A stretch of 64,000 nucleotides of DNA, taken from the NCBI RefSeq assembly GCF_001511835.1, contig NZ_LN997848.1:62001-126000 (forward strand), read 5' to 3'. Positions 1 to 64,000 of this stretch are shown here, one piece after another (position 1 is the stretch's first letter; every line of letters begins with the position of its first letter). A program made the position numbers and the translations under genes. The notes under the pieces are model-generated. The model ran no database searches. It saw only the letters and a program-made list of their open reading frames with translations, and was not told the DNA's origin. This DNA comes from Magnetospirillum sp. XM-1. Lineage in GTDB: Bacteria > Pseudomonadota > Alphaproteobacteria > Rhodospirillales > Magnetospirillaceae.

Positions 1-379
1 GGTGATTTCGCCCACCACCGGGATCAACGCCACCTACATCTACGACAATATCGTCCTGCTGCGTCATGCCACGGCTGCCGATCGCATTGCCCGCAACAAT
101 GGCTACGTCATGACCGTGGGCTACGGCACCAGTTTCATCGCCGGCCCCAATATTCCCAACCCGCAGATGTCATTCCGCATGGTGGGCTTCCCCAATCGCT
201 ACCACGGCAAGATCCGCCGCATCGCGGTGTCCGGCTTCCATCAGGGCAACGACGGCGAACCCCAGGCCATGGCACTGGCCATGGACGGCACCGTGTTCTC
301 CTGGGGACCGAGCAACACCTTCTCGCTCGGCCTGCCGGAGAACCAGAGTTCCAACGCCCCCCTGCGCGTGCGGTTCTGA
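1..379 (+). CDS. phage tail-associated protein, C-terminal part only
   Basis: The reading frame is open from the window edge and stops at 379; its true start lies outside. The last 40 residues (…AMALAMDGTVFSWGPSNTFSLG…) resemble a single RCC1-like or beta-rich repeat of the kind seen in phage tail fibre or baseplate proteins, but no family can be fixed from this fragment. It is followed 15 nt later by small phage genes and then tail tip genes in the same direction, so a structural role in the virion is the best guess. Reliable as a coding region, weak as a function. Confidence 0.6.
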   Translation, partial: VISPTTGINATYIYDNIVLLRHATAADRIARNNGYVMTVGYGTSFIAGPNIPNPQMSFRMVGFPNRYHGKIRRIAVSGFHQGNDGEPQAMALAMDGTVFSWGPSNTFSLGLPENQSSNAPLRVRF

Positions 380-394
380 TCGGAGGAAATCACC

Positions 395-664
395 ATGAAA
401 GTCTATGCCTACACCCCCGCCAACGGACTCAACTGGGAACCGGCGGCGCAATACGAATCCCTTGGGCAGTGCAGCGGAAAGCACTATTTCGCCATTCCTG
501 ATGACGAGGAGATTCCGGAACAGCCGGCGGAGATTGGCTTTGCACCGGTCGCGGACATTGCGGAACTCCGCCATGTGCTGGCCACGGCTCCGTATTTCTT
601 CCGCTGGAAGGGCACTGCCGAACTGACCTCAGAAGCGGCCAAAGTCGGCATCGTCTTGGAGTAA
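395..664 (+). CDS. small phage protein of unknown function
   Basis: An 89-residue acidic protein preceded by a clear Shine-Dalgarno (CGGAGGAA, 381-388). It sits between the tail fragment and a membrane protein in a tightly packed late operon. Small proteins at this place in tail modules are sometimes fibre chaperones or assembly factors; nothing in the sequence proves this. No signal peptide or membrane segment is visible. Confidence 0.6.
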   Translation: MKVYAYTPANGLNWEPAAQYESLGQCSGKHYFAIPDDEEIPEQPAEIGFAPVADIAELRHVLATAPYFFRWKGTAELTSEAAKVGIVLE

Positions 665-670
665 GTGGCC

Positions 671-1024
671 ATGGCGCTGGAACAGTCACCCGACGTGTGG
701 GCCGGCGTAGCCACCCAGTACGTCGGGGCCTGGGGACAGGCGGCTCCCATGGTGCAGATGACCGCCATCGCGGCTTCTGTTTTTGTGGTCGCCATTATCG
801 CATGGGCCTGGGCGCATAATCGCCAACAACCGGAATCCCTGGATTCTGGGGTTCCAGTAAATGCCTTCGCCCATGTGGTCGAGGAGCAGGCGCGCCAGAC
901 GGAAGCCTTGCGTTCTGCCGTGGAAGGGCTTTCCGAGGTCGTTCACGAAATGCGCAAACTGCTCGAGGCACGGACATTCTGCCCTTTCCCGGCACCCCGG
1001 TGCGGGGATGACCGCGATGCCTGA
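671..1024 (+). CDS. phage membrane protein with one TM helix and coiled coil
   Basis: About 117 residues. One hydrophobic helix (AASVFVVAIIAWAWAH, residues about 35-50) is followed by a charged helical stretch rich in E, R and L, consistent with a coiled coil. A GTG at 665 in the same frame is an alternative start; the ATG at 671 is preferred on initiation codon only. The topology would suit a holin or spanin-like accessory protein, but its place before the tail tip genes is also usual for unnamed phage proteins. The stop overlaps the next start. Confidence 0.55.
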   Translation: MALEQSPDVWAGVATQYVGAWGQAAPMVQMTAIAASVFVVAIIAWAWAHNRQQPESLDSGVPVNAFAHVVEEQARQTEALRSAVEGLSEVVHEMRKLLEARTFCPFPAPRCGDDRDA

Positions 1025-1952
1025 CCCTGCTCTATCCCAGGCCTTGCGGGAGGCCTATGCCGCTGCACCGGCCGACACGGTGATCCTGCACACCCTGGAA
1101 ATCTGGCATCCAACCTTTACCGAACCGATCAGGGTGGTGCGGGACCATGCAGACCTCCTCGCTCGGTTAGAAATGGGGGCGCCGCGAGGAGGTGGCCAGA
1201 AGGTCACCTTCATCGCTTTGGCCTTCGATCTCGACCTGCCTCCGGTCGATACCGCGCCGGTGCCGGAAATCACCGTCACCCTGGACAATGTTGGCCAGGA
1301 AATCGTCGATGCCCTGGAGGCTGCTGCCATCAGCCAGGACAAGATCGACATCATTTACCGGCCCTATCTCTCGACCGATCTGGACGGGCCGCACATGGAC
1401 CCACCCATCACCCTGACCTTGTCTGAGGTGGAGGCCGACACGCTCAGGGTCACCGGCCGCGCCCGCATGCTGGATGTCGGCAACAAAGCCTTTCCCTCCA
1501 TCACCTATACCGCCAAGCGGTTCCTGGCTTGGCCAGATAGGAGACTTGCCATGCACTGGGCATCAGCCCTCATTGGCCTGCCGTGGTCCGTCCACGGCAG
1601 CGGACCAGACACGTTCAATTGCTGGGAATTCGTCCGCACCGTTCAACGGAACCAGTTTGGCAGGGAATTGCCCGAAATCGGCAACCCTGAAGACATCCTG
1701 GTGATGGGGCGGACCTTCCGTGACCACCCTGAGCGGCAACGCTGGGTCAAGGTCCCCGATCCATTGGAGGGTGACTGCGTCCTGCTGCGCCAATCGCGCC
1801 ACCCCATACATGTTGGTGTCTGGCTCGACGTGGATGCCGGCGGTGTCCTCCATTGCTGCCAGGATTCCGGGGTGGTGTTCCAGCGCCCCGATGCTCTCCG
1901 TCTCAATGGCTGGGCCATCGAAGGCCATTACCGGTTCATCGGTGACGCATGA
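1008..1952 (+). CDS. DUF1833 tail protein fused to NlpC/P60 peptidase by an apparent one-base frameshift
   Basis: Residues 1-178 match the DUF1833 phage family (LREAYAAAP… FPSITYTAKRF). Residues about 182-314 are an NlpC/P60-type cell wall peptidase with NCW (catalytic Cys) and HVGVW (catalytic His). Such phages normally carry these as two adjacent genes. Adding one C after 1523 would make the first part end RFPGLAR-stop (TAG at 1538-1540), just before an RBS (TAGGAG, 1538-1543) and an ATG at 1551 that opens the peptidase. So the single frame is probably a recent fusion, and the peptidase (1551-1952) may also be translated alone. Start at 1008 or 1017, overlapping the upstream gene; the end overlaps the next start (ATGA). 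Confidence 0.8.
   Translation: MTAMPDPALSQALREAYAAAPADTVILHTLEIWHPTFTEPIRVVRDHADLLARLEMGAPRGGGQKVTFIALAFDLDLPPVDTAPVPEITVTLDNVGQEIVDALEAAAISQDKIDIIYRPYLSTDLDGPHMDPPITLTLSEVEADTLRVTGRARMLDVGNKAFPSITYTAKRFLAWPDRRLAMHWASALIGLPWSVHGSGPDTFNCWEFVRTVQRNQFGRELPEIGNPEDILVMGRTFRDHPERQRWVKVPDPLEGDCVLLRQSRHPIHVGVWLDVDAGGVLHCCQDSGVVFQRPDALRLNGWAIEGHYRFIGDA
1538..1553 (+). promoter_or_regulatory. internal ribosome binding site and ATG of the NlpC/P60 domain
   Basis: TAGGAG lies 7 nt before ATG 1551 inside the fused reading frame. It is the expected start of a separate NlpC/P60 tail assembly peptidase, and the TAG within it is the out-of-frame relic stop of the DUF1833 gene. Confidence 0.6.
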
Positions 1953-4249
1953 CCGCGTCCGTCGTCGTCATCACCAATCCGTTTGAACCGGTGGCCAGCC
2001 GCAGCGTCCACGCCATTGATGCTGGGGTGACGGTTGGAGAATTGCTGCTGGATTGCGGGATTGATGCCGACCGCTGGGCAGACGGCCCGGAGATCCGGAT
2101 CGGCGGACAGGTGGTTGCTGCAGAAACATTCGCTGTCCGGGTGATTGGTGACGACGAGATCATCTCCATCATCCGCTGCCCCTTGGGGGGCGGCGGCGGC
2201 GGTGGTGGTGGCAAAAATCCGCTCAGCACCATCCTGACCATTGCCGTTCTGGTGGCCTCCATCTACCTGGGACCGGTGGCAGCCGTGGCCATGAGATTTG
2301 CCGAGGCCGGGACCGCCGCCGCCATGGCCACCGCCGCCATCGCCATGGTCGGTTCGGTACTGGTCAATACCGTGATCCCGGCTCCCAAGCCTTCGATGCC
2401 GTCCCTCAATTGGGGCGGCAGTGGCAGCACCCCGGCTCCCAGCCCGACCTACAGCTTGCAAGCCCAAGGCAACCAAGCCCGCCTGGGCCAACCGATCCCG
2501 GTGATTTATGGCCGCCATATGATCTATCCGGACCTGGCTGCTGAGCCTTATCAGGATTACGTCAACGGCGAGCAATTCCTCTACCAGCTTCATGTCATCG
2601 GCCAGGGCGAATACGCCATAGAGCAGGTCCGCATCGAGGACACGCCGATCTCATCATTCGAGGAGGTGCAGACAGAGATCGTGCCTCCGGGGCGCTCTGT
2701 CTCCCTGTTTCCCACTGAAGTGGTTTCCGCGCCTGAAGTGGCTGGCCAGGAACTGGTGGCGCCCAACCTGGTGCAAGCCGGTGATGACGGCTACATCGGC
2801 CCCTTTGCCGCCAACCCGGTGGACACCACGGCCAACGCGCTGGCCGTCGATATCATTTTTCCCAGAGGGCTTTACTACGCCAACGACAGCGGGACACTGA
2901 CCACGCGCACGGCCCAGTGGCAAATCGAGACCCGCCCCATCGACAGCGACGGCATCGCCATCGGCGGCTGGTCGGTGCTGGCATCGGAAACCTATAGCGC
3001 GGCCAGCAACACCGCCATCCGGATTTCATACCGCTATGCAGTCGCCGCTGGCCGTTACGAGGTCCGGTCCAGACGCCTAGACAATAAGGACACCGATGCC
3101 CGAGCGGGACATGAGGTGCGTTGGGGGGCTCTTCGAGCCATCCTGACTGACCGGCCGGATTTCGGTGCCGTGACATTGCTGGCCGTCAAGATGCGCGCGA
3201 CCGACAATCTCAGTCAGCGATCAAGCCGGCTCATCAACTGCATCGTTACCCGCAAACTGCCGATTTGGTCCGCCGCAACGGGTTGGTCCCAGCCGCAGCC
3301 TACGCGATCCATCGCCTGGGCCTTCACCGATGCCTGCAAAGCTGACTATGGGGCGAAGCTTTCGGATACCCGGATCGACCTCAAGGCTTTGGCTACGTTG
3401 GAGGCAGTCTGGGGGGACCGCGGCGACAGCTTTGATGCCGTCTTCGATTCAAACATGACGGTGTGGGAGGCGTTCTCACGTATCGCTCGTTGTGGCCGAG
3501 CCATCCCCATCCAGCAGGGCGGCATCATCCGCGTCATCCGCGATCAGCCCCAAACCATTCCGGTCGCCATGTTCGGGCCGCGCAACATCGTCAAGGGCTC
3601 ATTCAAGATCAAATACGTCATGCCCGGCGAGGACACCGCCGACGCGGTGACGGTAGAATATTTCTCATCGCGCACCTGGAAGCCCGATGAGGTTACCGCC
3701 AAGCTGGCCGACAGTAGCGGCGACAATCCCGCCAAGGTCAATCTGTTCGGCTGCACCGCCAAGGACCATGCCCAACGGGAAGGTCTCTACATCGCCGCCA
3801 ACAATCGCTATCGCCGCCGTCTGATCACCTTCCGCACCGAATTGGAGGGCATGATTCCCAGCTACGGCGATCTGGTCGCCATCACCCACGACATGCCCCG
3901 CTGGGGGCAAGGCGGCGAGGTGATCTGTTGCCAGGGCGATGTGTTGGTGCTGTCCGAGCCCTTGGTCTGGACTGAAGGAGCCACCCACTATCTCGCTCTT
4001 CGCCGCCGTGATGGTGGACTGGCGGGGCCGTTCCCGGTTGAGGCTGTGCCGGGAGACGCCACCATGGTCCGCGTCAGCGGCCCACTAACCGTTACCCCCT
4101 ATGTCGGCGGCTCGGAGGAGCGGACCTATTTCAGCTTCGGCCCCGGCCATGCCTGGGCCCAGACTGCTCGTATCCTCGCCATCCGCCCCCGCGCCGAGCA
4201 GGTGGAAATCTCCGCCGTCGCAGAGGATTCCCGCGTCCACATCAATTAG
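1949..4249 (+). CDS. phage tail tip / central hub protein (gpJ-like)
   Basis: A 766-residue protein that opens with a small ubiquitin-like domain (EIRIGGQVV), a run of nine glycines (residues about 81-89), two hydrophobic segments (about 92-150), and then the conserved hub signature GNQARLGQPIPVIYGRH seen in lambda J, TipJ and GTA host-specificity proteins. The remainder is beta-rich. It forms the tail tip, contacts the host receptor and guides DNA ejection. The start overlaps the peptidase stop by 4 nt, the usual order (NlpC/P60, then J). Length is typical of the shorter gpJ-like hubs. Confidence 0.88.
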   Translation: MTASVVVITNPFEPVASRSVHAIDAGVTVGELLLDCGIDADRWADGPEIRIGGQVVAAETFAVRVIGDDEIISIIRCPLGGGGGGGGGKNPLSTILTIAVLVASIYLGPVAAVAMRFAEAGTAAAMATAAIAMVGSVLVNTVIPAPKPSMPSLNWGGSGSTPAPSPTYSLQAQGNQARLGQPIPVIYGRHMIYPDLAAEPYQDYVNGEQFLYQLHVIGQGEYAIEQVRIEDTPISSFEEVQTEIVPPGRSVSLFPTEVVSAPEVAGQELVAPNLVQAGDDGYIGPFAANPVDTTANALAVDIIFPRGLYYANDSGTLTTRTAQWQIETRPIDSDGIAIGGWSVLASETYSAASNTAIRISYRYAVAAGRYEVRSRRLDNKDTDARAGHEVRWGALRAILTDRPDFGAVTLLAVKMRATDNLSQRSSRLINCIVTRKLPIWSAATGWSQPQPTRSIAWAFTDACKADYGAKLSDTRIDLKALATLEAVWGDRGDSFDAVFDSNMTVWEAFSRIARCGRAIPIQQGGIIRVIRDQPQTIPVAMFGPRNIVKGSFKIKYVMPGEDTADAVTVEYFSSRTWKPDEVTAKLADSSGDNPAKVNLFGCTAKDHAQREGLYIAANNRYRRRLITFRTELEGMIPSYGDLVAITHDMPRWGQGGEVICCQGDVLVLSEPLVWTEGATHYLALRRRDGGLAGPFPVEAVPGDATMVRVSGPLTVTPYVGGSEERTYFSFGPGHAWAQTARILAIRPRAEQVEISAVAEDSRVHIN

Positions 4250-4261
4250 GAACTGGCAGCC

Positions 4262-4891
4262 ATGCTGACCCGCGAAATCCTTCGCGCCTCCATGCCGGGG
4301 GCGTCCTCGGTCGATCTCGACCATTTTTTGGATCCTCTTGCCCAAGCCTGTACCGAGTGGGGGATCGAAACTCCTATCAGGCTGGCGGCATTCCTCGCTC
4401 AAATCGCCCATGAAAGCGATGACCTCGCTTGCCGGGTCGAGAACCTGAATTACTCCGCCGAGGCCCTGTTGCGGGTGTTCCCCCGCCACTTCGATGCCGA
4501 CCAGGCTGTCGTCTACGCCCATCAGCCCGAACGGATTGGATCTCGGGTTTACGGCAACCGCATGGGCAATGGCGATGAGGCGAGTGGCGACGGTTGGCGC
4601 TATCGGGGCCGAGGCCTGATCCAGTTGACCGGGCGAGCCAATTACACGGCAGCCTGCCTTGCCCTTGGTGCCGATCTGATCGGCCAGCCGGAACTGCTGG
4701 AACAGCCGGGTCTTGCCGCTCGGTCGGCTGGGTGGTTCTGGCGCCGGAACAACCTCAATGCCTTTGCCGATCGAGGCGACGTCATCTCCATCACGCGGCA
4801 CATCAATGGTGGTCTGATCGGCATCGAAGACCGCAAACACCGCTATGCCCAGGTCTGCGCGGCTTTGGGAATCACCCTGACGGAGGCTTAA
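4262..4891 (+). CDS. GH19-family endolysin (lysozyme/chitinase fold)
   Basis: 209 residues. The family signatures FLAQIAHESDDL (first catalytic Glu) and GDGWRYRGRGLIQLTGRANY are both present, followed by SAGWFWRRNNLNAFAD. GH19 endolysins cut the peptidoglycan glycan strand at lysis. No signal peptide is present, so release would need the holin encoded next to it. Starts 12 nt after the tail hub gene. Confidence 0.93.
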   Translation: MLTREILRASMPGASSVDLDHFLDPLAQACTEWGIETPIRLAAFLAQIAHESDDLACRVENLNYSAEALLRVFPRHFDADQAVVYAHQPERIGSRVYGNRMGNGDEASGDGWRYRGRGLIQLTGRANYTAACLALGADLIGQPELLEQPGLAARSAGWFWRRNNLNAFADRGDVISITRHINGGLIGIEDRKHRYAQVCAALGITLTEA

Positions 4892-4892
4892 C

Positions 4893-5492
4893 ATGGATCT
4901 TTTCGACCTCTTGGGCGATGCCGCTGCCATTGCCGCCAACCCCATTGCCGGCCTCGCCAAAGTGGCCCTCGACGTGGCTCCGGACATTGCCGGACTATTC
5001 GGCGATGATGCCGAGAAAGCGGTCAGCAAGTTGGCCGGCGCGGTCAGGTCCATCACCGGCACCGAAGATCCCGAAAAGGCGAGAGAGGTGCTGTCCGATC
5101 CCAACTTGGTGTACCAGTTGCGGAACCAAGCTCAATCGTTTGCCCATGACGAGCGCATGGCTCAGATCACGGGGGCGATCACGACGCTCACGGCAACGCT
5201 GGCGGATCGCCAGGATGCACGGTCGCGGGATACCGAGTTCATCAAGGCCGGCAGGAGCAACATCCGCTCCAATGTTCTGCTGATCACTGCCGGTCTGGGC
5301 ATCGTCGGCGGAATCGGCTTCATGGTGTTCGGACATGTGGACGGCAACACCGCTGTGGGCGGGTGCATCATTTCGGTGGTGACGCTGTTGGCCGGAAAGT
5401 TCGGAACGGCGTTCGATTTTGAATTCGGCGGATCTGCGGATTCGGAGCAGACCCGGAACCTGTTGGCGCAGGCACCGCCAATCGGCAAATAG
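4893..5492 (+). CDS. holin-like phage protein (GTA_holin_3TM type)
   Basis: 199 residues. An N-terminal amphipathic segment (DAAAIAANPIAGLAKVALDVAPDIAGLFG) precedes a charged helical middle and two membrane helices near the C-terminus (VLLITAGLGIVGGIGFMVFG and GGCIISVVTLLAGKFG). This layout and its place one base after the endolysin fit the three-TM holin family known from gene transfer agents and alphaproteobacterial phages. The family assignment is by pattern and context. It is the last gene of the lysis cassette, followed by a terminator. Confidence 0.7.
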   Translation: MDLFDLLGDAAAIAANPIAGLAKVALDVAPDIAGLFGDDAEKAVSKLAGAVRSITGTEDPEKAREVLSDPNLVYQLRNQAQSFAHDERMAQITGAITTLTATLADRQDARSRDTEFIKAGRSNIRSNVLLITAGLGIVGGIGFMVFGHVDGNTAVGGCIISVVTLLAGKFGTAFDFEFGGSADSEQTRNLLAQAPPIGK

Positions 5493-5514
5493 CCGATATC
5501 CGATTTCAATGGCA

Positions 5515-5552
5515 GCGGCCGGCCGGGAGAAACCCTGGCCGGCCGCAATTTT
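5515..5552 (+). terminator. strong intrinsic terminator after the phage late operon
   Basis: GCGGCCGGCC at 5515-5524 pairs perfectly with GGCCGGCCGC at 5537-5546 around a 12-nt loop, followed by AATTTT. It closes the phage operon and separates it from the convergent nuclease gene. Confidence 0.88.
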
Positions 5553-5567
5553 CATTTAGGTCTTTTC

Positions 5568-6092
5568 TCAGGGGACCACTGAATGCTGGGCGTGTGCGAG
5601 CCAGTTCTCGCGGTAGCGACGGGCAAGCCCACCGTCAGCGATAACCAGCAGGTTCTCAGCGTTCTTGTCCTGAGCCGCCCTTGTGAAATTGAAGCTACCG
5701 GTAATAACCCGATTGCCGTCCAGCACCATCACCTTGTTGTGGGCAATGGCATGCCGGCGATCGACTAACACCGGAACCTTGGCGAGAGCGAGAGTCTCGG
5801 CTGCAATGGCGCCCTTCTTTTCGCAATTGCCGCTATCGCTGCAGGCGTTCGATTTGTCCAAGATCACCCGGACATCAGCCCCACGCTTCTTAGCATCCAA
5901 CAGAGCTCGAACGATTTCCGGGCTCGTGAATGAATAAGCCTGAACCAAAACTTCGTGCTGGCTGGCCGCAATTTCGGCCGCTATGACGCCGGTGCAATCT
6001 TCCCCTGGCGTGAAACAAGATCTGATCTCGGCGCCTTCAACTGCAACAGAACAGCAAAGCATTGCTGCCAAAGTCGCTCCTATCATTCGCAT
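5568..6092 (-). CDS. secreted phospholipase D-family nuclease (Nuc-like)
   Basis: 174 residues with a signal peptide (MRMIGATLAAMLCCSVAVEGA). One HKD motif is present as HNKVMVLDGN, with GSFNFTRAA and NAENLLV after it, the layout of the single-domain Nuc/EndA endonucleases that act as dimers. It would cut nucleic acids in the periplasm or outside. Four Cys residues (CFTPGEDC, CSDSGNC) could form disulfides. It follows the phage lysis genes on the opposite strand and may be a cargo (moron) gene. Confidence 0.88.
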   Translation of the reverse strand: MRMIGATLAAMLCCSVAVEGAEIRSCFTPGEDCTGVIAAEIAASQHEVLVQAYSFTSPEIVRALLDAKKRGADVRVILDKSNACSDSGNCEKKGAIAAETLALAKVPVLVDRRHAIAHNKVMVLDGNRVITGSFNFTRAAQDKNAENLLVIADGGLARRYRENWLAHAQHSVVP

Positions 6093-6199
6093 GTCATCCC
6101 CCCTGCCCAGGCAAAGACCGCCTTATGGCGCCTTCTCGCCAGTGGAAAAGATCTCATCCAATTTTCGGCCAGACTCTATCCATAAGCAAGTACGCCCCC

Positions 6200-7240
6200 T
6201 CAATCCTTGGTCATCGACCAAGTCTCAATCCAAAACCGCTTTTCCGTCCAATGCTGTTTGTACTCCATGCCCCTTCCGCAAAGGGGGCCCATGTCATATC
6301 GGCTGGCGCCTTCCTCACAGAGCCATTCCAATTGAGAAAATTGCAAAACGTTGCCAATCGAGGCATCACGCCAATTTTCGTCGTAGCTGAACTGCTGACC
6401 GCGGTAGACGCTTCCGGCCTTACCGCCAAAGATGAACCCAATGTCCTTGCCGTCATGAACTGCAAACATGATCCGTCCGCTGGCCGATACAGATAAACGC
6501 CGAAGCATGAGGAGATAGTAGGGTCGGCAGCGGCCATCCGCCATGCCGCAATGCCCTTTTCCTTTCCAACTCGCCAGTTCCACAGAGAGCATGCGCTGGT
6601 AAATTTCTTCAGCTTGCGACGGGGCAGAAGGAACGTGGCGCTCTATTTGAATGCCGACCTGAGCCGCATTTCGAAGGGTTTTCTTCAGTTTGCGACGAAA
6701 GTTTCCTGAGCGGCGAGACAGGAACCCGTCGATTCCTCCCTGTAAGGAGGCTCCGCATTGAACATCACGCTCATAACGCGCGAACCGATAGGAGTTACCA
6801 AAGCGAGTCTTGAGCTCGCGAAGCAGCCGGCCGTGCGGCCGAATCCCACTAATACGGATATAGGATGCGTCGCCGCCCCACTTGGCAAACAATCCGGGGA
6901 GCGTATCGGCAAATAGGTCAACCGCATTCGGCCCGAGCAAAGGGTTGCCGAAGCGCCACATGTCATCCAACGGAACCAATCCCCTTGGTGTGCCACCAAC
7001 CCTTATAACGGCGAATGCAAGGGCATTCCCGGCACTTTCTCGGGCGAAGATCGCTCGGTTCGGTTCAAAAACATCGTGATAAGACATCTGCCACTCAGCC
7101 AGACAGCAGAATGGATCCCCCTGCTGTGAGGTGAGTGCGGCCCGGTTCCAAACGCTGTTCGGACCATAAAGCCCGAAATCGTCATCGGAGCCACGGTAAG
7201 AGCTCAAAAAATTCTCGCTGACCGCCATGTTCACGCTCAT
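6200..7240 (-). CDS. GNAT-type acetyltransferase of the BioF2/CelD-like family
   Basis: 346 residues. The C-terminal half (FLSRRSGNFRRKLKKTLRNA…, GFIFGGKAGSVYRGQQFSYDENW, GNVLQFSQLEWL, YDMGPLCGRGMEYKQHW) is characteristic of the acetyltransferase family often called BioF2 or CelD, found near cell-surface polysaccharide genes. The substrate is unknown. The start has a strong SD (GAGGGGG at 7242-7248). Its base composition is lower in GC than the core genome, fitting recent arrival. Confidence 0.75.
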   Translation of the reverse strand: MSVNMAVSENFLSSYRGSDDDFGLYGPNSVWNRAALTSQQGDPFCCLAEWQMSYHDVFEPNRAIFARESAGNALAFAVIRVGGTPRGLVPLDDMWRFGNPLLGPNAVDLFADTLPGLFAKWGGDASYIRISGIRPHGRLLRELKTRFGNSYRFARYERDVQCGASLQGGIDGFLSRRSGNFRRKLKKTLRNAAQVGIQIERHVPSAPSQAEEIYQRMLSVELASWKGKGHCGMADGRCRPYYLLMLRRLSVSASGRIMFAVHDGKDIGFIFGGKAGSVYRGQQFSYDENWRDASIGNVLQFSQLEWLCEEGASRYDMGPLCGRGMEYKQHWTEKRFWIETWSMTKD

Positions 7241-7368
7241 TCCCCCTCAAAGACCCAAACGATCAGGAAATTCAGCGAGAGCGGTTTTCGATCTTGCCTT
7301 GCTCGCTTGATCCGATGGACTCGATTGCCGAGAGATTGGCCTCCGGAGACTGAATAATGACCTCAGAA

Positions 7369-7387
7369 GGTGACCATTTTGGTCACC
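7369..7387. promoter_or_regulatory. palindromic operator, copy 1
   Basis: GGTGACCATTTTGGTCACC: 8-bp perfect arms around TTT. The same palindrome type recurs at 11384, 15561, 23605, 24620 and 29438, mostly just upstream of genes in this island. It lies in the divergent region between the acetyltransferase and the unknown gene at 7538. Confidence 0.75.
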
Positions 7388-7471
7388 AAGCTACCCGCGC
7401 CAACTGATTTTGGGACGTAGTTGATGAGGCCGGCGCTTTGACGGCAAGAGTGCCAATAGCGAAAGGCAAAT

Positions 7472-7488
7472 GTGTCCAATTCGGACAC
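7472..7488. promoter_or_regulatory. second palindrome in the same promoter region
   Basis: GTGTCCAATTCGGACAC has the spacing of the GTGACC-GGTCAC operators but GTGTCC arms. It lies 49 nt before ATG 7538. It may be a divergent half of the same regulator's site or belong to another protein. Confidence 0.45.
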
Positions 7489-7537
7489 GGACGACATGTA
7501 ACTGTTGGCTGGCAGATCAAGGTATAGAGAGGCACAA

Positions 7538-8380
7538 ATGTGCGATTACGAAGGCCACGGCTCTCATTGGAAATGCCTCGTTGAGGACCTCGACAAGGCT
7601 GAGGATGAATGGTTAAGGCCAACCCTCACGAATGGGCGGGTGATTGATAAGTGGTCGTCAGGCCCTCTGGCCATGAGGGAGGCGGTCGGGATTGCTTGGC
7701 CCGACACTCCGCTTAGAATTCTTTCTATCGTTGTCGGCGAGACCGGCCAAGACGGTCAGCCCGGCAACGTGTTTGCCTCTGCCTTTCCTTGGGCTGCACA
7801 CGGCACCAGACATTGCCTGGTAATCGACAACGTCCAGTCATGGTCCAACGGGTTGGAAGGCTGGATTACTGCCAGCTTTCCAGAGGGAGATGGCCCAAGT
7901 TTGACGTTCTTCGACACGCGCTTCTATGCCAACAAGGATAGGTACGCCGTCGGAAAGGAGATGGACTTCATTCTTGGCGCAGTGGCTTACCAGGCGACGG
8001 TGGTTCACCCTGAACCTGTTTTCATCGAGAAGATCGAAACCATTAGGGCGATGCGTGCTGGATCTGAGCGGGAGGGAGATGATAGCCCCATTGAGGTTCA
8101 GATGGCGGGCGCGGCCATCCTGTTTCCTCGCGACGATCTTTCCCCGGGAGACCATGAGTTTCAAGGTCCTGTCAGAGAGGTCCAGACGTTTGATCTTTCA
8201 GGCAGGCAAATCACCCGCCTCTCCGTAACGCTGTCGCGAATCCATGAGCGAGAGTCGGAGGACGTCAACGTCACGATCTACGTTGAAGAGGGACATTGGG
8301 GCAGTAATGAGCGCCCTCTGCCTGGCGCCGATGTTCAAGGGATGCTCTGGCTTCAGGGGTACCTCAGCGAATTGGAGTAA
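7538..8380 (+). CDS. protein of unknown function
   Basis: 280 residues from ATG 7538 (AGAGAGG before it); an in-frame TTG at 7505 is possible but has no RBS. No family was recognised. It is soluble and acidic, with a predicted alpha/beta N-terminal part and beta-rich C-terminal part (FDLSGRQITRLSVTLSRIHE…VNVTIYVEEGHWG). Two palindromes upstream (7369, 7472) suggest shared control with the RNA-repair genes. Confidence 0.6.
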   Translation: MCDYEGHGSHWKCLVEDLDKAEDEWLRPTLTNGRVIDKWSSGPLAMREAVGIAWPDTPLRILSIVVGETGQDGQPGNVFASAFPWAAHGTRHCLVIDNVQSWSNGLEGWITASFPEGDGPSLTFFDTRFYANKDRYAVGKEMDFILGAVAYQATVVHPEPVFIEKIETIRAMRAGSEREGDDSPIEVQMAGAAILFPRDDLSPGDHEFQGPVREVQTFDLSGRQITRLSVTLSRIHERESEDVNVTIYVEEGHWGSNERPLPGADVQGMLWLQGYLSELE

Positions 8381-8386
8381 CCGCCA

Positions 8387-8623
8387 CTATTTTCTCATCG
8401 CTGAAGGCTCTTCACGCGCCCATTCGGCCATCCATCGCTTTCCATCCTTTGCCATGATCCAGGGATCCGAGTGTTCGCGGCGTTCGGGCAGGATATCCGC
8501 GTCGAACTTAAGCGCCCGGCGGACTGCGGATCGCCAGCGCCGGTTGGCGATCCGCTTGTCCCATTGTTCGCTTTCGGCTGTGGTGATGCCGAAGATCGGT
8601 GTTCGGCGCTTGGATCGAGCCAT
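8387..8623 (-). CDS. small basic protein next to Ro60
   Basis: 78 residues, strongly basic (MARSKRRTPIFGITTAESEQWDKRIANRRWRSAVRRAL). It begins 2 nt after the Ro60 stop and is surely cotranscribed. The KRR and RRWRSAVRR clusters suggest RNA binding, but no family is recognised. Its position as last gene of the operon makes it a candidate partner of Ro60 or of the Y RNAs. Confidence 0.6.
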   Translation of the reverse strand: MARSKRRTPIFGITTAESEQWDKRIANRRWRSAVRRALKFDADILPERREHSDPWIMAKDGKRWMAEWAREEPSAMRK

Positions 8624-8625
8624 CC

Positions 8626-10227
8626 TTACCTCCCGACAAACTCAGCCACCACCTGCGGTACGGCGGCGTCGAAACCGGCGCAGCCGAGCGAGAGCGGATC
8701 ACCGTCGGGCACCACTGAACCGGTATTGGCGGCGGTGGCCAGTACCACGGCCTTGGCCGCAGGATTGACCGTTTCACGATACTGTCGCAGCGCTTGCACA
8801 GGATGCTGCTTGCCGGCCCAGGTCTCGTTGTCGGTGAGCACGACGATGGCGTCAAATTCACGGCGGGCCCTCAATGCATGCTGGATCGGCAACGCGGTGT
8901 CGGTGCCGCCGCTCCATTGCTTGAACGTCCTTACCACGTCATCGAGCCGCTGGCGTGCCGACAGCGCCACCGTGTGGATCTCGGTATCGAAACCGACCAC
9001 CTCTACATGCCTTTCGCTGTGCACGAAGGTCATGGCCATGGCCGCCGCAGCTTCATACGCATGAAGCACAGCCGAGCCGATGCAGGGACTATTCATCGAG
9101 CCCGAGACGTCGACACCCACCAGCAGCCGCTTGCCCGTGGGCGCCACGGTCGCAAAGGCCCGGTAGAAGGCTTCATCAAGGGCATCAACCACCGCCGGCA
9201 CAGGGGTCCACTGAAGCTTGCCGCGCTCGCCGCGGCCCTGGGCGTAGGTCTTCAACGCCAACAGGATCTGCACCGGGTGGACTCGGGCCCGAGTCAGCGC
9301 TTCGCCATCCGACAGGCGGCGGACTACCCGGTCAGCGACATCCGAGCCGATCGACAGCAAGCCGACTTGGCTAAGCTTGCCGAGGTTGCGGATCAATGCC
9401 GTGGCCGGCATGGACTCTAGCAGTGCCTCCCATACCTCGGGTGCACTCAACCTCTCGGTCGGCACAGCTTCGCGCGGCAGCCGGTGGGCGCGGATCGCCG
9501 CGGCCACTGCAGCCGGACCATCAGCTTCACGAGCGGCGAACATGCCCTCCACCAGCGGAAAGGCGGTGCGTGCAGCCGCCACCGCGTCGGCCGAACCGGG
9601 GTGGGCGATCCAATCAAATAGCGCCTTCATCCGCACGTCATCGGTGAGCGGATGAGCCAGACGCAGCAGGTCGCGCAAGGACCAGCCGCCCCGGTTCATG
9701 TACTTCACCGCCTGCAGTGCGATGCGGTCGGCGTCCTGGCCGATGAACCAGCCGGCAACGGCTCGACGCAAGCCCCGGCCCCAGCCACGGAAGCCCTCGA
9801 CCATATCGGCAAAGGACAGCAAGTGGGTGCCGGTACGGGCCACCCGGGGAAGAGCGGCCAGTGCGGCACGCCGGGTGGCCTCGTCTGCCGCCGCTGTGGC
9901 CATGGCCAGCACGAACAGTGCCGGATCGTTCTTCGGCGCCCGGCCGGCCTCGCTGATTTCGATGGCGCGTGCGACGACCCGTCGGCCGTCGGCCGACAGG
10001 CAGCGAGCAACGGCATGGGCGTTATCAGCGGTGAGTTGACGCTCGCCGACATAGTAGGTGCCACCCTCGGAGCCCAGCACCAGGAAGCGGTCAAGCCGCG
10101 CCCAATCGTCAAGGGCATACCAATGGCCACCGGCGTTGTTGGGAACCTGCCCCGGCAGCGGCTCGCTCTGGGCGGCCGCGTTCTGGGGTACTGCATGACG
10201 AGAGCTGAAAAGCTTACGGTACGTCAT
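8626..10227 (-). CDS. rsr: Ro60/TROVE-domain RNA-binding protein (Rsr)
   Basis: 533 residues. The N-terminal and middle part is the TROVE ring of helical repeats (NNAGGHWYALDDWARLDRFLVLGSEGGTYYVGE, VKYMNRGGWSLRDLLRLAHP). The C-terminal von Willebrand A domain (from about 366) has an intact MIDAS: DVSGS at 373-377, T442 and D466. Ro60 proteins hold Y RNAs on their outer surface and bind the ends of damaged or misfolded RNA in the central hole. SD AAGGAGGT stands before ATG 10227. It follows the nine-copy Y RNA array and RtcB on the same strand, matching the known rsr-yrl-rtcB gene association. Confidence 0.93.
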   Translation of the reverse strand: MTYRKLFSSRHAVPQNAAAQSEPLPGQVPNNAGGHWYALDDWARLDRFLVLGSEGGTYYVGERQLTADNAHAVARCLSADGRRVVARAIEISEAGRAPKNDPALFVLAMATAAADEATRRAALAALPRVARTGTHLLSFADMVEGFRGWGRGLRRAVAGWFIGQDADRIALQAVKYMNRGGWSLRDLLRLAHPLTDDVRMKALFDWIAHPGSADAVAAARTAFPLVEGMFAAREADGPAAVAAAIRAHRLPREAVPTERLSAPEVWEALLESMPATALIRNLGKLSQVGLLSIGSDVADRVVRRLSDGEALTRARVHPVQILLALKTYAQGRGERGKLQWTPVPAVVDALDEAFYRAFATVAPTGKRLLVGVDVSGSMNSPCIGSAVLHAYEAAAAMAMTFVHSERHVEVVGFDTEIHTVALSARQRLDDVVRTFKQWSGGTDTALPIQHALRARREFDAIVVLTDNETWAGKQHPVQALRQYRETVNPAAKAVVLATAANTGSVVPDGDPLSLGCAGFDAAVPQVVAEFVGR

Positions 10228-10255
10228 CGTCTACCTCCTTAACTCAATCTGTGGG

Positions 10256-10339
10256 CCACCGGGCATGCGACGGTCCTGGCGCCCGGGGCTGTCTCTCCGG
10301 GCTTCTGCAGCGTTAACCAGAACCCATCCGGCCCGATGG
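10256..10339 (-). ncRNA. Y RNA-like element I (closest to ro60)
   Basis: 5' strand CCATCGGGC (10339-10331) pairs with GCCCGGTGG (10264-10256), 9 bp. Then CGGA, a second stem GGTTCTGG/CCAGGACC (10324-10317 with 10279-10272), and the loop motif GGTTAACGC. The inner hairpin is GCCCGG/CCGGGC. Same plan as the other eight copies. Its end is 28 nt from the ro60 ATG. Confidence 0.75.
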
Positions 10340-10340
10340 A

Positions 10341-10423
10341 CGGGCTTACACGGTCTCGGAGCTGTGGAGGCTCGTGGCCTTTCCCGCTAACAAAGCGATC
10401 ACCGAAACCCTCCGGCCCGGTGG
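10341..10423 (-). ncRNA. Y RNA-like element H
   Basis: The second stem is a clean 8 bp: GGTTTCGG (10409-10402) with CCGAGACC (10359-10352). The terminal stem is reduced to CGGGC/GCCCG because its 3' end abuts element I. It keeps GGGCCGGA; the loop motif is GGTGATCGC, a variant of GGTTATCGC. Confidence 0.62.
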
Positions 10424-10442
10424 CCGGAATTCATCAAAAGGT

Positions 10443-10543
10443 CGCCGGGCGTGCGCTTGGCCTTGGTTGGCCACGGCTTTTGCCGTGGAGACCGGAGGAA
10501 CTCCCGGCCCAGGAGCGGGTAACCAAGATCCTCCGGCCCGGCG
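10443..10543 (-). ncRNA. Y RNA-like element G
   Basis: Terminal stem CGCCGGGC/GCCCGGCG (10543-10536 with 10450-10443). Second stem CTTGGTT/AACCAAG (10527-10521 with 10468-10462). Carries GGGCCGGA and GGTTACCCG. An inner perfect hairpin CACGGC-AAAA-GCCGTG marks the effector region. Confidence 0.7.
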
Positions 10544-10560
10544 GGGCAGAAACTGTTCAT

Positions 10561-10708
10561 GGAGGACGGACGTGTCATCGCCGACCGGCTCCCCTCACGG
10601 GGATTGAGCTACTCCAGCGCGGGCTGGAGGCGGGCCTTGAACCCGCAACACGCTGATTAAGGGTCAGCTGCTCTAACCGATAACCGTCCGGCTGTCGGCC
10701 CGTCCTCC
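10561..10708 (-). ncRNA. Y RNA-like element F with a circularly permuted tRNA-Lys(CTT)-like domain
   Basis: Terminal stem of 11 bp (10708-10698 with 10571-10561); second stem of 9 bp with one A-G mismatch (10692-10684 with 10588-10580). Inside, in order: D-stem 3' strand GAGC, anticodon arm GCTGA-CCCTTAA-TCAGC (10669-10653), T arm GCGGG-TTCAAGG-CCCGC, acceptor 3' strand CTCCAGC (10629-10623), 4-nt linker, acceptor 5' strand GCTGGAG (10618-10612), TA, D-stem 5' strand GCTC. The 7-bp acceptor and 4-bp D stem pair perfectly, so the tRNA is permuted and opened in the D loop. A CCCC-GTGA-GGGG tetraloop hairpin follows. Position 33 of the anticodon loop is C instead of U. Confidence 0.82.
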
Positions 10709-10722
10709 AAACTTTCAATGGC

Positions 10723-10802
10723 CTCTCGGGCGTGGACTGCGGTCCCGTCGGGCTTTCGCCTCAGATTTACAGTCTGGTAACTGGACCACTCCGGCCCGAG
10801 AG
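10723..10802 (-). ncRNA. Y RNA-like element E with a tRNA-Tyr-like anticodon hairpin
   Basis: Terminal stem CTCTCGGGC/GCCCGAGAG, 9 bp perfect (10802-10794 with 10731-10723). Second stem GTGGTCC/GGACCGC (10789-10783 with 10745-10739). The loop motif is AGTTACC. It holds CAGA-CTGTAAA-TCTG, identical in form to a tRNA-Tyr(GTA) anticodon arm, and a GGC-GAAA-GCC tetraloop hairpin. Confidence 0.75.
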
Positions 10803-10819
10803 CATTTTCACTCAACCGT

Positions 10820-10923
10820 CCACCGGACATGTTGGTGATCTCGGTGTTGACCACGGACAAGTCCGCGGCGACCGGCGCGTCTCCGGTCCAGGGAGCGATA
10901 ACCGAAATCTTTCGGCCCGGTGG
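10820..10923 (-). ncRNA. Y RNA-like element D
   Basis: Terminal stem CCACCGGGC/GTCCGGTGG, 9 bp with one G-U (10923-10915 with 10828-10820). Second stem GATTTCGG/CCGAGATC (10909-10902 with 10844-10837). Motifs GGGCCGAA and GGTTATCGC. Inner hairpins GACCGG/CCGGTC (7-nt loop) and CGGAC-TT-GTCCG. Confidence 0.72.
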
Positions 10924-10935
10924 CCGCAATTTCAA

Positions 10936-11090
10936 ACAGACGGGCATGGTGTCGCTAGTTGGGAAACCCCTTGCGAGGCGATGCCCTTGCGGACAGTGAG
11001 GCGTCCCCGGAGACCGGGCGCGGAGATTGCTCCCCGAATTGATGCCTCGAGTTGGCACTTGCGATAACCAACTAGCTTCGGCCCGTCTGC
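10936..11090 (-). ncRNA. Y RNA-like element C (longest)
   Basis: Terminal stem GCAGACGGGC/GCCCGTCTGT, 10 bp (11090-11081 with 10945-10936). Second stem GCTAGTTGG/CCAACTAGC, 9 bp perfect (11076-11068 with 10962-10954). Motifs GGGCCGAA and GGTTATCGC. Its 3' part (CCTC-GCAA-GGGG hairpin and GCGACACCATGCCCG) is shared with element A. 155 nt. Confidence 0.75.
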
Positions 11091-11133
11091 ACTCCTTCTC
11101 GATTGCTCAGCGGCCTTAAGTGCCATGAGGAAC

Positions 11134-11216
11134 CCACCGGGCGTAATGTGGTCTCGATCCCGGTTCGCAGGTTCCGGGTTTCAATGAGCGTTAATCGAAA
11201 CCGTCCGGCCCGGCGG
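11134..11216 (-). ncRNA. Y RNA-like element B (minimal form)
   Basis: Terminal stem CCGCCGGGC/GCCCGGTGG (11216-11208 with 11142-11134). Second stem GGTTTCGAT/ATCGAGACC, 9 bp (11202-11194 with 11158-11150). Motifs GGGCCGGA and GATTAACGC. Only a short inner hairpin CCCGG/CCGGG remains, so it may be close to a bare Ro60-binding stem. Confidence 0.72.
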
Positions 11217-11228
11217 CGGTGGCGTTGG

Positions 11229-11360
11229 GGAACGGGCATGGTGTCGCCAATCGGATAGCCCCTCGCGGGGCGGGAGTCTTTCCTGGCCTGGGCCAGGAAA
11301 AACGAGCGCGGCCGTTTCATGACCGCTTCTGAGATAACCGACTGACTTCCGGCCCGTTCC
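11229..11360 (-). ncRNA. Y RNA-like element A (first of the array)
   Basis: Terminal stem GGAACGGGC/GCCCGTTCC, 9 bp perfect (11360-11352 with 11237-11229). Second stem TCAGTCGG/CCGATTGG (11345-11338 with 11254-11247). Motifs GGGCCGGAA and GGTTATCTC. An inner hairpin GCGGTC-ATGAAAC-GGCCGC has a 7-nt loop with GAA at the anticodon place and T at position 33. It also has a long TTTCCTGG/CCAGGAAA hairpin and a CCCC-GCGA-GGGG tetraloop. The 5' end lies 24 nt after the palindromic operator at 11384. Confidence 0.77.
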
Positions 11361-11383
11361 TTTCCCTTTATCTCTCACGGAAT

Positions 11384-11397
11384 GGTGACAAATTTGG

Positions 11398-11402
<5 letters not shown>
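11384..11402. promoter_or_regulatory. palindromic operator ahead of the Y RNA array, copy 2
   Basis: GGTGACAAATTTGGTCACC overlaps the rtcB stop and lies 24 nt upstream of Y RNA element A on the minus strand. GATAAAG at about 11364-11370 could be part of the -10 region. This placement suggests the array and ro60 have their own regulated promoter. Confidence 0.72.
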
Positions 11403-12615
<1,213 letters not shown>

Positions 12616-12649
12616 GGGGGCCTCCTGCTTGGCCTGTCAGTCTGATGGA

Positions 12650-12724
12650 TGGTTCCGGGGCCTGGATTTGAACCAGGATTGGCGAGACCAAAACCCGCTG
12701 TCCTACCTGTTAGACGACCCCGGA
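12650..12724 (-). tRNA. tRNA-Gln(TTG)
   Basis: Acceptor TCCGGGG/CCCCGGA with the U1-A72 pair usual for tRNA-Gln, D arm GTCT…GGAC, anticodon stem GCGGG/CTCGC around TTTTGGT, T arm CCTGG-TTCAAAT-CCAGG, discriminator A and encoded CCA (12652-12650). Lies 34 nt upstream of rtcB. Looks functional. Confidence 0.88.
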
Positions 12725-12739
12725 GCTGGGAGAAAACAG

Positions 12740-12815
12740 TGGTGCCGAGGGCTCGAGTCGAACGAGCATGGTCGCGTTTTCAGCGCGCTGCGTGGACCGC
12801 CATTGCTACCTCGGC
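12740..12815 (-). tRNA. tRNA-Phe(GAA)-like, weak D arm
   Basis: Acceptor GCCGAGG/CCTCGGC, anticodon loop CTGAAAA (GAA), T arm GCTCG-TTCGACT-CGAGC, discriminator A, CCA encoded. The D arm (GCAATGGCGGTCCACGC) pairs poorly and the outer anticodon pair is G-A, so it is more diverged than a housekeeping tRNA. Confidence 0.75.
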
Positions 12816-12823
12816 TGATGGAT

Positions 12824-12900
12824 TGGACGTGCGGGCCGGGCTCGCACCGGCTAGGGGCGGCTTTGCAGGCCGCTGCCTCGGCTTCTTTGGCTTCCGCACG
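12824..12900 (-). tRNA. tRNA-Cys(GCA)-like, directly abutting the HNH gene
   Basis: Acceptor CGTGCGG/CCGCACG, D stem GCC/GGC, anticodon arm GCGGC-CTGCAAA-GCCGC, T arm GCCGG-TGCGAGC-CCGGC, discriminator U73 (a tRNA-Cys identity base), CCA encoded. T-loop position 55 is G instead of U. Its 5' base follows the HNH gene stop with no gap. Confidence 0.78.
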
Positions 12901-13467
12901 TCACGCCGCAAAGGGCAGGAAATCCTGCCAGACGGCATGGATCTGGCGCTGGTCGCGGAAGTATTCAGCTCGAGCCAACTCCTCCACCGTCGGCCGCCAC
13001 GGGCGCCACAGCAGCGGCATCCGCGCCAACTCAGGCGTCCGGTCAGCTTTACGGCCGTTACAACCAGCGCACGCCGCCACCAGATTTTCCCAACGATGCT
13101 GCCCGCCCCGTGATCGCGGGATGACGTGGTCGTAGGTCAATCTGTTGACCGCAAAGGTCCTGCCGCAATAGGCACAGGCGCATTTGTCACGAAGGACCAG
13201 CACGTTGTGACGGGTCAACGGCGCCACCTTGGGTCGGGCCACGAAGCGCCGTACCCGGATGACTGCCGGCAACGAAACGCTCATGGATGGCGAGCGCACC
13301 CTGACATCATGTTCTGCGACGATGTCGACTTGGCCGCCGATAGCACTTCGGACTGCATCCTGCCAAGGCAGGATGGATAGAGGTAGGTATTGGAGGGGTT
13401 GGTAATCGGCGTTCAGCACCAGAGCCGGGAACGCCGCCAGCTGTCTTTCCGAAAGCGAGGGAACCAT
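12901..13467 (-). CDS. HNH endonuclease embedded in the tRNA cluster
   Basis: 188 residues. The HNH core reads CAYCGRTF…LTYDHVIPRSRGGQHRWENLVAACAGCNGRKADR: two CxxC zinc knuckles, the catalytic His in DHV, and Asn in ENL. This subfamily (N-terminal VLNADYQPL…) is widespread as free-standing HNH proteins. Whether it cuts DNA or RNA is unknown. Its stop touches tRNA-Cys and it starts 22 nt after tRNA-Lys, so it is part of the tRNA transcript. Confidence 0.88.
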   Translation of the reverse strand: MVPSLSERQLAAFPALVLNADYQPLQYLPLSILPWQDAVRSAIGGQVDIVAEHDVRVRSPSMSVSLPAVIRVRRFVARPKVAPLTRHNVLVLRDKCACAYCGRTFAVNRLTYDHVIPRSRGGQHRWENLVAACAGCNGRKADRTPELARMPLLWRPWRPTVEELARAEYFRDQRQIHAVWQDFLPFAA

Positions 13468-13489
13468 GGCGGCCTCCTGGCAAGGGTAG

Positions 13490-13564
13490 TGGTGAACCGA
13501 GTGGGGATCGAACCCACGACAGACGGCTTAAAAGGCCGCCGCTCTACCGCTGAGCTACCGGTCC
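13490..13564 (-). tRNA. tRNA-Lys(TTT)
   Basis: Acceptor GGACCGG/TCGGTTC, D arm GCTC-AGCGGTA-GAGC, anticodon arm GCGGC-CTTTTAA-GCCGT, T arm GTGGG-TTCGATC-CCCAC, discriminator A and encoded CCA (13492-13490). The most canonical tRNA of the cluster. Confidence 0.92.
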
Positions 13565-13678
13565 AAGCGCCCGTCCTGATGTGAGATTGGCTGCAGTTCG
13601 TGGATACCTATCGAACCAAATGCATCGCGCCGGAGCCCGAAGGAAATCCGTGAAATGCGGTTTACGGCATAACGTGTT

Positions 13679-14314
13679 CTACGCCGAACTCTGGGGCCAC
13701 TTCACGCCATCCGGAATAAGATCCACTTCGCCTCCTCGATCCTCCCAGGCGAATCTGACCCTATAGCGCTCACCTTTGAACAGAATGGTGCACCCATTTG
13801 TCTCGCACTGACGTCGCCGTTCGTATCCGTTTTCCAAGAACACTTCGTCGAACGACACGTCGAAGTGCTGAGCGACCGTGCGAATGTCTTCTACATAGGT
13901 CTGCTGCCAGCATTCCTCGAACACCTCGATATCAATCGGCCCCGAGGGGTGTGCATACATGTCCGTCAGACAGCTTGCTGAAATTTCTGACAAATACGGC
14001 TCATAGCCAGGAAAACCAGGCGTCGCGTATTCGCAGCAGCAGAATGGAGTATCGCAGGCAGGGCGAAATCCTCCTTCCCAGACAATGTTAATCAGGTCCA
14101 GGACGTTGTCTTTATAAAAATCCGAGACCCCGGGATATAGGTAGAACGTCACGGACACCTCACCCCGGATAGGGGCATTTACCCAGCCACTGTCAACGAG
14201 CTTGGGCAACCAGTCCGGCGTCGTCATTACCGTCTCGACACGCAAGATGTTGTGCGGCTGCCATGAGATCCCGTTCGTACTCTTGACGTAATTTGCATTC
14301 ACCGAATCGGACAT
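13679..14314 (-). CDS. unknown Cys-containing protein between tRNA genes
   Basis: 211 residues, no recognised family. Low GC for this genome and acidic; a cluster CDTPFCCCEYATPG (about residues 87-100) could bind metal. Its ATG (14314) is 3 nt from a truncated tRNA, so the tRNA relic forms its leader. There is no SD apart from GAGGGGG at 14321-14327. It belongs to the same minus-strand run as the tRNAs, HNH, RtcB and Ro60. Confidence 0.6.
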   Translation of the reverse strand: MSDSVNANYVKSTNGISWQPHNILRVETVMTTPDWLPKLVDSGWVNAPIRGEVSVTFYLYPGVSDFYKDNVLDLINIVWEGGFRPACDTPFCCCEYATPGFPGYEPYLSEISASCLTDMYAHPSGPIDIEVFEECWQQTYVEDIRTVAQHFDVSFDEVFLENGYERRRQCETNGCTILFKGERYRVRFAWEDRGGEVDLIPDGVKWPQSSA

Positions 14315-14317
14315 GAC

Positions 14318-14372
14318 GAACCCCCTCAGAGCTTCCGCAGAGCCGGAGGCTCTACCGCTGAGCTACACCTCA
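14318..14372 (-). pseudogene. truncated tRNA remnant (5' half up to the T arm)
   Basis: TGAGGTG, TA, a perfect D arm GCTC-AGCGGTA-GAGC, an anticodon-like hairpin TCCG-GCTCTG-CGGA with a 6-nt loop, then GGGGGTTCG, where similarity ends at the start of the neighbouring gene. No acceptor 3' strand follows. It may be a decayed tRNA or a recombination junction. Confidence 0.6.
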
Positions 14373-14397
14373 AGGAAATGTGCATGGATGGACCCCA

Positions 14398-14476
14398 GTG
14401 GGCGGCAGAGCCCGCGCGGAACTCCACCTTTCGCACCGCCAAGCGGTGCTTATCCTAAGGACGCCATGCCGCCCAC
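14398..14476 (-). ncRNA. candidate structured RNA between tRNA-Met and the tRNA remnant
   Basis: GTGGGCGGCA (14476-14467) pairs perfectly with TGCCGCCCAC (14407-14398), closing a 79-nt segment with an inner hairpin GCACCGC-TTG-GCGGTGC. It lacks tRNA T-loop and Y RNA motifs. It might be a spacer hairpin for processing or a new RNA. Confidence 0.4.
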
Positions 14477-14506
14477 CCGCCGGGGGCCGGCGGGATTGGA
14501 AATGGT

Positions 14507-14584
14507 TGGTAGCGGAGGCCGGACTCGAACCGGCGTTGTTCCGGGTATGAACCGGGTGCTGGAACCACTCCAGTCCACTCCGCA
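14507..14584 (-). tRNA. tRNA-Met(CAT)-like
   Basis: Acceptor GCGGAG/CTCCGC with a U-U mismatch at 1-72, anticodon loop TTCATAC in stem CCCGG/CCGGA, T arm GCCGG-TTCGAGT-CCGGC, discriminator A and CCA encoded. The D arm is unusual (CTGGA-GTGGT-TCCAG). Could be read as Met or as Ile2 after modification. Confidence 0.72.
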
Positions 14585-15168
14585 TCAAATCAACAAACCT
14601 GGCCGTCATTGGGCGCCACGGCCATCAAAGTGGCGCTCTACCGAAACACGCTGGAAACCAGAGGGTGGGCTACCACCATTGCTGCGGAGATTTTTCCGCG
14701 TCCCTACCAGTCGCTTTCGCCGCCCTTTCGGAGCGGACTTCCTAGGAGGCCTGCGCCTCGCATGCATTTTTGCCTCGAAGGCAACAAAAAACCCTCCGGC
14801 CGTAGGCTCGGAGGGTCGATCAAGACCGATGCTGTAGAAATCAGCGTCGATCGACACCTCCAGAGCCAGAATAGAAACCGTTATCGCTTCCCCACATCTT
14901 CCCCATGCCAGCAACAGACTTCCGCAGTTGCTGCGGTTGATGCCCGACACATTCCAAACCAACGATGCACGCAGTTGTGGCGCCAATAGTCATGGCGTCC
15001 TGACGTGCGGGGTTGGATTTGGGGGTGAGTGAAAACATGCGTCCTTCCTGACCGTGGCTTGGTTCCGCCCCATGATTCGAGGCGACCATGGCTCATCCGT
15101 ATATCTGAGCACCTGTCGCCACGCAATAAGAAATTGCACATAATGTGAAACTTTTTTAGAATGCCGGT
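14585..15168. other. non-coding stretch upstream of the RNA island
   Basis: 584 nt. Open frames here have poor coding character and cross the terminator at 14785. It should contain the promoter of the minus-strand tRNA-rtcB transcript. No GTGACC-type palindrome was found in it. Confidence 0.4.
14785..14816 (-). terminator. intrinsic terminator on the minus strand
   Basis: ACCCTCCG/CGGAGGGT (14791-14798 with 14809-14816) followed on the minus strand by six T. It would stop minus-strand transcription coming from beyond 14.8 kb and so insulate the tRNA cluster. Confidence 0.75.
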
Positions 15169-15417
15169 ATGCCATCCATTCCCGCCGACGTCCTTGCCGC
15201 AGCTCGTACCCTTGCTGGCCTCAGCCAGGGTGGACTTGCATCCATATCCGGGATCACCCGCCGCACGGTGGTGCGGGCCGAACAAGGGCTTCCCATTCAT
15301 GAGCGGAACAGGTTGGCATTGATCGACGCCCTCAGGCGGCGAGGCATCGACATTGAGATCAGAGACGACGGCGGGGTGACCTTGCGCCGTGCGCCCGTGC
15401 AGGCTGGTAGCGAATAA
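15169..15417 (+). CDS. small XRE-family HTH regulator
   Basis: 82 residues, a single helix-turn-helix (LAAARTLAGLSQGGLASISGITRRTVVRAEQG) with a short tail. Lone HTH proteins of this size often control mobile-element or toxin genes. It stands about 200 nt before the RlaP gene on the same strand. Confidence 0.72.
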   Translation: MPSIPADVLAAARTLAGLSQGGLASISGITRRTVVRAEQGLPIHERNRLALIDALRRRGIDIEIRDDGGVTLRRAPVQAGSE

Positions 15418-15560
15418 ATCCACCTGTCGCTCCGTTCAATCGTCCCGCCGATGCGAGTCTTTGACGATCAGACCGACCCCGAAGATTACGAACAGCCACC
15501 CACAGAAGGTCAGCATCTTCAAACCTCCCAAGATCATCGCAACGATCATCGTCCCGCTGA

Positions 15561-15577
15561 GTGACCGATTCGGTCAC
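15561..15577. promoter_or_regulatory. palindromic operator upstream of the RlaP gene, copy 3
   Basis: GTGACCGATTCGGTCAC is a perfect 8-bp palindrome around one T, 38 nt before ATG 15616. Same type as those at 7369, 11384, 23605, 24620 and 29438. Confidence 0.78.
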
Positions 15578-15615
15578 ATCAATGAGGGAGGCTGGTTGAA
15601 TGAAAGGGAGGCGCG

Positions 15616-16401
15616 ATGATCCCCGATAACATCCGGCACCAGGTCAACGGACTGCTCGACCAGGTCGAGGCCGATCATGACGTGCGAATTTTGTTTGCAG
15701 TCGAGTCCGGGAGCCGTGCCTGGGGGTTTCCCTCGCCCGACAGCGATTACGACATTCGCTTCGTGTACGTCAGGCCACTAACCTGGTACGTGCGGTTGTC
15801 CGTTGGCCGGGACGTTATCGAGCGCCCGATTGTCGATAATCTCGATGTTGGCGGATGGGACCTTCGCAAAGCATTGAGCCTGCTGGTCAGAGCCAACCCG
15901 GCGCTGATCGAGTGGCTCTCATCACCCATTGTTTATCGGGAGCGCCCGGAGACGGCGGCTATCCGAGCGCTGGCCGAATTGAGCCCTCACCGCCACTCCG
16001 CCCGCTACCACTATCGAGCCTTAGCCTGGAGCAACTACACTCGCTACATCGCCAAGCGGGAGATGGTGAAGCTCAAGAAGTACATGTACTGCATCAGGCC
16101 TGCGGCTGCCTTGAGGTGGTTGCGCACCAGACCGGATCGCGTCCCAATGGATTTTCCCTCCCTGTTGGCGGGGATCAAAATGGAGGCAGATCTCCAGCAG
16201 GCCATTGATTCGCTGTTGGCGCTGAAAGTCAGTTCTCTGGAAATGGGGGAGGGACCGCATATCCCGCGTATCGACGATTTCATCGAGACCGAGATGGATT
16301 TGGCGGTGCGACCAGACGGACCACCGTCCATTGATCCATCCTTTCAAAGCAAGGCGAACGAATTATTTCAGTCAATTGTCCTGAGGCAATGTGACAATTG
16401 A
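15616..16401 (+). CDS. RlaP-type predicted nucleotidyltransferase
   Basis: 261 residues. The polymerase-beta-like core is seen as VESGSRAWGFPSPDSDYDIRFVYV (GS motif and DxD), followed by the helical part typical of the RNA-ligase-associated nucleotidyltransferase family (PF10127; AYHYRALAWSNYTRYIAKREMVKLKKYMYCIRPAAALRWL). Family members are found beside RNA ligases and are thought to act in RNA end repair; the reaction is unproved. SD GGGAGG stands before ATG 15616. The palindrome upstream ties it to the Y RNA array. Confidence 0.88.
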   Translation: MIPDNIRHQVNGLLDQVEADHDVRILFAVESGSRAWGFPSPDSDYDIRFVYVRPLTWYVRLSVGRDVIERPIVDNLDVGGWDLRKALSLLVRANPALIEWLSSPIVYRERPETAAIRALAELSPHRHSARYHYRALAWSNYTRYIAKREMVKLKKYMYCIRPAAALRWLRTRPDRVPMDFPSLLAGIKMEADLQQAIDSLLALKVSSLEMGEGPHIPRIDDFIETEMDLAVRPDGPPSIDPSFQSKANELFQSIVLRQCDN

Positions 16402-17211
16402 TCTCTCCCGGCTTCACCGGCCTGGAATTCGTTCCCCGATGCATGGCCATGCCACCGAGGTCAAAATGTGGATGCGTGGGGGTAGTATCATCTGGGAATT
16501 CCAGCGGATCTGAGCTTACGATTGTGAGCGCAATAGGAATGTCCCAATATGCCAAAGCCTGACGAACACGAGGTCATGGCCGCCGCCCTGGAAGCTACCG
16601 GCGATTATCGTGTCCTGCGCCGGTTAGTTCCACGCCAGCATATTACCCAACCGGATGGTTCGAAGGCACGCCAGGGCATTTTCCTCGACCTTGAAACCAC
16701 CGGACTGGACCCGGTAAAGGACGAGATCATCGAGATGGCGATGGTGCCGTTCACTTACAGCCTGGACGGCAGGGTTTTCGAGGTTCAGGCCGCCTTCCAG
16801 AGTTTACGGCAACCGGCGGACCCAATCCCTGCAGAGATCACCAAACTGACCGGCATCACCGACGAGATGGTGGCCGGGAAAAACATAGACCCTGACGAGG
16901 TGGCGGCGTTCATGGCGCCAGCCGCCCTTATCATCGCTCACAATGCTGCCTTTGATCGGAAGTTTGCCGAACGGTTTTGTCCCAGCTTTTCGACCAAGCC
17001 CTGGGCCTGTTCCATGTCCCAAGTTGATTGGGCAGCTGAAGGGTTTGAGGGAACCAAACTGGGCTACCTACTAGAGCGGTTCGCGATCTAACGGAATCGC
17101 AGGGGATTGAACGAAACCGCTGGCGCGGTATTGGAGCCTGAGGGGACGGCGAAGGCTCCTGTCTGAGAAGGTTGGTTTTCCACGCCCCCCCCTACAGACA
17201 GGAGGCCCCCG

Positions 17212-18069
17212 ATGGCCGAATTGAGCCCTTTGCGTCGCCGCATGATCGAGGACATGACGGTCCGCAATCTTTCGCCGGCGACGCAACGATCCTACCTTCA
17301 TGCGGTTTCGAAGTTCAGCCGCTTCTTCAATCGATCGCCGGATCGGCTCGACCTTGAAGACGTGCGCACGTGGCAGGTCCACTTGGTGTCGCAGGGGATT
17401 TCGTGGGCCAGCCTCAACCAGTTTGTGGCGGCGCTGCGGTTCTTCTACGGGGTGACGCTGCGGTGCCCCGAGACCCCGGAGCGGATCACCTATGCCCGCC
17501 AGCCGCGGCGGTTGCCAGTAGTATTGAGCGCCGACGAGGTGGTGCGCTTCCTGGAGGCGGTGCCCAGCCTGAAGAACCGCACGGCGCTGACCACGGCCTA
17601 TGCCGCCGGGCTGCGAGTATCAGAGGTGGTGGCGCTCAAGCTGGCCGACATCGACAGCGGCCGGATGGTGATCCGGGTCGAGCAGGGCAAGGGGCGCAAG
17701 GACCGCTACGTCATGTTGTCGGCGCAGTTGCTCGGCATCCTGCGCACCTATTGGCGGCTGGCGCGGCCCGGGCATTGGCTGTTTCCCGGCCGCGAGGACA
17801 AGCCGATCGAGCCGAATGTGCTGAATTGCGCGTGCCGCTCGGCCTGTGCCGCCGCCGGGATCGACAAGTGCGTCACCGTTCATACCCTGCGCCACAGCTT
17901 TGCCACCCATCTGCTGGAAGCGGGCACCGACATCCGCATCATTCAGGTGCTGCTCGGCCACAACAATCTGTCGACCACGGCCCGCTACACCCAGGTCTCC
18001 AACGCAATGATCGCCAAGACGACCAGCCCACTCGACGGCCTCGACCTGATGGTGGTGCCGCCGTCCTGA
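17212..18069 (+). CDS. tyrosine recombinase accompanying the IS91-like transposase
   Basis: 285 residues: SAM-like N-terminal domain (LRRRMIEDMTVRNLSPATQRSYLHAV) and catalytic domain with Arg in GLRVSE, HTLRHSFATHLLEAG, LLGHNN and the final Tyr in TARYTQVS. All active residues are present. One base separates it from the transposase; the two form an operon. Confidence 0.92.
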   Translation: MAELSPLRRRMIEDMTVRNLSPATQRSYLHAVSKFSRFFNRSPDRLDLEDVRTWQVHLVSQGISWASLNQFVAALRFFYGVTLRCPETPERITYARQPRRLPVVLSADEVVRFLEAVPSLKNRTALTTAYAAGLRVSEVVALKLADIDSGRMVIRVEQGKGRKDRYVMLSAQLLGILRTYWRLARPGHWLFPGREDKPIEPNVLNCACRSACAAAGIDKCVTVHTLRHSFATHLLEAGTDIRIIQVLLGHNNLSTTARYTQVSNAMIAKTTSPLDGLDLMVVPPS

Positions 18070-18070
18070 G

Positions 18071-19279
18071 ATGGCAGCCATGGCCGGGGGACTGGAGGTG
18101 GCGGACGTGTTCCGCCGCTTCGGCAGTGCATGGCGGGCTGCCCAGGATGGACATCTCGACCGCGGCCGCCGCCGGGTGATGGCCGCCATCGAGGCTTGCC
18201 GAACGGCGCAATTGGGCGGCCATAGCGAGTCCTGTGGTGCGTGCGGGCTGGTGCGCATCGCCTACAATTCCTGCCGCAACCGGCATTGTCCCAAATGCCA
18301 GGGGCTGGCACGCGCCCAGTGGCTGGCCGACCGCCAAGCCGAGTTGCTGCCGGTGCCATACTTCCACGTCGTCTTCACCGTGCCGGCCGAGATCGCCGCC
18401 ATTGCCTTCCACAACAAGGCGGTGGTCTACGACATCCTGTTCAAGGCGACAGCCGAGACACTGCGCACCATCGCCGCCGATCCCAGGCATCTCGGCGCCG
18501 AACCCGGTTTCGTCGCCGTGCTGCACACCTGGGGACAGGCGCTCCAGCACCATCCCCATCTCCATTGCGTGGTGCCGGCCGGCGGCCTGTCGCCGGACGG
18601 AAGCCGCTGGGTCGCCTGCCGTCCGGGCTTCTTCCTGCCGGTGCGTGTGCTGTCCCGGTTGTTCCGCCGCTTGTTTCTGGCCCAAATGACGGCGGCGTTC
18701 CTGGCGGGCAAGCTCGCCTTCTTCTCCGACCTCGCAGCCCTCGCCGAGCCGGCCGCCTTTGCCCGCCATCTGGCGCCGCTGCGCAAAACCGACTGGGTGG
18801 TCTACGCCAAACGCCCATTCGGCGGCCCCGAGCAGGTGCTGGCCTATCTCGGCCGCTACACCCACCGCGTTGCCATCGCCAACAGCCGCCTGGTCGAGAT
18901 CGCGGACGGCTCGGTCCGTTTCCGCTGGAAAGACTATCGTCATCACGACAAGCAGAAGGTGATGACGCTGCAGCCCGGCGAATTCATCCGCCGCTTCCTG
19001 CTCCACGTCTTGCCCGACGGCTTCCACCGCATCCGTCATTACGGATTCCTCGCCAACGGCCAGCGGGCGGCCAAGCTGGAAAACTGCCGTCGCCTGCTGG
19101 CCGTGCCGGCGCCGGCAACGGTCACGGCGGGGACGCCCGACGACTACCGCGACCGCCATCACCGCCTCACCGGCCACGACCTCCGCCGCTGCCCATGCTG
19201 CGGCGGCACTATGGCGCCGCTCGGCGCCATCCCTCGATCACCGGCCGGCCATGCCGCCTACCGGATCGACACGTCATGA
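18071..19279 (+). CDS. IS91-family transposase (zinc finger plus Y2 domain)
   Basis: 402 residues. An N-terminal zinc-binding domain (CGACGLVRIAYNSCRNRHCPKCQG) is followed by the HUH/Y2 domain: HHPHLHCVVPAGG (HUH) and YLGRYTHRVAIANSR. A second CPCCGG knuckle is at the C-terminus. It nicks single strands for rolling-circle transposition. Full length. Confidence 0.93.
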   Translation: MAAMAGGLEVADVFRRFGSAWRAAQDGHLDRGRRRVMAAIEACRTAQLGGHSESCGACGLVRIAYNSCRNRHCPKCQGLARAQWLADRQAELLPVPYFHVVFTVPAEIAAIAFHNKAVVYDILFKATAETLRTIAADPRHLGAEPGFVAVLHTWGQALQHHPHLHCVVPAGGLSPDGSRWVACRPGFFLPVRVLSRLFRRLFLAQMTAAFLAGKLAFFSDLAALAEPAAFARHLAPLRKTDWVVYAKRPFGGPEQVLAYLGRYTHRVAIANSRLVEIADGSVRFRWKDYRHHDKQKVMTLQPGEFIRRFLLHVLPDGFHRIRHYGFLANGQRAAKLENCRRLLAVPAPATVTAGTPDDYRDRHHRLTGHDLRRCPCCGGTMAPLGAIPRSPAGHAAYRIDTS

Positions 19280-19674
19280 CCGCCGTACCGTGCCTGCTCT
19301 TGGGAACCGTGCTCGCACCGACGCTGGCCGTCGGCATCGCGCTCGGTCGCCCACATCGTGTCCTGGCGCCCATCATGGTCAGCGCGATTGCCGCCGATCG
19401 GCACCTCACGGCAACCGCCGCCGCAATTTTGGTCCTGGCCGCCGCGCCCGTGAACGCCCCCTCGGCCGTCATCTCACCGCCCCAGCCGCCCGGCGCACCC
19501 ACCGCCACGGCCAAATCCCCATAGACCTCGTCTGCGTCCCGCGGTTTCGTTCAATCCGGCTTCTCAGAGGTCCGGCTCCTTTGAGGCTGCCGTCGTACCG
19601 GCCGGACCTCAGAGAACCCTCCAGATTCACAGGCGCGGCTAATCGTGATTCACTTCCTGTGGAGGTGGCCCACG

Positions 19675-20626
19675 ATGACTCGACCTTTATCCGTAGATCT
19701 GCGCGACCGTGTTGCGCGATATGTTCTGGCTGGCCATTCGCGCCGACAGGCGGCCAGTGTCTTCAATATCTCGGTGAGCTCGGCGGTACGCTATGTGGCG
19801 CAATATCTGTCGAGTGGGACGGTGGCGCCAAAGCGGCAAGGCGGTGATCGGCGCAGTAAATTGGGCGACCATCGGGCCTATGTGCTGCTGCGTGTTAAGC
19901 AGGTTCCGGATATCTCGCTGGCCGATTTAACCAAAGAACTGGCCGAGCGGGGCGTTCAAATCCATCTTTCCAACCTTGCCCGGTTTCTCCGGGCACAGGG
20001 GCTGACCTATAAAAAAAACTTTGGTCGCGTCCGAGCAGATGAGGCCGGACGTCCGGTTGCTGCGCGAGGAGTGGATTAAAGGCCGCCAACCGCTGATGCG
20101 GCGTCAGGCCCATCGCCTGGTGTTCCTCGACGAGACCGGAACCAATACCAAAATGACCCGTCTGCGGGGCCGCTCACCCAAAGGGGCGCGGTTGAAAGCC
20201 GCTGTGCCCTTCGGACATTGGAAGACGGAAACATTCATCGCCGGGCTGCGTCATGATGGCTTGGTGGCGCCCTTTGTCATCAATTGCCCGATGAACCGGA
20301 AGATGTTCGAGGCCTATATCGAGACCCAACTGGCCCCAACCCTGGAGCCGGGCGACGTCGTGATCCTCGACAATCTCTCAGCTCACAAAAGTCCTCGGGC
20401 AGAACGGATCATCCAAGATCGTGGTGCCTTCATGCTGTTCTTGCCGCCGTATTCCCCCGACCTCAATCCCATCGAAATGGCCTTCTCGAAGCTCAAGGCA
20501 CACCTCAGAAAAACGGCTGCCAGGACCATTCAGGACCTATGGGACGCCATCGGCCGAATCTGCGATCTCTACGAACCTCAAGAGTGCCGAAATTTCTTCA
20601 AGGCTGCCGGATATGAACCAGTGTGA
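19675..20626 (+). CDS. IS630 transposase in two frames joined at an A8 run
   Basis: OrfA (19675-20079) gives the HTH part (MTRPLSVDLRDRVARYVLAG…). OrfB, open from about 20006 to 20626, gives the DDE domain (VFLDETGTNTKMTRLRG, VILDNLSAHKS, LPPYSPDLNPIEMAFSKLK with the final Glu). The frames meet at eight A (20011-20018). Removing one A gives LTYKK-TLVASEQ, continuous with family members, so slippage on the A run is the likely means of making full-length protein; otherwise it is a frameshift mutation. Confidence 0.85.
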
Positions 20627-20998
20627 TCGCGAATTGCTCTAGCGGGGTTTGGGGTGTTCCATGACGGACACCGCGCCACCGATGACTGCCTTGCCGCCCT
20701 GGAAATCCTGGCCCGCCCATTGCCGGTGTCCGGCGTCCCGGCCATGTCCAAATTGCTGGAAGAAGCCAGGAAGCCAACCTTCAGGATATGGGCTGAGAAT
20801 GCCCCCTATGATTTCAAAGATGCGTTGAAGGCACGTGGGTATCGCTGGTCTGACGGTGCAGATGGCCGCCCAAGGGCCTGGTACACCGACGTGGGCGAGG
20901 GCCAACTACATGAGGAAAGGGATTTCCTGGTTCGGGAAATTTACCAGCGTGACGTGGACTTGATGGTGAAGCGGATCACCGCCGGGGATCGGTTTTCG

Positions 20999-22285
20999 CT
21001 ACGGGTTTGATTTCAATTTTTTTCCAACGTATGGATTCCAGCCGGTTGCCGCGATGACAGCCCAGGCCGTTGCTCCCAGATGTGGCAGGCGATAGTAGTA
21101 GAAATCCGCCGAAATGCTATCGGGGCCGATGGCTAGCCCGGTGGTATGCCGCTCCTGCGGGGTTGCCCAGATATAGCCACCGGTCGCAAATAGGCCCTCA
21201 AGTTTGGAAAAAATTTGCTCAGCTTTGTCGGCCTGTCCAAGCAGGCGATAGATCAGGGCTGCCTGGGCAGTTCCCTCCGACCAAAATCCACCTCGATCAT
21301 TGTTAAATGAGAACCCACCAGGGACGCCGTGGGCTGCTTCCGCATAGATGAGCGAACGACGCCACTCAACAGGCGCGTCAGGCAGGAGTTGGGGCCACAA
21401 CTGAGCATCAAGACCAGAGGTTTTTCGATTAAGGGAAATTCCATCAGGCAATGTGCCCGTAATAAATTTCCCTTCTTTCTCATCCCATTGTGACAGTGTG
21501 AATTTTCGCGCCTTGCCAGCTTCATGCCGCCATTGTCCAGGTGCTCCAGTTCGGGCAAGCCACTGGAATACGGCTTCAAGGTCGGCGTTGTGTTCCGTGG
21601 ATTTCCACGTAAGCAATCGTGGATTGCCCTCGCCGTCAAAAATGCCCCCGGTGAATCCGCCAACGCCACGCAGATCTGAAGTTTCAGTTGTTGCCCAGAC
21701 GGCTAACCGGGATGCCGCCGTAAGAAATTGGCGATCCCCCGTGGCATCGGCCAAGGTCAACAGGGCCAGCGCAGCCCATGCGACATTGCCAGTCGATGTG
21801 CCGACTTGATACGCATCCTCAAGCCAGCGACCAGATTTGGCATCCCACCAACCATTCGGGAGAGGCGGTTTCTCTTGCGGTCCCGCTCGATAGGCATTGC
21901 GAATACGGCCATTATTTCCAGCGCGATCAGATGATGCGGCAAGAGCGAGAGCTTCCCCAACTCGCTTGGCTTGCGGCAAGCGACCACAGGCGATCAACGC
22001 AATGGCAGTTAATGCATTATCGTAGGTCATCGCTGCGGTAGACAGTGCCACATTGTCCGGCGGTCCGCTTCCGGTTGGGCCATCGAAACTCCGCAAAAAC
22101 AAAGGCCCGAAGCGTCCTTCGGCGTTGTCTACTCTGGCGGCCAAAGACGCACACCCGATTTGGGCCACTGCCTTGGCATGGTCGCTATCAGTTCCCTTCG
22201 CAGCATCGCCTCCGAAGACGGGGCATATTGTGGCGACCGTTATGGCAATAACCGCCAGGGAGATTGGATGGGTTTTGATGGTCAT
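20999..22285 (-). CDS. secreted alpha/alpha-barrel protein, function unknown
   Basis: 428 residues with a signal peptide (SLAVIAITVATICPVFGG). Repeated helical hairpins (NVAWAALALLTLADATGDRQFLTAASRLAVWA; FWSEGTAQAALIYRLLGQADKAEQIF) point to a six-hairpin glycosidase-like fold. The catalytic acid cannot be named. It may act on polysaccharide or be a lyase. The 3' end overlaps the exonuclease by 12 nt in convergent orientation; the start overlaps the DUF3572 stop by 4 nt, so the two are coupled. Confidence 0.65.
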   Translation of the reverse strand: MTIKTHPISLAVIAITVATICPVFGGDAAKGTDSDHAKAVAQIGCASLAARVDNAEGRFGPLFLRSFDGPTGSGPPDNVALSTAAMTYDNALTAIALIACGRLPQAKRVGEALALAASSDRAGNNGRIRNAYRAGPQEKPPLPNGWWDAKSGRWLEDAYQVGTSTGNVAWAALALLTLADATGDRQFLTAASRLAVWATTETSDLRGVGGFTGGIFDGEGNPRLLTWKSTEHNADLEAVFQWLARTGAPGQWRHEAGKARKFTLSQWDEKEGKFITGTLPDGISLNRKTSGLDAQLWPQLLPDAPVEWRRSLIYAEAAHGVPGGFSFNNDRGGFWSEGTAQAALIYRLLGQADKAEQIFSKLEGLFATGGYIWATPQERHTTGLAIGPDSISADFYYYRLPHLGATAWAVIAATGWNPYVGKKLKSNP

Positions 22286-22587
22286 GGCAGTTTCACACGC
22301 GCCATCATCGGCAGTTCCGGCGGCAATCCCGCATGCTCCGCAAAATCCAACAGCGACCGTTCATCAGACAGCACGAAGTCCAGCACCGAACCCAGGAATG
22401 CCGACTGGTCGATGCGCTGACGGAGGTCATCACCACTGCAGCCGGTGACAGCAATGAACCGGTCCCGCATCTCGTCGTCTGCCACAATCCATGCCACAGC
22501 CTGAAGAGCGACGGTTTCAGCGTCACCCGGGGTCAGCCTGACGGTGACCTGCTTTGCCTTTGGAACGTATTCTTTGAACGGGTCCAT
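22282..22587 (-). CDS. DUF3572 family protein
   Basis: 101 residues from ATG 22587 (GGGGAGG just upstream); longer in-frame starts at 22590 and 22638 exist. The core VALQAVAWIVADDEMRDRFIAVTGCSGDDLRQRI…FLGSVLDFVLSDERSLLDFAEHAGLPPE is typical of this alphaproteobacterial family of unknown function. Overlaps the next gene by 4 nt. Confidence 0.78.
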   Translation of the reverse strand: MDPFKEYVPKAKQVTVRLTPGDAETVALQAVAWIVADDEMRDRFIAVTGCSGDDLRQRIDQSAFLGSVLDFVLSDERSLLDFAEHAGLPPELPMMARVKLP

Positions 22588-22736
22588 CATTACCTCCCCG
22601 AAGCTGACCGGCGGGTTGAGCACCACCGCTTGCGACACTGATGTCCACCCGCCCTCAGGTCATGGAAGACTGACAAAAACTTGTCCCGTGCTATGGCTGA
22701 CGACCAAGCCACCAGTTCAATATCAGGAATGGCTTT

Positions 22737-23237
22737 TCACCATCCGAATAACCGGCGCGCCTCAAGCTCATCGAAACCGGCCACGTGGATCGCCTCTAGG
22801 AAAGCGGCAAGACGATCGGCGCGATTAACAGCATCACTCCATTCATGGGGGAGCGTGGCCGGCAGGCCGAACGCTGAATGGATGGCTGCCGCCATCCGTG
22901 TTTCAAGCTCGACATACGCTTGCCCTATAGCCCTCTTAAATGGGGTTACGAGGTCAGAGGTTACGAACTCAGGGCCGTCATGAAGTAAGGCGGCAAGCAG
23001 GCAATGGATTGGTGCAGTTGGCTGATCCGTGGCGACGAGTTCCGTTACCAAGATGGAATGCTGGGCCACTGAATACCCGTGCTCCCCATGAGTCTGACCA
23101 TTCCAGCGGGCCAGCCTGGACAGTCCCAGCGCGATGTCCTCGATCTCAATGTCCAGAGGGCTTGGGTCCAAGATATCCAGGCGACGCCCCGATAACATTC
23201 GCTGCCAAGCTCGACCGCCGACTTGTCCCACAATCAC
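22737..23237 (-). CDS. HD-domain phosphohydrolase (YfbR-like)
   Basis: 166 residues. Metal ligands are visible as HGEHGYSVAQHS, LLHDGPEFVTSDLVTPFK (HD pair) and a later NRADRLAAFLEA Asp. Such small HD proteins hydrolyse nucleotide monophosphates. The GTG start (23237) overlaps the stop of a 47-residue frame, so translation is coupled to it. Confidence 0.82.
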   Translation of the reverse strand: MIVGQVGGRAWQRMLSGRRLDILDPSPLDIEIEDIALGLSRLARWNGQTHGEHGYSVAQHSILVTELVATDQPTAPIHCLLAALLHDGPEFVTSDLVTPFKRAIGQAYVELETRMAAAIHSAFGLPATLPHEWSDAVNRADRLAAFLEAIHVAGFDELEARRLFGW

Positions 23238-23377
23238 CGCCCTTGGATGCTGGCGATTTGGAGGGAAGCTGAAACGACTGGCTTACCTCCCGCTGCCAGA
23301 AAATCGTGTAAGTCGTCCATCAGCACGGGCGTCATGGCGATAAATGCGAATAATCCGATCCGGGTCCAGATGGTCAT
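23234..23377 (-). CDS. 47-residue protein coupled to both neighbours
   Basis: Starts at ATG 23377 inside ATGA shared with the stop of the upstream gene, has AGGATG as SD, and ends at TGA overlapping the GTG of the HD gene. The N-terminal half (IWTRIGLFAFIAMTPVLM) could be a membrane helix. No family recognised. The double overlap is the main reason to call it real. Confidence 0.6.
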   Translation of the reverse strand: MTIWTRIGLFAFIAMTPVLMDDLHDFLAAGGKPVVSASLQIASIQGR

Positions 23378-23580
23378 TGGGCATCCTCCGCGAGCCGCTC
23401 AACCGCCGTCAAAACCCGCATCGCTGCAGAATGCTCTGGCCATCGACCATCTCGAGCAAGCGCATCAGCACGGAGGGTAGCGTCTTCAATGGCGACCTGA
23501 ATGCCATACCGCACGATTAGCTCTTTGGCTGCTCTGTGCACGTCATCATCGGTCGGACGCTGTGTGGTCGAGATGTTCAT
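23374..23580 (-). CDS. small protein of unknown function
   Basis: 68 residues from ATG 23580; a longer GTG start at 23622 would run through the operator and is less likely. Helical and acidic (DDDVHRAAKELIVRYGIQVAIEDATLRADALARDG). First gene of a three-gene run (this, the 47-residue protein, HD hydrolase) under a palindromic operator. Confidence 0.6.
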   Translation of the reverse strand: MNISTTQRPTDDDVHRAAKELIVRYGIQVAIEDATLRADALARDGRWPEHSAAMRVLTAVERLAEDAQ

Positions 23581-23604
23581 CAGCAGGATAGGATGCAAGA
23601 TAAC

Positions 23605-23623
23605 GGTGACATTTTTGGTCACC
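23605..23623. promoter_or_regulatory. palindromic operator, copy 4
   Basis: GGTGACATTTTTGGTCACC lies between the WYL gene stop and the small gene at 23580, 24 nt before that ATG. Same 6-bp outer arms as copy 2. Confidence 0.72.
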
Positions 23624-24609
23624 TATGGCGTCGCTCCCCATGACATTCTTTGACCGTGAACGATCTCCGCTAAGCCTTTGGGTTCCAGCACCTCCACCTT
23701 GTCGCCCCAAGCATAGAGGTGCCATGCCATTTCCAAGTCTGAAGCTGCATGAAGGGTCACCAGCAGGGAGCCGTCCGGTTGGCGTTCAATCTGTTGGGAC
23801 GGGTGGAAAATGAACTCCTCAGCATCATCGGCGGCTTCAGGAGAAAATTTCCAAACTGTCTTGAATGGCTCGCCCTGGAAGAGGCCAAACGATCGGGCTG
23901 CATATTGGTCGAGGGAAAAATCAGGCTCGCGAGTGAACGGCTCATCTGTCACTTCCAGGCCTTCGATATGCGGGAGAGCGAACAAGACCACGTTGTTAGC
24001 TTTTAGATTTTCATGGAACGCGACGAGGTAGTTCCGGTGCCCGTGGAGGAACCCGTAGGGATGGACCAACCGCTCGTTGACCTTCTTGGTCTTGCGGTTT
24101 CGGTACTGAAGTTTGACCTTCACACACGCTTTGATGGCTTGCCGTAAATCTCCCACCACGCTGATTTCAATGCGTGGACGTGGGCCGGGGCGCATCGCCA
24201 ACCCTTCTGCCTCAAGCAAAGCTTCAAGGTCAGGCTCAACCTTTCGAGCCACATCCGGTTTGAGCAAGGCCCGCAATTTGGCTCCAAGGGTCGCCAATTC
24301 AGCGGCCTCGTCCTCACGGTTATCCCGTTCGAACAAGTTGATTGCACCCTCAATGGCAGCCAACTCCTCGGCGGTGAAAGCAACCAGGCGATCCACGGTT
24401 CCTGAGGGAAGCCGCCACCGCTTCGTCCGCTCGCCCGTATCCACTTCTTCCATTTGAGGAAAGTTTCTCATCGCGGCATCGCGCATGCGCATGGCTGTCC
24501 GCCGACCAACTCTGAACTTTTCCTCAATATCGGCGAGCGAAAGGCCACTCCGGGCCGCTTGGAGTTCCAGGGCCAACTGCAAAAGGTTATCTGCCTTCTC
24601 GTAACGCAT
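23623..24609 (-). CDS. WYL-domain transcription regulator
   Basis: 328 residues from ATG 24609. N-terminal HTH (LQLALELQAARSGLSLADIEEKFRVGRRTAMRMRDAAM), a linker, then the WYL domain (VKLQYRNRKTKKVNERLVHPYGFLHGHRNYLVAFHE) and a C-terminal WCX region. Family members bind palindromic operators and sense nucleic-acid ligands; several control defence islands. ATG 24621 and 24636 are alternative starts, but the palindrome at 24620 spans them, so the later start is favoured. It is the best candidate for the protein that reads the recurring palindrome. Confidence 0.88.
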   Translation of the reverse strand: MRYEKADNLLQLALELQAARSGLSLADIEEKFRVGRRTAMRMRDAAMRNFPQMEEVDTGERTKRWRLPSGTVDRLVAFTAEELAAIEGAINLFERDNREDEAAELATLGAKLRALLKPDVARKVEPDLEALLEAEGLAMRPGPRPRIEISVVGDLRQAIKACVKVKLQYRNRKTKKVNERLVHPYGFLHGHRNYLVAFHENLKANNVVLFALPHIEGLEVTDEPFTREPDFSLDQYAARSFGLFQGEPFKTVWKFSPEAADDAEEFIFHPSQQIERQPDGSLLVTLHAASDLEMAWHLYAWGDKVEVLEPKGLAEIVHGQRMSWGATP

Positions 24610-24619
24610 TTCCCGCCCC

Positions 24620-24636
24620 ATGACCAAATTGGTCAT
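24620..24636. promoter_or_regulatory. palindromic operator at the WYL gene start, copy 5
   Basis: ATGACCAAATTGGTCAT: 8-bp arms around A, immediately upstream of the WYL start. This suggests autoregulation. A weaker half site GGTGACCGA stands at 24684 toward the divergent gene. Confidence 0.75.
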
Positions 24637-24730
24637 GCATTCTGACCCGGCCATCGCTAACAGGCAACCCCATGAGAACGGAAGGTGACCGATTTTGACT
24701 CCCTGAGCCGTTATGGTCATGCTCATGGTT

Positions 24731-25120
24731 ATGAGCACCCGCCCAACGACACAATGCTTTCCCGCTGATTGGCGGTATGTGGATGGCCATCTAATCGAAG
24801 CCCGCCATGACGGCGAGATTCGAATATGGGGCCCGTGGGGGGGGGCCTTCGGCTGCCGAACAGCGGAAGGCACTGCGGTCATTCCCGAGTGGCAGCCATT
24901 GGGCCTTCTGGGAGTTTGGTTTGAACCAGTCGGCCTAAAGGACGAAGCCTGGTTCGCATCAAGGGCTGCACTGGCCGCGTACTGGTCAACAATTCCAGCT
25001 TGCGTACGATTAAAAGCAGCCCAAGCCGGAGACAGTCAGTGGCAGGCATGTTTGCATGCGCATCACAATTATGCTCCGCTGCAGATCAAAGGGCAGTCGG
25101 CCGATCAGGCCCATTCCTGA
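24731..25120 (+). CDS. protein of unknown function, divergent from the WYL gene
   Basis: 129 residues from ATG 24731 (24713 and 24725 are in-frame alternatives). Rich in Trp (WRYVDGHLIEARHDGEIRIWGPWGG; WFEPVGLKDEAWF). No family recognised. It shares the promoter region with the WYL regulator. Confidence 0.55.
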   Translation: MSTRPTTQCFPADWRYVDGHLIEARHDGEIRIWGPWGGAFGCRTAEGTAVIPEWQPLGLLGVWFEPVGLKDEAWFASRAALAAYWSTIPACVRLKAAQAGDSQWQACLHAHHNYAPLQIKGQSADQAHS

Positions 25121-25268
25121 TCGGCCGCGCTGGCCTGCCCGATGGCACGCCATTGGCGGGCTCAGAACGGGTTCGCCGCCATCCCCGCCGCCGCGCTTGA
25201 TCCGCCCCTCACGACGGCGTCTCCTGCGGTCCCCGCGCTCCTTGGGTCCGGGTCCCCATTGTCCGGCG

Positions 25269-26168
25269 CTATATGGTCGGCACCGATTGATCCAAGGATG
25301 AAACCGACACGATCACTCGGAATTCCTCCAGCAGTTCCGGATGGTTTTTCATCAGATATGTCTCGATCTCCGGGTTGGTGATCAGCTTGGATAGGTAGCC
25401 CGTGGCGATGACCAATTGCAGGACGTCATCGCCGTAGGACGCTTCCACCGCTTTGAAATCCTGCTGAAGGGTTTCCATTTCCCGTTCCATCCGCGCCATC
25501 TGTTCTGGCGTGATGCCGCCCACCTGCTTCGGACGATCCGGCCGCACCAGATCGTGCTGACGGGTGGCGGCAAGCAAGGCTCTGGCATAGCTGGACGTGA
25601 AATTGCCGGCCGCGATCATCAACTCGGCGGCTTCGATCTGCCTGCCTGGTTTCATCTTCTTCAGGGTTTCGATGGTTTTCGGATTGATGGACTTATCCTT
25701 GAGCATCTCCACAACCTCTGAGCAAATCCCATCGAGTAATGCCCGCCGTCGCTTTACCTGCTTCACATCGATATCAAAGGTCTTGGCGATCTTCTCCTCC
25801 GGGACACCGTCATCGATGGCGCGGGAAATCATGTAGTGCTCTTGAATCGTGGCCAGCCGGTTGATCCGCTTGTTGTAGGTGTAGGATTCGTCATCGCTCG
25901 AAATCAGGCAGCGAACCTCCTGCTCACCCCGATCCATTAGCACCGCCAAACGCAAGTGCCCGTCCAAGAGTAGATACCGATCCTGACCTTGCTTGGGGCG
26001 GGCGACGACCAGGGGCTCGATAACCCCAACCTCCGCAATGGACGTGGCAATGATCTTGAACTTCGTGGACTGCCGCTGTGCAGTCGATACCTGGTGCAAC
26101 GGGAGAATGGCGGTCAGTGGCAAGGTAACCAGCCGGGTTTCAAACGCAGAATTGACCGGATCAGGCAT
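25269..26168 (-). CDS. ParB/RepB-like protein
   Basis: About 299 residues from ATG 26168 (GGAG upstream). A ParB N-terminal nuclease-like domain (YLLLDGHLRLAVLMDRGEQEVRCLI) precedes an HTH (EEKIAKTFDIDVKQVKRRRALLDGI) and a RepB-type C-terminal region. No ParA partner is adjacent; instead it follows another ParB-like gene and a serine recombinase, so a role in a mobile element is more likely than plasmid partition. Confidence 0.82.
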   Translation of the reverse strand: MPDPVNSAFETRLVTLPLTAILPLHQVSTAQRQSTKFKIIATSIAEVGVIEPLVVARPKQGQDRYLLLDGHLRLAVLMDRGEQEVRCLISSDDESYTYNKRINRLATIQEHYMISRAIDDGVPEEKIAKTFDIDVKQVKRRRALLDGICSEVVEMLKDKSINPKTIETLKKMKPGRQIEAAELMIAAGNFTSSYARALLAATRQHDLVRPDRPKQVGGITPEQMARMEREMETLQQDFKAVEASYGDDVLQLVIATGYLSKLITNPEIETYLMKNHPELLEEFRVIVSVSSLDQSVPTI

Positions 26169-26169
26169 C

Positions 26170-27039
26170 TCAAACTCCGGTCCCACCCAATCGCTCCAGA
26201 AGGGGGCGGGGCATGGTGTGCATCGATTCAGCCCGCAGCAACGTCACGAAATTGGTGTCAGCCAGGAGCCGACGCAGCGCATTGACGAGGAATATCAGCC
26301 GGCTCTGGGTCAGGGTGGCCTTCTTGATGAGCACCTTCTGCCGCTCAGTTTCCTTGCGATAGGCCCGAACCAACGCATCGGCGGTGACCTGCTTCAGCGA
26401 GCGGTGGCCGCCAACCATCTGCATCCGTTTGCCACTCTGATTGCGCTGCTCAATGATGCGGCGGATCGCCACCAGCTGATTGCCAGGGAGGGTTCCGCTT
26501 TCATAGGCGTCGGCAAGGGCCTGCTGGACATCCGCGTCTTTGGCCCGAGCAATTTCCATGGCGATGCCGTGTGGCATCACCCCTCTTTCGACAGCAGCCA
26601 ACAGCCGCTTCTCGCCATGATCCAACAGGAAGCAGATGGAAGAGATGTAATCATGGCTGAAGCCGGTCTTGGTGGCGATTTCCGTGACGCCGTAACCCCG
26701 CTCTTTCAGAGAGCCAATTTCCCGAAGTAGTTCCATTGGGGTGCGATGCCGGCGAGCGAGGTTCTCTACCAGAGACATGACGAAGCAATCTTCCCTGGAG
26801 GCCTGAATGACCAAGGCGGGGATTCTCTTCTGCCCCAGGGCAATAAACGCTTCCAAGCGCCCCTGGCCGCACACCAAATCGTAGCCTGATCCATCCCCAC
26901 GCAGGCTGATGGTGATCGGCTTTTTCAGGCCCAGACGGGCGATGCTGGTGACCAGTTCCTGGAAAATCCGCTTGTTGCGCACCCGTGGGTTCAGGACCGC
27001 AATCGATTCCACGGGAACCATATGGATCTCGTCGCTCAT
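26170..27039 (-). CDS. second ParB-like protein
   Basis: 289 residues: ParB domain (GYDLVCGQGRLEAFIALGQKRIPALVI, SLVENLARRHRTPMELLREIGSL) and an HTH (GVTEIATKTGFSHDYISSICFLL). The start overlaps the recombinase stop by 4 nt and the stop is 1 nt from the next gene, so all three are cotranslated. Confidence 0.85.
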   Translation of the reverse strand: MSDEIHMVPVESIAVLNPRVRNKRIFQELVTSIARLGLKKPITISLRGDGSGYDLVCGQGRLEAFIALGQKRIPALVIQASREDCFVMSLVENLARRHRTPMELLREIGSLKERGYGVTEIATKTGFSHDYISSICFLLDHGEKRLLAAVERGVMPHGIAMEIARAKDADVQQALADAYESGTLPGNQLVAIRRIIEQRNQSGKRMQMVGGHRSLKQVTADALVRAYRKETERQKVLIKKATLTQSRLIFLVNALRRLLADTNFVTLLRAESMHTMPRPLLERLGGTGV

Positions 27040-28607
27040 GCCGCACTCCTGATGCTGGCCCGGGACGCCAACCAGATAAAGTGGTCGATGGTCTCGAAGC
27101 GGTAGGCGTCCCAGTAGAAACTGTTGTCCTCTTTCAGGCGGACGGCCCCGGGGGCAACGTCAACACGAGGGAGAAGGTAGTAGTCCAACGGGTGCTGATT
27201 ATCGGCATCCATGCGGATGGCGATGGTGATGTCGGGTCGAAGCCCGGTGTCGAAGCGCATTTTCCAGCGCAGACCACCCGTAGGCAACGTCATGCACCGA
27301 ACGATCACTATCGAGGCGGTGAACTCCCCGTTCACCGTCAGCAAGTCAGTGGCAGGATCACAGATCACGCTACCGCTCAGCCTTTCGATCTCCGAGGTGA
27401 TCTCGGCCAGGATGTTGGGATGCATCCGGCGCAGGGAGCGATTGATCTCAATGTAGCGGTAGTCCCGGCCAGGCGAGTAGCCCACCAGTTCATAGGCGCG
27501 AAGTAGGCTGCCGAACCGGGTCCGGAAGGCCGAACTGGAGGGAAAATTCTCTTTCTCATCGATCACCAATCCCGAGAGGACACCTCGTTCCTCGAACAAG
27601 CCCCGCAGGCCAGCTAGCATTTCTTCATCGGTGAGGCGGATCGAGCGTTGACGAATGATCGCTTGGGCCGCCAGGAAAGTCGCCAGATCAACGATGGCGT
27701 CAAACACACCATCCGCACGGACGAGCCTGTCCGGGCCGTTCTTGATCCGCTTCTTCTTCAGCTTGAAGGAGATGCGGTTCCAAACGTTGTTGCCAACGTA
27801 TTTTTCGTTGATCAGCACCTGATGCACCGTGCCCCTGGTCCAGGGACGACCCAAGTCGGTCGATATGCCTCGCCGGTTGAGGATGGCTGCGATTTCCCGT
27901 TCGGGTTTGCCATCCTCAATGAAGGCACGGTACATCCACTTGACCGTTTCGACCTCTTCCGGCGGCCCCAGCACCAAGACGACGCGGTCTGTCTGGATGC
28001 TTTTGTGCTCCCCCCGCTCCAATTCGCCTTTGGGTGTTCCTGCTTGATCAATGAGGCTCCGCCGCAAACCGAATCCAGGTGGTCCACCCTGGCGAAAACC
28101 GTGTTCGATCAGGCGGCATTGGCCGGCAAACACCTTGGTCGATAGCTCACGGCTGTACTCGCCGGCCATCTTGCGTTTGAGCATCTTCTGGATGTCGGAG
28201 CCAAAGCTGCCATCGTTTTCGAACGGCTCGGCGCAGTACTGGACGTCGATCCCGGCTCGCCGACAGACAAACTCGTTATGGGCGGCCTCGTCCGCATCCT
28301 GGAACCGGCCCCAGCGACTGACGTCATAGACGAGGATCACCGAATAATCGGCCTTCCCGGTTTGGACATCGCCCAGCAACTGTTTCAGGGCGTCCCGCCC
28401 GTCCAGTCGTAGGCCACTCTTACCCTCATCAGCGTAAGTCCGGACGATCGTATAGCCCCGCCGGGCCGCGTATTGACGGATCGCATCGGACTGGTTCTCG
28501 GTCGAATACTGCTGATGCTCCGTAGACATGCGGACGTATTCCGCCGCACGGATCATCCCACGGCTTACCGATACTTCCCCGGAATATGGATTGTGTCCTT
28601 GGGCCAA
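27036..28607 (-). CDS. large serine recombinase
   Basis: 523 residues. The resolvase domain shows AAEYVRMSTEHQQYSTENQ with the catalytic Ser, the YADEGKSG motif and VYDVSRWGRFQD. Then the recombinase domain (GPPGFGLRR… GRPWTRGTVHQVLINEKYVGN) and a long C-terminal part without an obvious zinc ribbon. ATG 28556 is an alternative start. Forms an operon with two ParB-like genes, a three-gene module that may mobilise this accessory region. Confidence 0.9.
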   Translation of the reverse strand: MAQGHNPYSGEVSVSRGMIRAAEYVRMSTEHQQYSTENQSDAIRQYAARRGYTIVRTYADEGKSGLRLDGRDALKQLLGDVQTGKADYSVILVYDVSRWGRFQDADEAAHNEFVCRRAGIDVQYCAEPFENDGSFGSDIQKMLKRKMAGEYSRELSTKVFAGQCRLIEHGFRQGGPPGFGLRRSLIDQAGTPKGELERGEHKSIQTDRVVLVLGPPEEVETVKWMYRAFIEDGKPEREIAAILNRRGISTDLGRPWTRGTVHQVLINEKYVGNNVWNRISFKLKKKRIKNGPDRLVRADGVFDAIVDLATFLAAQAIIRQRSIRLTDEEMLAGLRGLFEERGVLSGLVIDEKENFPSSSAFRTRFGSLLRAYELVGYSPGRDYRYIEINRSLRRMHPNILAEITSEIERLSGSVICDPATDLLTVNGEFTASIVIVRCMTLPTGGLRWKMRFDTGLRPDITIAIRMDADNQHPLDYYLLPRVDVAPGAVRLKEDNSFYWDAYRFETIDHFIWLASRASIRSAA

Positions 28608-28689
28608 TCCAATCCCCTCCGCGTCATCCGTCGATTTGGCGCTGCGCCTTGGTGGTCAGCGTCATTAACCATACGGATGGAGTGCATCC

Positions 28690-28980
28690 ATGTCTTTGCC
28701 GGAAAAGGGCACAAAAGTGCCCTCTTCAGGTGTTGACAGTGGCGGAATCCTTGATCTTTCCAATGCCATCGCCAACGCAATTCGGGACGAACTGAGAGGG
28801 AGGCGCTCCCAGGTCAAAATCGTCGCTCGCTGGACTGGCGCCAGTGAACGTGCCGTCAAGAAATGGCTGGCGGGGGAGACTATTCCGAATGGTCAGCATC
28901 TAGTGGCACTGATGAGCCATTCTGAACTCGTGACTTGGGTGGTATTGGCTGCCGCGGGGCGCGTCAAGCCACCCTCATAA
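28690..28980 (+). CDS. small HTH protein
   Basis: 96 residues. A helix-turn-helix-like segment QVKIVARWTGASERAVKKWLAGETIPNGQHLVALM resembles phage Cro/CI-type or XRE HTH domains. A palindrome GGGCAC-AAA-AGTGCCC overlaps codons 7-12, hinting at autoregulation or a later start. Divergent from the recombinase operon. Confidence 0.65.
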   Translation: MSLPEKGTKVPSSGVDSGGILDLSNAIANAIRDELRGRRSQVKIVARWTGASERAVKKWLAGETIPNGQHLVALMSHSELVTWVVLAAAGRVKPPS

Positions 28981-29009
28981 GCCAGGGGAATGGCAGCCAT
29001 CTGCATCAG

Positions 29010-29408
29010 CTATTGCGCACCGACCGCCCGCTCACTATACGCGGCCGCGATGTGGCTATATGCTGAATAATTGAGTAGCAACGACGCGTATGCTTCTGGA
29101 GGGTATGCGGTCGCTATGGCCATCCCCTTGCAGCCAACAAACACGATCATGCCGCTATTCATGAGTCTGACCAGCCATATGGTCTTTTTTCCAGACGATT
29201 TATTGCTCAATAAAATTGCACGCCCAGACTTTAAGTCACGAACCATCTGAGAGAAATCGCCAGGCCCCATCACACATTTGTAGCGTTTGTACAATCTCCG
29301 GTGAAAATGCCAGTGCTCACGGCCAATTGATGCTCCATACCAGCGAGGATCCAGACCGCATTCCATTCTTGCCTGCTCCATTCCCATGTCATCAATGGGG
29401 CCATCCAA
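29010..29408 (-). CDS. protein of unknown function under the shared operator
   Basis: 132 residues (ATG 29387 possible). Middle part SGKKTIWLVRLMNSGMIVFVGCKGMAIATAYPPE is beta-rich and recalls small toxin folds, but no family can be named. The GTGACA/GGTCAC palindrome lies 30 nt upstream. Confidence 0.5.
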   Translation of the reverse strand: MDGPIDDMGMEQARMECGLDPRWYGASIGREHWHFHRRLYKRYKCVMGPGDFSQMVRDLKSGRAILLSNKSSGKKTIWLVRLMNSGMIVFVGCKGMAIATAYPPEAYASLLLNYSAYSHIAAAYSERAVGAQ

Positions 29409-29437
29409 TTGACAGTTCCCAAGAATGCTCCCCGGGC

Positions 29438-29454
29438 GTGACAGATTTGGTCAC
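29438..29454. promoter_or_regulatory. palindromic operator, copy 6
   Basis: GTGACAGATTTGGTCAC sits between two divergent small genes (29408 minus, 29547 plus). Arms as in copies 2 and 4. Confidence 0.68.
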
Positions 29455-29546
29455 TGGAACTGAGGGGAATGAAGGCGGCTCGGCATCATGGATTGGGCCA
29501 AGGCTGCGTCGCCGTGGCCCCGCGGTTGTGGTAGGATTGTGCCGCA

Positions 29547-29774
29547 ATGGTCAACGTGTTGAAGAACCCGAGCGAGAAGGAAGTGGCGCGCCTGACAAGA
29601 GGCGGCGCCATCTTCAGGGCGGCTAAGGATTATGTGACCGGGGACCTCTACCTTTGGGAGGCTGAAGCTGCCAGCCACAATGAGGTCATTGAGCGGATCG
29701 GCAACTATGGAAATGTCGACTCGGTCGGCCAAGTCGGAAGCGCGGCGGATTACCGGAAGCTACTGAGCAAATAA
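29547..29774 (+). CDS. small protein of unknown function
   Basis: 75 residues, mixed charge, no membrane segment (KNPSEKEVARLTRGGAIFRAAKDYVTGDLYLWEA). It ends just before a tRNA-like fragment. May be cargo of the element. Confidence 0.5.
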   Translation: MVNVLKNPSEKEVARLTRGGAIFRAAKDYVTGDLYLWEAEAASHNEVIERIGNYGNVDSVGQVGSAADYRKLLSK

Positions 29775-29791
29775 AGGGGGTGGGATAACGG

Positions 29792-29828
29792 CAGAGAAGG
29801 TTCGATTCCCGCCGCCTTCCCTCCGCCA
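29792..29828 (+). other. tRNA or tmRNA 3'-end-like fragment, possible att site
   Basis: GGTTCGATTCCCGCCGCC, 6 nt and TCCGCCA look like a T arm, acceptor and CCA end, but no 5' part of a tRNA or tmRNA precedes it in order. Island integration often leaves such a 3' fragment. A strong hairpin terminator follows directly. Confidence 0.5.
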
Positions 29829-29829
29829 T

Positions 29830-29872
29830 TTAAATGCCAAAGGCCCCCTTCACGGGGGCCTTTGGCATTTAA
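29830..29872. terminator. 19-bp perfect hairpin, probable bidirectional terminator
   Basis: TTAAATGCCAAAGGCCCCC (29830-29848) pairs fully with 29854-29872 around TTCAC. The outer part is A/T-rich on both strands. Confidence 0.8.
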
Positions 29873-30280
29873 GGTGGTGCGGGGATCGGTGAACGATCCG
29901 CCGGTTCGGTGAGGGCGCGCTTTCATAAAGCGCGCGCCCGAACGACGCAGCCCAATGGGCTGCGGCAATCCCGCTGTGGCCACCTATTTTATTGTAAAAT
30001 CGTTTTTCATGAACGCCCTGCAAGGCCACGGCGAAGAGGGAATGTCGGGCCGCTATGGCCGGGGCATCTTCCTCAAGAAGCGGGCCGAGGCCATGGGGCG
30101 GCTACGGTACGAGGGATTGGACCTGGGGCATCTGCTCCCGGATGTTTCGGGGCAAAAATCTCAGCGGGCATCCGATCAAGCGGCAGAGTGACATTCCCCC
30201 CGGCGGGGCTGCTATTGCAATGCGGGGGCTTTCGTAGCAAGCTAAACCATCAATTGTTTTTCTATTAGTGGGGGTGGCTT
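29873..30280. other. intergenic stretch with no supported gene
   Basis: 408 nt. Short frames (such as 29955-30191) lack family features. TTTTATTGTAAAA near 29992-30004 is an AT-rich palindrome that could belong to the promoter of the gene at 30281. Confidence 0.4.
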
Positions 30281-30979
30281 GTGGCCGGAGAAAGCAACTC
30301 AAGCACAGCAATTGAGGAAAATGATGCGCAAGGTGGGACGCAATCGCGCCGTAAGATTCAAGGCGGATTGCCGTACACGCTATCTCCCGGCGTTCTGACG
30401 CGAGTGCTTGAGAAGCTCCCCATCAGTGAAAAACCCAGCATCTTCACCCAAGACTTTCTTGGCACTGTTTTAGGCGCAACGGGCGGCTCTGCGCGACCCA
30501 TTATCCCCATACTCAAAGCAACTGGTTTGTTGAATCAAAGTGGATCGCCTACCGAACTCTACTCACAGTTCCAAACAGAAGGAGGGAGGGCAAAGGCTGC
30601 CGAGTTGGCTCTAAAGACCGGGTTTGTCGAGATTTTCAAACGAAACCAGTTCGCTCATCGAGCCGATGAGAAGGCGATCATTGACCTCATCGTAGCTGTA
30701 ACGGGGCTACCAAAAGGCGACAGAATTGTCAGAGGCATATACACCACATTTGAAGCGTTTCAGACGTACGCAAAGTCAGCGAGAGAAGATGTCGGTCCAG
30801 TGCCTCAAGCAGAGACCAACTCACCAGAGCTCAATTCACCGCGACATGAGGAAGGCGTTCAGCGAACTACCCCGAAGTTGGGTCTTGCGTATAACATCAA
30901 TGTGGTTCTCCCAGAGACCACAAACGTTGATGTCTATAACGCAATCTTCAAAAGCCTAAGGAGCAATCTGCTTCAATGA
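30281..30979 (+). CDS. DUF5343 domain protein
   Basis: 232 residues from GTG 30281. The first 160 residues (GGLPYTLSPGVLTRVLEKLPISEKPSIFTQDFLGTVLGATGGSARPIIPILKATGLLN) match the DUF5343 family, a winged-helix-like protein often found in defence or conflict gene pairs. The stop overlaps the next start by 4 nt (ATGA), so it is cotranslated with the HEPN gene. Lower GC than the core genome. Confidence 0.8.
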   Translation: MAGESNSSTAIEENDAQGGTQSRRKIQGGLPYTLSPGVLTRVLEKLPISEKPSIFTQDFLGTVLGATGGSARPIIPILKATGLLNQSGSPTELYSQFQTEGGRAKAAELALKTGFVEIFKRNQFAHRADEKAIIDLIVAVTGLPKGDRIVRGIYTTFEAFQTYAKSAREDVGPVPQAETNSPELNSPRHEEGVQRTTPKLGLAYNINVVLPETTNVDVYNAIFKSLRSNLLQ

Positions 30980-31012
30980 ACGAGCATCATAAAATTGAGC
31001 TCTTTGTTCTAA

Positions 31013-31951
31013 GAGGCCGTCCGGAAGGTTCTTGAATCAGGTGAATCGGTTATGATTCCATGGGTCTCCAGAGAAATGCTGGGGGCGCCATGTGGACCAA
31101 GGACAACCGACGGCTCTATGAGCGGAGCGGACTTCGCTATCCAAGTGATCTGACGGATGAGGAATGGTCGCTGGTGGCGCCGCTGATCCCACCGGCAAAG
31201 CGCGGCGGGCGCCAGCGAACGGTGGATCTTCGTGAAGTGGTGAATGGGATCTTCTACGTGTTGATGACCGGTTGCCAGTGGCGAGCATTGCCCACGGACC
31301 TGCCGCCCAAAAGCACGGTGCATGAATATCTTGGGCTGTGGGAATGGGATGGCACGCTGGCACGCCTCCATCACGCCCTGTTCATCGAGGTGCGGGAACT
31401 CTCCGGCAAAGAAGCCAGCCCGACGGCGGCGATCATAGACAGCCAGAGCGTCAAGGGCGCGGAAAAAGGGGGGCGCGGATTGATCCATCGGGCTACGACG
31501 CTGGGAAGAAGGTCAAAGGCAAGAAGCGGCACATCGTCGTCGATACGCTTGGCTTGATCCTCGCGGCTCATGTCCAACCGGCCGATGTCCAGGATCGTGA
31601 TGGCGGATTGCCGGTCCTCAAGGAGGTCCGGCGCCTCTTCCCCTTCATCGTTCGGGTGTTCGCTGATGGCGGCTACCAGGGGGCCGCCACCGCGGCAGCC
31701 GTCCGCGCACTCGGGGCGTGGCACCTGGAAATCGTCAAACGCTCCGACACCGCCAAGGGGTTCGAAGTTCTGCCAAAGCGGTGGATCGTTGAGCGCACCT
31801 TCGGGTGGCTGGGGCGTTGTCGCCGTCTCGCCAAGGACTTCGAGAATCTCGCCAGGATGGCGCTGGCGTTTCTTCGCCTCGCCATGATCCGCCTCATGCT
31901 GCGAAGGATAGCAAGACACCGGAAATCATAGGAAACTTCACGGACGGACTC
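31013..31951 (+). mobile_element. IS5-family (IS427-like) insertion sequence
   Basis: 939 bp with imperfect ends: GAGGCCGTCCGGAAGG at the left, and GAGTCCGTCCGTGAAG read inward from the right. Flanked by TAA duplications (31010-31012 and 31952-31954). Contains one two-frame transposase. Confidence 0.9.
31090..31931 (+). CDS. IS427-type transposase made by -1 frameshifting
   Basis: OrfA (31090-31557) gives YPSDLTDEEWSLVAPLIPPAKRGGR… TAAIIDSQSVKGAEKGG with the first Asp. OrfB (open to 31931) gives GYDAGKKVKGKKRHIVVDTLG, FADGGYQG and the final Glu in WIVERTFGWL. The frames overlap at GGAAAAAGGGGGG (31461-31473), the usual slippery site. ATG 31060 is an alternative start. Confidence 0.9.
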
Positions 31952-32685
31952 TAAAGTGCGCAGTCATCGAGAGTAGCCTGCGATCGTCTTTGACTGAGTA
32001 CGGAGAGGCGGACACAGCCGCCGATGATGATCTGATCCGCGACAAGCTTGAGCCATACATTAGGCAGTTTGACTTGGCGAACCGCAAGAACGCCGCCAAG
32101 ATGGCCCGCTACTATCAGATCTTTTACATGCTTGAGAATGACATCAGGCAACTTATAATCGAAACCCTCGAGAGCGCTCACGGCCCGAATTGGTGGGAGA
32201 CGAAGGCGCCTCAGGGAGTGAGGGATGAGGCGAAGAAGAACAGAAGCAGAGAAGAACAGGCGGCAGTAAGTCCGCGATCTGATGACGAAATCGACTACAT
32301 AACCTTTGGACAGCTATGGGATGTCATTCGAGAAAACTGGACTGACTTTGCTGGTATTATGAGCAACCAGTCTGCCGTTGGGCGGGTTCTCTCCGGGCTT
32401 AACATGCTTCGCGGGACAATCGCCCATTGCGGTGTCTTGGCCGAAGATGAGGTTGACCGGCTGAAGTTGGCAATCCGGGATTGGTTCCGGGTTCTCGAGG
32501 GGCCGAAGGCGTAAGATTACCCCTATCCCGCACGACCAAGCCCCAGCGAGGCATCACACCGCATACAGATCAGCGACCAACACCTCCCAAGACCATTGCA
32601 CCTCCACGCACCCTCCCGCCGCTGCGGCACTCCCGCCCCCGCACATTTCCGTTGCGCCGGCCGCCGGTGGGCGGACAATGCGGGG

Positions 32686-33396
32686 ATGGAGACATTGCGC
32701 ATCACCGATGTGGGCGACACCGCCTTCAGCGTCGAATTCGGCGATTCGGTCGATCCGGCCGCCAGCGCCCGGGTCACCGGGCTGCGCCATGCCGTGGCCG
32801 AGGCTTGCCGGGCGGGGAGGCTGGCGGGGCTGGTGGAGACGGTTCCCACCTTCCGCTCGCTGCTGGTGCAGTACGATCCGCTGGCGACCTGCCGCGCCGA
32901 ACTCGAGGCCGAGATCCGCGCCATCGCCGGCACCAGCGGGACGGCGCCCGAGGCCGCCGGCCGCCTGTGGGAGATTCCCGTCTGCTACGATGCCGATCTG
33001 GGCGAGGATCTGGGGGAGATCGCGGCATCGCGCGGCCTGTCCAGGGACGAGGCCGTCGGTCTGCACACCGGGGCCGAGTTCTTCGTCTACATGCTGGGCT
33101 TCATGCCGGGCTTCGCCTATATGGGCGGGCTGCCCGAGGCGCTGCGCCTGAAGCGGCGGGCCTCGCCCCGGCTCAAGGTGCCGCCGGGCTCGGTGGCGGT
33201 GGCCGATGCCTTGTGCGCGGTCTATCCCTGGGAAAGCCCCGGCGGCTGGCACCTGATCGGACGGACGCCGCTCAAGGTGTTCGACCTGGAGCGCGATCCG
33301 CCCAGCCTGCTGGCGGCCGGCGACCGGGTGCGGTTCAAGGCCATCGACCGCCCGACCTTCGAGTCCCTGCGCAACGGGGGATCGTCCCATGGCTGA
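32686..33396 (+). CDS. pxpB: 5-oxoprolinase subunit PxpB
   Basis: 236 residues from ATG 32686; the longer open frame has no RBS. KipI family: LRITDVGDTAFSVEFGD, FFVYMLGFMPGFAYMGGLP, RLKVPPGSVAVADALCAVYPWESPGGWHLIGRTP. With PxpC and PxpA it forms the ATP-dependent 5-oxoprolinase that opens pyroglutamate to glutamate. Overlaps pxpC by 8 nt. Confidence 0.94.
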   Translation: METLRITDVGDTAFSVEFGDSVDPAASARVTGLRHAVAEACRAGRLAGLVETVPTFRSLLVQYDPLATCRAELEAEIRAIAGTSGTAPEAAGRLWEIPVCYDADLGEDLGEIAASRGLSRDEAVGLHTGAEFFVYMLGFMPGFAYMGGLPEALRLKRRASPRLKVPPGSVAVADALCAVYPWESPGGWHLIGRTPLKVFDLERDPPSLLAAGDRVRFKAIDRPTFESLRNGGSSHG

Positions 33397-34435
33397 GGTT
33401 GCGGGGCTCGAGATCGTTCATCCCGGCCTTTACACCACGATTCAGGATCTGGGCCGCTTGGGCTTTCAGGACCAGGGCGTGCCCCCCGCCGGCGCGCTGG
33501 ACCCCGTCGGTCTGCGCCTCGCCAACGCCCTGGCCGGCAATGCCGGCGGAGAGGGCGCGCTGGAGATCAGTTATATGGGACCCGTCATCCGCGTCGCGGC
33601 GGATTCGGTGCGGATCGGCGTGGCGGGCGAGGTCAAGCTGGTCATCGCCGAGAACGGGACGCCCCGGCCGGTGGCCTCCAACCGCTCACACCGCCTGAAG
33701 CGCGGCGACGTGCTGACGATCGGCGCGGTGAGCGGATCGTCCACCGCCTACCTAGCGGTCGAAGGCGGCTTCGCCCTGGCCCCGGTGATGGGCAGCCTGT
33801 CCACCTATGCCCGCGCCGGGCTGGGGCCGCTGGGGGGCAGGCCGCTCGCGGCCGGAAGCAGAGTGCCGCTGCGGCTAGGCGATTGCGCCGGCCGCGATGA
33901 GACGGCGCTGGGCCGCCCCATGGAGTACGGGGCCGGGCCGATCCGGGTGGTTCTGGGCCCCCAGGCCGATGCCTTCACCGAGGACGCCGTCGCCACCCTG
34001 CTTGGATCGGAATACCGCGTCACCCGCGAGGCGGACCGCATGGGCCTGCGCCTCGACGGGCCCAGGCTGGCCCATCGGGGCTCCGCCGACATCGCCTCGG
34101 ACGGGCTGGTCGGCGGCTGCATCCAGGTGCCGGGCAACGGCCAGCCCATCATCGTGCTGGCCGACCGCCAGACGGTGGGCGGCTATGCCAAGATCGCCAC
34201 GGTGATCTCCGCCGACCTGCCACGGCTGGGCCGCGCCGTGCCGGGAACCGTGCTGACCTTCGCCGCCGTGAGCGTCGCCGAGGCGGAAGCGGCGCGGCGC
34301 CATCTGGAAAGGGGCGTGCGGCAAGCCATCGAAACGATGACGTCGCTCTCGCCCACCGGCATCGACATGGAGGCACTCTATGGTTCCGACCTGGTCTCGG
34401 GCATAGTGGACGCGGTCAGCGGATTGGGAAGGTAG
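33389..34435 (+). CDS. pxpC: 5-oxoprolinase subunit PxpC
   Basis: 348 residues, KipA family: GLYTTIQDLGRLGFQDQGVPPAGALDP at the start, AYLAVEGGFALAPVMGS, and DGLVGGCIQVPGNGQPIIVLADRQTVGGYAKIATV near the C-terminus. Acts with PxpB on pyroglutamate activation. Six bases separate it from pxpA. Confidence 0.94.
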   Translation: MAEVAGLEIVHPGLYTTIQDLGRLGFQDQGVPPAGALDPVGLRLANALAGNAGGEGALEISYMGPVIRVAADSVRIGVAGEVKLVIAENGTPRPVASNRSHRLKRGDVLTIGAVSGSSTAYLAVEGGFALAPVMGSLSTYARAGLGPLGGRPLAAGSRVPLRLGDCAGRDETALGRPMEYGAGPIRVVLGPQADAFTEDAVATLLGSEYRVTREADRMGLRLDGPRLAHRGSADIASDGLVGGCIQVPGNGQPIIVLADRQTVGGYAKIATVISADLPRLGRAVPGTVLTFAAVSVAEAEAARRHLERGVRQAIETMTSLSPTGIDMEALYGSDLVSGIVDAVSGLGR

Positions 34436-34441
34436 GCGGCC

Positions 34442-35212
34442 ATGGCGCTCCGCGTGGATTTGAACTCCGATTTGGGCGAGGCCTTCGGCCCCTGGTCCAT
34501 GGGCGACGACGCGGCCATGCTGGCCATCGTCTCGTCGGCCAACATCGCCTGCGGCTTCCATGCCGGCGACCCCATGGTGATGACCCGCACCATCCGGGCC
34601 GCCAAGGCGGCCGGCGTGGGCATCGGCGCCCATCCCGGCTATGCCGACCTGCAAGGCTTCGGCCGCCGCGCCATGACCTTGTCCGCCGCCGAGATCGAGG
34701 CCCTGCTCGCCTATCAGATCGGGGCGCTGAAGGGTGTCGCCGCCGCCTGCGGGGCGACGGTGGGACACGCCAAGCCGCACGGGGCGCTCAGCAATCTGGC
34801 GGCGGTGGACGGCGAGGCGGCCATGGCGGTGGCAAGGGGCATCCTGGCCGTCGACGCGGGCCTGATCCTGCTGGCCCCGGCGGGATCGGCCATGGTCGCC
34901 GCCGGGCGGCAAGTGGGGCTGAGGGTGGCGGAAGAGGTGTTCGCCGACCGCAATTACGACGATGACGGCAATCTGCTGCCGCGCTCCCACCCCAGGGCCA
35001 TGGTGCATGATCCCGAGGAGGCCGCCGCCAACGTGCTGCGCATGGTGACCCAGGGCATCCTGCGCTCGGTGAACGGCCGGATCATCGCGTGCGGCGCCCA
35101 GTCGGTCTGCGTCCACGGCGACGATGCCGGCGCCGTGGCCCTGGCCCTGCGGCTGCGCCAAGGCCTGACGGCGGCCGGAATCGAGATCGTCCCCCTGGCC
35201 GCCCTGGCCTGA
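34442..35212 (+). CDS. pxpA: 5-oxoprolinase subunit PxpA
   Basis: 256 residues, LamB/YcsF family: VDLNSDLGEAFGPW, SSANIACGFHAGDP, GIGAHPGYADLQGFGRR, HAKPHGALSN. Carries the hydrolytic site of the complex. Order B-C-A is common in proteobacteria. Confidence 0.95.
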   Translation: MALRVDLNSDLGEAFGPWSMGDDAAMLAIVSSANIACGFHAGDPMVMTRTIRAAKAAGVGIGAHPGYADLQGFGRRAMTLSAAEIEALLAYQIGALKGVAAACGATVGHAKPHGALSNLAAVDGEAAMAVARGILAVDAGLILLAPAGSAMVAAGRQVGLRVAEEVFADRNYDDDGNLLPRSHPRAMVHDPEEAAANVLRMVTQGILRSVNGRIIACGAQSVCVHGDDAGAVALALRLRQGLTAAGIEIVPLAALA

Positions 35213-35410
35213 GAGACTGTCCGGGATCGCCAACCGGTTGTCTGAGGAATGCCCCAGGCCCACACGATTGCGGTACAGGGCCAAAACACAAAATGAGGCA
35301 CCAGGGTCGCCATCGCGTCCCCGCCCCGATCGTCATTCCAAAGCGCCACCTGCCCCATCACGCGCCAAACCAGACGCATAACGGGCCGATGGACGAAGCC
35401 GCCACCAAGC

Positions 35411-35635
35411 CTAGACTGAAATATCCACAATGGTGCCGATGGAGCCGCTCTTGACGGCGGAATCAGCGACCGCAGCGGCCTGCTGCGCCGACTGACCGCC
35501 TTGGGTCAGTACCTGCGCAATGGCTTGGGCGGCCATCTCTTCCTGCTTGATAACCGTCAGCGGCGCCTGCAATCCCGCGGCGGCCCGCTGAAGATAGAGC
35601 GCCGAATTCCCGGCGCCGACGGATGATGCGTCCAT
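35411..35635 (-). CDS. YjfB-like putative motility protein
   Basis: 74 residues (MDASSVGAGNSALYLQRAAAGLQAPLTVIKQEEMAAQAIAQVL). Similar in layout to the YjfB/DUF family annotated as putative motility proteins. Monocistronic. Assignment by short pattern only. Confidence 0.6.
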   Translation of the reverse strand: MDASSVGAGNSALYLQRAAAGLQAPLTVIKQEEMAAQAIAQVLTQGGQSAQQAAAVADSAVKSGSIGTIVDISV

Positions 35636-35722
35636 GGTCCTGCCTTTCTGGCTGAACGGTTAGACCATTACGTTAACGCATTCTTCATTAAATGTCACGT
35701 TCTGGAATCTGGGTGTCGCCCA

Positions 35723-36253
35723 TCACTGGGGATCGCCGGCCAGCTCGCGCATCACCTGCCCCATGAGCCGGGCGAAACGGGCATCGTCCGGCCCGTCGAC
35801 CTTGCCCACCCAGCCGCGCACCCACGACAGCAGCGAGCCGCCATGGCAGAAGGCGGCCATGACGTCGATGCGCCCGCCATCGGCCCTGGCCGCGGCCGTC
35901 ACCGCCCGGCCCGCGCACAATTCGGCGGCGTCCAGATTGGCCGGCGCCCCCAGGGCCACCACCACCTTCACCTTGGGCAGGCTGGCAGCCTGGGGGTCGG
36001 AGGTCATGGCGAAGGGCCGGGCGGGAATAGCCGCCGACATGGCCGTGGCCACCTTCGCCCGCAGCTCGGCGGCCGAGGTGCCGAAGGGATCGCCATGCAC
36101 CTCCAGCAGCAGCGGCCCGGAGGAGGTGGCGGCGAAGAAGGTGCTCCAGGTGGCGGGGTTGCGATAGCCGCCCGGCACCGTGGACGGGCCGTCGCCGCAA
36201 CCGCCCACCAGGGCGGCAAGGGCGGCGGCGCCCAGCGAGAAGAGTTTCTTCAT
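35723..36253 (-). CDS. lipoprotein of unknown function
   Basis: 176 residues from ATG 36253. Signal peptide with lipobox (LVGGC, Cys at about 19), so it is anchored in a membrane. The rest (LLLEVHGDPFGTSAAELRAKVATAMSAAIPARPF) has no recognised family name but resembles small conserved alphaproteobacterial lipoproteins. Confidence 0.72.
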   Translation of the reverse strand: MKKLFSLGAAALAALVGGCGDGPSTVPGGYRNPATWSTFFAATSSGPLLLEVHGDPFGTSAAELRAKVATAMSAAIPARPFAMTSDPQAASLPKVKVVVALGAPANLDAAELCAGRAVTAAARADGGRIDVMAAFCHGGSLLSWVRGWVGKVDGPDDARFARLMGQVMRELAGDPQ

Positions 36254-36489
36254 CATACTCTAAAGTTACTCCGCCCGGGCCGTTAGGCAAGCCCATACCC
36301 GCCCTATAACCCTACTGCGATTCCACCTAATACTAGAGACTCGGTTTTCCTCAGCGCCCGTACGGTGTTACGGTATTCACCGGATAAGCTGTCAAAGCGT
36401 CCACTTCCGGTCAACGAGCCGGGCCAGGGAAGGAATTGCGCGGTGCGGGGATATTGGCCCACGCACCCGGCGTCTCGGGGGAAGAGGGC

Positions 36490-36909
36490 ATGGGACGGCG
36501 CGTCTGCGTCTTGATCATCGAGCCGAACGCCCATATGCGGCGCCTGATCGGCACGCTGATGGGTGCGGTTCCCGCCCACGAGGTGGTCGAGGCGCGCACC
36601 CCGCAGCAGGCCGAGTCGCTGGTCGCCTCGCGCACGCCCCATCTGGTGATCATGGACTGGTCCGACGACCCGACCGAGGGCGTGCTGTTCGTTCACCGGC
36701 TGCGCCGGGGCGAAATCGGCCGCGCCGACGTGCCGATCCTGGCCATCAGCCCCACCCTGCATCATGCCGTCCTGGAATCGGCGGTGGAGACCGGCATCGA
36801 CGAGATCATCGCCAAGCCCATCTCGGCGGTTGAAATCATCGCGCGGGCCACCGAACTGATTGAGCAGGATCGCCGGCGCACCGAGACGGCGGAACAGGCG
36901 GCGGAATAA
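36490..36909 (+). CDS. single-domain response regulator (receiver)
   Basis: 139 residues from ATG 36490. Receiver fold with phospho-acceptor Asp in LVIMDWSDD and Lys in IIAKPIS; there is no output domain. The acidic pair near the N-terminus is partly replaced (LIIEPNAH, where DD is usual), so metal binding may be weak. Three bases before an HPt-like gene, suggesting a phosphorelay. Confidence 0.82.
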   Translation: MGRRVCVLIIEPNAHMRRLIGTLMGAVPAHEVVEARTPQQAESLVASRTPHLVIMDWSDDPTEGVLFVHRLRRGEIGRADVPILAISPTLHHAVLESAVETGIDEIIAKPISAVEIIARATELIEQDRRRTETAEQAAE

Positions 36910-36912
36910 TCC

Positions 36913-37326
36913 TTGATGGCCGGAGACGGCGAGCTTCCCGAAATTTCCCCCGAGGCCCTGGCCCGGGCCGAGTCGGCCCTGGCCGGATTGTCGGGGCGCT
37001 ACCTCGACTGGGCCACGGCCGATTCCGTCCGGCTGCGCGCCTGCCTGGACGAAGCGCAGGCGCCCGGCGCCGACCTTGCCGCCCTGCTGCCCCGCCTCTT
37101 CACCATCAGCCACGACATGAAGGGCCAGGCGACCACCTTCGGCTACCCCCTGGTCAGCGAGCTGGGCAACCGGCTGTGCCGGCTGATCGAGGAGGCGGGA
37201 CCGGCGCCGGCGCCGGAAATCCTGGCCCGCGCCGCCCGGCTGGCGGACGGCATGGCCCAGGTCATCGCCGAACGCCTGGAGGGCGATGGCGGCGAACGGG
37301 GGCGGATCCTGCTGGATAATTGCTGA
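36913..37326 (+). CDS. HPt-like protein
   Basis: 137 residues (TTG 36913, or ATG 36916). The motif LFTISHDMKGQATTFGYPLVSELGNRLCRLIE has His followed by D-x-K-G, as in histidine phosphotransfer domains. Probably exchanges phosphate with the receiver encoded next to it. Confidence 0.75.
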   Translation: MMAGDGELPEISPEALARAESALAGLSGRYLDWATADSVRLRACLDEAQAPGADLAALLPRLFTISHDMKGQATTFGYPLVSELGNRLCRLIEEAGPAPAPEILARAARLADGMAQVIAERLEGDGGERGRILLDNC

Positions 37327-37423
37327 GTCCACCGGAGTTTTGCGGGCGAGACGCCCGCGCTCCGCGTGACGGTCCGTCCTTATTGGAGCGCGGCCGTCCC
37401 GGCCGCGTTCCACCGCCGGCCGA

Positions 37424-38569
37424 TCAGAGCCCCGCGAGATCGCGCAGTTCCTGAACCAGTTGGCGGGCCCGGGCGGTCTGGCGTTGGTTCATTCCCTTGG
37501 CGATGGCGTCGCGGGCCGCCTTGGCCCCCTCCTCGCCCTGGGCGGCGGCCAGATCATACATGACGTAGGCCCGGATGGGGTCCTTGGCGTAGAAGCCCTG
37601 GCCCTTGGCGGCCAGATCGCCCAGGGCGACCAGCGCCTCGGCATGGCCCTGGACGGCGGCGGCTTCGAGCCAGGCGACGCCTTCGACCATGTCCATGGGC
37701 AGTTCCATGCCCGCCACCTTGGCCGAGCCCAGCAGATACTGCGCCTCGGCATGGCCCCGGCGGGCGGCCGAGCGCAGCCAGCGCTCGCCCTCGTTGATGC
37801 CGGGACGCAACTGCACCGCCTGGCCCTCTTCGGCATTGAGCGGCTTGGCGGCATACCACACGGCGCCGAACGGATGGCTCTTGCGCTCGGCGTCCTTGAG
37901 GTTCCACTCCTCCTCGGCGGGCTTGCGCCACATGGCCGGGCGGGCGAGCAGCAGACGGCCGAGCCGGAAGCGGGCTTCGACGTCGCCATACAGCAGGGCG
38001 GCCTGACGGTACCAGGCCTCGGCCTGCCCCACGTCGGGAGCGACCCCATGGCCGCGCTCCAGCACGTCGGCCAGCCCCATCATGGCGCGAAGGTCGCCGT
38101 TCTGGGCGGCTTCGGCCAGCCAGGCGATGCCGTCGCGCGAGCCGATGGCGTGAACCTCGCCGTCGAGGAACAGGTCGACCCAGCGGGCCCGGCCCCGGGC
38201 ATCGCCCAGGGTGCCGGCCTTGTACCACCAGTTGCCGGCGGCGTTGAGGTCGCGGGCCACGCCCTTGCCGGCCTCGAAGGCCTTGGCCGCCTCGGCGGCG
38301 GCGGCGACATGCCCCTCGGCCCCGGCCAGGGTGAACCACACCAGCGCGGCGCGGGCATCGGCCTTCAGCCCATGGCCGCCGTCGCGATAGGCCACGGCCA
38401 GCTGGTACTGGGCCTCCATGTCGCCATTGGCGGCGGCGGCGGCCAGACCGGCATGGCGCGGCTCGGCCGCGGCGGCGGGCTTGGCGCCCTTCTTCGGCGC
38501 CGCCCCGGCCCCTTCGGCCAGAGGCAGGCTGAGAGCGAGCAACGCGGCGACGGCAGCGGCGATCCTCAT
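37424..38569 (-). CDS. periplasmic Sel1-repeat protein
   Basis: About 381 residues with a signal peptide (MRIAAAVAALLALSLPLAEGAGA). At least seven Sel1 repeats (EAQYQLAVAYRDGGHGLKADARAALVWFTLAGAEGHVAAA; AEAQYLLGSAKVAGMELPMDMVEGVAWLEAAAVQGHAEA; …). Sel1 proteins act as protein-protein scaffolds. No enzymatic domain. The longer open frame to 38635 lacks a signal peptide at its start. Confidence 0.82.
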   Translation of the reverse strand: MRIAAAVAALLALSLPLAEGAGAAPKKGAKPAAAAEPRHAGLAAAAANGDMEAQYQLAVAYRDGGHGLKADARAALVWFTLAGAEGHVAAAAEAAKAFEAGKGVARDLNAAGNWWYKAGTLGDARGRARWVDLFLDGEVHAIGSRDGIAWLAEAAQNGDLRAMMGLADVLERGHGVAPDVGQAEAWYRQAALLYGDVEARFRLGRLLLARPAMWRKPAEEEWNLKDAERKSHPFGAVWYAAKPLNAEEGQAVQLRPGINEGERWLRSAARRGHAEAQYLLGSAKVAGMELPMDMVEGVAWLEAAAVQGHAEALVALGDLAAKGQGFYAKDPIRAYVMYDLAAAQGEEGAKAARDAIAKGMNQRQTARARQLVQELRDLAGL

Positions 38570-38730
38570 GAAACGGCACTTTCCATAGGAAAAAGGACGG
38601 GGGCGCATGATTCCACTTCCCGCACAGGATGGCAATCGGAGCTTCGGCCTTCACCTTATCGCCCCACTCCGAGCTGCCATTCTATCATAAAATCAGGATG
38701 ATCCTTGCACTCGTACGCGGGCGCGCGTAA

Positions 38731-39978
<1,248 letters not shown>

Positions 39979-40001
39979 GCTTGAAGCCTAGACGGCATAA
40001 A

Positions 40002-40034
40002 AAGGGGGCGGTTCCGCGAGGAACCGCCCCTTGC
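40002..40034 (+). terminator. intrinsic terminator after aatA
   Basis: GGGGCGGTTCC/GGAACCGCCCC (40005-40015 with 40020-40030) around GCGA, with AAA before and TTGCC after. Strong stem, weak T tract. Confidence 0.7.
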
Positions 40035-40068
40035 CGTTTCACGTCGGTCTGCCCCAATCCATTCCGCC

Positions 40069-40164
40069 CGTCATGCCCGGACTTGATCCGGGCATCCATG
40101 GTTCCGCCCCCACAGCGCTAAACGGCACCGCGTGGATGGCCGGGCCACGCCCGGCCATGACGAG
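40069..40164. repeat. alphaproteobacterial palindromic intergenic repeat
   Basis: CGTCATGCCCGGACTTGATC…GGGCATCCATG is paired at a distance by TGGATGGCCGGGC…CCCGGCCATGACG. This CGTCATGCCCGG-type inverted repeat is a common REP-like unit in alphaproteobacteria. Confidence 0.65.
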
Positions 40165-40185
40165 GAGACAATGCAAACGGCTTAG

Positions 40186-41880
40186 CTAAGCCGCCTGGGT
40201 GCGGATTTCCCGCAGGAAGCCGTCGATCTCGCGGGTCAGCGTGCCGTTCTGGGTCACCATCTCGCGGGCCGAGCCGGCCACTTCCTCGGCGGCGGTGCGC
40301 GACGTGTTGGTACCCTCCTCCACCTTGCCGATATGCTCGGACACCTCGCGGGTGCCGCGCGCCGCTTCCTGCACCGAGCGGGTGATCTCGTGGATGGCGG
40401 CGTTCTGCTCCTCCACCGCGCTGGCGATGGACGACGTCGCCTCGTCCACCCGGTTGATGGTCTCGCCGATGTGACGGATGGCCGCCACCGCCTTGGTGGT
40501 CTCGGCCTGGACCGCATTGATCTGGGAGGTGATCTCCTGGGTGGCCTTGGCGGTCTGGTTGGCCAGGGTCTTCACCTCGCCCGCCACCACGGCGAAGCCT
40601 TTTCCCGCCTCGCCGGCACGGGCCGCCTCGATGGTGGCGTTCAAGGCCAGGAGGTTGGTCTGGCCGGCGATGGCGTCGATCAGCTGGACCACCTCGCCGA
40701 TGCGCCCGGCGGCGGCGGCCAGGGCCGACACCATGCCGTTGGTCTGCTCCGCCTCCTCGGCGGCGGCACGCGCGATGTCGGCGGTCAGCGCCACCTGACG
40801 GCTGATCTCGTTGCCCGACGCGCTCAATTCCTCGGCGGCCGACGCCACGGTCTGGACGTTGCCCGAGGTCTGGGCGGTGGCGGCGACCACGGCGCTGGTC
40901 TGTTCGGAGGTTTGCTCCGCCGTATGGGTCATGGCGCTGGACGCGCCGTTGAGGCGGCTTCCCACCTGGCTGATGGCCTCCACCGCCGCCTTGACCCGGC
41001 GCTCCAGCCCGTCGGCCATCTCCAGCAGCGTCCGGTTCCGGTCTTGGGCGGCGACCTGCTTCATCCGCTCCTGCTCGCTCAGAAGCCGGCGATTCTCGAG
41101 GGCCCCGCCCCGGAACACCTCCATGGCGCGGGCCAGGGCGCCCATTTCGTCCCGGCGCTCCGTCCCCTGGACCTCATGCTCGATGTCGCCCTGGGCCAGG
41201 GCGCCCATGCGGGTCACCAATTGCCCCAGCGGCCCGGTGATGGACTTGGCGATCAGCACCGCCACCACGCCGGCCAGCAGCGCGAGCGCCGCCGCCTTGA
41301 GGCCGATGTCGACCATCTTGGCCCGGTAGGCCTCGTCGATGTCGTCGATGTAGACGCCGGTACCGATCACCCAGCTCCACGGCTTGAAGTCGGCCACGTA
41401 GACCACCTTGGGCACCGGCGGCTGATCCTTGACCCGGGCCCAGTGGTAGTAGACGTATCCGCCGCCGTCCCGGCGCGACACATCGACCATCTCGCGGGTG
41501 ATGAAGATGCCGTTGGGGTCCTTCATCTGGGACTGGTCCTGCCCGACCATTTCGGGGCGCAGGGGGTGCATCACCGCGCTGTACTGGTAATTGTTGATGA
41601 AGAAGTAGTCGTTCTTGCCATAGCGCAGGAATTGCAGGGCGGTCTTGGCCAAGGCCTTGGCGTCGTCCTCGCTCAGTTCGCCCTTGGCGGCGCGGGCCTG
41701 ATAGCCGGCGACGATGGAGGTCGCCGATTCCACCAGATGCTTCAGCGACTGCCGGCGGTCCTCCACCAGCGTGTCGCGCAGCGAACTGAGGCTCTGGGCG
41801 GTCAACAGGCCCAACCCCACCACCAGCAGCGCCACCAGGGCCCAAATCTTTCCGCCAATACCCAGCTTGAGAGCCCCCAT
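40186..41880 (-). CDS. methyl-accepting chemotaxis protein with a Cache-type sensor
   Basis: 564 residues from ATG 41880. TM1 (IWALVALLVVGLGLLTAQSL), single Cache domain with the YGKNDYFFINNYQYSAVMHPLRPEMVGQD motif, TM2 (LKAAALALLAGVVAVLIA), HAMP, and signalling domain with the hairpin tip EVVQLIDAIAGQTNLLALNATIEAARAGEAGKGFAVVAGEVK. The ligand is unknown; sCache_2 domains usually bind small carboxylates. No terminal pentapeptide for CheR tethering. Confidence 0.93.
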   Translation of the reverse strand: MGALKLGIGGKIWALVALLVVGLGLLTAQSLSSLRDTLVEDRRQSLKHLVESATSIVAGYQARAAKGELSEDDAKALAKTALQFLRYGKNDYFFINNYQYSAVMHPLRPEMVGQDQSQMKDPNGIFITREMVDVSRRDGGGYVYYHWARVKDQPPVPKVVYVADFKPWSWVIGTGVYIDDIDEAYRAKMVDIGLKAAALALLAGVVAVLIAKSITGPLGQLVTRMGALAQGDIEHEVQGTERRDEMGALARAMEVFRGGALENRRLLSEQERMKQVAAQDRNRTLLEMADGLERRVKAAVEAISQVGSRLNGASSAMTHTAEQTSEQTSAVVAATAQTSGNVQTVASAAEELSASGNEISRQVALTADIARAAAEEAEQTNGMVSALAAAAGRIGEVVQLIDAIAGQTNLLALNATIEAARAGEAGKGFAVVAGEVKTLANQTAKATQEITSQINAVQAETTKAVAAIRHIGETINRVDEATSSIASAVEEQNAAIHEITRSVQEAARGTREVSEHIGKVEEGTNTSRTAAEEVAGSAREMVTQNGTLTREIDGFLREIRTQAA

Positions 41881-42226
41881 GACGCACCTCCCACGACAGA
41901 CGGAGCGAGCCTCACTCACCCCGGGCAGCAAAACCGCCGACAGACCGGACATAGTACGTTAGACCTAGATTAACCAGACATAAAGACTTTTGTGAATGCC
42001 CTCCTTGGTCTATCCGGCCGCCGCAATCACCCTCGGAAATTACGTATTTTCAACCCATTGCTGTAAGTTTCGACCAGGGCTGCCAGCCCCGAACCATAAT
42101 ACCAACGGCCAGGACGACATGGCAGGCACGACTCCAGCCCCACTTAACAACCCCGTCACATTATGCCACAACATTGGAGTGGCTCGGGTTTTGGCCCTAT
42201 GCCGCAGGACGGGCGGGATATTCCTG

Positions 42227-43276
42227 ATGCACCTGAAACGGGACCTCGAAATGACCGATTTGCGCTCGAGATCCGTGGACCTCCTGCTGGTCGAGGACAA
42301 TCCCGCCGACGCGCGCCTGATCGAACTGTTGCTGAACGAGGTGGGCGGCTTTCACTGCCGCCGCGCCGCCACTCTGGGCGACGCCGTCGCCGCCGCGATG
42401 GCCGAGCCGCCGGACGCCGTCCTGCTCGACCTTTCGCTTCCCGACGCCCACGGCATCGAAACGGTGGAGCGCCTGCGCATCGCGGCGCCGACCCTTCCCA
42501 TCGTCATCTGCACCGGCCTGGACGACGAATCCATGGGCCTGCTGGCCCTGCAGCACGGCTGCCAGGATTATCTGGTCAAGGGCCAGGGCGACGGCAACCT
42601 GATCCGCCGCACCATCCTCTACGCCATCGAGCGCAAGGCGGTCGAGGAGGAGCGCCGCACCACCGCCGAGCGCCTGAAGCGCGTCCTGCTGCAAACCGTC
42701 CGCTCGCTGTCGCTGACGCTCGAGATGCGCGACCCCTACACCACCGGCCACCAGCGCCGGGTGGCCCAGCTGTCCACCGCCATCGGCCAGCGCATGGGCC
42801 TGTCCGAAGCGACGGTGGAAGGCCTGCGGACCGGGGGATTGCTGCACGATATCGGCAAGATTCACGTCCCTGCCGAATTTCTCTCGCGCCCCGGCAAATT
42901 GTCGGCGGAAGTCCACAAGGTCATCCGCATGCATCCCCAGATGGGCTGGGAGATCATGAAGGATATCGAATTCCCCTGGCCGGTGGCCGAGATGATCCGC
43001 CAGCACCACGAACGCCTGGACGGCAGCGGCTATCCCATGGGACTGAAGGGCGACGAGATCATCCTGGAATCGCGCATCATCGCGGTGGCCGACGTGCTGG
43101 AAGCCATCTCGTCCCACCGGCCATACCGGCCGGCCCTCGGCCTGGACGTCGCCATCCAGGAACTGCGCGACCATGCGGGCACCCGCTATGACGCCACGGT
43201 GGTGCAGGCCTGCATCGAGGTGGTGGAGGAGAAGGGCGCCGGCATCCTCGACGAGGATGCGCCGCCGCCCATGTAA
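42227..43276 (+). CDS. response regulator with HD-GYP domain (RpfG-like)
   Basis: 349 residues from ATG 42227 (ATG 42251 also possible). Receiver with VEDNPADAR, phospho-Asp in AVLLDLSLPD and Lys in YLVKGQ. The HD-GYP domain has RTGGLLHDIGKIHVP, IRQHHERLDGSGYPMGLKGDEI, so it is likely an active c-di-GMP phosphodiesterase. The 346-nt region upstream holds no other supported gene. Confidence 0.92.
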   Translation: MHLKRDLEMTDLRSRSVDLLLVEDNPADARLIELLLNEVGGFHCRRAATLGDAVAAAMAEPPDAVLLDLSLPDAHGIETVERLRIAAPTLPIVICTGLDDESMGLLALQHGCQDYLVKGQGDGNLIRRTILYAIERKAVEEERRTTAERLKRVLLQTVRSLSLTLEMRDPYTTGHQRRVAQLSTAIGQRMGLSEATVEGLRTGGLLHDIGKIHVPAEFLSRPGKLSAEVHKVIRMHPQMGWEIMKDIEFPWPVAEMIRQHHERLDGSGYPMGLKGDEIILESRIIAVADVLEAISSHRPYRPALGLDVAIQELRDHAGTRYDATVVQACIEVVEEKGAGILDEDAPPPM

Positions 43277-43309
43277 TACCAGATCCCGGTGATCGCAGGC
43301 GATCACCGG

Positions 43310-43386
43310 GATCGCCCTCAATCGGCGGGCGGGCGCTGTGCGCCCTTGCCTCCCGCCGCATAAGCGGCGCGGCCCTTCGGGCCTAA
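43310..43386. repeat. dispersed intergenic repeat, copy 1
   Basis: GATCGCCCTCAATCGGCGGG…GCCTCCCGCCGCATAAGCGG…GGCCC…GGGCCTA. An inverted relative lies at about 56697-56775 after cobC. Contains small hairpins (CCGCATAAGCGG, GGCCCTTCGGGCC). Confidence 0.65.
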
Positions 43387-43423
43387 CCAAATCCCGATGA
43401 GGCCGGCTCATCGGGATTTGGTA
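43386..43423. repeat. long perfect hairpin
   Basis: ACCAAATCCCGATGA (43386-43400) pairs with TCATCGGGATTTGGT around GGCCGGC. Lies between two convergent genes and may act as a bidirectional terminator. Confidence 0.6.
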
Positions 43424-43433
43424 TAAGGGCGCG

Positions 43434-43625
43434 CTATTCGGCGGCGATGACGGAAGAACGCCCGTCGCGCCGGGCCATGCGGCGCAGTTGAGCCATCAGC
43501 AGCTCACGCGGGTTGTGGCAGGCGCCGCACCAGACGATGGCGGTGCCATCCCCATAGGAATGGACGCGATGATCACTGCTCTGCTGGCAATGCGGGCAAT
43601 CGAGCACGGTCTTGGGCAGGCTCAT
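43434..43625 (-). CDS. small zinc-ribbon protein
   Basis: 63 residues from ATG 43625. CPHCQQ and WCGACHNP make a four-Cys zinc ribbon. Function unknown. Confidence 0.62.
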   Translation of the reverse strand: MSLPKTVLDCPHCQQSSDHRVHSYGDGTAIVWCGACHNPRELLMAQLRRMARRDGRSSVIAAE

Positions 43626-43732
43626 GAACACCCCCTGGTCGAGGCCCACAGAGTTACCTGGAATCGCTCCGGAATGGAAGGCGAAACACCGCCGCCCTGA
43701 CCTGCGCTCCGCTCAGACCTGGGCGCCCCCGC

Positions 43733-45451
43733 TCACACCTCGCGGATGCCGTTCAGGAAGCGGTCCACCTCGGCGCGCAGCGTCATGGCCTGGCGCTGCA
43801 GGGTTTCCACCGCCCCCAGCACGTCCTTGGCCGCCTGGTCGGTCTCGTGGATGGTCTGGGTCACCGCGTTGATGTTGTCGTAGACATAGCGGGTGCCCGA
43901 AGCGGCGTGGTCGATGTTGCGGGCGATCTCCTGGGTGGCGGCGCCCTGCTCCTCGATGGCCGAGGCGATGGCGGTGGTGATGCCGTCCATGGAGGAAATG
44001 GTGGTGTTGATGCCGCGAATGGCGCGGACCGTCTTGTCGGTTTCCTTCTGGATGGTGCCGATCTGGGACGCGATGTCCTCGGTGGCGCCCACCGTCTGCC
44101 GGGCCAGGTTCTTCACTTCCGAGGCCACCACGTTGAAGCCCTTGCCCGCCTCGCCGGCCCGGGCCGCCTCGACGGTGGCGTTCAAGGCCAGCAGATTGGT
44201 CTGTTCCGCGATGCCGGTGATCATCTCGACGATCTCGCCGATCTTGTCGGCGGCGCCGGCAAGGCCCTGCACCCTGGTGTTGACCGAATCCGCCTCCTTG
44301 GTGGCGGAGACCGCCACCTGATTGGACATCCCCACCTGCTGGGCGATCTCGCTGATGGAAGACGACAGTTCCTCGGCGGCGGCGGCCACGGTGCTGACGT
44401 TCTGATTGGCCTCGCTGGCCTGGCGGGCGGCGGAACCCGCCTTTTCCAACGCCTGGTCGGCGGACTCCACCATGCTGCGCGCCGTCTGGATCATCTGCTG
44501 CGCCGAGGCCGACACGGAATCCAGCACGGCGGTCACCGCCTGGTCGAAGGCGGCGATCAGCCCCTCCAGCCGGTGCATGCGCTGTTCGCGCACCGCGGCG
44601 GCCGTCTGGGCCTCGGCCTCCATCTTCTGCTTGGCGATGGTGTTGTCCTTGAAGACCTGGACAGCCCGGGCGATGTCGCCCACCTCGTCCTGGCGATCCA
44701 GCGCCGGCACGGCGATGGAGACGTCGCCACGGGCCAGCTTTTCCATGCGGACGGTCATGTCCTCGATGGGGTCGGCGATGATGCGCTTCAAGATGAGGCG
44801 CACGCCGAACACGGCCAGGACGGTGGCGACGATGCCGCCCACCACCAGCCAGGTCAGGACCTGGTGAAGACGCGCCTCGGATTCGGTGGTGGACAGCGAC
44901 GACGACAGCACGGCGATGACGTCGCCGTCATTCATGCCCATGCCGCCATGACAGGAATGACAGACCTCTTCCTTGGCGCCCTCGGTGACGCCCAGCACGA
45001 TGGGCAGGGAATAGCGGTAGAAGCCGCCCTCGAACCGTCCGACCGGCACCTTGCTCTCAAACGCCTGGCGGTCGACGTCGTCCCTGGGCAGCTTGGCCGG
45101 CTTGTCGGGCTCGGCGTCCTTCATATAGGCGGCCACCTGGGGCCCCCAGGCGCTCCACACCTTGCCGGGATAGTGGATGTTGCGGGAGTCGAACCAGTTG
45201 TTGAAGACGGCGATGCCGATGTTGTCGCCGTCTTCGGGCCGCTTCGCCATCACGTTCTGGATAAGCGCGTGCAGCGAGGTCATCTCGTTGGCCGAGAGCT
45301 GCTGCAGCTGGCGCTCCATTTCGGCGCGCTCGAACCTTGCGATGGTGAGGACGACACCGGCGATCAGGATAACGACGCCGACACCGACAATGAGCATGAA
45401 GCGGCTGGACAGCCGCAGATTCTGCCACGCGTGCGACACGGAAACTCCCAT
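43733..45451 (-). CDS. chemotaxis receptor with a c-type haem-binding periplasmic domain
   Basis: 572 residues. TM1 (FMLIVGVGVVILIAGVVLTIA), a periplasmic domain with CHSCH at 164-168 (covalent haem c motif) in EGAKEEVCHSCHGGMGMNDGD, TM2 (VLTWLVVGGIVATVLAVFGV), HAMP, and a complete signalling domain (MITGIAEQTNLLALNATVEAARAGEAGKGFNVVASEVKNLARQT). The periplasmic part resembles the Tll0287-like/DUF3365 haem domain, so it probably senses redox state, oxygen or NO. Confidence 0.93.
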   Translation of the reverse strand: MGVSVSHAWQNLRLSSRFMLIVGVGVVILIAGVVLTIARFERAEMERQLQQLSANEMTSLHALIQNVMAKRPEDGDNIGIAVFNNWFDSRNIHYPGKVWSAWGPQVAAYMKDAEPDKPAKLPRDDVDRQAFESKVPVGRFEGGFYRYSLPIVLGVTEGAKEEVCHSCHGGMGMNDGDVIAVLSSSLSTTESEARLHQVLTWLVVGGIVATVLAVFGVRLILKRIIADPIEDMTVRMEKLARGDVSIAVPALDRQDEVGDIARAVQVFKDNTIAKQKMEAEAQTAAAVREQRMHRLEGLIAAFDQAVTAVLDSVSASAQQMIQTARSMVESADQALEKAGSAARQASEANQNVSTVAAAAEELSSSISEIAQQVGMSNQVAVSATKEADSVNTRVQGLAGAADKIGEIVEMITGIAEQTNLLALNATVEAARAGEAGKGFNVVASEVKNLARQTVGATEDIASQIGTIQKETDKTVRAIRGINTTISSMDGITTAIASAIEEQGAATQEIARNIDHAASGTRYVYDNINAVTQTIHETDQAAKDVLGAVETLQRQAMTLRAEVDRFLNGIREV

Positions 45452-45591
45452 CCGTTCAAGCGCGGCCGGCCCAACCCGGTCGCAACGCCCATCCCTGTTC
45501 CCCAGCGGAGACTATTACGAAAGCCCGGACTTGAAAATACCGGGTTTTGACGTTCCGCAAGGAAAATGGCCGGCGCTGCGACCGGAAATTA

Positions 45592-46464
45592 TTAAGAGCG
45601 GACCAATGCGTCATAATCCGTAATCAATTGACGCGTAATATCGCCGGGCGTGAAGGTATAGGTCCCGATCTCGCGGACCGGGGTCACCTCGGCGGCGGTG
45701 CCGGTGAGGAAGCATTCGGACGCCTTGGCCATGTCCTCGGGGAAAATGGCCCGTTCGACCACCTTGATGCCGCGCTTCTTGGCCAGGTCGATCACCGTCT
45801 GGCGGGTGATGCCGTTCAAGAAGCAATCGGGCGTCGGCGTGTGCAGTTCATCACCGAACACGAAGAAGATATTGGCGCCGGTGGCCTCGGCGACTTGGCC
45901 GCGCCAGTCGAGCATCAGCGAATCCTCGTAGCCGTCGCCCTCGGCCTTGTGCTTGCTCATGGTGCAGATCATGTAGAGGCCCGCCGCCTTGGACGCGGTG
46001 GGCGCCGTCTCGGGGTGGGGGCGCTTCCAGGTGGAGATGTTGAGGCGGATGCCCTTCATGCGGGCCTCCGGGCTCCAGTAGCTGGGCCAGGACCAGGTGG
46101 CCACCGCGAAGCGGATCTTGGTGGACTGGGCGGCGACGCCCATCATCTCCGAGCCGCGCCACGCCACCGGGCGGACATAGCCGTCGACGATGTTGTTGGC
46201 CTTGACGGTGGCCATGGTGGCGGCGTCGATCTCGTCCGCCGTCCACGGCACCTCGAAGCCGAGAATGCGACCCGAATCGATCAGGCGCTGCGAATGCTCG
46301 CGCAGCTTGAACACCTTGCCACCATACACTCGCTCGCCTTCGAACACGCAGGATCCGTAATGCAGGCCATGAGTCAGCACGTGGATCTTGGCGTCACGCC
46401 AGGGAACCAGCTTGCCGTCGAGCCAGAGAAAGCCGTCGCGGTCGTCGAAGGGGAGGACTGACAT
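45592..46464 (-). CDS. ilvE: branched-chain amino acid aminotransferase
   Basis: 290 residues from ATG 46464. Class IV PLP fold: HGLHYGSCVFEGERVY, RPVAWRGSEMMGV, Lys in TASKAAGLYMICTMSK, EATGANIFFVFGDELHTPTPDCFLNGITRQTVI. Makes leucine, isoleucine and valine from keto acids. Divergent from a MarR-type gene. Confidence 0.94.
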   Translation of the reverse strand: MSVLPFDDRDGFLWLDGKLVPWRDAKIHVLTHGLHYGSCVFEGERVYGGKVFKLREHSQRLIDSGRILGFEVPWTADEIDAATMATVKANNIVDGYVRPVAWRGSEMMGVAAQSTKIRFAVATWSWPSYWSPEARMKGIRLNISTWKRPHPETAPTASKAAGLYMICTMSKHKAEGDGYEDSLMLDWRGQVAEATGANIFFVFGDELHTPTPDCFLNGITRQTVIDLAKKRGIKVVERAIFPEDMAKASECFLTGTAAEVTPVREIGTYTFTPGDITRQLITDYDALVRS

Positions 46465-46532
46465 GGTCGTTCCGTTCCAATAAGAAGGTGGCAGGGACGC
46501 TGGAGGTTGGAAAATTACCAATCTCTCTTGCA

Positions 46533-46578
46533 TGACGTAACATTTATAGGTCATATATGTCAACATGACTGACGTAAC
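46533..46578. promoter_or_regulatory. operator region between ilvE and marR-like gene
   Basis: Direct repeats TGACGTAAC (46533-46541, 46570-46578) enclose an inverted pair GTCAT/ATGAC (46550-46554, 46565-46569). Likely binding region of the MarR-type protein. Confidence 0.5.
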
Positions 46579-46584
46579 CACGCC

Positions 46585-47091
46585 ATGAGCGACATCAAGA
46601 CCGGCATCAACCCGCTGTTCCTGCGAGAGGAGGAACTGCGCCAGGGGATCGAGCTGCTGTTCTTCGCCTATCGCGACTTCACCGCCGAGCCCGACGCCAT
46701 CCTGGGCGAGTACGGATTCGGCCGGGCCCATCATCGCGTCATCTACTTCGTCGGCCGCCATCCCGGCATCACGGTCAGCGACCTTCTCGAGATCCTGCGC
46801 ATCACCAAGCAGAGCCTGTCGCGCGTGCTGGGCCAGCTGATCACCGAGAAGTTCATCGTCCAGCGTCCGGGCGTGCGCGACCGCCGCCAGCGCCTGCTGG
46901 AGCTGACGGAAAAGGGCGTCGAGCTGGAGCGCCTGCTGACCGAGCGTCAGCGGGCCCGCATCGCCCGGGCCTACCGCGAGGCCGGGGCCGAGGCGGTGGA
47001 GGGCTTCCGCAAGGTGATGCTGGGGCTGGTGGACGAAGGCGACCGAGGCCGCTTCCCCGCCCGCACCGTCGGACTGCGCCGGGGGGCCTAA
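46585..47091 (+). CDS. MarR-family transcription regulator
   Basis: 168 residues. Winged helix: GRAHHRVIYFVGRHPGITVSDLLEILRITKQSLSRVLGQLITEKFIVQRPGVRDRRQRLLELTEKG. Probably controls ilvE or the downstream two-component genes. Ends 3 nt before the next start. Confidence 0.9.
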   Translation: MSDIKTGINPLFLREEELRQGIELLFFAYRDFTAEPDAILGEYGFGRAHHRVIYFVGRHPGITVSDLLEILRITKQSLSRVLGQLITEKFIVQRPGVRDRRQRLLELTEKGVELERLLTERQRARIARAYREAGAEAVEGFRKVMLGLVDEGDRGRFPARTVGLRRGA

Positions 47092-47094
47092 GCG

Positions 47095-47778
47095 GTGGAA
47101 GACGCCCACATCCTGGTGGTGGACGACGACCGGCGCCTGCGGGAATTGCTGCGCAAGTATCTGGCCGACAACGGCTATCTGGTGGCCGCCGCCGCCGATG
47201 CCGCCGAAGCGCGCCAGTGCATGGCCGGCCTGGCCTTCGACCTGATGGTCCTCGACGTCATGATGCCGGGCGAGGACGGCATGGCGCTGACCCGGTCGCT
47301 GCGCGCCGAGGGCCGCACCCTGCCCATCCTGCTGCTGACCGCCAGGGGCGAGGTGGACGACCGCATCAAGGGCCTGGAGGCCGGCGCCGACGACTACCTG
47401 TCCAAGCCGTTCGAGCCCCGCGAACTGCTGCTGCGCGTGGCCTCCATCCTGCGCCGCGCCCCGCGCGAGGAGCCCGAAGCCGCCCGCGAATTGCGGCTGG
47501 GCGCCTTTGTCTGGAACATGGACCGCGCCGAACTGCGCCAGGACGACCAGCCGGTCCACCTGACCCAGGCCGAACGCGACCTGCTGGCCATCCTGGCCGA
47601 GGTGGCGGGCCAGGGCGTGTCGCGCGACGATCTGGCGGCCAGGACCGGCAACTCGGCCAATCCCCGCACCGTCGACGTCCAGGTGACGCGGCTGCGCAAG
47701 AAGATCGAGGACGACCCCAAGATGCCGCGCTATCTTCAGACGGTGCGCGGCATGGGCTACATGCTGCGCCCCGACTGA
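47095..47778 (+). CDS. OmpR-family response regulator
   Basis: 227 residues from GTG 47095. Receiver (VVDDDRRLR, LMVLDVMMPGEDG with phospho-Asp, LSKPFEPREL) and winged-helix DNA-binding domain (RTVDVQVTRLRKKIEDDPKMPRYLQTVRGMGYML). Works with the kinase encoded 11 nt later. Confidence 0.94.
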   Translation: MEDAHILVVDDDRRLRELLRKYLADNGYLVAAAADAAEARQCMAGLAFDLMVLDVMMPGEDGMALTRSLRAEGRTLPILLLTARGEVDDRIKGLEAGADDYLSKPFEPRELLLRVASILRRAPREEPEAARELRLGAFVWNMDRAELRQDDQPVHLTQAERDLLAILAEVAGQGVSRDDLAARTGNSANPRTVDVQVTRLRKKIEDDPKMPRYLQTVRGMGYMLRPD

Positions 47779-47789
47779 GGATTCGCTCC

Positions 47790-49115
47790 ATGACCCACAT
47801 GGGTCTTCTTCTGAAACGCCTAGCCCCCCAGGGCCTGCTGGGGCGTTCGCTGCTGATCATCATCCTGCCGCTGGTGATGCTGCAGCTGGTCTCCACCTAC
47901 GTGTTCTACGGCAGCCACTGGGAATCGGTGGCCAAGCGCCTGGCCAAGGGGCTGGCCGGCGACATCGGCTCGATCATCGAATCCATGCGCGCCTTCCCCG
48001 GCGAGGACGAGCGGAGCGTCATCCTGGCCGTGGCCGCCAGCCGGATGGAGCTGGACGCCCGCTTCCAGCCCGGCGCCATCCTGCCCAACCAGCCGGACGC
48101 CGCCCCCTCCGGCCTGTTGGAGCGCGCCCTGACCGAGGCCATGGAGGAACGCGTCCAGCGTCCCTTCCGCATCGACACCGAGACCCTGGAGCGCGAGGTG
48201 GTGATCCGCATCCAGCTGTCCGACGGCATGCTGGAGATCTTCGCCCCCAAGAAGCGCCTGTTCTCGTCCACCACCTATGTCTTCATCCTGTGGATGCTGG
48301 GCACCGCCATGCTGCTGTTCGGCATCGCCACGGTGTTCATGCGCAACCAGGTGCGCAGCGTGCGCAAGCTGGCCCTGGCCGCCGACCGCTTCGGCAAGGG
48401 CCAGGACGTGGGCGACTTCAAGCCGGAGGGTGCCCGCGAGGTGCGCCAGGCGGCCCAGGCCTTCAACCTGATGAAAAGCCGCATCCAGCGCCAGATCCAG
48501 CAGCGCACCGAGATGCTGGCCGGGGTGTCCCATGACTTGAGGACGCCGCTCACCCGCATGAAGCTGCAACTGGCCATCATGGGCGACATGGACGGACGCG
48601 CCGAGCTGGAGGAAGACATCGCCGAGATGGAGCGCATGGTCGAGGGCTATCTGGCCTTCGCCCGCGGCGAGGGCAGCGAGCAGCCGGAACCCACCGACCT
48701 GCCGGGGCTGGTGGACGAGGTGGTCTCGCGCTTCCGCCGCCAGGGCGCCGTCATCGACCTCCACCATGAAGGCGAGATCGTCATGCCGCTGCGCCCCGAT
48801 TCCCTGTCCCGCGCCCTGGGTAATCTGATCGGCAACGCCATCCGCTACGGCGGCCATGTCTGGGTCCGGGTGGGATTGCGCGGCGAGGTGGCGGAGGTTC
48901 TGGTCGACGACGACGGCCCCGGCATCCCCGCCGACCGGCGCGAAGAGGTGTTCAAGCCGTTCACCCGCCTGGAATCCTCGCGCAATTCCGGAACCGGCGG
49001 CGTCGGGCTGGGGTTGACCATCGCCCGTGACATCGTGCGCACCCATGGCGGCGACGTGGTCCTCGAGGACTCGCCGCTCGGTGGTTTGCGGGCGCGCGTG
49101 CGGCTGCCGCTGTGA
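47790..49115 (+). CDS. EnvZ-like sensor histidine kinase
   Basis: 441 residues from ATG 47790. Two TM helices (LLIIILPLVMLQLVSTYVFY; YVFILWMLGTAMLLFGIATVF), HAMP, H box (EMLAGVSHDLRTPLTRMKLQL), N box (RALGNLIGNAIRYG) and G boxes (DDDGPGIP, GGVGLGLTIARDI). Cognate of the OmpR-like regulator upstream. Confidence 0.94.
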   Translation: MTHMGLLLKRLAPQGLLGRSLLIIILPLVMLQLVSTYVFYGSHWESVAKRLAKGLAGDIGSIIESMRAFPGEDERSVILAVAASRMELDARFQPGAILPNQPDAAPSGLLERALTEAMEERVQRPFRIDTETLEREVVIRIQLSDGMLEIFAPKKRLFSSTTYVFILWMLGTAMLLFGIATVFMRNQVRSVRKLALAADRFGKGQDVGDFKPEGAREVRQAAQAFNLMKSRIQRQIQQRTEMLAGVSHDLRTPLTRMKLQLAIMGDMDGRAELEEDIAEMERMVEGYLAFARGEGSEQPEPTDLPGLVDEVVSRFRRQGAVIDLHHEGEIVMPLRPDSLSRALGNLIGNAIRYGGHVWVRVGLRGEVAEVLVDDDGPGIPADRREEVFKPFTRLESSRNSGTGGVGLGLTIARDIVRTHGGDVVLEDSPLGGLRARVRLPL

Positions 49116-49150
49116 TAGAGTCCGGCGGCGCGTTGAAGGGGAAGCGAAGC

Positions 49151-49774
49151 ATGCGGACGGTGCTGGTGGGAAACATCAAGGGAGGCTGCGGCAAGACCAC
49201 GCTGGCCACCCATATCGCCGCCGCCTTCGCGGGCCAGGGGCTGGCCACCGCCATCGGCGATTGCGACCGCCAGCGCTCCAGCCTGAACTGGCTGCGCCGC
49301 CGCCCCGCCACCTTGCCCGCCATCATCGGCCTGGACTGGTCCAAGGACGTGGGCTCGCCGCCCAAGGGGCTGCAGCGGCTGGTGATCGACGCGCCCGCCG
49401 CCATGCACCACAAGGACGTCGAGGACCTGATCGATATTTCCGAGGTCGTCGTCGTGCCCGTCCTGCCCGGCGCCTTCGACGAGGACGCCACCGCCCATTT
49501 CCTCGAGCGGCTCGCCAAGGTCAAGGCGGTGCGCAAGAACAAACGGGTGGTCGCCGTGGTCGGCAACCGGCTGCGGCCGGGCACCAAGGCCAGCGACCAT
49601 TTGGACGGCTTCTTCGGCGGGCTGGGCTTTCCCGTGGTGGCCCGCCTGCGCGACAGCCAGATCTACACCGCCGTCGCCGCCGCCGGCGCGACGGTGCTGG
49701 AAGCCGGCGACCGCCGCGCCAAATCCTATGCCGCCGAATGGGCACCGCTGCTGGCGCTGATCGAAAAGGGCTGA
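49151..49774 (+). CDS. ParA-like P-loop ATPase
   Basis: 207 residues from ATG 49151. Deviant Walker A NIKGGCGKTT, Asp-rich region GDCDRQRSSLNWL, and VIDAPAA. Shorter than chromosomal ParA and without a ParB partner, it may position a cell-surface or chemotaxis complex. Confidence 0.88.
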   Translation: MRTVLVGNIKGGCGKTTLATHIAAAFAGQGLATAIGDCDRQRSSLNWLRRRPATLPAIIGLDWSKDVGSPPKGLQRLVIDAPAAMHHKDVEDLIDISEVVVVPVLPGAFDEDATAHFLERLAKVKAVRKNKRVVAVVGNRLRPGTKASDHLDGFFGGLGFPVVARLRDSQIYTAVAAAGATVLEAGDRRAKSYAAEWAPLLALIEKG

Positions 49775-49879
49775 GCTCGGAAAGCCACCGCTGCGCCTCA
49801 CTCGCACTTTCACCATTTCCCTCCCTCCCCGTTTCTGCGCTAAGCTTGCCGCGATAGGTAGAATGACGGAGCGCGGCGC

Positions 49880-51613
49880 GTGCAGTCCGAGGCGGCCCAG
49901 CCGATCCCCATGGCAGAATCCAGCCGCCCGACGTCTCGCCGAATCCGTCTCCTGATGGTCACGCTGGTCGGCGCCGCCATGGCCATGCTGGCGGGCGGCT
50001 GTCTCTTCTGGATCGTGGCGATGCGGAGCGAGGCTCTGTCCGACGCCGACACCAGTCTTCGCCATACCGCCCATCTGCTGGCGGAAACCGCCGCCACCAA
50101 CTTCCTGGCCATCGACAAGGTTCTGCTCGGCACCAGCGAGGTGGCGGCGCGGCAGGACCGGATCGACGCCCTGCTGCCTTTTCTCCGGCGGCAATTGGCG
50201 GAAACGCCGGTGGCCCGCGCCCTGCTGGTCATCGGGCCCGACGGCATGTCCCGGGCGGCCACCAATCTGCCCGATCCCTACAAGCCGGTGGATCTGTCCG
50301 ACCGCCCCTATTTCCGCCATCACCAGGACGCCTCGGCCTCGGCCCTGTTCGTCAGCGGCGTGATCCAAAGCCGCAACGACAACCGCTGGATCATGGTGCT
50401 GAGCCGCAAGATCGAGACCCCGGACGGTGCATTTGCCGGGGTGGTGGCCGCCACCATCAACCTCGAGCACCTGTCCACCGTCATCAAGGCGGCGGCCCGC
50501 ACCGCAACCGATACCGCCCTGCTGGTGATGCCGGACGGCACCATCCTGGCCCGCACCCCCGACCACGAACGCTTCGCCGGCCAGTCCCTGGCGGCAAGCC
50601 CGGACTTCAAGCGGATCAAGACCCAGCCTTCGGGAGGCGGCGACACGGTCTCGCCCCTGGACGGGCGCAACCGGCTTTACGCCTTCCACGCCGCGCTCCA
50701 CCATCCGGTGATCGCCATCGCCTCCTCGGACCGGAGCGCCGTCCTGAAGGACTGGCGGCGGCACAGCTTTCTGATCGCCATGGCGGCCCTGCTGATCGGA
50801 ACCGTGATCGCCACCCTGACCCTGCTGCTGATCCGGCAGTTGGAGCGCATGGACGCCACCTTGGAGGAACTGGCCCGCTCGCGCCTCGCCGCCGATGCCG
50901 CCAGCCACGCCAAGTCGGCCTTCCTGGCCAATATGAGCCACGAACTCAGGACGCCGCTCAACGCCATCATCGGCTTTTCCGACGCGCTGATCGCCGGCTT
51001 TCCCGACCATTCCTGCCGGACCCGCTGCCACGATTATCTCGGGCATGTGCAGAGTTCCGGCCACCTGCTGCTGGCCCTGATCAACGACGTCCTCGACCTG
51101 TCCAAGATCGAGGCGGGGCGGATGGAAATCGACGCAATCCCCACCGCCATCATGCCGCTGGTCAGGGAATGCGGCGAAATCGTCCGGATGCGGTCGGAAC
51201 ACAAGGGCGTCATGCTGACCGTCACCGGTCTCGACCGCGACCTGATGGCCATGGCCGATCCGCGCCGGCTGCGTCAGATTCTTCTCAATCTGCTGTCCAA
51301 CGCCGTCAAGTTCACGCCCGAAGGCGGGCGGATCATCCTGGAAGCCGACAGCGACGACCGCCAGCTGTTCCTGACGGTCAGCGACACGGGAGCCGGCATG
51401 ACCGCCGAGGAAATCGCCGTGGCCCTCACTCCGTTCGGGCAGAACCCGTCCGAGGTGGCCAAGGCCGAGGCCGGAACCGGCCTGGGGCTGCCGCTTTCCA
51501 AGCGGCTGGCGGAGATGCACGGCGGCTCGCTGTCGGTGTCCAGCATTCCCGGACGCGGCACCACCGTCACCGTGGCCATCCCGCTGTCGCAGCCCCCCGT
51601 TCCCAAAACGTAA
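49880..51613 (+). CDS. membrane histidine kinase with dCache-like sensor
   Basis: 577 residues (GTG 49880; ATG 49910 possible). TM1 (LLMVTLVGAAMAMLAGGCLFWIVAM), a periplasmic domain with RPYFRHHQDASASALFVSG and ATINLEHLSTVI typical of dCache, TM2 (SFLIAMAALLIGTVIATLTLLLI), H box (LANMSHELRTPLNAIIGFSDALI), N box and G boxes. No receiver domain; its regulator is not adjacent. Confidence 0.92.
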   Translation: MQSEAAQPIPMAESSRPTSRRIRLLMVTLVGAAMAMLAGGCLFWIVAMRSEALSDADTSLRHTAHLLAETAATNFLAIDKVLLGTSEVAARQDRIDALLPFLRRQLAETPVARALLVIGPDGMSRAATNLPDPYKPVDLSDRPYFRHHQDASASALFVSGVIQSRNDNRWIMVLSRKIETPDGAFAGVVAATINLEHLSTVIKAAARTATDTALLVMPDGTILARTPDHERFAGQSLAASPDFKRIKTQPSGGGDTVSPLDGRNRLYAFHAALHHPVIAIASSDRSAVLKDWRRHSFLIAMAALLIGTVIATLTLLLIRQLERMDATLEELARSRLAADAASHAKSAFLANMSHELRTPLNAIIGFSDALIAGFPDHSCRTRCHDYLGHVQSSGHLLLALINDVLDLSKIEAGRMEIDAIPTAIMPLVRECGEIVRMRSEHKGVMLTVTGLDRDLMAMADPRRLRQILLNLLSNAVKFTPEGGRIILEADSDDRQLFLTVSDTGAGMTAEEIAVALTPFGQNPSEVAKAEAGTGLGLPLSKRLAEMHGGSLSVSSIPGRGTTVTVAIPLSQPPVPKT

Positions 51614-51670
51614 CGGCCGCCCCCTTGCGGGAGCGGCCGTCGTCGCATCCGTTCCGATTCCGCGGAAGGA

Positions 51671-52108
51671 TTACTTCTTGCCGGCCTTGGCGAAGACCTC
51701 GCGGGCCTCGTCCAGGCTCTGGGTGAAGCGCTTGTTCAGCAGGTCGAACGCCTCGGAATTGGCCTTGGCGATCATCTCGGCCAGCTCGCGGGCATTGGCC
51801 AGGGCGCGCTCGAAGGCGTCCTTGGCGAACTCGGCCTGCTTGGCGGCCTTGTCCTGGGCGGTGCCGGGCTCGGCGAAGTCCTTGGAGACCTGGGCGACCT
51901 CGTCCATGGTCTGGCGCAGGATCTCGACCTGACGCTTCACGACGTTCTGCAGGCCCTCAAAGGCCAGCTTGTTCGCCTGGGTCAAGGCCTCGATGTTCTT
52001 GCGCTGATTGGCGACGATGGTCTCGACGTCCACGCCGGGAACCTTGAAGTCGCCCAGATACTTGGCGACGTCGAAATCGAAGAACTGCTCAGTCTGCTTG
52101 CCGGCCAT
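51671..52108 (-). CDS. phaP: phasin family protein
   Basis: 145 residues from ATG 52108. Amphipathic helical protein (NIEALTQANKLAFEGLQNVVKRQVEILRQTMDEV) of the Phasin_2 type that coats polyhydroxyalkanoate granules. C-terminal Lys-rich tail. Confidence 0.88.
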   Translation of the reverse strand: MAGKQTEQFFDFDVAKYLGDFKVPGVDVETIVANQRKNIEALTQANKLAFEGLQNVVKRQVEILRQTMDEVAQVSKDFAEPGTAQDKAAKQAEFAKDAFERALANARELAEMIAKANSEAFDLLNKRFTQSLDEAREVFAKAGKK

Positions 52109-52240
52109 GATGAAATCTCCAACCCGGTTTTTTATGTTGCGGTGCAGCGAACATAATCGCGACAACGCTTTCGAGTCAAACGGAGTCACATCCGACTGAC
52201 AGCCTATCGTAAAAATACCTAGGTTGCGAAAATGGTATGG

Positions 52241-53032
52241 CTAGCCCGCCAGCTCCCGCCCACGGCGAGTGGCGGCGGCCACCGCCTCGGTCATCAGGCT
52301 GGGGATTCCGTGGCTGTCGGCCATCAGCACCGCCAGGGCCGCCGCCGTGGTGCCGCCCGGCGAGGTGACGTTCTTGCGCAATTGCGCGGCGCTTTCCGGC
52401 GACAGGCGCAGCAATTCCCCGGCCCCGGCCACGGTGGCCCGCGCCAGCCGTTCGGCCAGATCGGCCGGCAGCCCCTGGGCCAGCCCGGCGGCCTCCATGG
52501 CCTCGGCCAGCAGGAAGATGTAGGCGGGGCCCGAACCGGACACGGCGGTGACCACGTCCATCAGGCTTTCGTCCTCGACCCAGCCCACCTCGCCCACCGC
52601 TTCCAGCAGCGACTGGCAGAGGTCGCGCGCCGCCGCCGGCACCGCGGTTTCGGCGCAGCAGACCGTGATGCCGCGCCGCACCGCCGCCGGCGTGTTGGGC
52701 ATGGCCCGCACGATGGCGGCTCCGGCTCCCAGGCGCTCCCGGAAGAAGGCGATGGTCTTGCCGGCGGCGATGGACAGGAAGACCGCCGAGCCGAAGCGGG
52801 CATAGGGCGGCACCACCTCGGCCATGACCTGGGGCTTGACCGCGAAGATCACCACGTCGGGGATGAAATCGGAGGGAATGGCGGCATCGGAGGTCACCAC
52901 CCGCACCGCCCCCAGATCGGGCGCGGAAGGCTCGACCACCACCACGTCGGCGGCTTCGATGCCACGCTCGAGCCAGCCGGCCAGCATGGCCGAGCCCATC
53001 TTGCCGCAGCCCGCCAACAGAATCTTGGTCAT
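52241..53032 (-). CDS. proC: pyrroline-5-carboxylate reductase
   Basis: 263 residues from ATG 53032. NAD(P)-binding LLAGCGKMGSAMLAGWL, FAVKPQVM, RAMPNTPAAVRRGITV, and the C-terminal signature SGSGPAYIFLLAEAMEAAG…TSPGGTTAAAL. Last step of proline synthesis. Confidence 0.95.
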   Translation of the reverse strand: MTKILLAGCGKMGSAMLAGWLERGIEAADVVVVEPSAPDLGAVRVVTSDAAIPSDFIPDVVIFAVKPQVMAEVVPPYARFGSAVFLSIAAGKTIAFFRERLGAGAAIVRAMPNTPAAVRRGITVCCAETAVPAAARDLCQSLLEAVGEVGWVEDESLMDVVTAVSGSGPAYIFLLAEAMEAAGLAQGLPADLAERLARATVAGAGELLRLSPESAAQLRKNVTSPGGTTAAALAVLMADSHGIPSLMTEAVAAATRRGRELAG

Positions 53033-53094
53033 GGGAAGTACTCCGTGCCCCGGTCCATCAAGGGGACCGGCATGGCACGGGGAGCCGAGCGAAG

Positions 53095-53598
53095 TCAAGC
53101 CTCGCCGACGGTCTCCAGCAGCGAGGCGGCGATGGCCTCGGCCGCGCTCTTGCCGCCCCAGATGACGAATTGGAAGGCGGGGTAGAAGCGCTCACACTCG
53201 GTGACGGCGATGTCCACCAGGTCCTCGACCTGTTCCGGCGAGACGCCGGCCCCGCCGCGCAGCAGCGAGGTGTGGCGGAACATGGGCACGCCCTCGTCCT
53301 CCCACAGGCCGAAATGGCCGAGCCACAGCTTCTCGTTCAGGGTGGCCAGCAGCTCGTGGACCATGGCACGGCGCGACGGCGGAATCTTCATGTCGAAGGC
53401 ACAGGTGAAGTGCATGGCGCCCATATCTTCGCGCCAGGCGAAATAAAGGCTGTAATTGCACCATTGCCCAGGGGCCTCGGCGGCCAGTTCCTCATCGTTG
53501 CGGCGGTCGAACGCCCAATCGTTGGCGGCGACGACTTGCTCGACAAGATCGACGGGATTGATCTGGGGCTCTTCCTGATACGTGGCGGTCAAGGTCAT
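53095..53598 (-). CDS. YbjN-domain protein
   Basis: 167 residues from ATG 53598. YbjN-like (AFDRRNDEELAAEAPGQWCNYSLYFAWREDMGAMHFTCAFD; LNEKLWLGHFGLWEDEGVPMFRHTSLL). Related to type III secretion chaperone folds; function unclear. Upstream of proC on the same strand, a conserved alphaproteobacterial pair. Confidence 0.88.
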   Translation of the reverse strand: MTLTATYQEEPQINPVDLVEQVVAANDWAFDRRNDEELAAEAPGQWCNYSLYFAWREDMGAMHFTCAFDMKIPPSRRAMVHELLATLNEKLWLGHFGLWEDEGVPMFRHTSLLRGGAGVSPEQVEDLVDIAVTECERFYPAFQFVIWGGKSAAEAIAASLLETVGEA

Positions 53599-53748
53599 GC
53601 CTGCGCCCTCCCTTGGCATGGCTACCGTCGATTCCGACGGCACGAATCAAAAGATTGTGTTCGCAGCCGCAGAATTCGCACAAGGGGTAGCCTACCCAAA
53701 CGCCAAGCGGCGGCGCAAGGCTTTATTTACGGACTATTTATGAATTTA

Positions 53749-53772
53749 TGTGGATAACCCGGGTTATCCACA
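53749..53772. promoter_or_regulatory. 24-bp palindrome of two perfect DnaA boxes
   Basis: TGTGGATAA-CCCGGG-TTATCCACA: two consensus DnaA boxes facing each other, next to an AT-rich stretch (53721-53748). Lies in the ubiK to ybjN interval. Confidence 0.75.
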
Positions 53773-53827
53773 TGCCGGGGCCCCTTGGGCCTAGCCATGC
53801 CCAGATGGGCATGGCGTCGGGGGCGGG

Positions 53828-54160
53828 TCAGGCGCCCTTGGGCGCGGCCTTGGACTTGGCCGGGGCCTTGGGCTTGGGTTCCGCCTTGGGCTTGGGAGCG
53901 GGAGCAGCGGCCAGGGCGGCCAGCTTGGCCTCCAGCTCGGCGATGCGGGCGGCCTGGGCCTCGTTGTCCTCGCGCGCCTTGATGGCCATGGCGCGCACCA
54001 CCTCGAACTCGTCGCGCGGGACCAGATCGAGGCCGGAGGTGAAGCGCTCGAACTGCTGGCGCATCATCGCCTCCATCTCGGCGCGCAGGCCGGACAGCGC
54101 GCCCAGCGCGCCGGAGGCCACGCGGGCGATATCGTCGAAGAAGGGCTTCTGGCTTTGCAT
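53828..54160 (-). CDS. ubiK: ubiquinone biosynthesis accessory factor UbiK
   Basis: 110 residues. BMFP/UbiK domain (FFDDIARVASGALGALSGLRAEMEAMMRQQFERF… DLVPRDEFEVVRAMAIKAREDNEAQAARIAELEAKL) with a C-terminal coiled coil, then an Ala/Pro/Lys-rich tail (PKPKAEPKPKAPAKSKA) longer than in E. coli. Confidence 0.88.
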   Translation of the reverse strand: MQSQKPFFDDIARVASGALGALSGLRAEMEAMMRQQFERFTSGLDLVPRDEFEVVRAMAIKAREDNEAQAARIAELEAKLAALAAAPAPKPKAEPKPKAPAKSKAAPKGA

Positions 54161-54196
54161 GACGGCCTCTTGAAAAAACGGTGGTCTATTATGGGC

Positions 54197-55231
54197 CTAA
54201 GCCTCGTCCTTGTCACTGACTCCCGCCTCGGCAAAGGTCGCCATGCCGGCGTGGCAGGCGCAGGCGGCCTTCAGCACGCCCACCGCCAGGGCGGCGCCCG
54301 ATCCCTCGCCGAGCCGCATGCCCAGGTCGAACAGGGCGGTCTTGCCGAGCGCGGCCAGCAGGCGCTTGTGTCCCGGTTCCACCGAGACGTGGCCGACCAT
54401 GCAATGGTCCAGCGCCCCCTTGGCCTCGGCCTCCAGCGCGGCCACCGCCGCCGTGGTGACATAGCCGTCCAGCAGCACCGGCACCCGCTTTTGCCGGGCG
54501 GACAGCACCGCCCCGGCCATGGCCGCCAGTTCACGCCCACCCAGGCAGCGCAGGGTATCGAGCGGCGAAAGCCCCTTGTGCCGCGCCACGCCCTGGCCCA
54601 CCACCTCGATCTTGCGGGCCAGCGCGCCGCCTTCCACGCCGGTGCCGCGCCCGGTCCAGTCGCCCGCCTCGCCGCCGAACAGCGCCGCCGACACGGCGGC
54701 CGCCGGCGTGGTGTTGCCGATGCCCATCTCGCCGATCACCAGCACGTCGGCGCCATCGGGAACCGAATCCATGCCGGCCCGGAAGGCGGCGACGAACTCG
54801 GCCTCGTCCATGGCGGGGCCTTGGGTGAAGTCGGCGGTGGGTTTATCCAGGTCGAGGGCCAGCACGTCGAGCGCGATGCCGAAGGTCTTGCACAGCTGGT
54901 TGATGGCCGCGCCGCCGTGGCGGAAATTGGCCACCATCTGCACCGTCACCTCGGGCGGAAAGGCCGAGACGCCCAGCGCTGCCACGCCGTGATTGCCGGC
55001 GAACACCCGGGCCGCCGGGCTTTCCATGCGGGGCGGATGACGCCCCTGCCAGGCCGCCAGCCAGGCGGAAGCCTCTTCCAGGCGGCCCAGTGAACCGGCC
55101 GGCTTGGTCAACTGGGGCTCGCGCGCCGCCCAGGCGGCGGAGGCCGCCGCGTCGGGGCCGGGCAGGGCGGCCAGCAGGGAGCGGATCTGGGCAACGCTAG
55201 AAATAGACGAATTCAAGGATTTTCCCCCCAA
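54197..55231 (-). CDS. cobT: nicotinate-nucleotide-dimethylbenzimidazole phosphoribosyltransferase
   Basis: 344 residues from TTG 55231; a later start is possible. KPAGSLGRLE, FAGNHGVAALGVSAFPPEVT, GEMGIGNTTPAAAVSAAL, and VGHVSVEPGHKRLL with the catalytic Glu. Makes alpha-ribazole phosphate for the lower ligand of cobalamin. Divergent from cobS, 41 nt apart. Confidence 0.95.
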   Translation of the reverse strand: MGGKSLNSSISSVAQIRSLLAALPGPDAAASAAWAAREPQLTKPAGSLGRLEEASAWLAAWQGRHPPRMESPAARVFAGNHGVAALGVSAFPPEVTVQMVANFRHGGAAINQLCKTFGIALDVLALDLDKPTADFTQGPAMDEAEFVAAFRAGMDSVPDGADVLVIGEMGIGNTTPAAAVSAALFGGEAGDWTGRGTGVEGGALARKIEVVGQGVARHKGLSPLDTLRCLGGRELAAMAGAVLSARQKRVPVLLDGYVTTAAVAALEAEAKGALDHCMVGHVSVEPGHKRLLAALGKTALFDLGMRLGEGSGAALAVGVLKAACACHAGMATFAEAGVSDKDEA

Positions 55232-55272
55232 GATATTGCGGCTTGGCCTTGGCCGTCCTATAAACCATCACC

Positions 55273-56052
55273 ATGAACGAGTCACCTGTCATCGACGAGA
55301 ATCCGCCGCCGCGATCCTGGCTGGGCGACGCCCATCTGGCCGCCGTGTTCCTGACCCGCCTGCCGCTGCCCGACGCCGGCATCGGCGATCTGGCGCGGTC
55401 CATGCGCGCCTTTCCCCTGGTGGGAATCGGCCTGGGCCTGGGGGCCGCCGCCATCGCCTGGGCGGCGGCAAGCGTGCTGCCGCCCTTGCCCGCCGCCATG
55501 CTGGCCGTCCTCGCCCTGGTGCTGGCCACCGGGGCGCTGCACGAGGACGGGCTGGCCGATCTGGCCGACGGGCTGGGGGCGCGCGGCGGCCGCGAGCGGC
55601 GGCTCGAGGTGATGCGCGATTCACGCACCGGCGCCTTCGGGGTGCTGGCCCTGGTCTTCACGGTGGGCCTCAGGGCCTCGGCCCTGGCCGCCATTCCCAT
55701 GGGCTGGAGCCAATGCGCCGCCCTGGTCGCAGCTTGCGCCCTGTCGCGCGCCCTGATCCCCGCCGCCATGCAGGTGATGGGCCCCGCCCGCCCCGACGGG
55801 CTGGGAGCCGGCGCCGGATCACCCGACGCCACCATCGCCGCCACCGCCGCCGGGCTGGGCCTGCTGGCCTGCCTGACCGGGCTGGGGCTGCCGGGAACCC
55901 TGGCCGCGCTGCTGGCCGCCCTGGCCGCCGGCGGGGCCGTGGTCTGGATCGCCCGACGCGCGCTGGGCGGCTATACCGGCGACGTGCTGGGATCGGTGCA
56001 GCAGGCGACGGAAATCGCCGTGCTGCTGGCCGCCGCCGGAGTTCTCGCATGA
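55273..56052 (+). CDS. cobS: adenosylcobinamide-GDP ribazoletransferase
   Basis: 259 residues, polytopic. Signature GALHEDGLADLADGLGARGGRERRLEVMRDSRTGAFG carries the metal-binding acidic residues. Joins alpha-ribazole to adenosylcobinamide-GDP in the inner membrane. Overlaps cobC by 4 nt. Confidence 0.95.
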   Translation: MNESPVIDENPPPRSWLGDAHLAAVFLTRLPLPDAGIGDLARSMRAFPLVGIGLGLGAAAIAWAAASVLPPLPAAMLAVLALVLATGALHEDGLADLADGLGARGGRERRLEVMRDSRTGAFGVLALVFTVGLRASALAAIPMGWSQCAALVAACALSRALIPAAMQVMGPARPDGLGAGAGSPDATIAATAAGLGLLACLTGLGLPGTLAALLAALAAGGAVVWIARRALGGYTGDVLGSVQQATEIAVLLAAAGVLA

Positions 56053-56660
56053 GCCAGAATGCGACACGCTGGTGGCTGCTGCGCCACGCCCCCGTTCCCT
56101 GCCCGCACGGCCGCATCACCGGCCGCCTGGACGTGGCCTGCGACACCTCCGAGGACGAGGTGTTCCGGTCCCTGGCCCGCACCCTGCCGGTCAACCCGGT
56201 GCTGGTGGAAAGCGGCCTGATCCGCTGCCGCCAGACCGCCGGAGCGCTGGAGGCCGCCGGCCTGCTGCTGCCGCCCCCCATGGTCGAGCCCGATCTGGCC
56301 GAGCAGGATTTCGGTCGCTGGCAGGGCCGCTCGTGGATGGAGCTGGAAGCGGCCAAGGACCCGGACCTCGCCGGCTTCTGGGCCAACCCCGCCGCAACGG
56401 CGCCCCCCGGAGGAGAAAGTTTCGCCGCCATGATCGGGCGGGTGCAGGGCGCGCTGGAGCAGATCACCGCCGCCCAGGCGGGCCGCGACATCCTGGCGGT
56501 GGTTCATGCGGGAACGGTGCGCGCCGCGCTGGCGGTGGCGCTGGATTTGAAGCCGGAACAGGCGCTGCGCTTCGCGGTCAAGCCGCTGTCGCTGACCCGG
56601 CTGGATTCCACTGCCGCCGGCTGGCGGGTGGAAACGGTCAACGCCCAGCCCTACGAGTAA
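56049..56660 (+). CDS. cobC: histidine phosphatase (CobC-like alpha-ribazole phosphatase)
   Basis: 203 residues. Catalytic WLLRHAPVP (His in RHA), LIRCRQTAGAL, DLAEQDFGRWQGRSW, and VVHAGTVRAAL with the second His. Overlap with cobS supports removal of phosphate from alpha-ribazole phosphate or cobalamin phosphate. Confidence 0.9.
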   Translation: MSQNATRWWLLRHAPVPCPHGRITGRLDVACDTSEDEVFRSLARTLPVNPVLVESGLIRCRQTAGALEAAGLLLPPPMVEPDLAEQDFGRWQGRSWMELEAAKDPDLAGFWANPAATAPPGGESFAAMIGRVQGALEQITAAQAGRDILAVVHAGTVRAALAVALDLKPEQALRFAVKPLSLTRLDSTAAGWRVETVNAQPYE

Positions 56661-56696
56661 GACCAAGCAGCGATGAGCGTGACTCGTCGCTGCTTG

Positions 56697-56775
56697 GATA
56701 GGCCCAAGGGGCCGCGCCGCTTATGCGGCGGGAGCCAAGCCGCCACCGGCGGCGCCCGGCGATTGAGGGCGATGG
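56697..56775. repeat. dispersed intergenic repeat, copy 2 (inverted)
   Basis: Reverse complement reads CCCATCGCCCTCAATCGCCG…GCTCCCGCCGCATAAGCGG…GGCCC…GGGCCTA, matching the copy at 43310-43386. The middle segment differs. Confidence 0.65.
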
Positions 56776-56844
56776 GATGATCGGTTCCGACCAGCGCATC
56801 TTGATGTAAGTCCGAGGGGGATCGCTCCCCCTCGGTCCACGCGA

Positions 56845-58968
56845 TCAGAACTTCACCGTCACCCCGGCGTTGAGCGAACGGCCGGGCGCCGCCAGGGGGC
56901 CCGCCTGAGTGTTGGTTCCACGGCCGGTGCGCCTCATTTCGGTGTAATCCACGCCGCCCAGCGGGTGGTAGTAGCGCCGGTCGAACAGGTTGTCGACGCC
57001 GAGACTGACCTGCACCGCCTCCCACTCATAGCCGCCGCGCAGGTTGAGCAGGGCATACCCGGGGGTCTTGGGCTCCTGGCGCAGGGTGTCCACGCCCGCC
57101 TTGGTCCCCACCAGCTCCGCCTCGATCGCCGAGGTCCAGCCGCCCAGGCTCTGCTCGATGGCGGCCTTACCGTTGATGGGCATGACGTGGTACATGGCCT
57201 TGCCGGTATTGACCATCTCGCCGTGCAGCCAGCCCAGCCGCCCCGTGAGCTTGAAGTCGCCCCAGCCGGTGTCGCGGGCGAAAACCGCGCTGCCGGAGAA
57301 GTCGATGCCGTACATCATGGCGTCGTGGTTGGCGAATTTCAGCAGCGGGTAGTTGGCTCCGCCCGAAACGTTGTTCCGCACCTTATCGACGCCGATGTAA
57401 TCGACGATGTAGGTGGCGTAGGGCGTAGCCTTGATGCCCCAGTCCTTGCGCCCCGCATCGTGCAGCGCCACCGAGGTGCTGACGGTGTGGGCCACCTCGG
57501 GCTTGAGGTCCAGGTTGCCCAGATAGCCGTTGGCGTCGCCGGTCCAGTTGATCATCCGGCTGTCCATGTTGGACGTGGACCATGAGTAGCGCTCGTAGAG
57601 GTTGGGCGAGCGCGACTTCCTGGCATAGCCCAGTTCGTTGGTGTTGGTGCCGTCGGGCTCGTAGCGGACCAGGGCGGTCAGGTCGAAGTTGGCGTCTATC
57701 TTCGCGTGGTTACGGCCGTTGAAGGCGGTGGCGTCGATACCCTCCTGGGCGGTGCCGTAGCCATGGACCGCGCCGGTATCCATCAGCACCGTGTCGCTAC
57801 GCAGGCCCAGCAGGGTGGTCCATTGCGGCGACCACTTCTCCTCCCACTCCGCAAAGGCGCTGACCACGTCGCGGGTGCCGCCATAGATGGACTGGAAGGT
57901 AAGCGGCGACATGGAGGCGCTGCCCGCCACCGGCGGCCACCAATCCTCGAGCATGAAGCGGTGGAATTCGTGCCCGATCCGCAATGTGCTCGCCTGGGAC
58001 AGGTTGATGTCGCCCTTGACGGCGTAGCCCACGTCGGTGGCGTCGGTGCGCATGGGCATCTTGCCGCCCTTCTCGTTGGCGGCCTGGTCCATGGCGTGCT
58101 TGACCTGCTGCCAATAGGCGCGGGCTTCCAGCTTGCCCCAGCCGAACTCGCCCTCGTAGCGGCCGTTGCCGTGATAGCCCTTGTTGCCGGTCATATCCAT
58201 GCGCTGGTTGGCGAAGCCCTGGAAGGGGATGTCCTGTTGCCCGGCCTTCAGCACCAGCAGGCCGGCATTGCCCTTCACACCGAGAGAGAGCTCGTGGTTG
58301 CGCGATTCGTAGCGGGTGGAGTGGACCGTGCGGCCGTCGCCGCCCGCTGAGTAGTTGAGGCCGCGCACCCACGACCCGTCATAGCCCAGGCTGTAGGTGT
58401 CGTCGGCGCCATGCACGGCCAGCGAGCCGCCGATGCCGGTGTTGACGCTCTTGAAGAAGGCCGAGGCCCGGCCTCCCACCGCATAGCCCTCGCCCGGCGC
58501 GGCGAAGACCGGCGGAGCCGCCTTCACCGAGATGACGCCGCCGATATTGTCGCCGCCGGCGCTCACGGGGGTGATGCCGCTCCACACCTCGACCCGCTCC
58601 ACCTTGGAGGAATCCATATAGGACAGCGCCGGATTCATGTGGTTGGAGCAAGCCGACGTGAGCTCCATGCCGTCCACCAGGATCTTCAGCCGGTCGTCGG
58701 CCAGGCCATGGATGTCGGGCAGGCTGGAGACGCCGCCATTGGTGATGAGGTTGAGACCGGGCGTGCCCGACAGCAGCCTGGCGGTGTCGCCGGCGGCGCT
58801 GGCCTTGGCCTCGGCCGGAATGCTGAGGCGCGGCGCCGAGATCACCACTTCGGGAATGTCCTCGGCCCATGCGGCGCCGGACATCAGGATCGTGGAAAGA
58901 AAGGTGGTGGCAAGCAGACGGACGCGGCCATGCCGACGTCCGCCACGATGAATCGCGTGGCAGGTCAT
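56845..58968 (-). CDS. TonB-dependent receptor, probably copper (OprC/NosA-like)
   Basis: 707 residues: signal peptide (LLATTFLSTILMSGAAWA), plug domain, and beta-barrel ending in F (NAGVTVKF). The plug has CSNHM at 107-111 (CxxxM) within the segment TSACSNHMNPALSYMD, and HAM at 291-293 (HxM), the copper ligand pattern known for OprC. The neighbouring DUF2946-like gene supports metal uptake. Its nearness to cob genes raises cobalamin as an alternative, but no cobalamin riboswitch is visible upstream. Confidence 0.82.
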   Translation of the reverse strand: MTCHAIHRGGRRHGRVRLLATTFLSTILMSGAAWAEDIPEVVISAPRLSIPAEAKASAAGDTARLLSGTPGLNLITNGGVSSLPDIHGLADDRLKILVDGMELTSACSNHMNPALSYMDSSKVERVEVWSGITPVSAGGDNIGGVISVKAAPPVFAAPGEGYAVGGRASAFFKSVNTGIGGSLAVHGADDTYSLGYDGSWVRGLNYSAGGDGRTVHSTRYESRNHELSLGVKGNAGLLVLKAGQQDIPFQGFANQRMDMTGNKGYHGNGRYEGEFGWGKLEARAYWQQVKHAMDQAANEKGGKMPMRTDATDVGYAVKGDINLSQASTLRIGHEFHRFMLEDWWPPVAGSASMSPLTFQSIYGGTRDVVSAFAEWEEKWSPQWTTLLGLRSDTVLMDTGAVHGYGTAQEGIDATAFNGRNHAKIDANFDLTALVRYEPDGTNTNELGYARKSRSPNLYERYSWSTSNMDSRMINWTGDANGYLGNLDLKPEVAHTVSTSVALHDAGRKDWGIKATPYATYIVDYIGVDKVRNNVSGGANYPLLKFANHDAMMYGIDFSGSAVFARDTGWGDFKLTGRLGWLHGEMVNTGKAMYHVMPINGKAAIEQSLGGWTSAIEAELVGTKAGVDTLRQEPKTPGYALLNLRGGYEWEAVQVSLGVDNLFDRRYYHPLGGVDYTEMRRTGRGTNTQAGPLAAPGRSLNAGVTVKF

Positions 58969-59023
58969 GATGTTCCTCGATGAATGAATCGCTTAAAGGC
59001 GGCCCGAACAGGCGGGCCGTGTC

Positions 59024-59392
59024 TTAGGCGGCGAGGAACGGAGGGGCGCGGGCGGGGGGGAGTGGAAGTGACGGCTGGTCCGGCTCGGCGGACGGGTCCG
59101 GGACGGACCGCTCGGCCACCACCAGCCCAAGCGGCCGCACGGCCAGCGGGGCGGGCGGCAGCACCTTGCCCGACAGGATGCAGCAATGGCCGCCGCAATC
59201 ATGCTTGGGTCCGCCCGCCTGGGCGGGATCGACCCCATGGGTGCTGGAGCAGAGGTCGGCGGCGACGAAGGCATCCGGCCCATTGCCGCCGATCGCGGAG
59301 GGAATGGGCGGCATGGTGCCGATCAGCAGGACAAGCGCCAGCAGCCAAGCCGCCGCCGGTCTCATCCACCTGACTATCGATTGCCCGGCCAT
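59024..59392 (-). CDS. DUF2946-like secreted small protein
   Basis: 122 residues. N-terminal hydrophobic segment (AAAWLLALVLLIGTMPPIPSA), then CSSTHG and KHDCGGHCCILSG, a Cys/His cluster as in DUF2946 proteins found beside copper receptors. It lies 55 nt upstream of the receptor on the same strand. Confidence 0.75.
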   Translation of the reverse strand: MAGQSIVRWMRPAAAWLLALVLLIGTMPPIPSAIGGNGPDAFVAADLCSSTHGVDPAQAGGPKHDCGGHCCILSGKVLPPAPLAVRPLGLVVAERSVPDPSAEPDQPSLPLPPARAPPFLAA

Positions 59393-59469
59393 TCGCCGCC
59401 CCCCGTCTCGGGGCGAGACCCTAGGGCGACTTCACATACCCGGCAAGTTGGACAAAGGTCATGGAAAGG

Positions 59470-60060
59470 CTATTTCTTGGCCTTCTTGTCCTCGGGCTTT
59501 TCCGGCTTCTTTTCTTCCTTGCCGAGCGCGATGGGAACGGTGGAGGTGAGCTTCAAGGTGAGCGGGCACATCTCGGTCTCCTCCCCCGCCTTGACGCACT
59601 TGGCGGGCGGCCAGTCGTAGCCGGCGGTGGGAACGATGGTCAGCTGGGTCGCCCCCAATGTGCACGAGAACAGCCGGCCGGTACGCCCGCTGGGGGGCAA
59701 GGCGGCGACGCTGACCACCCAGTTGTCCACCAGTTCGTCCTTGGCCCCGAAGGTCCGGGCGATGAAGCCCAGCGCCACATTGGCCGAGGAATAGTTCTCC
59801 ACCACGAAATTGACCCGGCACTTGGCCGAGCCCGACCCGGCCCACATGGTGGCGATCACCGCCACGGTGCCCAGGCTTTCGCTGGCCTGGGGCGGCGCCA
59901 CCACCACTTCCCGCGGCCCGGCCAAGGTCGCCCACATGGCGCCCTGGGATTCGCCGCCGCTGCCGCCTTCCTTGCCGCCCTTGCCGCCGGCCAGGGCGGG
60001 AAAGGCCGTCATGGCGACCAGAAGAAGCGCCAATGCCCGTTTTCCGCCCACCGCGACCAC
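59470..60060 (-). CDS. secreted protein of unknown function
   Basis: 196 residues from GTG 60060. Signal peptide (ALALLLVAMTAFPALAGG), Gly/Lys-rich linker, beta-rich middle with four Cys, and a Lys/Pro tail (KEEKKPEKPEDKKAKK). Probably transcribed with the DUF2946-like and receptor genes. Confidence 0.7.
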   Translation of the reverse strand: MVAVGGKRALALLLVAMTAFPALAGGKGGKEGGSGGESQGAMWATLAGPREVVVAPPQASESLGTVAVIATMWAGSGSAKCRVNFVVENYSSANVALGFIARTFGAKDELVDNWVVSVAALPPSGRTGRLFSCTLGATQLTIVPTAGYDWPPAKCVKAGEETEMCPLTLKLTSTVPIALGKEEKKPEKPEDKKAKK

Positions 60061-60206
60061 TCCTCAATCATTCGACCCGTCGAGGGTAGCACCGAAACAG
60101 GGCATTGCAATGCCCGGCGAAGGCCCCACGTTGGGGAGAGGGGAAACACCTGACAACTGGCATGATACATGCTTGTTTACCTTCGACACAGCCTCAAGGA
60201 ATGCAC

Positions 60207-60785
60207 ATGGGATTGCGGGTCATCGTGGTGGACGACGAGCGGGACCGGGCGGAAATGGTCCGCTCCTCGCTGGAGGCCGACGGCTTCACCGTGGTGGCGG
60301 TGTTCGCCAGCGGCGCCGGCCTGCCCGCCCGCGTGGCGGAGCTGGCCGCCGACGTGATCATCGTCGACATCGATTCGCCTGACCGCGACACCCTGGAAGA
60401 CATGCGCCGCGTCGGCATCGAGCAGGGCCGCCCGGTGGTGATGTTCGCCCAGGACGGCAAGCCCGAGACCATCAAGGCGGCGGTGGAGGCGGGCGTCTCC
60501 GCCTATGTGGTGGACGGGCTGAAGCCCGACCGGGTCCGCCCGGTGATCGACGTGGCCATCGCCCGCTTCGCCCAGTTCCAGTCCCTGCGGGGCGAGCTGG
60601 ACAAGGCGCGCACCACGCTGGCCGAGCGCAAGCAGATCGAGAAGGCCAAGGGCATCTTGATGAAGCGGCGCAAGGTCGAGGAGGACGAGGCCTACCGCCT
60701 GATGCGGCGCATGGCCATGGACCAGAAGCAGCGCCTGATCGACGTGGCCAACAAGGTCATCGAGGCCGCCGAGCTGCTGGGCTGA
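60207..60785 (+). CDS. nasT: ANTAR-domain response regulator (NasT-like)
   Basis: 192 residues from ATG 60207 (AAGGA 6 nt before). Receiver (VVDDERDRAEMV, VIIVDIDSPD) and ANTAR domain (LAERKQIEKAKGILMKRRKVEEDEAYRLMRRMAMDQKQRLIDVANKVI). ANTAR proteins bind paired hairpins in leader RNA to prevent termination, here most likely in the nrtA leader. No NasS partner is seen beside it. Confidence 0.9.
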   Translation: MGLRVIVVDDERDRAEMVRSSLEADGFTVVAVFASGAGLPARVAELAADVIIVDIDSPDRDTLEDMRRVGIEQGRPVVMFAQDGKPETIKAAVEAGVSAYVVDGLKPDRVRPVIDVAIARFAQFQSLRGELDKARTTLAERKQIEKAKGILMKRRKVEEDEAYRLMRRMAMDQKQRLIDVANKVIEAAELLG

Positions 60786-61033
60786 CCTGCCGCTTTTATT
60801 ACCCAAATGCCCAACGGCCGGTCACGGCCGCGCTCCGCCCGCCCTCCGGCTGGCGCATTGGCTAAAATTTAGACAGTTTTATATTTGCGTCTAATTTTTA
60901 GGCATTGCGCATATGCTGCGGTGCCGCAAAATCACTGAATCGGTCAAATCCCGCTCTGGCACGGAGGTTGCTTTCCTCTCCTTGCGACGGCGGCGCCCCT
61001 CAATGGCGAGGTCCCGCCCCACGAGATGACAGA

Positions 61034-61065
61034 CGGCCGATCCGGCGACGATGCCGGCCCGGCCG
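61034..61065 (+). promoter_or_regulatory. leader hairpin P1, candidate ANTAR-binding element
   Basis: CGGCCG/CGGCCG outer and CCGGC/GCCGG inner stems close a six-nt loop GACGAT. Ten bases later the terminator hairpin begins, the two-hairpin arrangement used by ANTAR antiterminators. The loop has G at position 4 but G, not the consensus A, at position 1. Confidence 0.5.
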
Positions 61066-61075
61066 ATGAAGGAAC

Positions 61076-61142
61076 AAAGGCGTTCCACGGCAATTGCGCC
61101 CCCTTGCACGGGATGGCGTGACGTCGCGGAACGCCTTTTTTG
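61076..61142 (+). terminator. attenuator-type terminator in the nrt leader
   Basis: AAAGGCGTTCC (61076-61086) pairs with GGAACGCCTTT (61128-61138), followed by more T. It stands 33 nt before the nrtA start, so it must be overcome for expression. Confidence 0.8.
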
Positions 61143-61174
61143 CGTTTTGAACTCCAGATCGGCGAGGGGCTGAC

Positions 61175-62587
61175 ATGAGCAAGATGACCAAGTTCGAGAG
61201 CAACGGCCTGACGCGCCGCGTCGCCATTGGGATCGCCGCCGCCGGCCTGATGGCCGCCGCCCTGCCGCTGTCGGCCGAGGCCGCCAAGCTGAAGCTGGAG
61301 AAGGACGAGCTGAAGCTCGGCTTCATCAAGCTGACCGACATGGCGCCGCTGGCCATCGCCAAGGAAAAGGGCTTCTTCGAGGACGAAGGCCTGTTCGTCA
61401 CCCTGGAGCCCCAGGCCAACTGGAAAGTGCTGCTCGACCGCGTCATCTCGGGCGAACTGGACGGCGCCCACATGCTGGCCGGCCAGCCCATCGGCGCCAC
61501 CATCGGCTACGGCACCCAGGCCCACGTGGTCACCGCCTTCTCCATGGATCTGAACGGCAACGGCATCACCGTCTCCAACGAGGTGTGGGAGATGATGAAG
61601 CCGCACCTGCCCAAGGGCCCCGACGGCAAGATCGTCCACCCCATCAAGGCCGACGCCCTGAAGAAGGTGGTGGACGCGCTGAAGGCCCAGGGCAAGAGCT
61701 TCAACATGGGCATGGTCTTCCCGGTCTCCACCCACAATTACGAGCTGCGCTACTGGCTGGCCTCGGGCGGCATCAATCCCGGCTATTACAGCCCCGACAA
61801 CGTGTCGGGCCAGATCGGCGCCGACGCCCTGTTGTCGGTGACGCCGCCGCCCCAGATGCCCGCCACGCTCGAGGCAGGCACCATCTCGGGCTATAGCGTG
61901 GGCGAGCCCTGGAACCAGGCCGCCGTGTTCAAGGGCATCGGCGTGCCGGTGATCACCGATTACGAGATCTGGAAGAACAACCCCGAGAAGGTGTTCGGCG
62001 TCAACAACGCCTGGGCCGAGAAGAACCCCAACACCCACCTGGCGGTGGTCAAGGCCCTGATCCGCGCCGGCAAGTGGCTGGACGAGAACAACAACGCCAA
62101 CCGCGACGAGGCGGTGAAGATCCTGGCCAAGCCCGAATACGTGGGCGCCGACGCCAAGGTTATCGCCAATTCCATGACCGGCACCTTCGAGTACGAGAAG
62201 GGCGACAAGCGCGCCGTTCCCGACTTCAACGTGTTCTACCGCTACTACGCCACCTACCCCTTCTACTCGGACGCCGTCTGGTACCTGAGCCAGATGCGCC
62301 GCTGGGGCCAGATCGCCGAGGCCAAGCCCGATTCCTGGTACGCCGACATGGCCAGGAAGGTCTACAAGCCGGACGTCTACCTCAAGGCCGCCAAGGCGCT
62401 GCTGGACGAGGGCAAGGTGGCCAAGGAGGACTTTCCCTGGGATTCCGACGGCTACCGCGCGCCGACCGCCGAGTTCATCGACGGCATCTCCTATGACGGC
62501 AAGAAGCCCAACGACTACCTGAAGAAGTTCTCCATCGGCCTCAAGGGCGCCCAGAAGGTGGAAAACAACAAGGTGGCCGGAAACTGA
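61175..62587 (+). CDS. nrtA: nitrate ABC transporter substrate-binding protein
   Basis: 470 residues. Tat-type signal ([25 protein letters not shown]). NrtA/CmpA family: [67 protein letters not shown]. Binds nitrate in the periplasm for the NrtB permease. Confidence 0.93.
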
Positions 62588-62588
62588 G

Positions 62589-63701
62589 ATGCCCCCAAGC
62601 GAGGACAAAGCCATGAGCACCATCACCCAAGCCGCGGGGCACAGCACCCCCACCAAGCCGGCCAAGCCCGCCTTCTCCTTCGCCAACGCCCTCAACCGGG
62701 CGGCCCCCACCCTGACGGTGGCGGGCGTGGGCTGGGTGGTTCCGCTGTTCAAGCTGATGACGGGGACCGACCCTAAGCGCCAGCTGGGCGAATTGTGGCG
62801 CCAGATCGGCGTGCCCGTGCTGGCCATCGTCCTGTTCCTCGCCGCCTGGGGCGCGCTGGCGCCCAAGGTGCAGACCTCGCTGGGCGCCGTCCCCGGCCCG
62901 GCCCAGGTGTGGGAGCAGGTGGGCAACCTGCTGGCCGACCACAAGGCCGAGCGCGCCAAGGAGGCGGCCTTCTACGAGCGCCAGGCCAAGCGCAACGCCG
63001 AGCTGAAGGCCGAGGACCCGGCGGCCGAGACCAAGGTGCGCAAGTTCACCGGCAAGCCCACCTATCTCGACCAGATCGCCACCAGCCTGAAGACGGTGTT
63101 CATGGGCTTCATGCTGGCTACTGCCGTGGCCGTGCCGCTGGGCGTCATGTGCGGCCTGTCCAAGACCGTCAACGCCGCGCTGAACCCGCTGATCCAGATC
63201 TTCAAGCCGGTGTCGCCCCTGGCCTGGCTGCCCATCGTCACCATGGTGGTGTCGGCGTCCTATACCAGCACCGACCCCATGTTCGAGAAGGCCTTCCTCA
63301 ACTCGGCCATCACGGTGACGCTGTGCTCGCTGTGGACCACGCTGATCAACACCGCGGTGGGCGTCGCCTCCATCGACAAGGATTTGATGAATGTCGGCCG
63401 GGTGCTGAACCTGCCCATGGGCACCACCATCCGCAAGCTGGTCCTGCCCTCGGCCCTGCCCTACATCTTCACCGGCCTCAGGCTGTCGCTGGGCGTGGGC
63501 TGGATGGTGCTGATCGCCGCCGAGATGCTGGCCCAGAACCCGGGGCTGGGCAAATTCGTGTGGGACGAGTTCCAGAACGGCTCGTCGCAGTCGCTCGCCA
63601 AGATCATGGTCGCCGTGCTGACCATCGGCCTGATCGGCTTCCTGCTGGACCGCGTCATGCTGGCCTGCCAGGCGCTGTTCTCCCACTCCAATACCCGCTG
63701 A
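62589..63701 (+). CDS. nrtB: nitrate ABC transporter permease
   Basis: 370 residues (ATG 62613 also possible). Cytosolic N-terminal extension and a charged insert ([34 protein letters not shown]) precede the permease domain with the EAA-like loop [38 protein letters not shown]. Follows nrtA by 1 nt. Confidence 0.93.
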
Positions 63702-63715
63702 CCAGGAGATCGACC

Positions 63716-64000
63716 ATGCCGATCCTCGAACTCAAGAACGTCGCCAAGTCCTACGGCCCCACCTCGGTGTTGCGCGATATCGACCTGGAGATCGAGGACG
63801 GCGAGTTCATCGCCATCCTGGGCTTCTCCGGCTCGGGCAAGACCACCCTGGTGTCCCTGATGGCCGGGCTGATCAAGCCCGATGCCGGAGAAGTCCTGCT
63901 GCGGGGCAAGGCGGTGGAGGGGCCCGGCGCCGATCGCGGCGTGGTGTTCCAAAGCTACTCGCTGATGCCCTGGCTGACGGTGGAGGGCAACATCGCGCTG
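63716..64000 (+). CDS. ABC transporter ATPase, start only (NrtC/NrtD type)
   Basis: 95 codons before the window edge. Walker [10 protein letters not shown] and Q loop [18 protein letters not shown] stands before ATG 63716. Third gene of the nitrate uptake operon. Confidence 0.92.

Follow-up and report, generated by a model that had tools for sequence, protein, structure and literature searches.

The 64-kb window, by which we mean the whole stretch of DNA analysed here, carries nine head-to-tail Y RNA-like elements, E1 to E9, which fill the minus-strand interval separating rtcB from ro60 (Table 1). The initial annotation had placed nine minus-strand segments at positions 10256–11360, and all nine were found there. 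Along the minus strand the gene order is tRNA-Met, the frame at 13679–14314, tRNA-Lys(UUU), an HNH protein, tRNA-Phe, tRNA-Gln, rtcB, the nine elements and ro60. The last element adjoins ro60, as is characteristic of bacterial Y RNAs, with a gap of 28 nt between E9 and the ro60 start. A DNA-level search of the 4.99-Mb genome for a second copy of the array matched just the array itself. The four extra tRNA genes, which span 12650–14584, keep their usual anticodons while being 66–75% identical to the nearest own same-amino-acid tRNA found, and could be spare tRNAs. A partial tRNA-like stretch (GGTGTAGCTCAGCGGTAGAGC ... GGGTTCG) is visible at 14320–14380 on the minus strand, just ahead of the frame at 13679–14314.

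Table 1. Features of the array and its neighbourhood, in window coordinates.
Feature	Position	Strand	Description
ro60	8626..10227	-	TROVE and Ro60 vWA domain, 533 aa; PF25045 6.7e-49, PF05731 6.2e-40
E9	10256..10339	-	short head; R1 58.4 bits, in training
E8	10341..10423	-	5-bp terminal stem; R1 51.2 bits, in training
E7	10441..10545	-	E4 class; R1 72.9 bits, in training
E6	10560..10709	-	150 nt, YrlA-like; R1 21.1 bits, held out; RF02553 27.6 bits (gathering 69)
E6 permuted tRNA-Lys(CUU)	10603..10678	-	ARAGORN tRNA-Lys(ctt) on two pieces in tRNA order
E5	10723..10802	-	80 nt, anticodon-arm head; R1 37.3 bits, held out
E5 anticodon-arm mimic	10762..10776	-	CAGA-CTGTAAA-TCTG; 15 nt identical to own tRNA-Tyr(GUA) arm
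E4	10820..10923	-	two-hairpin head; R1 91.9 bits, in training
E3	10937..11089	-	153 nt; R1 34.7 bits, held out; RF01656 30.1 bits
E2	11134..11216	-	83 nt, short head; R1 64.0 bits, in training
E1	11229..11360	-	132 nt; R1 31.5 bits, held out; RF01656 31.6 bits
rtcB	11398..12615	-	tRNA-splicing ligase family, 405 aa; PF01139 1.8e-134
extra tRNA-Gln(UUG)	12650..12724	-	ARAGORN; 70–75% to other own tRNA-Gln found
extra degenerate tRNA-Phe(GAA)	12740..12815	-	ARAGORN; Rfam 42.4 bits; 68% to other own tRNA-Phe found
extra tRNA-Lys(UUU)	13490..13564	-	ARAGORN; 69% to other own tRNA-Lys(UUU) found
extra tRNA-Met(CAU)	14507..14584	-	ARAGORN; 66% to nearest own tRNA-Met found
RlaP	15616..16401	+	RNA-repair nucleotidyltransferase family; PF10127 7.6e-78

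The array cassette adjoins prophage lysis genes. Positions 1949–5492 of the window encode a phage tail J protein, an endolysin and a small phage-family protein, and relatives of all three lie by the ro60 cassette of a second genus (81%, 68% and 84% identical, respectively), which is also accompanied by RlaP and a protein with poly(A)/CCA-polymerase domains. Directly after ro60, a 78-aa protein (8387–8623, minus strand) has relatives with 68–69% identity behind the ro60 of the second genus and behind a broken copy. This broken ro60 belongs to the same-genus genome G007 (L029 3409–4659), where adjacent N- and C-terminal pieces sit beside a relative of the small phage-family gene. PADLOC matched the HNH protein weakly to PtuB-like (Septu) HNH proteins, and the PLD protein to DrmC-like ones, which we set aside as shared folds only.

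All nine elements share a terminal stem ending CGGGC/GYCCG, mostly CGRA opposite 6–8 nt, a second stem of 7–9 pairs and mostly UUAYC. The initial annotation had described a single plan closed by GGTTAYC throughout; the shared plan stands, but stem 2 of E6 contains a single mismatch, CGRA is replaced by CGAC in that element, the terminal stem of E8 is only 5 bp, and the closing motif varies in E2, E5, E8 and E9. The UUAUC-type motif expected of Y RNAs after stem 2 is present as TTA[TC]C in E1 and E3–E7, one base off the stem in E5, while E2 and E9 carry TTAAC and E8 carries TGATC. A stem-loop-stem descriptor matched eight times in the array region, missing E5 because its TTACC does not directly adjoin stem 2. 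Among 300 dinucleotide shuffles, 288 gave no match and 12 gave one, and on this basis we rejected chance repeats as the origin of the array. Elsewhere in the window the descriptor had four scattered matches on the minus strand and four on the plus strand.

As the initial annotation had proposed, we built a covariance model and searched genomes with it. The model, R1, was trained on the 12 well-aligned rows (A2) of 22 elements from four genomes (the window, L003, L030 and L004), five of them from the window; the full 22-row alignment (A1) was not used because several 3' arms were misaligned. With filters off, R1 recovered 9/9 window elements, including the four that had been held out (E1, E3, E5 and E6). 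The best match on the plus (mirror) strand reached 17.4 bits, compared with 21.1 bits for E6, the lowest-scoring held-out element.

Both stems covary strongly, and the earlier claim of covariation was borne out by compensatory changes above slid or shuffled controls in sets of 12, 87 and 123 rows. In the 12-row training alignment 95.9% of cells pair, compared with 30–51% when the partner is slid, and 9 pairs are changed on both sides versus 3.5 in shuffles. Similarly, 93.4% of cells pair across 87 matches (34–47% slid) and 94.1% across 123 viral-locus matches outside training (32–46% slid). In this last set, pairs with any two-sided change numbered 17 against 15.2 in shuffles, a value reached by 32 of 500 shuffles and a weak measure near its ceiling; other covariation measures were far above shuffles. 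Alignments built by a model lean toward the structure of that model, and sliding the partner cuts pairing from 93–96% to 30–51%. Thus, the elements have the covariation-supported docking stem with an asymmetric internal loop that marks bacterial Y RNAs. Four open frames run over the array; we rejected a protein-coding reading because none matches a Pfam family at E 0.1 and the stems covary. We also consider it very improbable that the array is a silent set of dead RNA copies in a degenerating prophage remnant. No sigma-70-like promoter match was found inside the array, terminator-like matches there occur at the shuffled rate, and a covariance model search of the G007 locus found no Y element beside the broken ro60 pieces, all that this genome has of the gene; against this, the rtcB and ro60 frames are open and 9/9 docking stems show compensatory changes.

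Ro60-like matches occur in 10/317 genomes of the order at E 0.001 (some of them weak) and in 9/385 genomes sampled from the class at E 1e-20, each count including the own genome. We ran a retrained model, R2, at E 0.5 and 0.1 on Ro60 loci. The four alignments made with the models contain 445 matches (415 distinct sequences), every one of them on the same strand as ro60. Upstream of the gene, 394 fall within 1.5 kb; another 45 fall within 1.5 kb downstream or overlap it, and 6 are farther away. These counts take 445 of 453 matches, since alignment A7 holds 150 of 158, and are independent of the inflated E-values that R2 gives to its own training rows.

When 172 other Ro60 loci were searched, 39 had no elements and 133 had 1–10, with at least five in 24 loci and at least nine in three. 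Thinning to 157 non-redundant loci left 124 with elements, 24 with at least five and 3 with at least nine (same-contig loci were dropped, and L041, a near copy of L040, lies outside the 172). The initial annotation had given one or two Y RNAs for known bacterial operons; in this survey arrays of 1–5 are usual and arrays of 6–10 occur. The view that nine lies outside everything else did not survive this survey, as three viral contigs have at least as many elements: L046 with 10, L179 with 9, and L195 with 10 listed and 9 aligned. Thus, an array of nine is extreme, not unique. The ten listed Y elements lie ahead of ro60 in both L046 (3720–4885) and L195 (922–2912). Downstream arrays are seen in L025/L039, L040, L160 and L163, and L202 has elements on both sides of ro60. 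In Rhodococcus phage Trina (L120 2146–2354), an annotated pseudo 'tRNA-OTHER' overlaps a Y element match at 2281–2415. Among the phage records examined, four place ro60 inside or close to a tRNA cluster. RtcB lies near 9/173 Ro60 loci, counted over short flanks, and we therefore rejected RtcB linkage as a general rule.

Several heads are shared between loci. By blastn, B1 and C1, elements from two sister species in a different genus, are 79–82% identical to E4 over its length and 75–76% identical to E7; part of D1, from a further genus, matches the same head class. Between the two sister species, three of four elements are 95–96% identical and the ro60 DNA is 94% identical. Heads seem to have been exchanged between loci, because B2 and C2 differ in their heads (66%) on a kept outer stem and 3' flank, and because the L030 version of this differing head is similar to D4, from a further genome (82% across 85 nt). 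An alternative is that having many Y RNAs simply increases the amount available to block the Ro60 cavity and stabilise the protein, with heads drifting neutrally after duplication. The docking module is indeed the conserved part, and sequence sharing of the kind expected from duplication is seen in E1/E3 and in E2/E4/E8 (the E1/E3 paralogues are 80% identical over 41 nt close to their 3' ends). We judge this account unlikely, however: neutral drift sits poorly with an E4/E7 head class common to another genus and partly to a further one, and with the retention of tRNA arms far above shuffles in the survey described below.

Two of the nine heads mimic host tRNAs. The E5 head contains 15 nt identical to the host tRNA-Tyr anticodon arm, of which 4 bp form in E5. 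When reordered, the E6 head forms a full cloverleaf with acceptor (7 bp), D (4 bp), anticodon (5 bp) and T (5 bp) stems that ARAGORN calls tRNA-Lys(ctt), a result obtained in 0/2000 shuffles. The permutation closes the acceptor stem with a CCGC loop and opens the ring in the D loop. The anticodon arm of E6 equals that of the own tRNA-Lys(CUU) but for C instead of U at position 33. The array lacks a linear tRNA gene: ARAGORN makes no call in it, and the RF00005 match at 10625–10689 scores 22.6 bits against a cut-off of 29. With their permuted order and no open acceptor end, E6-type heads should be unable to act as ordinary tRNAs. In our tests no tRNA arm was matched in the other seven heads (E1–E4 and E7–E9). 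C33, present in E6 and in D3, an element of a relative, was considered as a sign of nuclease resistance and dropped, substituted-33 loops not being enriched (3 versus 4.1 shuffled).

Anticodon-like hairpins recur in Y elements elsewhere. In a first survey of 116 distinct elements, 16 hairpins had a loop identical to an own tRNA loop, compared with a mean of 1.0 in 200 shuffles. The rate of such hairpins was 1.34 per kb inside elements and 0.16 outside, and the reverse strand of the elements held 5. Permuting the loop letters gave a mean of 1.4, with 7/1000 permutations reaching 16. When triplets were reassigned within the same loop frames the mean was 8.9 (125/1000 reaching 16), and random triplets in those frames gave 7.4 (72/1000). 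Because reassigned and random triplets reach 16 at these rates, the data support the form of the anticodon loop, not the exact triplet, as the carrier of the signal.

We then scored a prediction fixed in advance, a 7-nt YUNNNR loop directly after GTTA, on held-out elements. Thinning by k-mer overlap reduced 127 rows to 94 and 318 to 278 (new and non-similar); 12/94 and 36/278 were without the anchor or a 20-nt insert, leaving 242 testable held-out elements. An anticodon-type hairpin follows GTTA in 41/242, compared with a shuffled mean of 2.4 and maximum of 8, and 12 of the 242 carry exact own-tRNA loops (mean 0.2, maximum 2). Other hairpin sizes and other 7-nt loops also exceed shuffles, by just 1.2–1.8-fold. 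A small number of these loops are spurious and come from the UUAUC motif or from a T loop. A34 is unusual in bacterial tRNA and appears in 11/60 loops, five of which resemble the UUAU motif itself.

The hairpins are also placed as in tRNA. Among 146 T-arm-bearing elements of the first and held-out sets, 27 have an anticodon-type hairpin upstream of the T arm, and the gap between the two is 3–6 nt in 25/27 (exactly 5 in 19), like a tRNA variable loop; shuffles gave 0.6, with a maximum of 4. When 183 inserts were doubled, ARAGORN made 53 tRNA calls across the junction and 2 not across it, compared with 0 in 20 shuffle rounds. We used these as yes/no calls only: with the junction lying on or close to the anticodon side, the anticodon identities are unreliable. 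E6, whose D loop holds an extra hairpin, is not called in this way. By eye, D3 (L028 378–484) and B3 (L027 8592–8715) show the ordinary, unpermuted succession of D, anticodon and T-like hairpins, the docking stem taking the place of the acceptor stem. An apparent Tyr-to-Phe anticodon change between B3 and C3 of the sister species was discounted, as one of only 5 differences in 126 nt falls in the loop and may be due to chance.

We give about an even chance to a reading in which the array specifies nine Y RNAs that bind Ro60 and belong to a tRNA-repair cassette carried by a prophage, with heads that present tRNA surfaces to tRNA-acting enzymes. A repair cassette is suggested by the nearby RtcB, RlaP and four extra tRNA genes; repair need not be the general role of such arrays, because RtcB is near so few Ro60 loci. 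On this reading the nine RNAs would be transcribed, processed and bound by Ro60, and would act as decoys or tethers. Most likely, one rtcB-Y-ro60 transcript would be cut into nine Y RNAs. Judging from the family, Ro60 would dock on the shared stem (terminal stem, asymmetric loop, second stem and mostly UUAYC). The heads comprise a whole permuted tRNA-Lys in E6, the anticodon arm of tRNA-Tyr in E5, the two-hairpin class of E4 and E7, and others. Most likely they would offer tRNA surfaces, among them anticodon arms, to enzymes that act on tRNA. They may be decoys or sensors for anticodon nucleases; alternatively, they may guide Ro60 to damaged tRNA together with a partner nuclease or ligase. The differing heads, two of which copy tRNA anticodon arms, suggest a phage-borne kit against cut or missing tRNAs. 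More tentatively, Y RNA arrays, many of them phage-borne, might be libraries of tRNA mimics docked on Ro60. Such libraries would display differing anticodon arms (Lys, Tyr, Asn, Ile, Thr, Ser, Pro, Gln and others), in many cases within a complete circularly permuted tRNA, and would take up, sense or steer anticodon nucleases as well as the repair of what these enzymes cleave, with heads exchanged as the nuclease threat changes.

The main rival to this decoy or sensor reading is a tether with several partners, in which heads recruit several nucleases or RNA-binding proteins and the anticodon arms are role-less leftovers of tRNA-derived modules. The earlier suggestion that one Ro60 could be tethered to many effectors fits nine different heads, as far as sequence can tell, though it was made without noticing the tRNA mimicry of some of them. 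Passages of PMC7790460 and PMC4726728 describe PNPase tethering by Y RNA, our tests detected no tRNA likeness in seven of the nine heads, and the E4/E7/B1/C1 head is common to two genera. Leftovers would be expected to decay, however, and the 7-nt YUNNNR loop is kept on differing stems at many loci, as is the spacing of exactly 5 nt to the T arm in 19/27. We therefore regard this alternative as possible but doubtful. Y RNAs with an anticodon arm in tRNA register and many different loops point, testably, to anticodon-directed enzymes as partners. This bears on why bacteria and phages keep Ro60 with tRNA-like Y RNAs, and a nine-member array with RtcB, RlaP and extra tRNAs in one cassette is a compact natural test set.

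Several known systems resemble the array. The earlier likening to animal Y RNAs can be kept in part: the elements are ro60-adjacent, covarying and share a Ro60-type docking module, while all Rfam matches (RF01656 for E1 and E3, RF02553 for E6) fall below gathering. The nematode sbRNAs (RF01656), which are related to animal Y RNAs, share the GGGCCGRA-like and GGUUAUC docking features; E1 and E3 score under the gathering cut-off of 38 and differ in their bacterial setting and their heads. E6 is closest to YrlA (RF02553; Salmonella YrlA, PDB 6CU1), which likewise lies beside ro60 and rtcB and joins a docking stem to a permuted tRNA-like domain. A passage of PMC11472068 describes a bacterial Y RNA that superposes on tRNA with circular permutation, and one of PMC8394870 gives the tRNA-like domain of YrlA as D, T and acceptor arms. 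Among the nine, only E6 has such a permuted domain with all three arms. In the Rfam YrlA consensus the T arm comes after the docking stems with no intervening hairpin, whereas E6, like a number of other Y RNAs from viruses and bacteria, additionally carries an anticodon arm that is in tRNA register. Titles and abstract openings of the open literature, a coverage outside which the main bacterial Y RNA papers fall, mention neither anticodon arms in bacterial Y RNAs nor large Y RNA arrays; within this coverage, an anticodon arm in tRNA register on a Y RNA appears to be new.

The Salmonella rsr-yrlBA-rtcBA operon, which passages of PMC7790460 link to tRNA cleavage, also brings Ro60, Y RNAs and RtcB together. 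It has two named Y RNAs (yrlB and yrlA), whereas nine Y RNAs, extra tRNAs, RlaP and prophage neighbours are found here. In the same passages, YrlA was not cleaved by the induced nuclease in Salmonella, and the authors raise the idea that its tRNA-like domain might competitively inhibit an anticodon nuclease; an anticodon arm on the head would make that idea more direct. A different role is described in passages of PMC7790460 and PMC4726728 for D. radiodurans, in which a Y RNA tethers PNPase to Ro60. Lastly, phage tRNA clusters, proposed in a passage of PMC10264068 to resist anticodon nucleases, are likewise phage-borne sets of tRNA-related genes, and several phage ro60 genes lie in or near them. 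Unlike the tRNAs of these clusters, Y RNA heads of the E6 kind are permuted, with the acceptor end closed.
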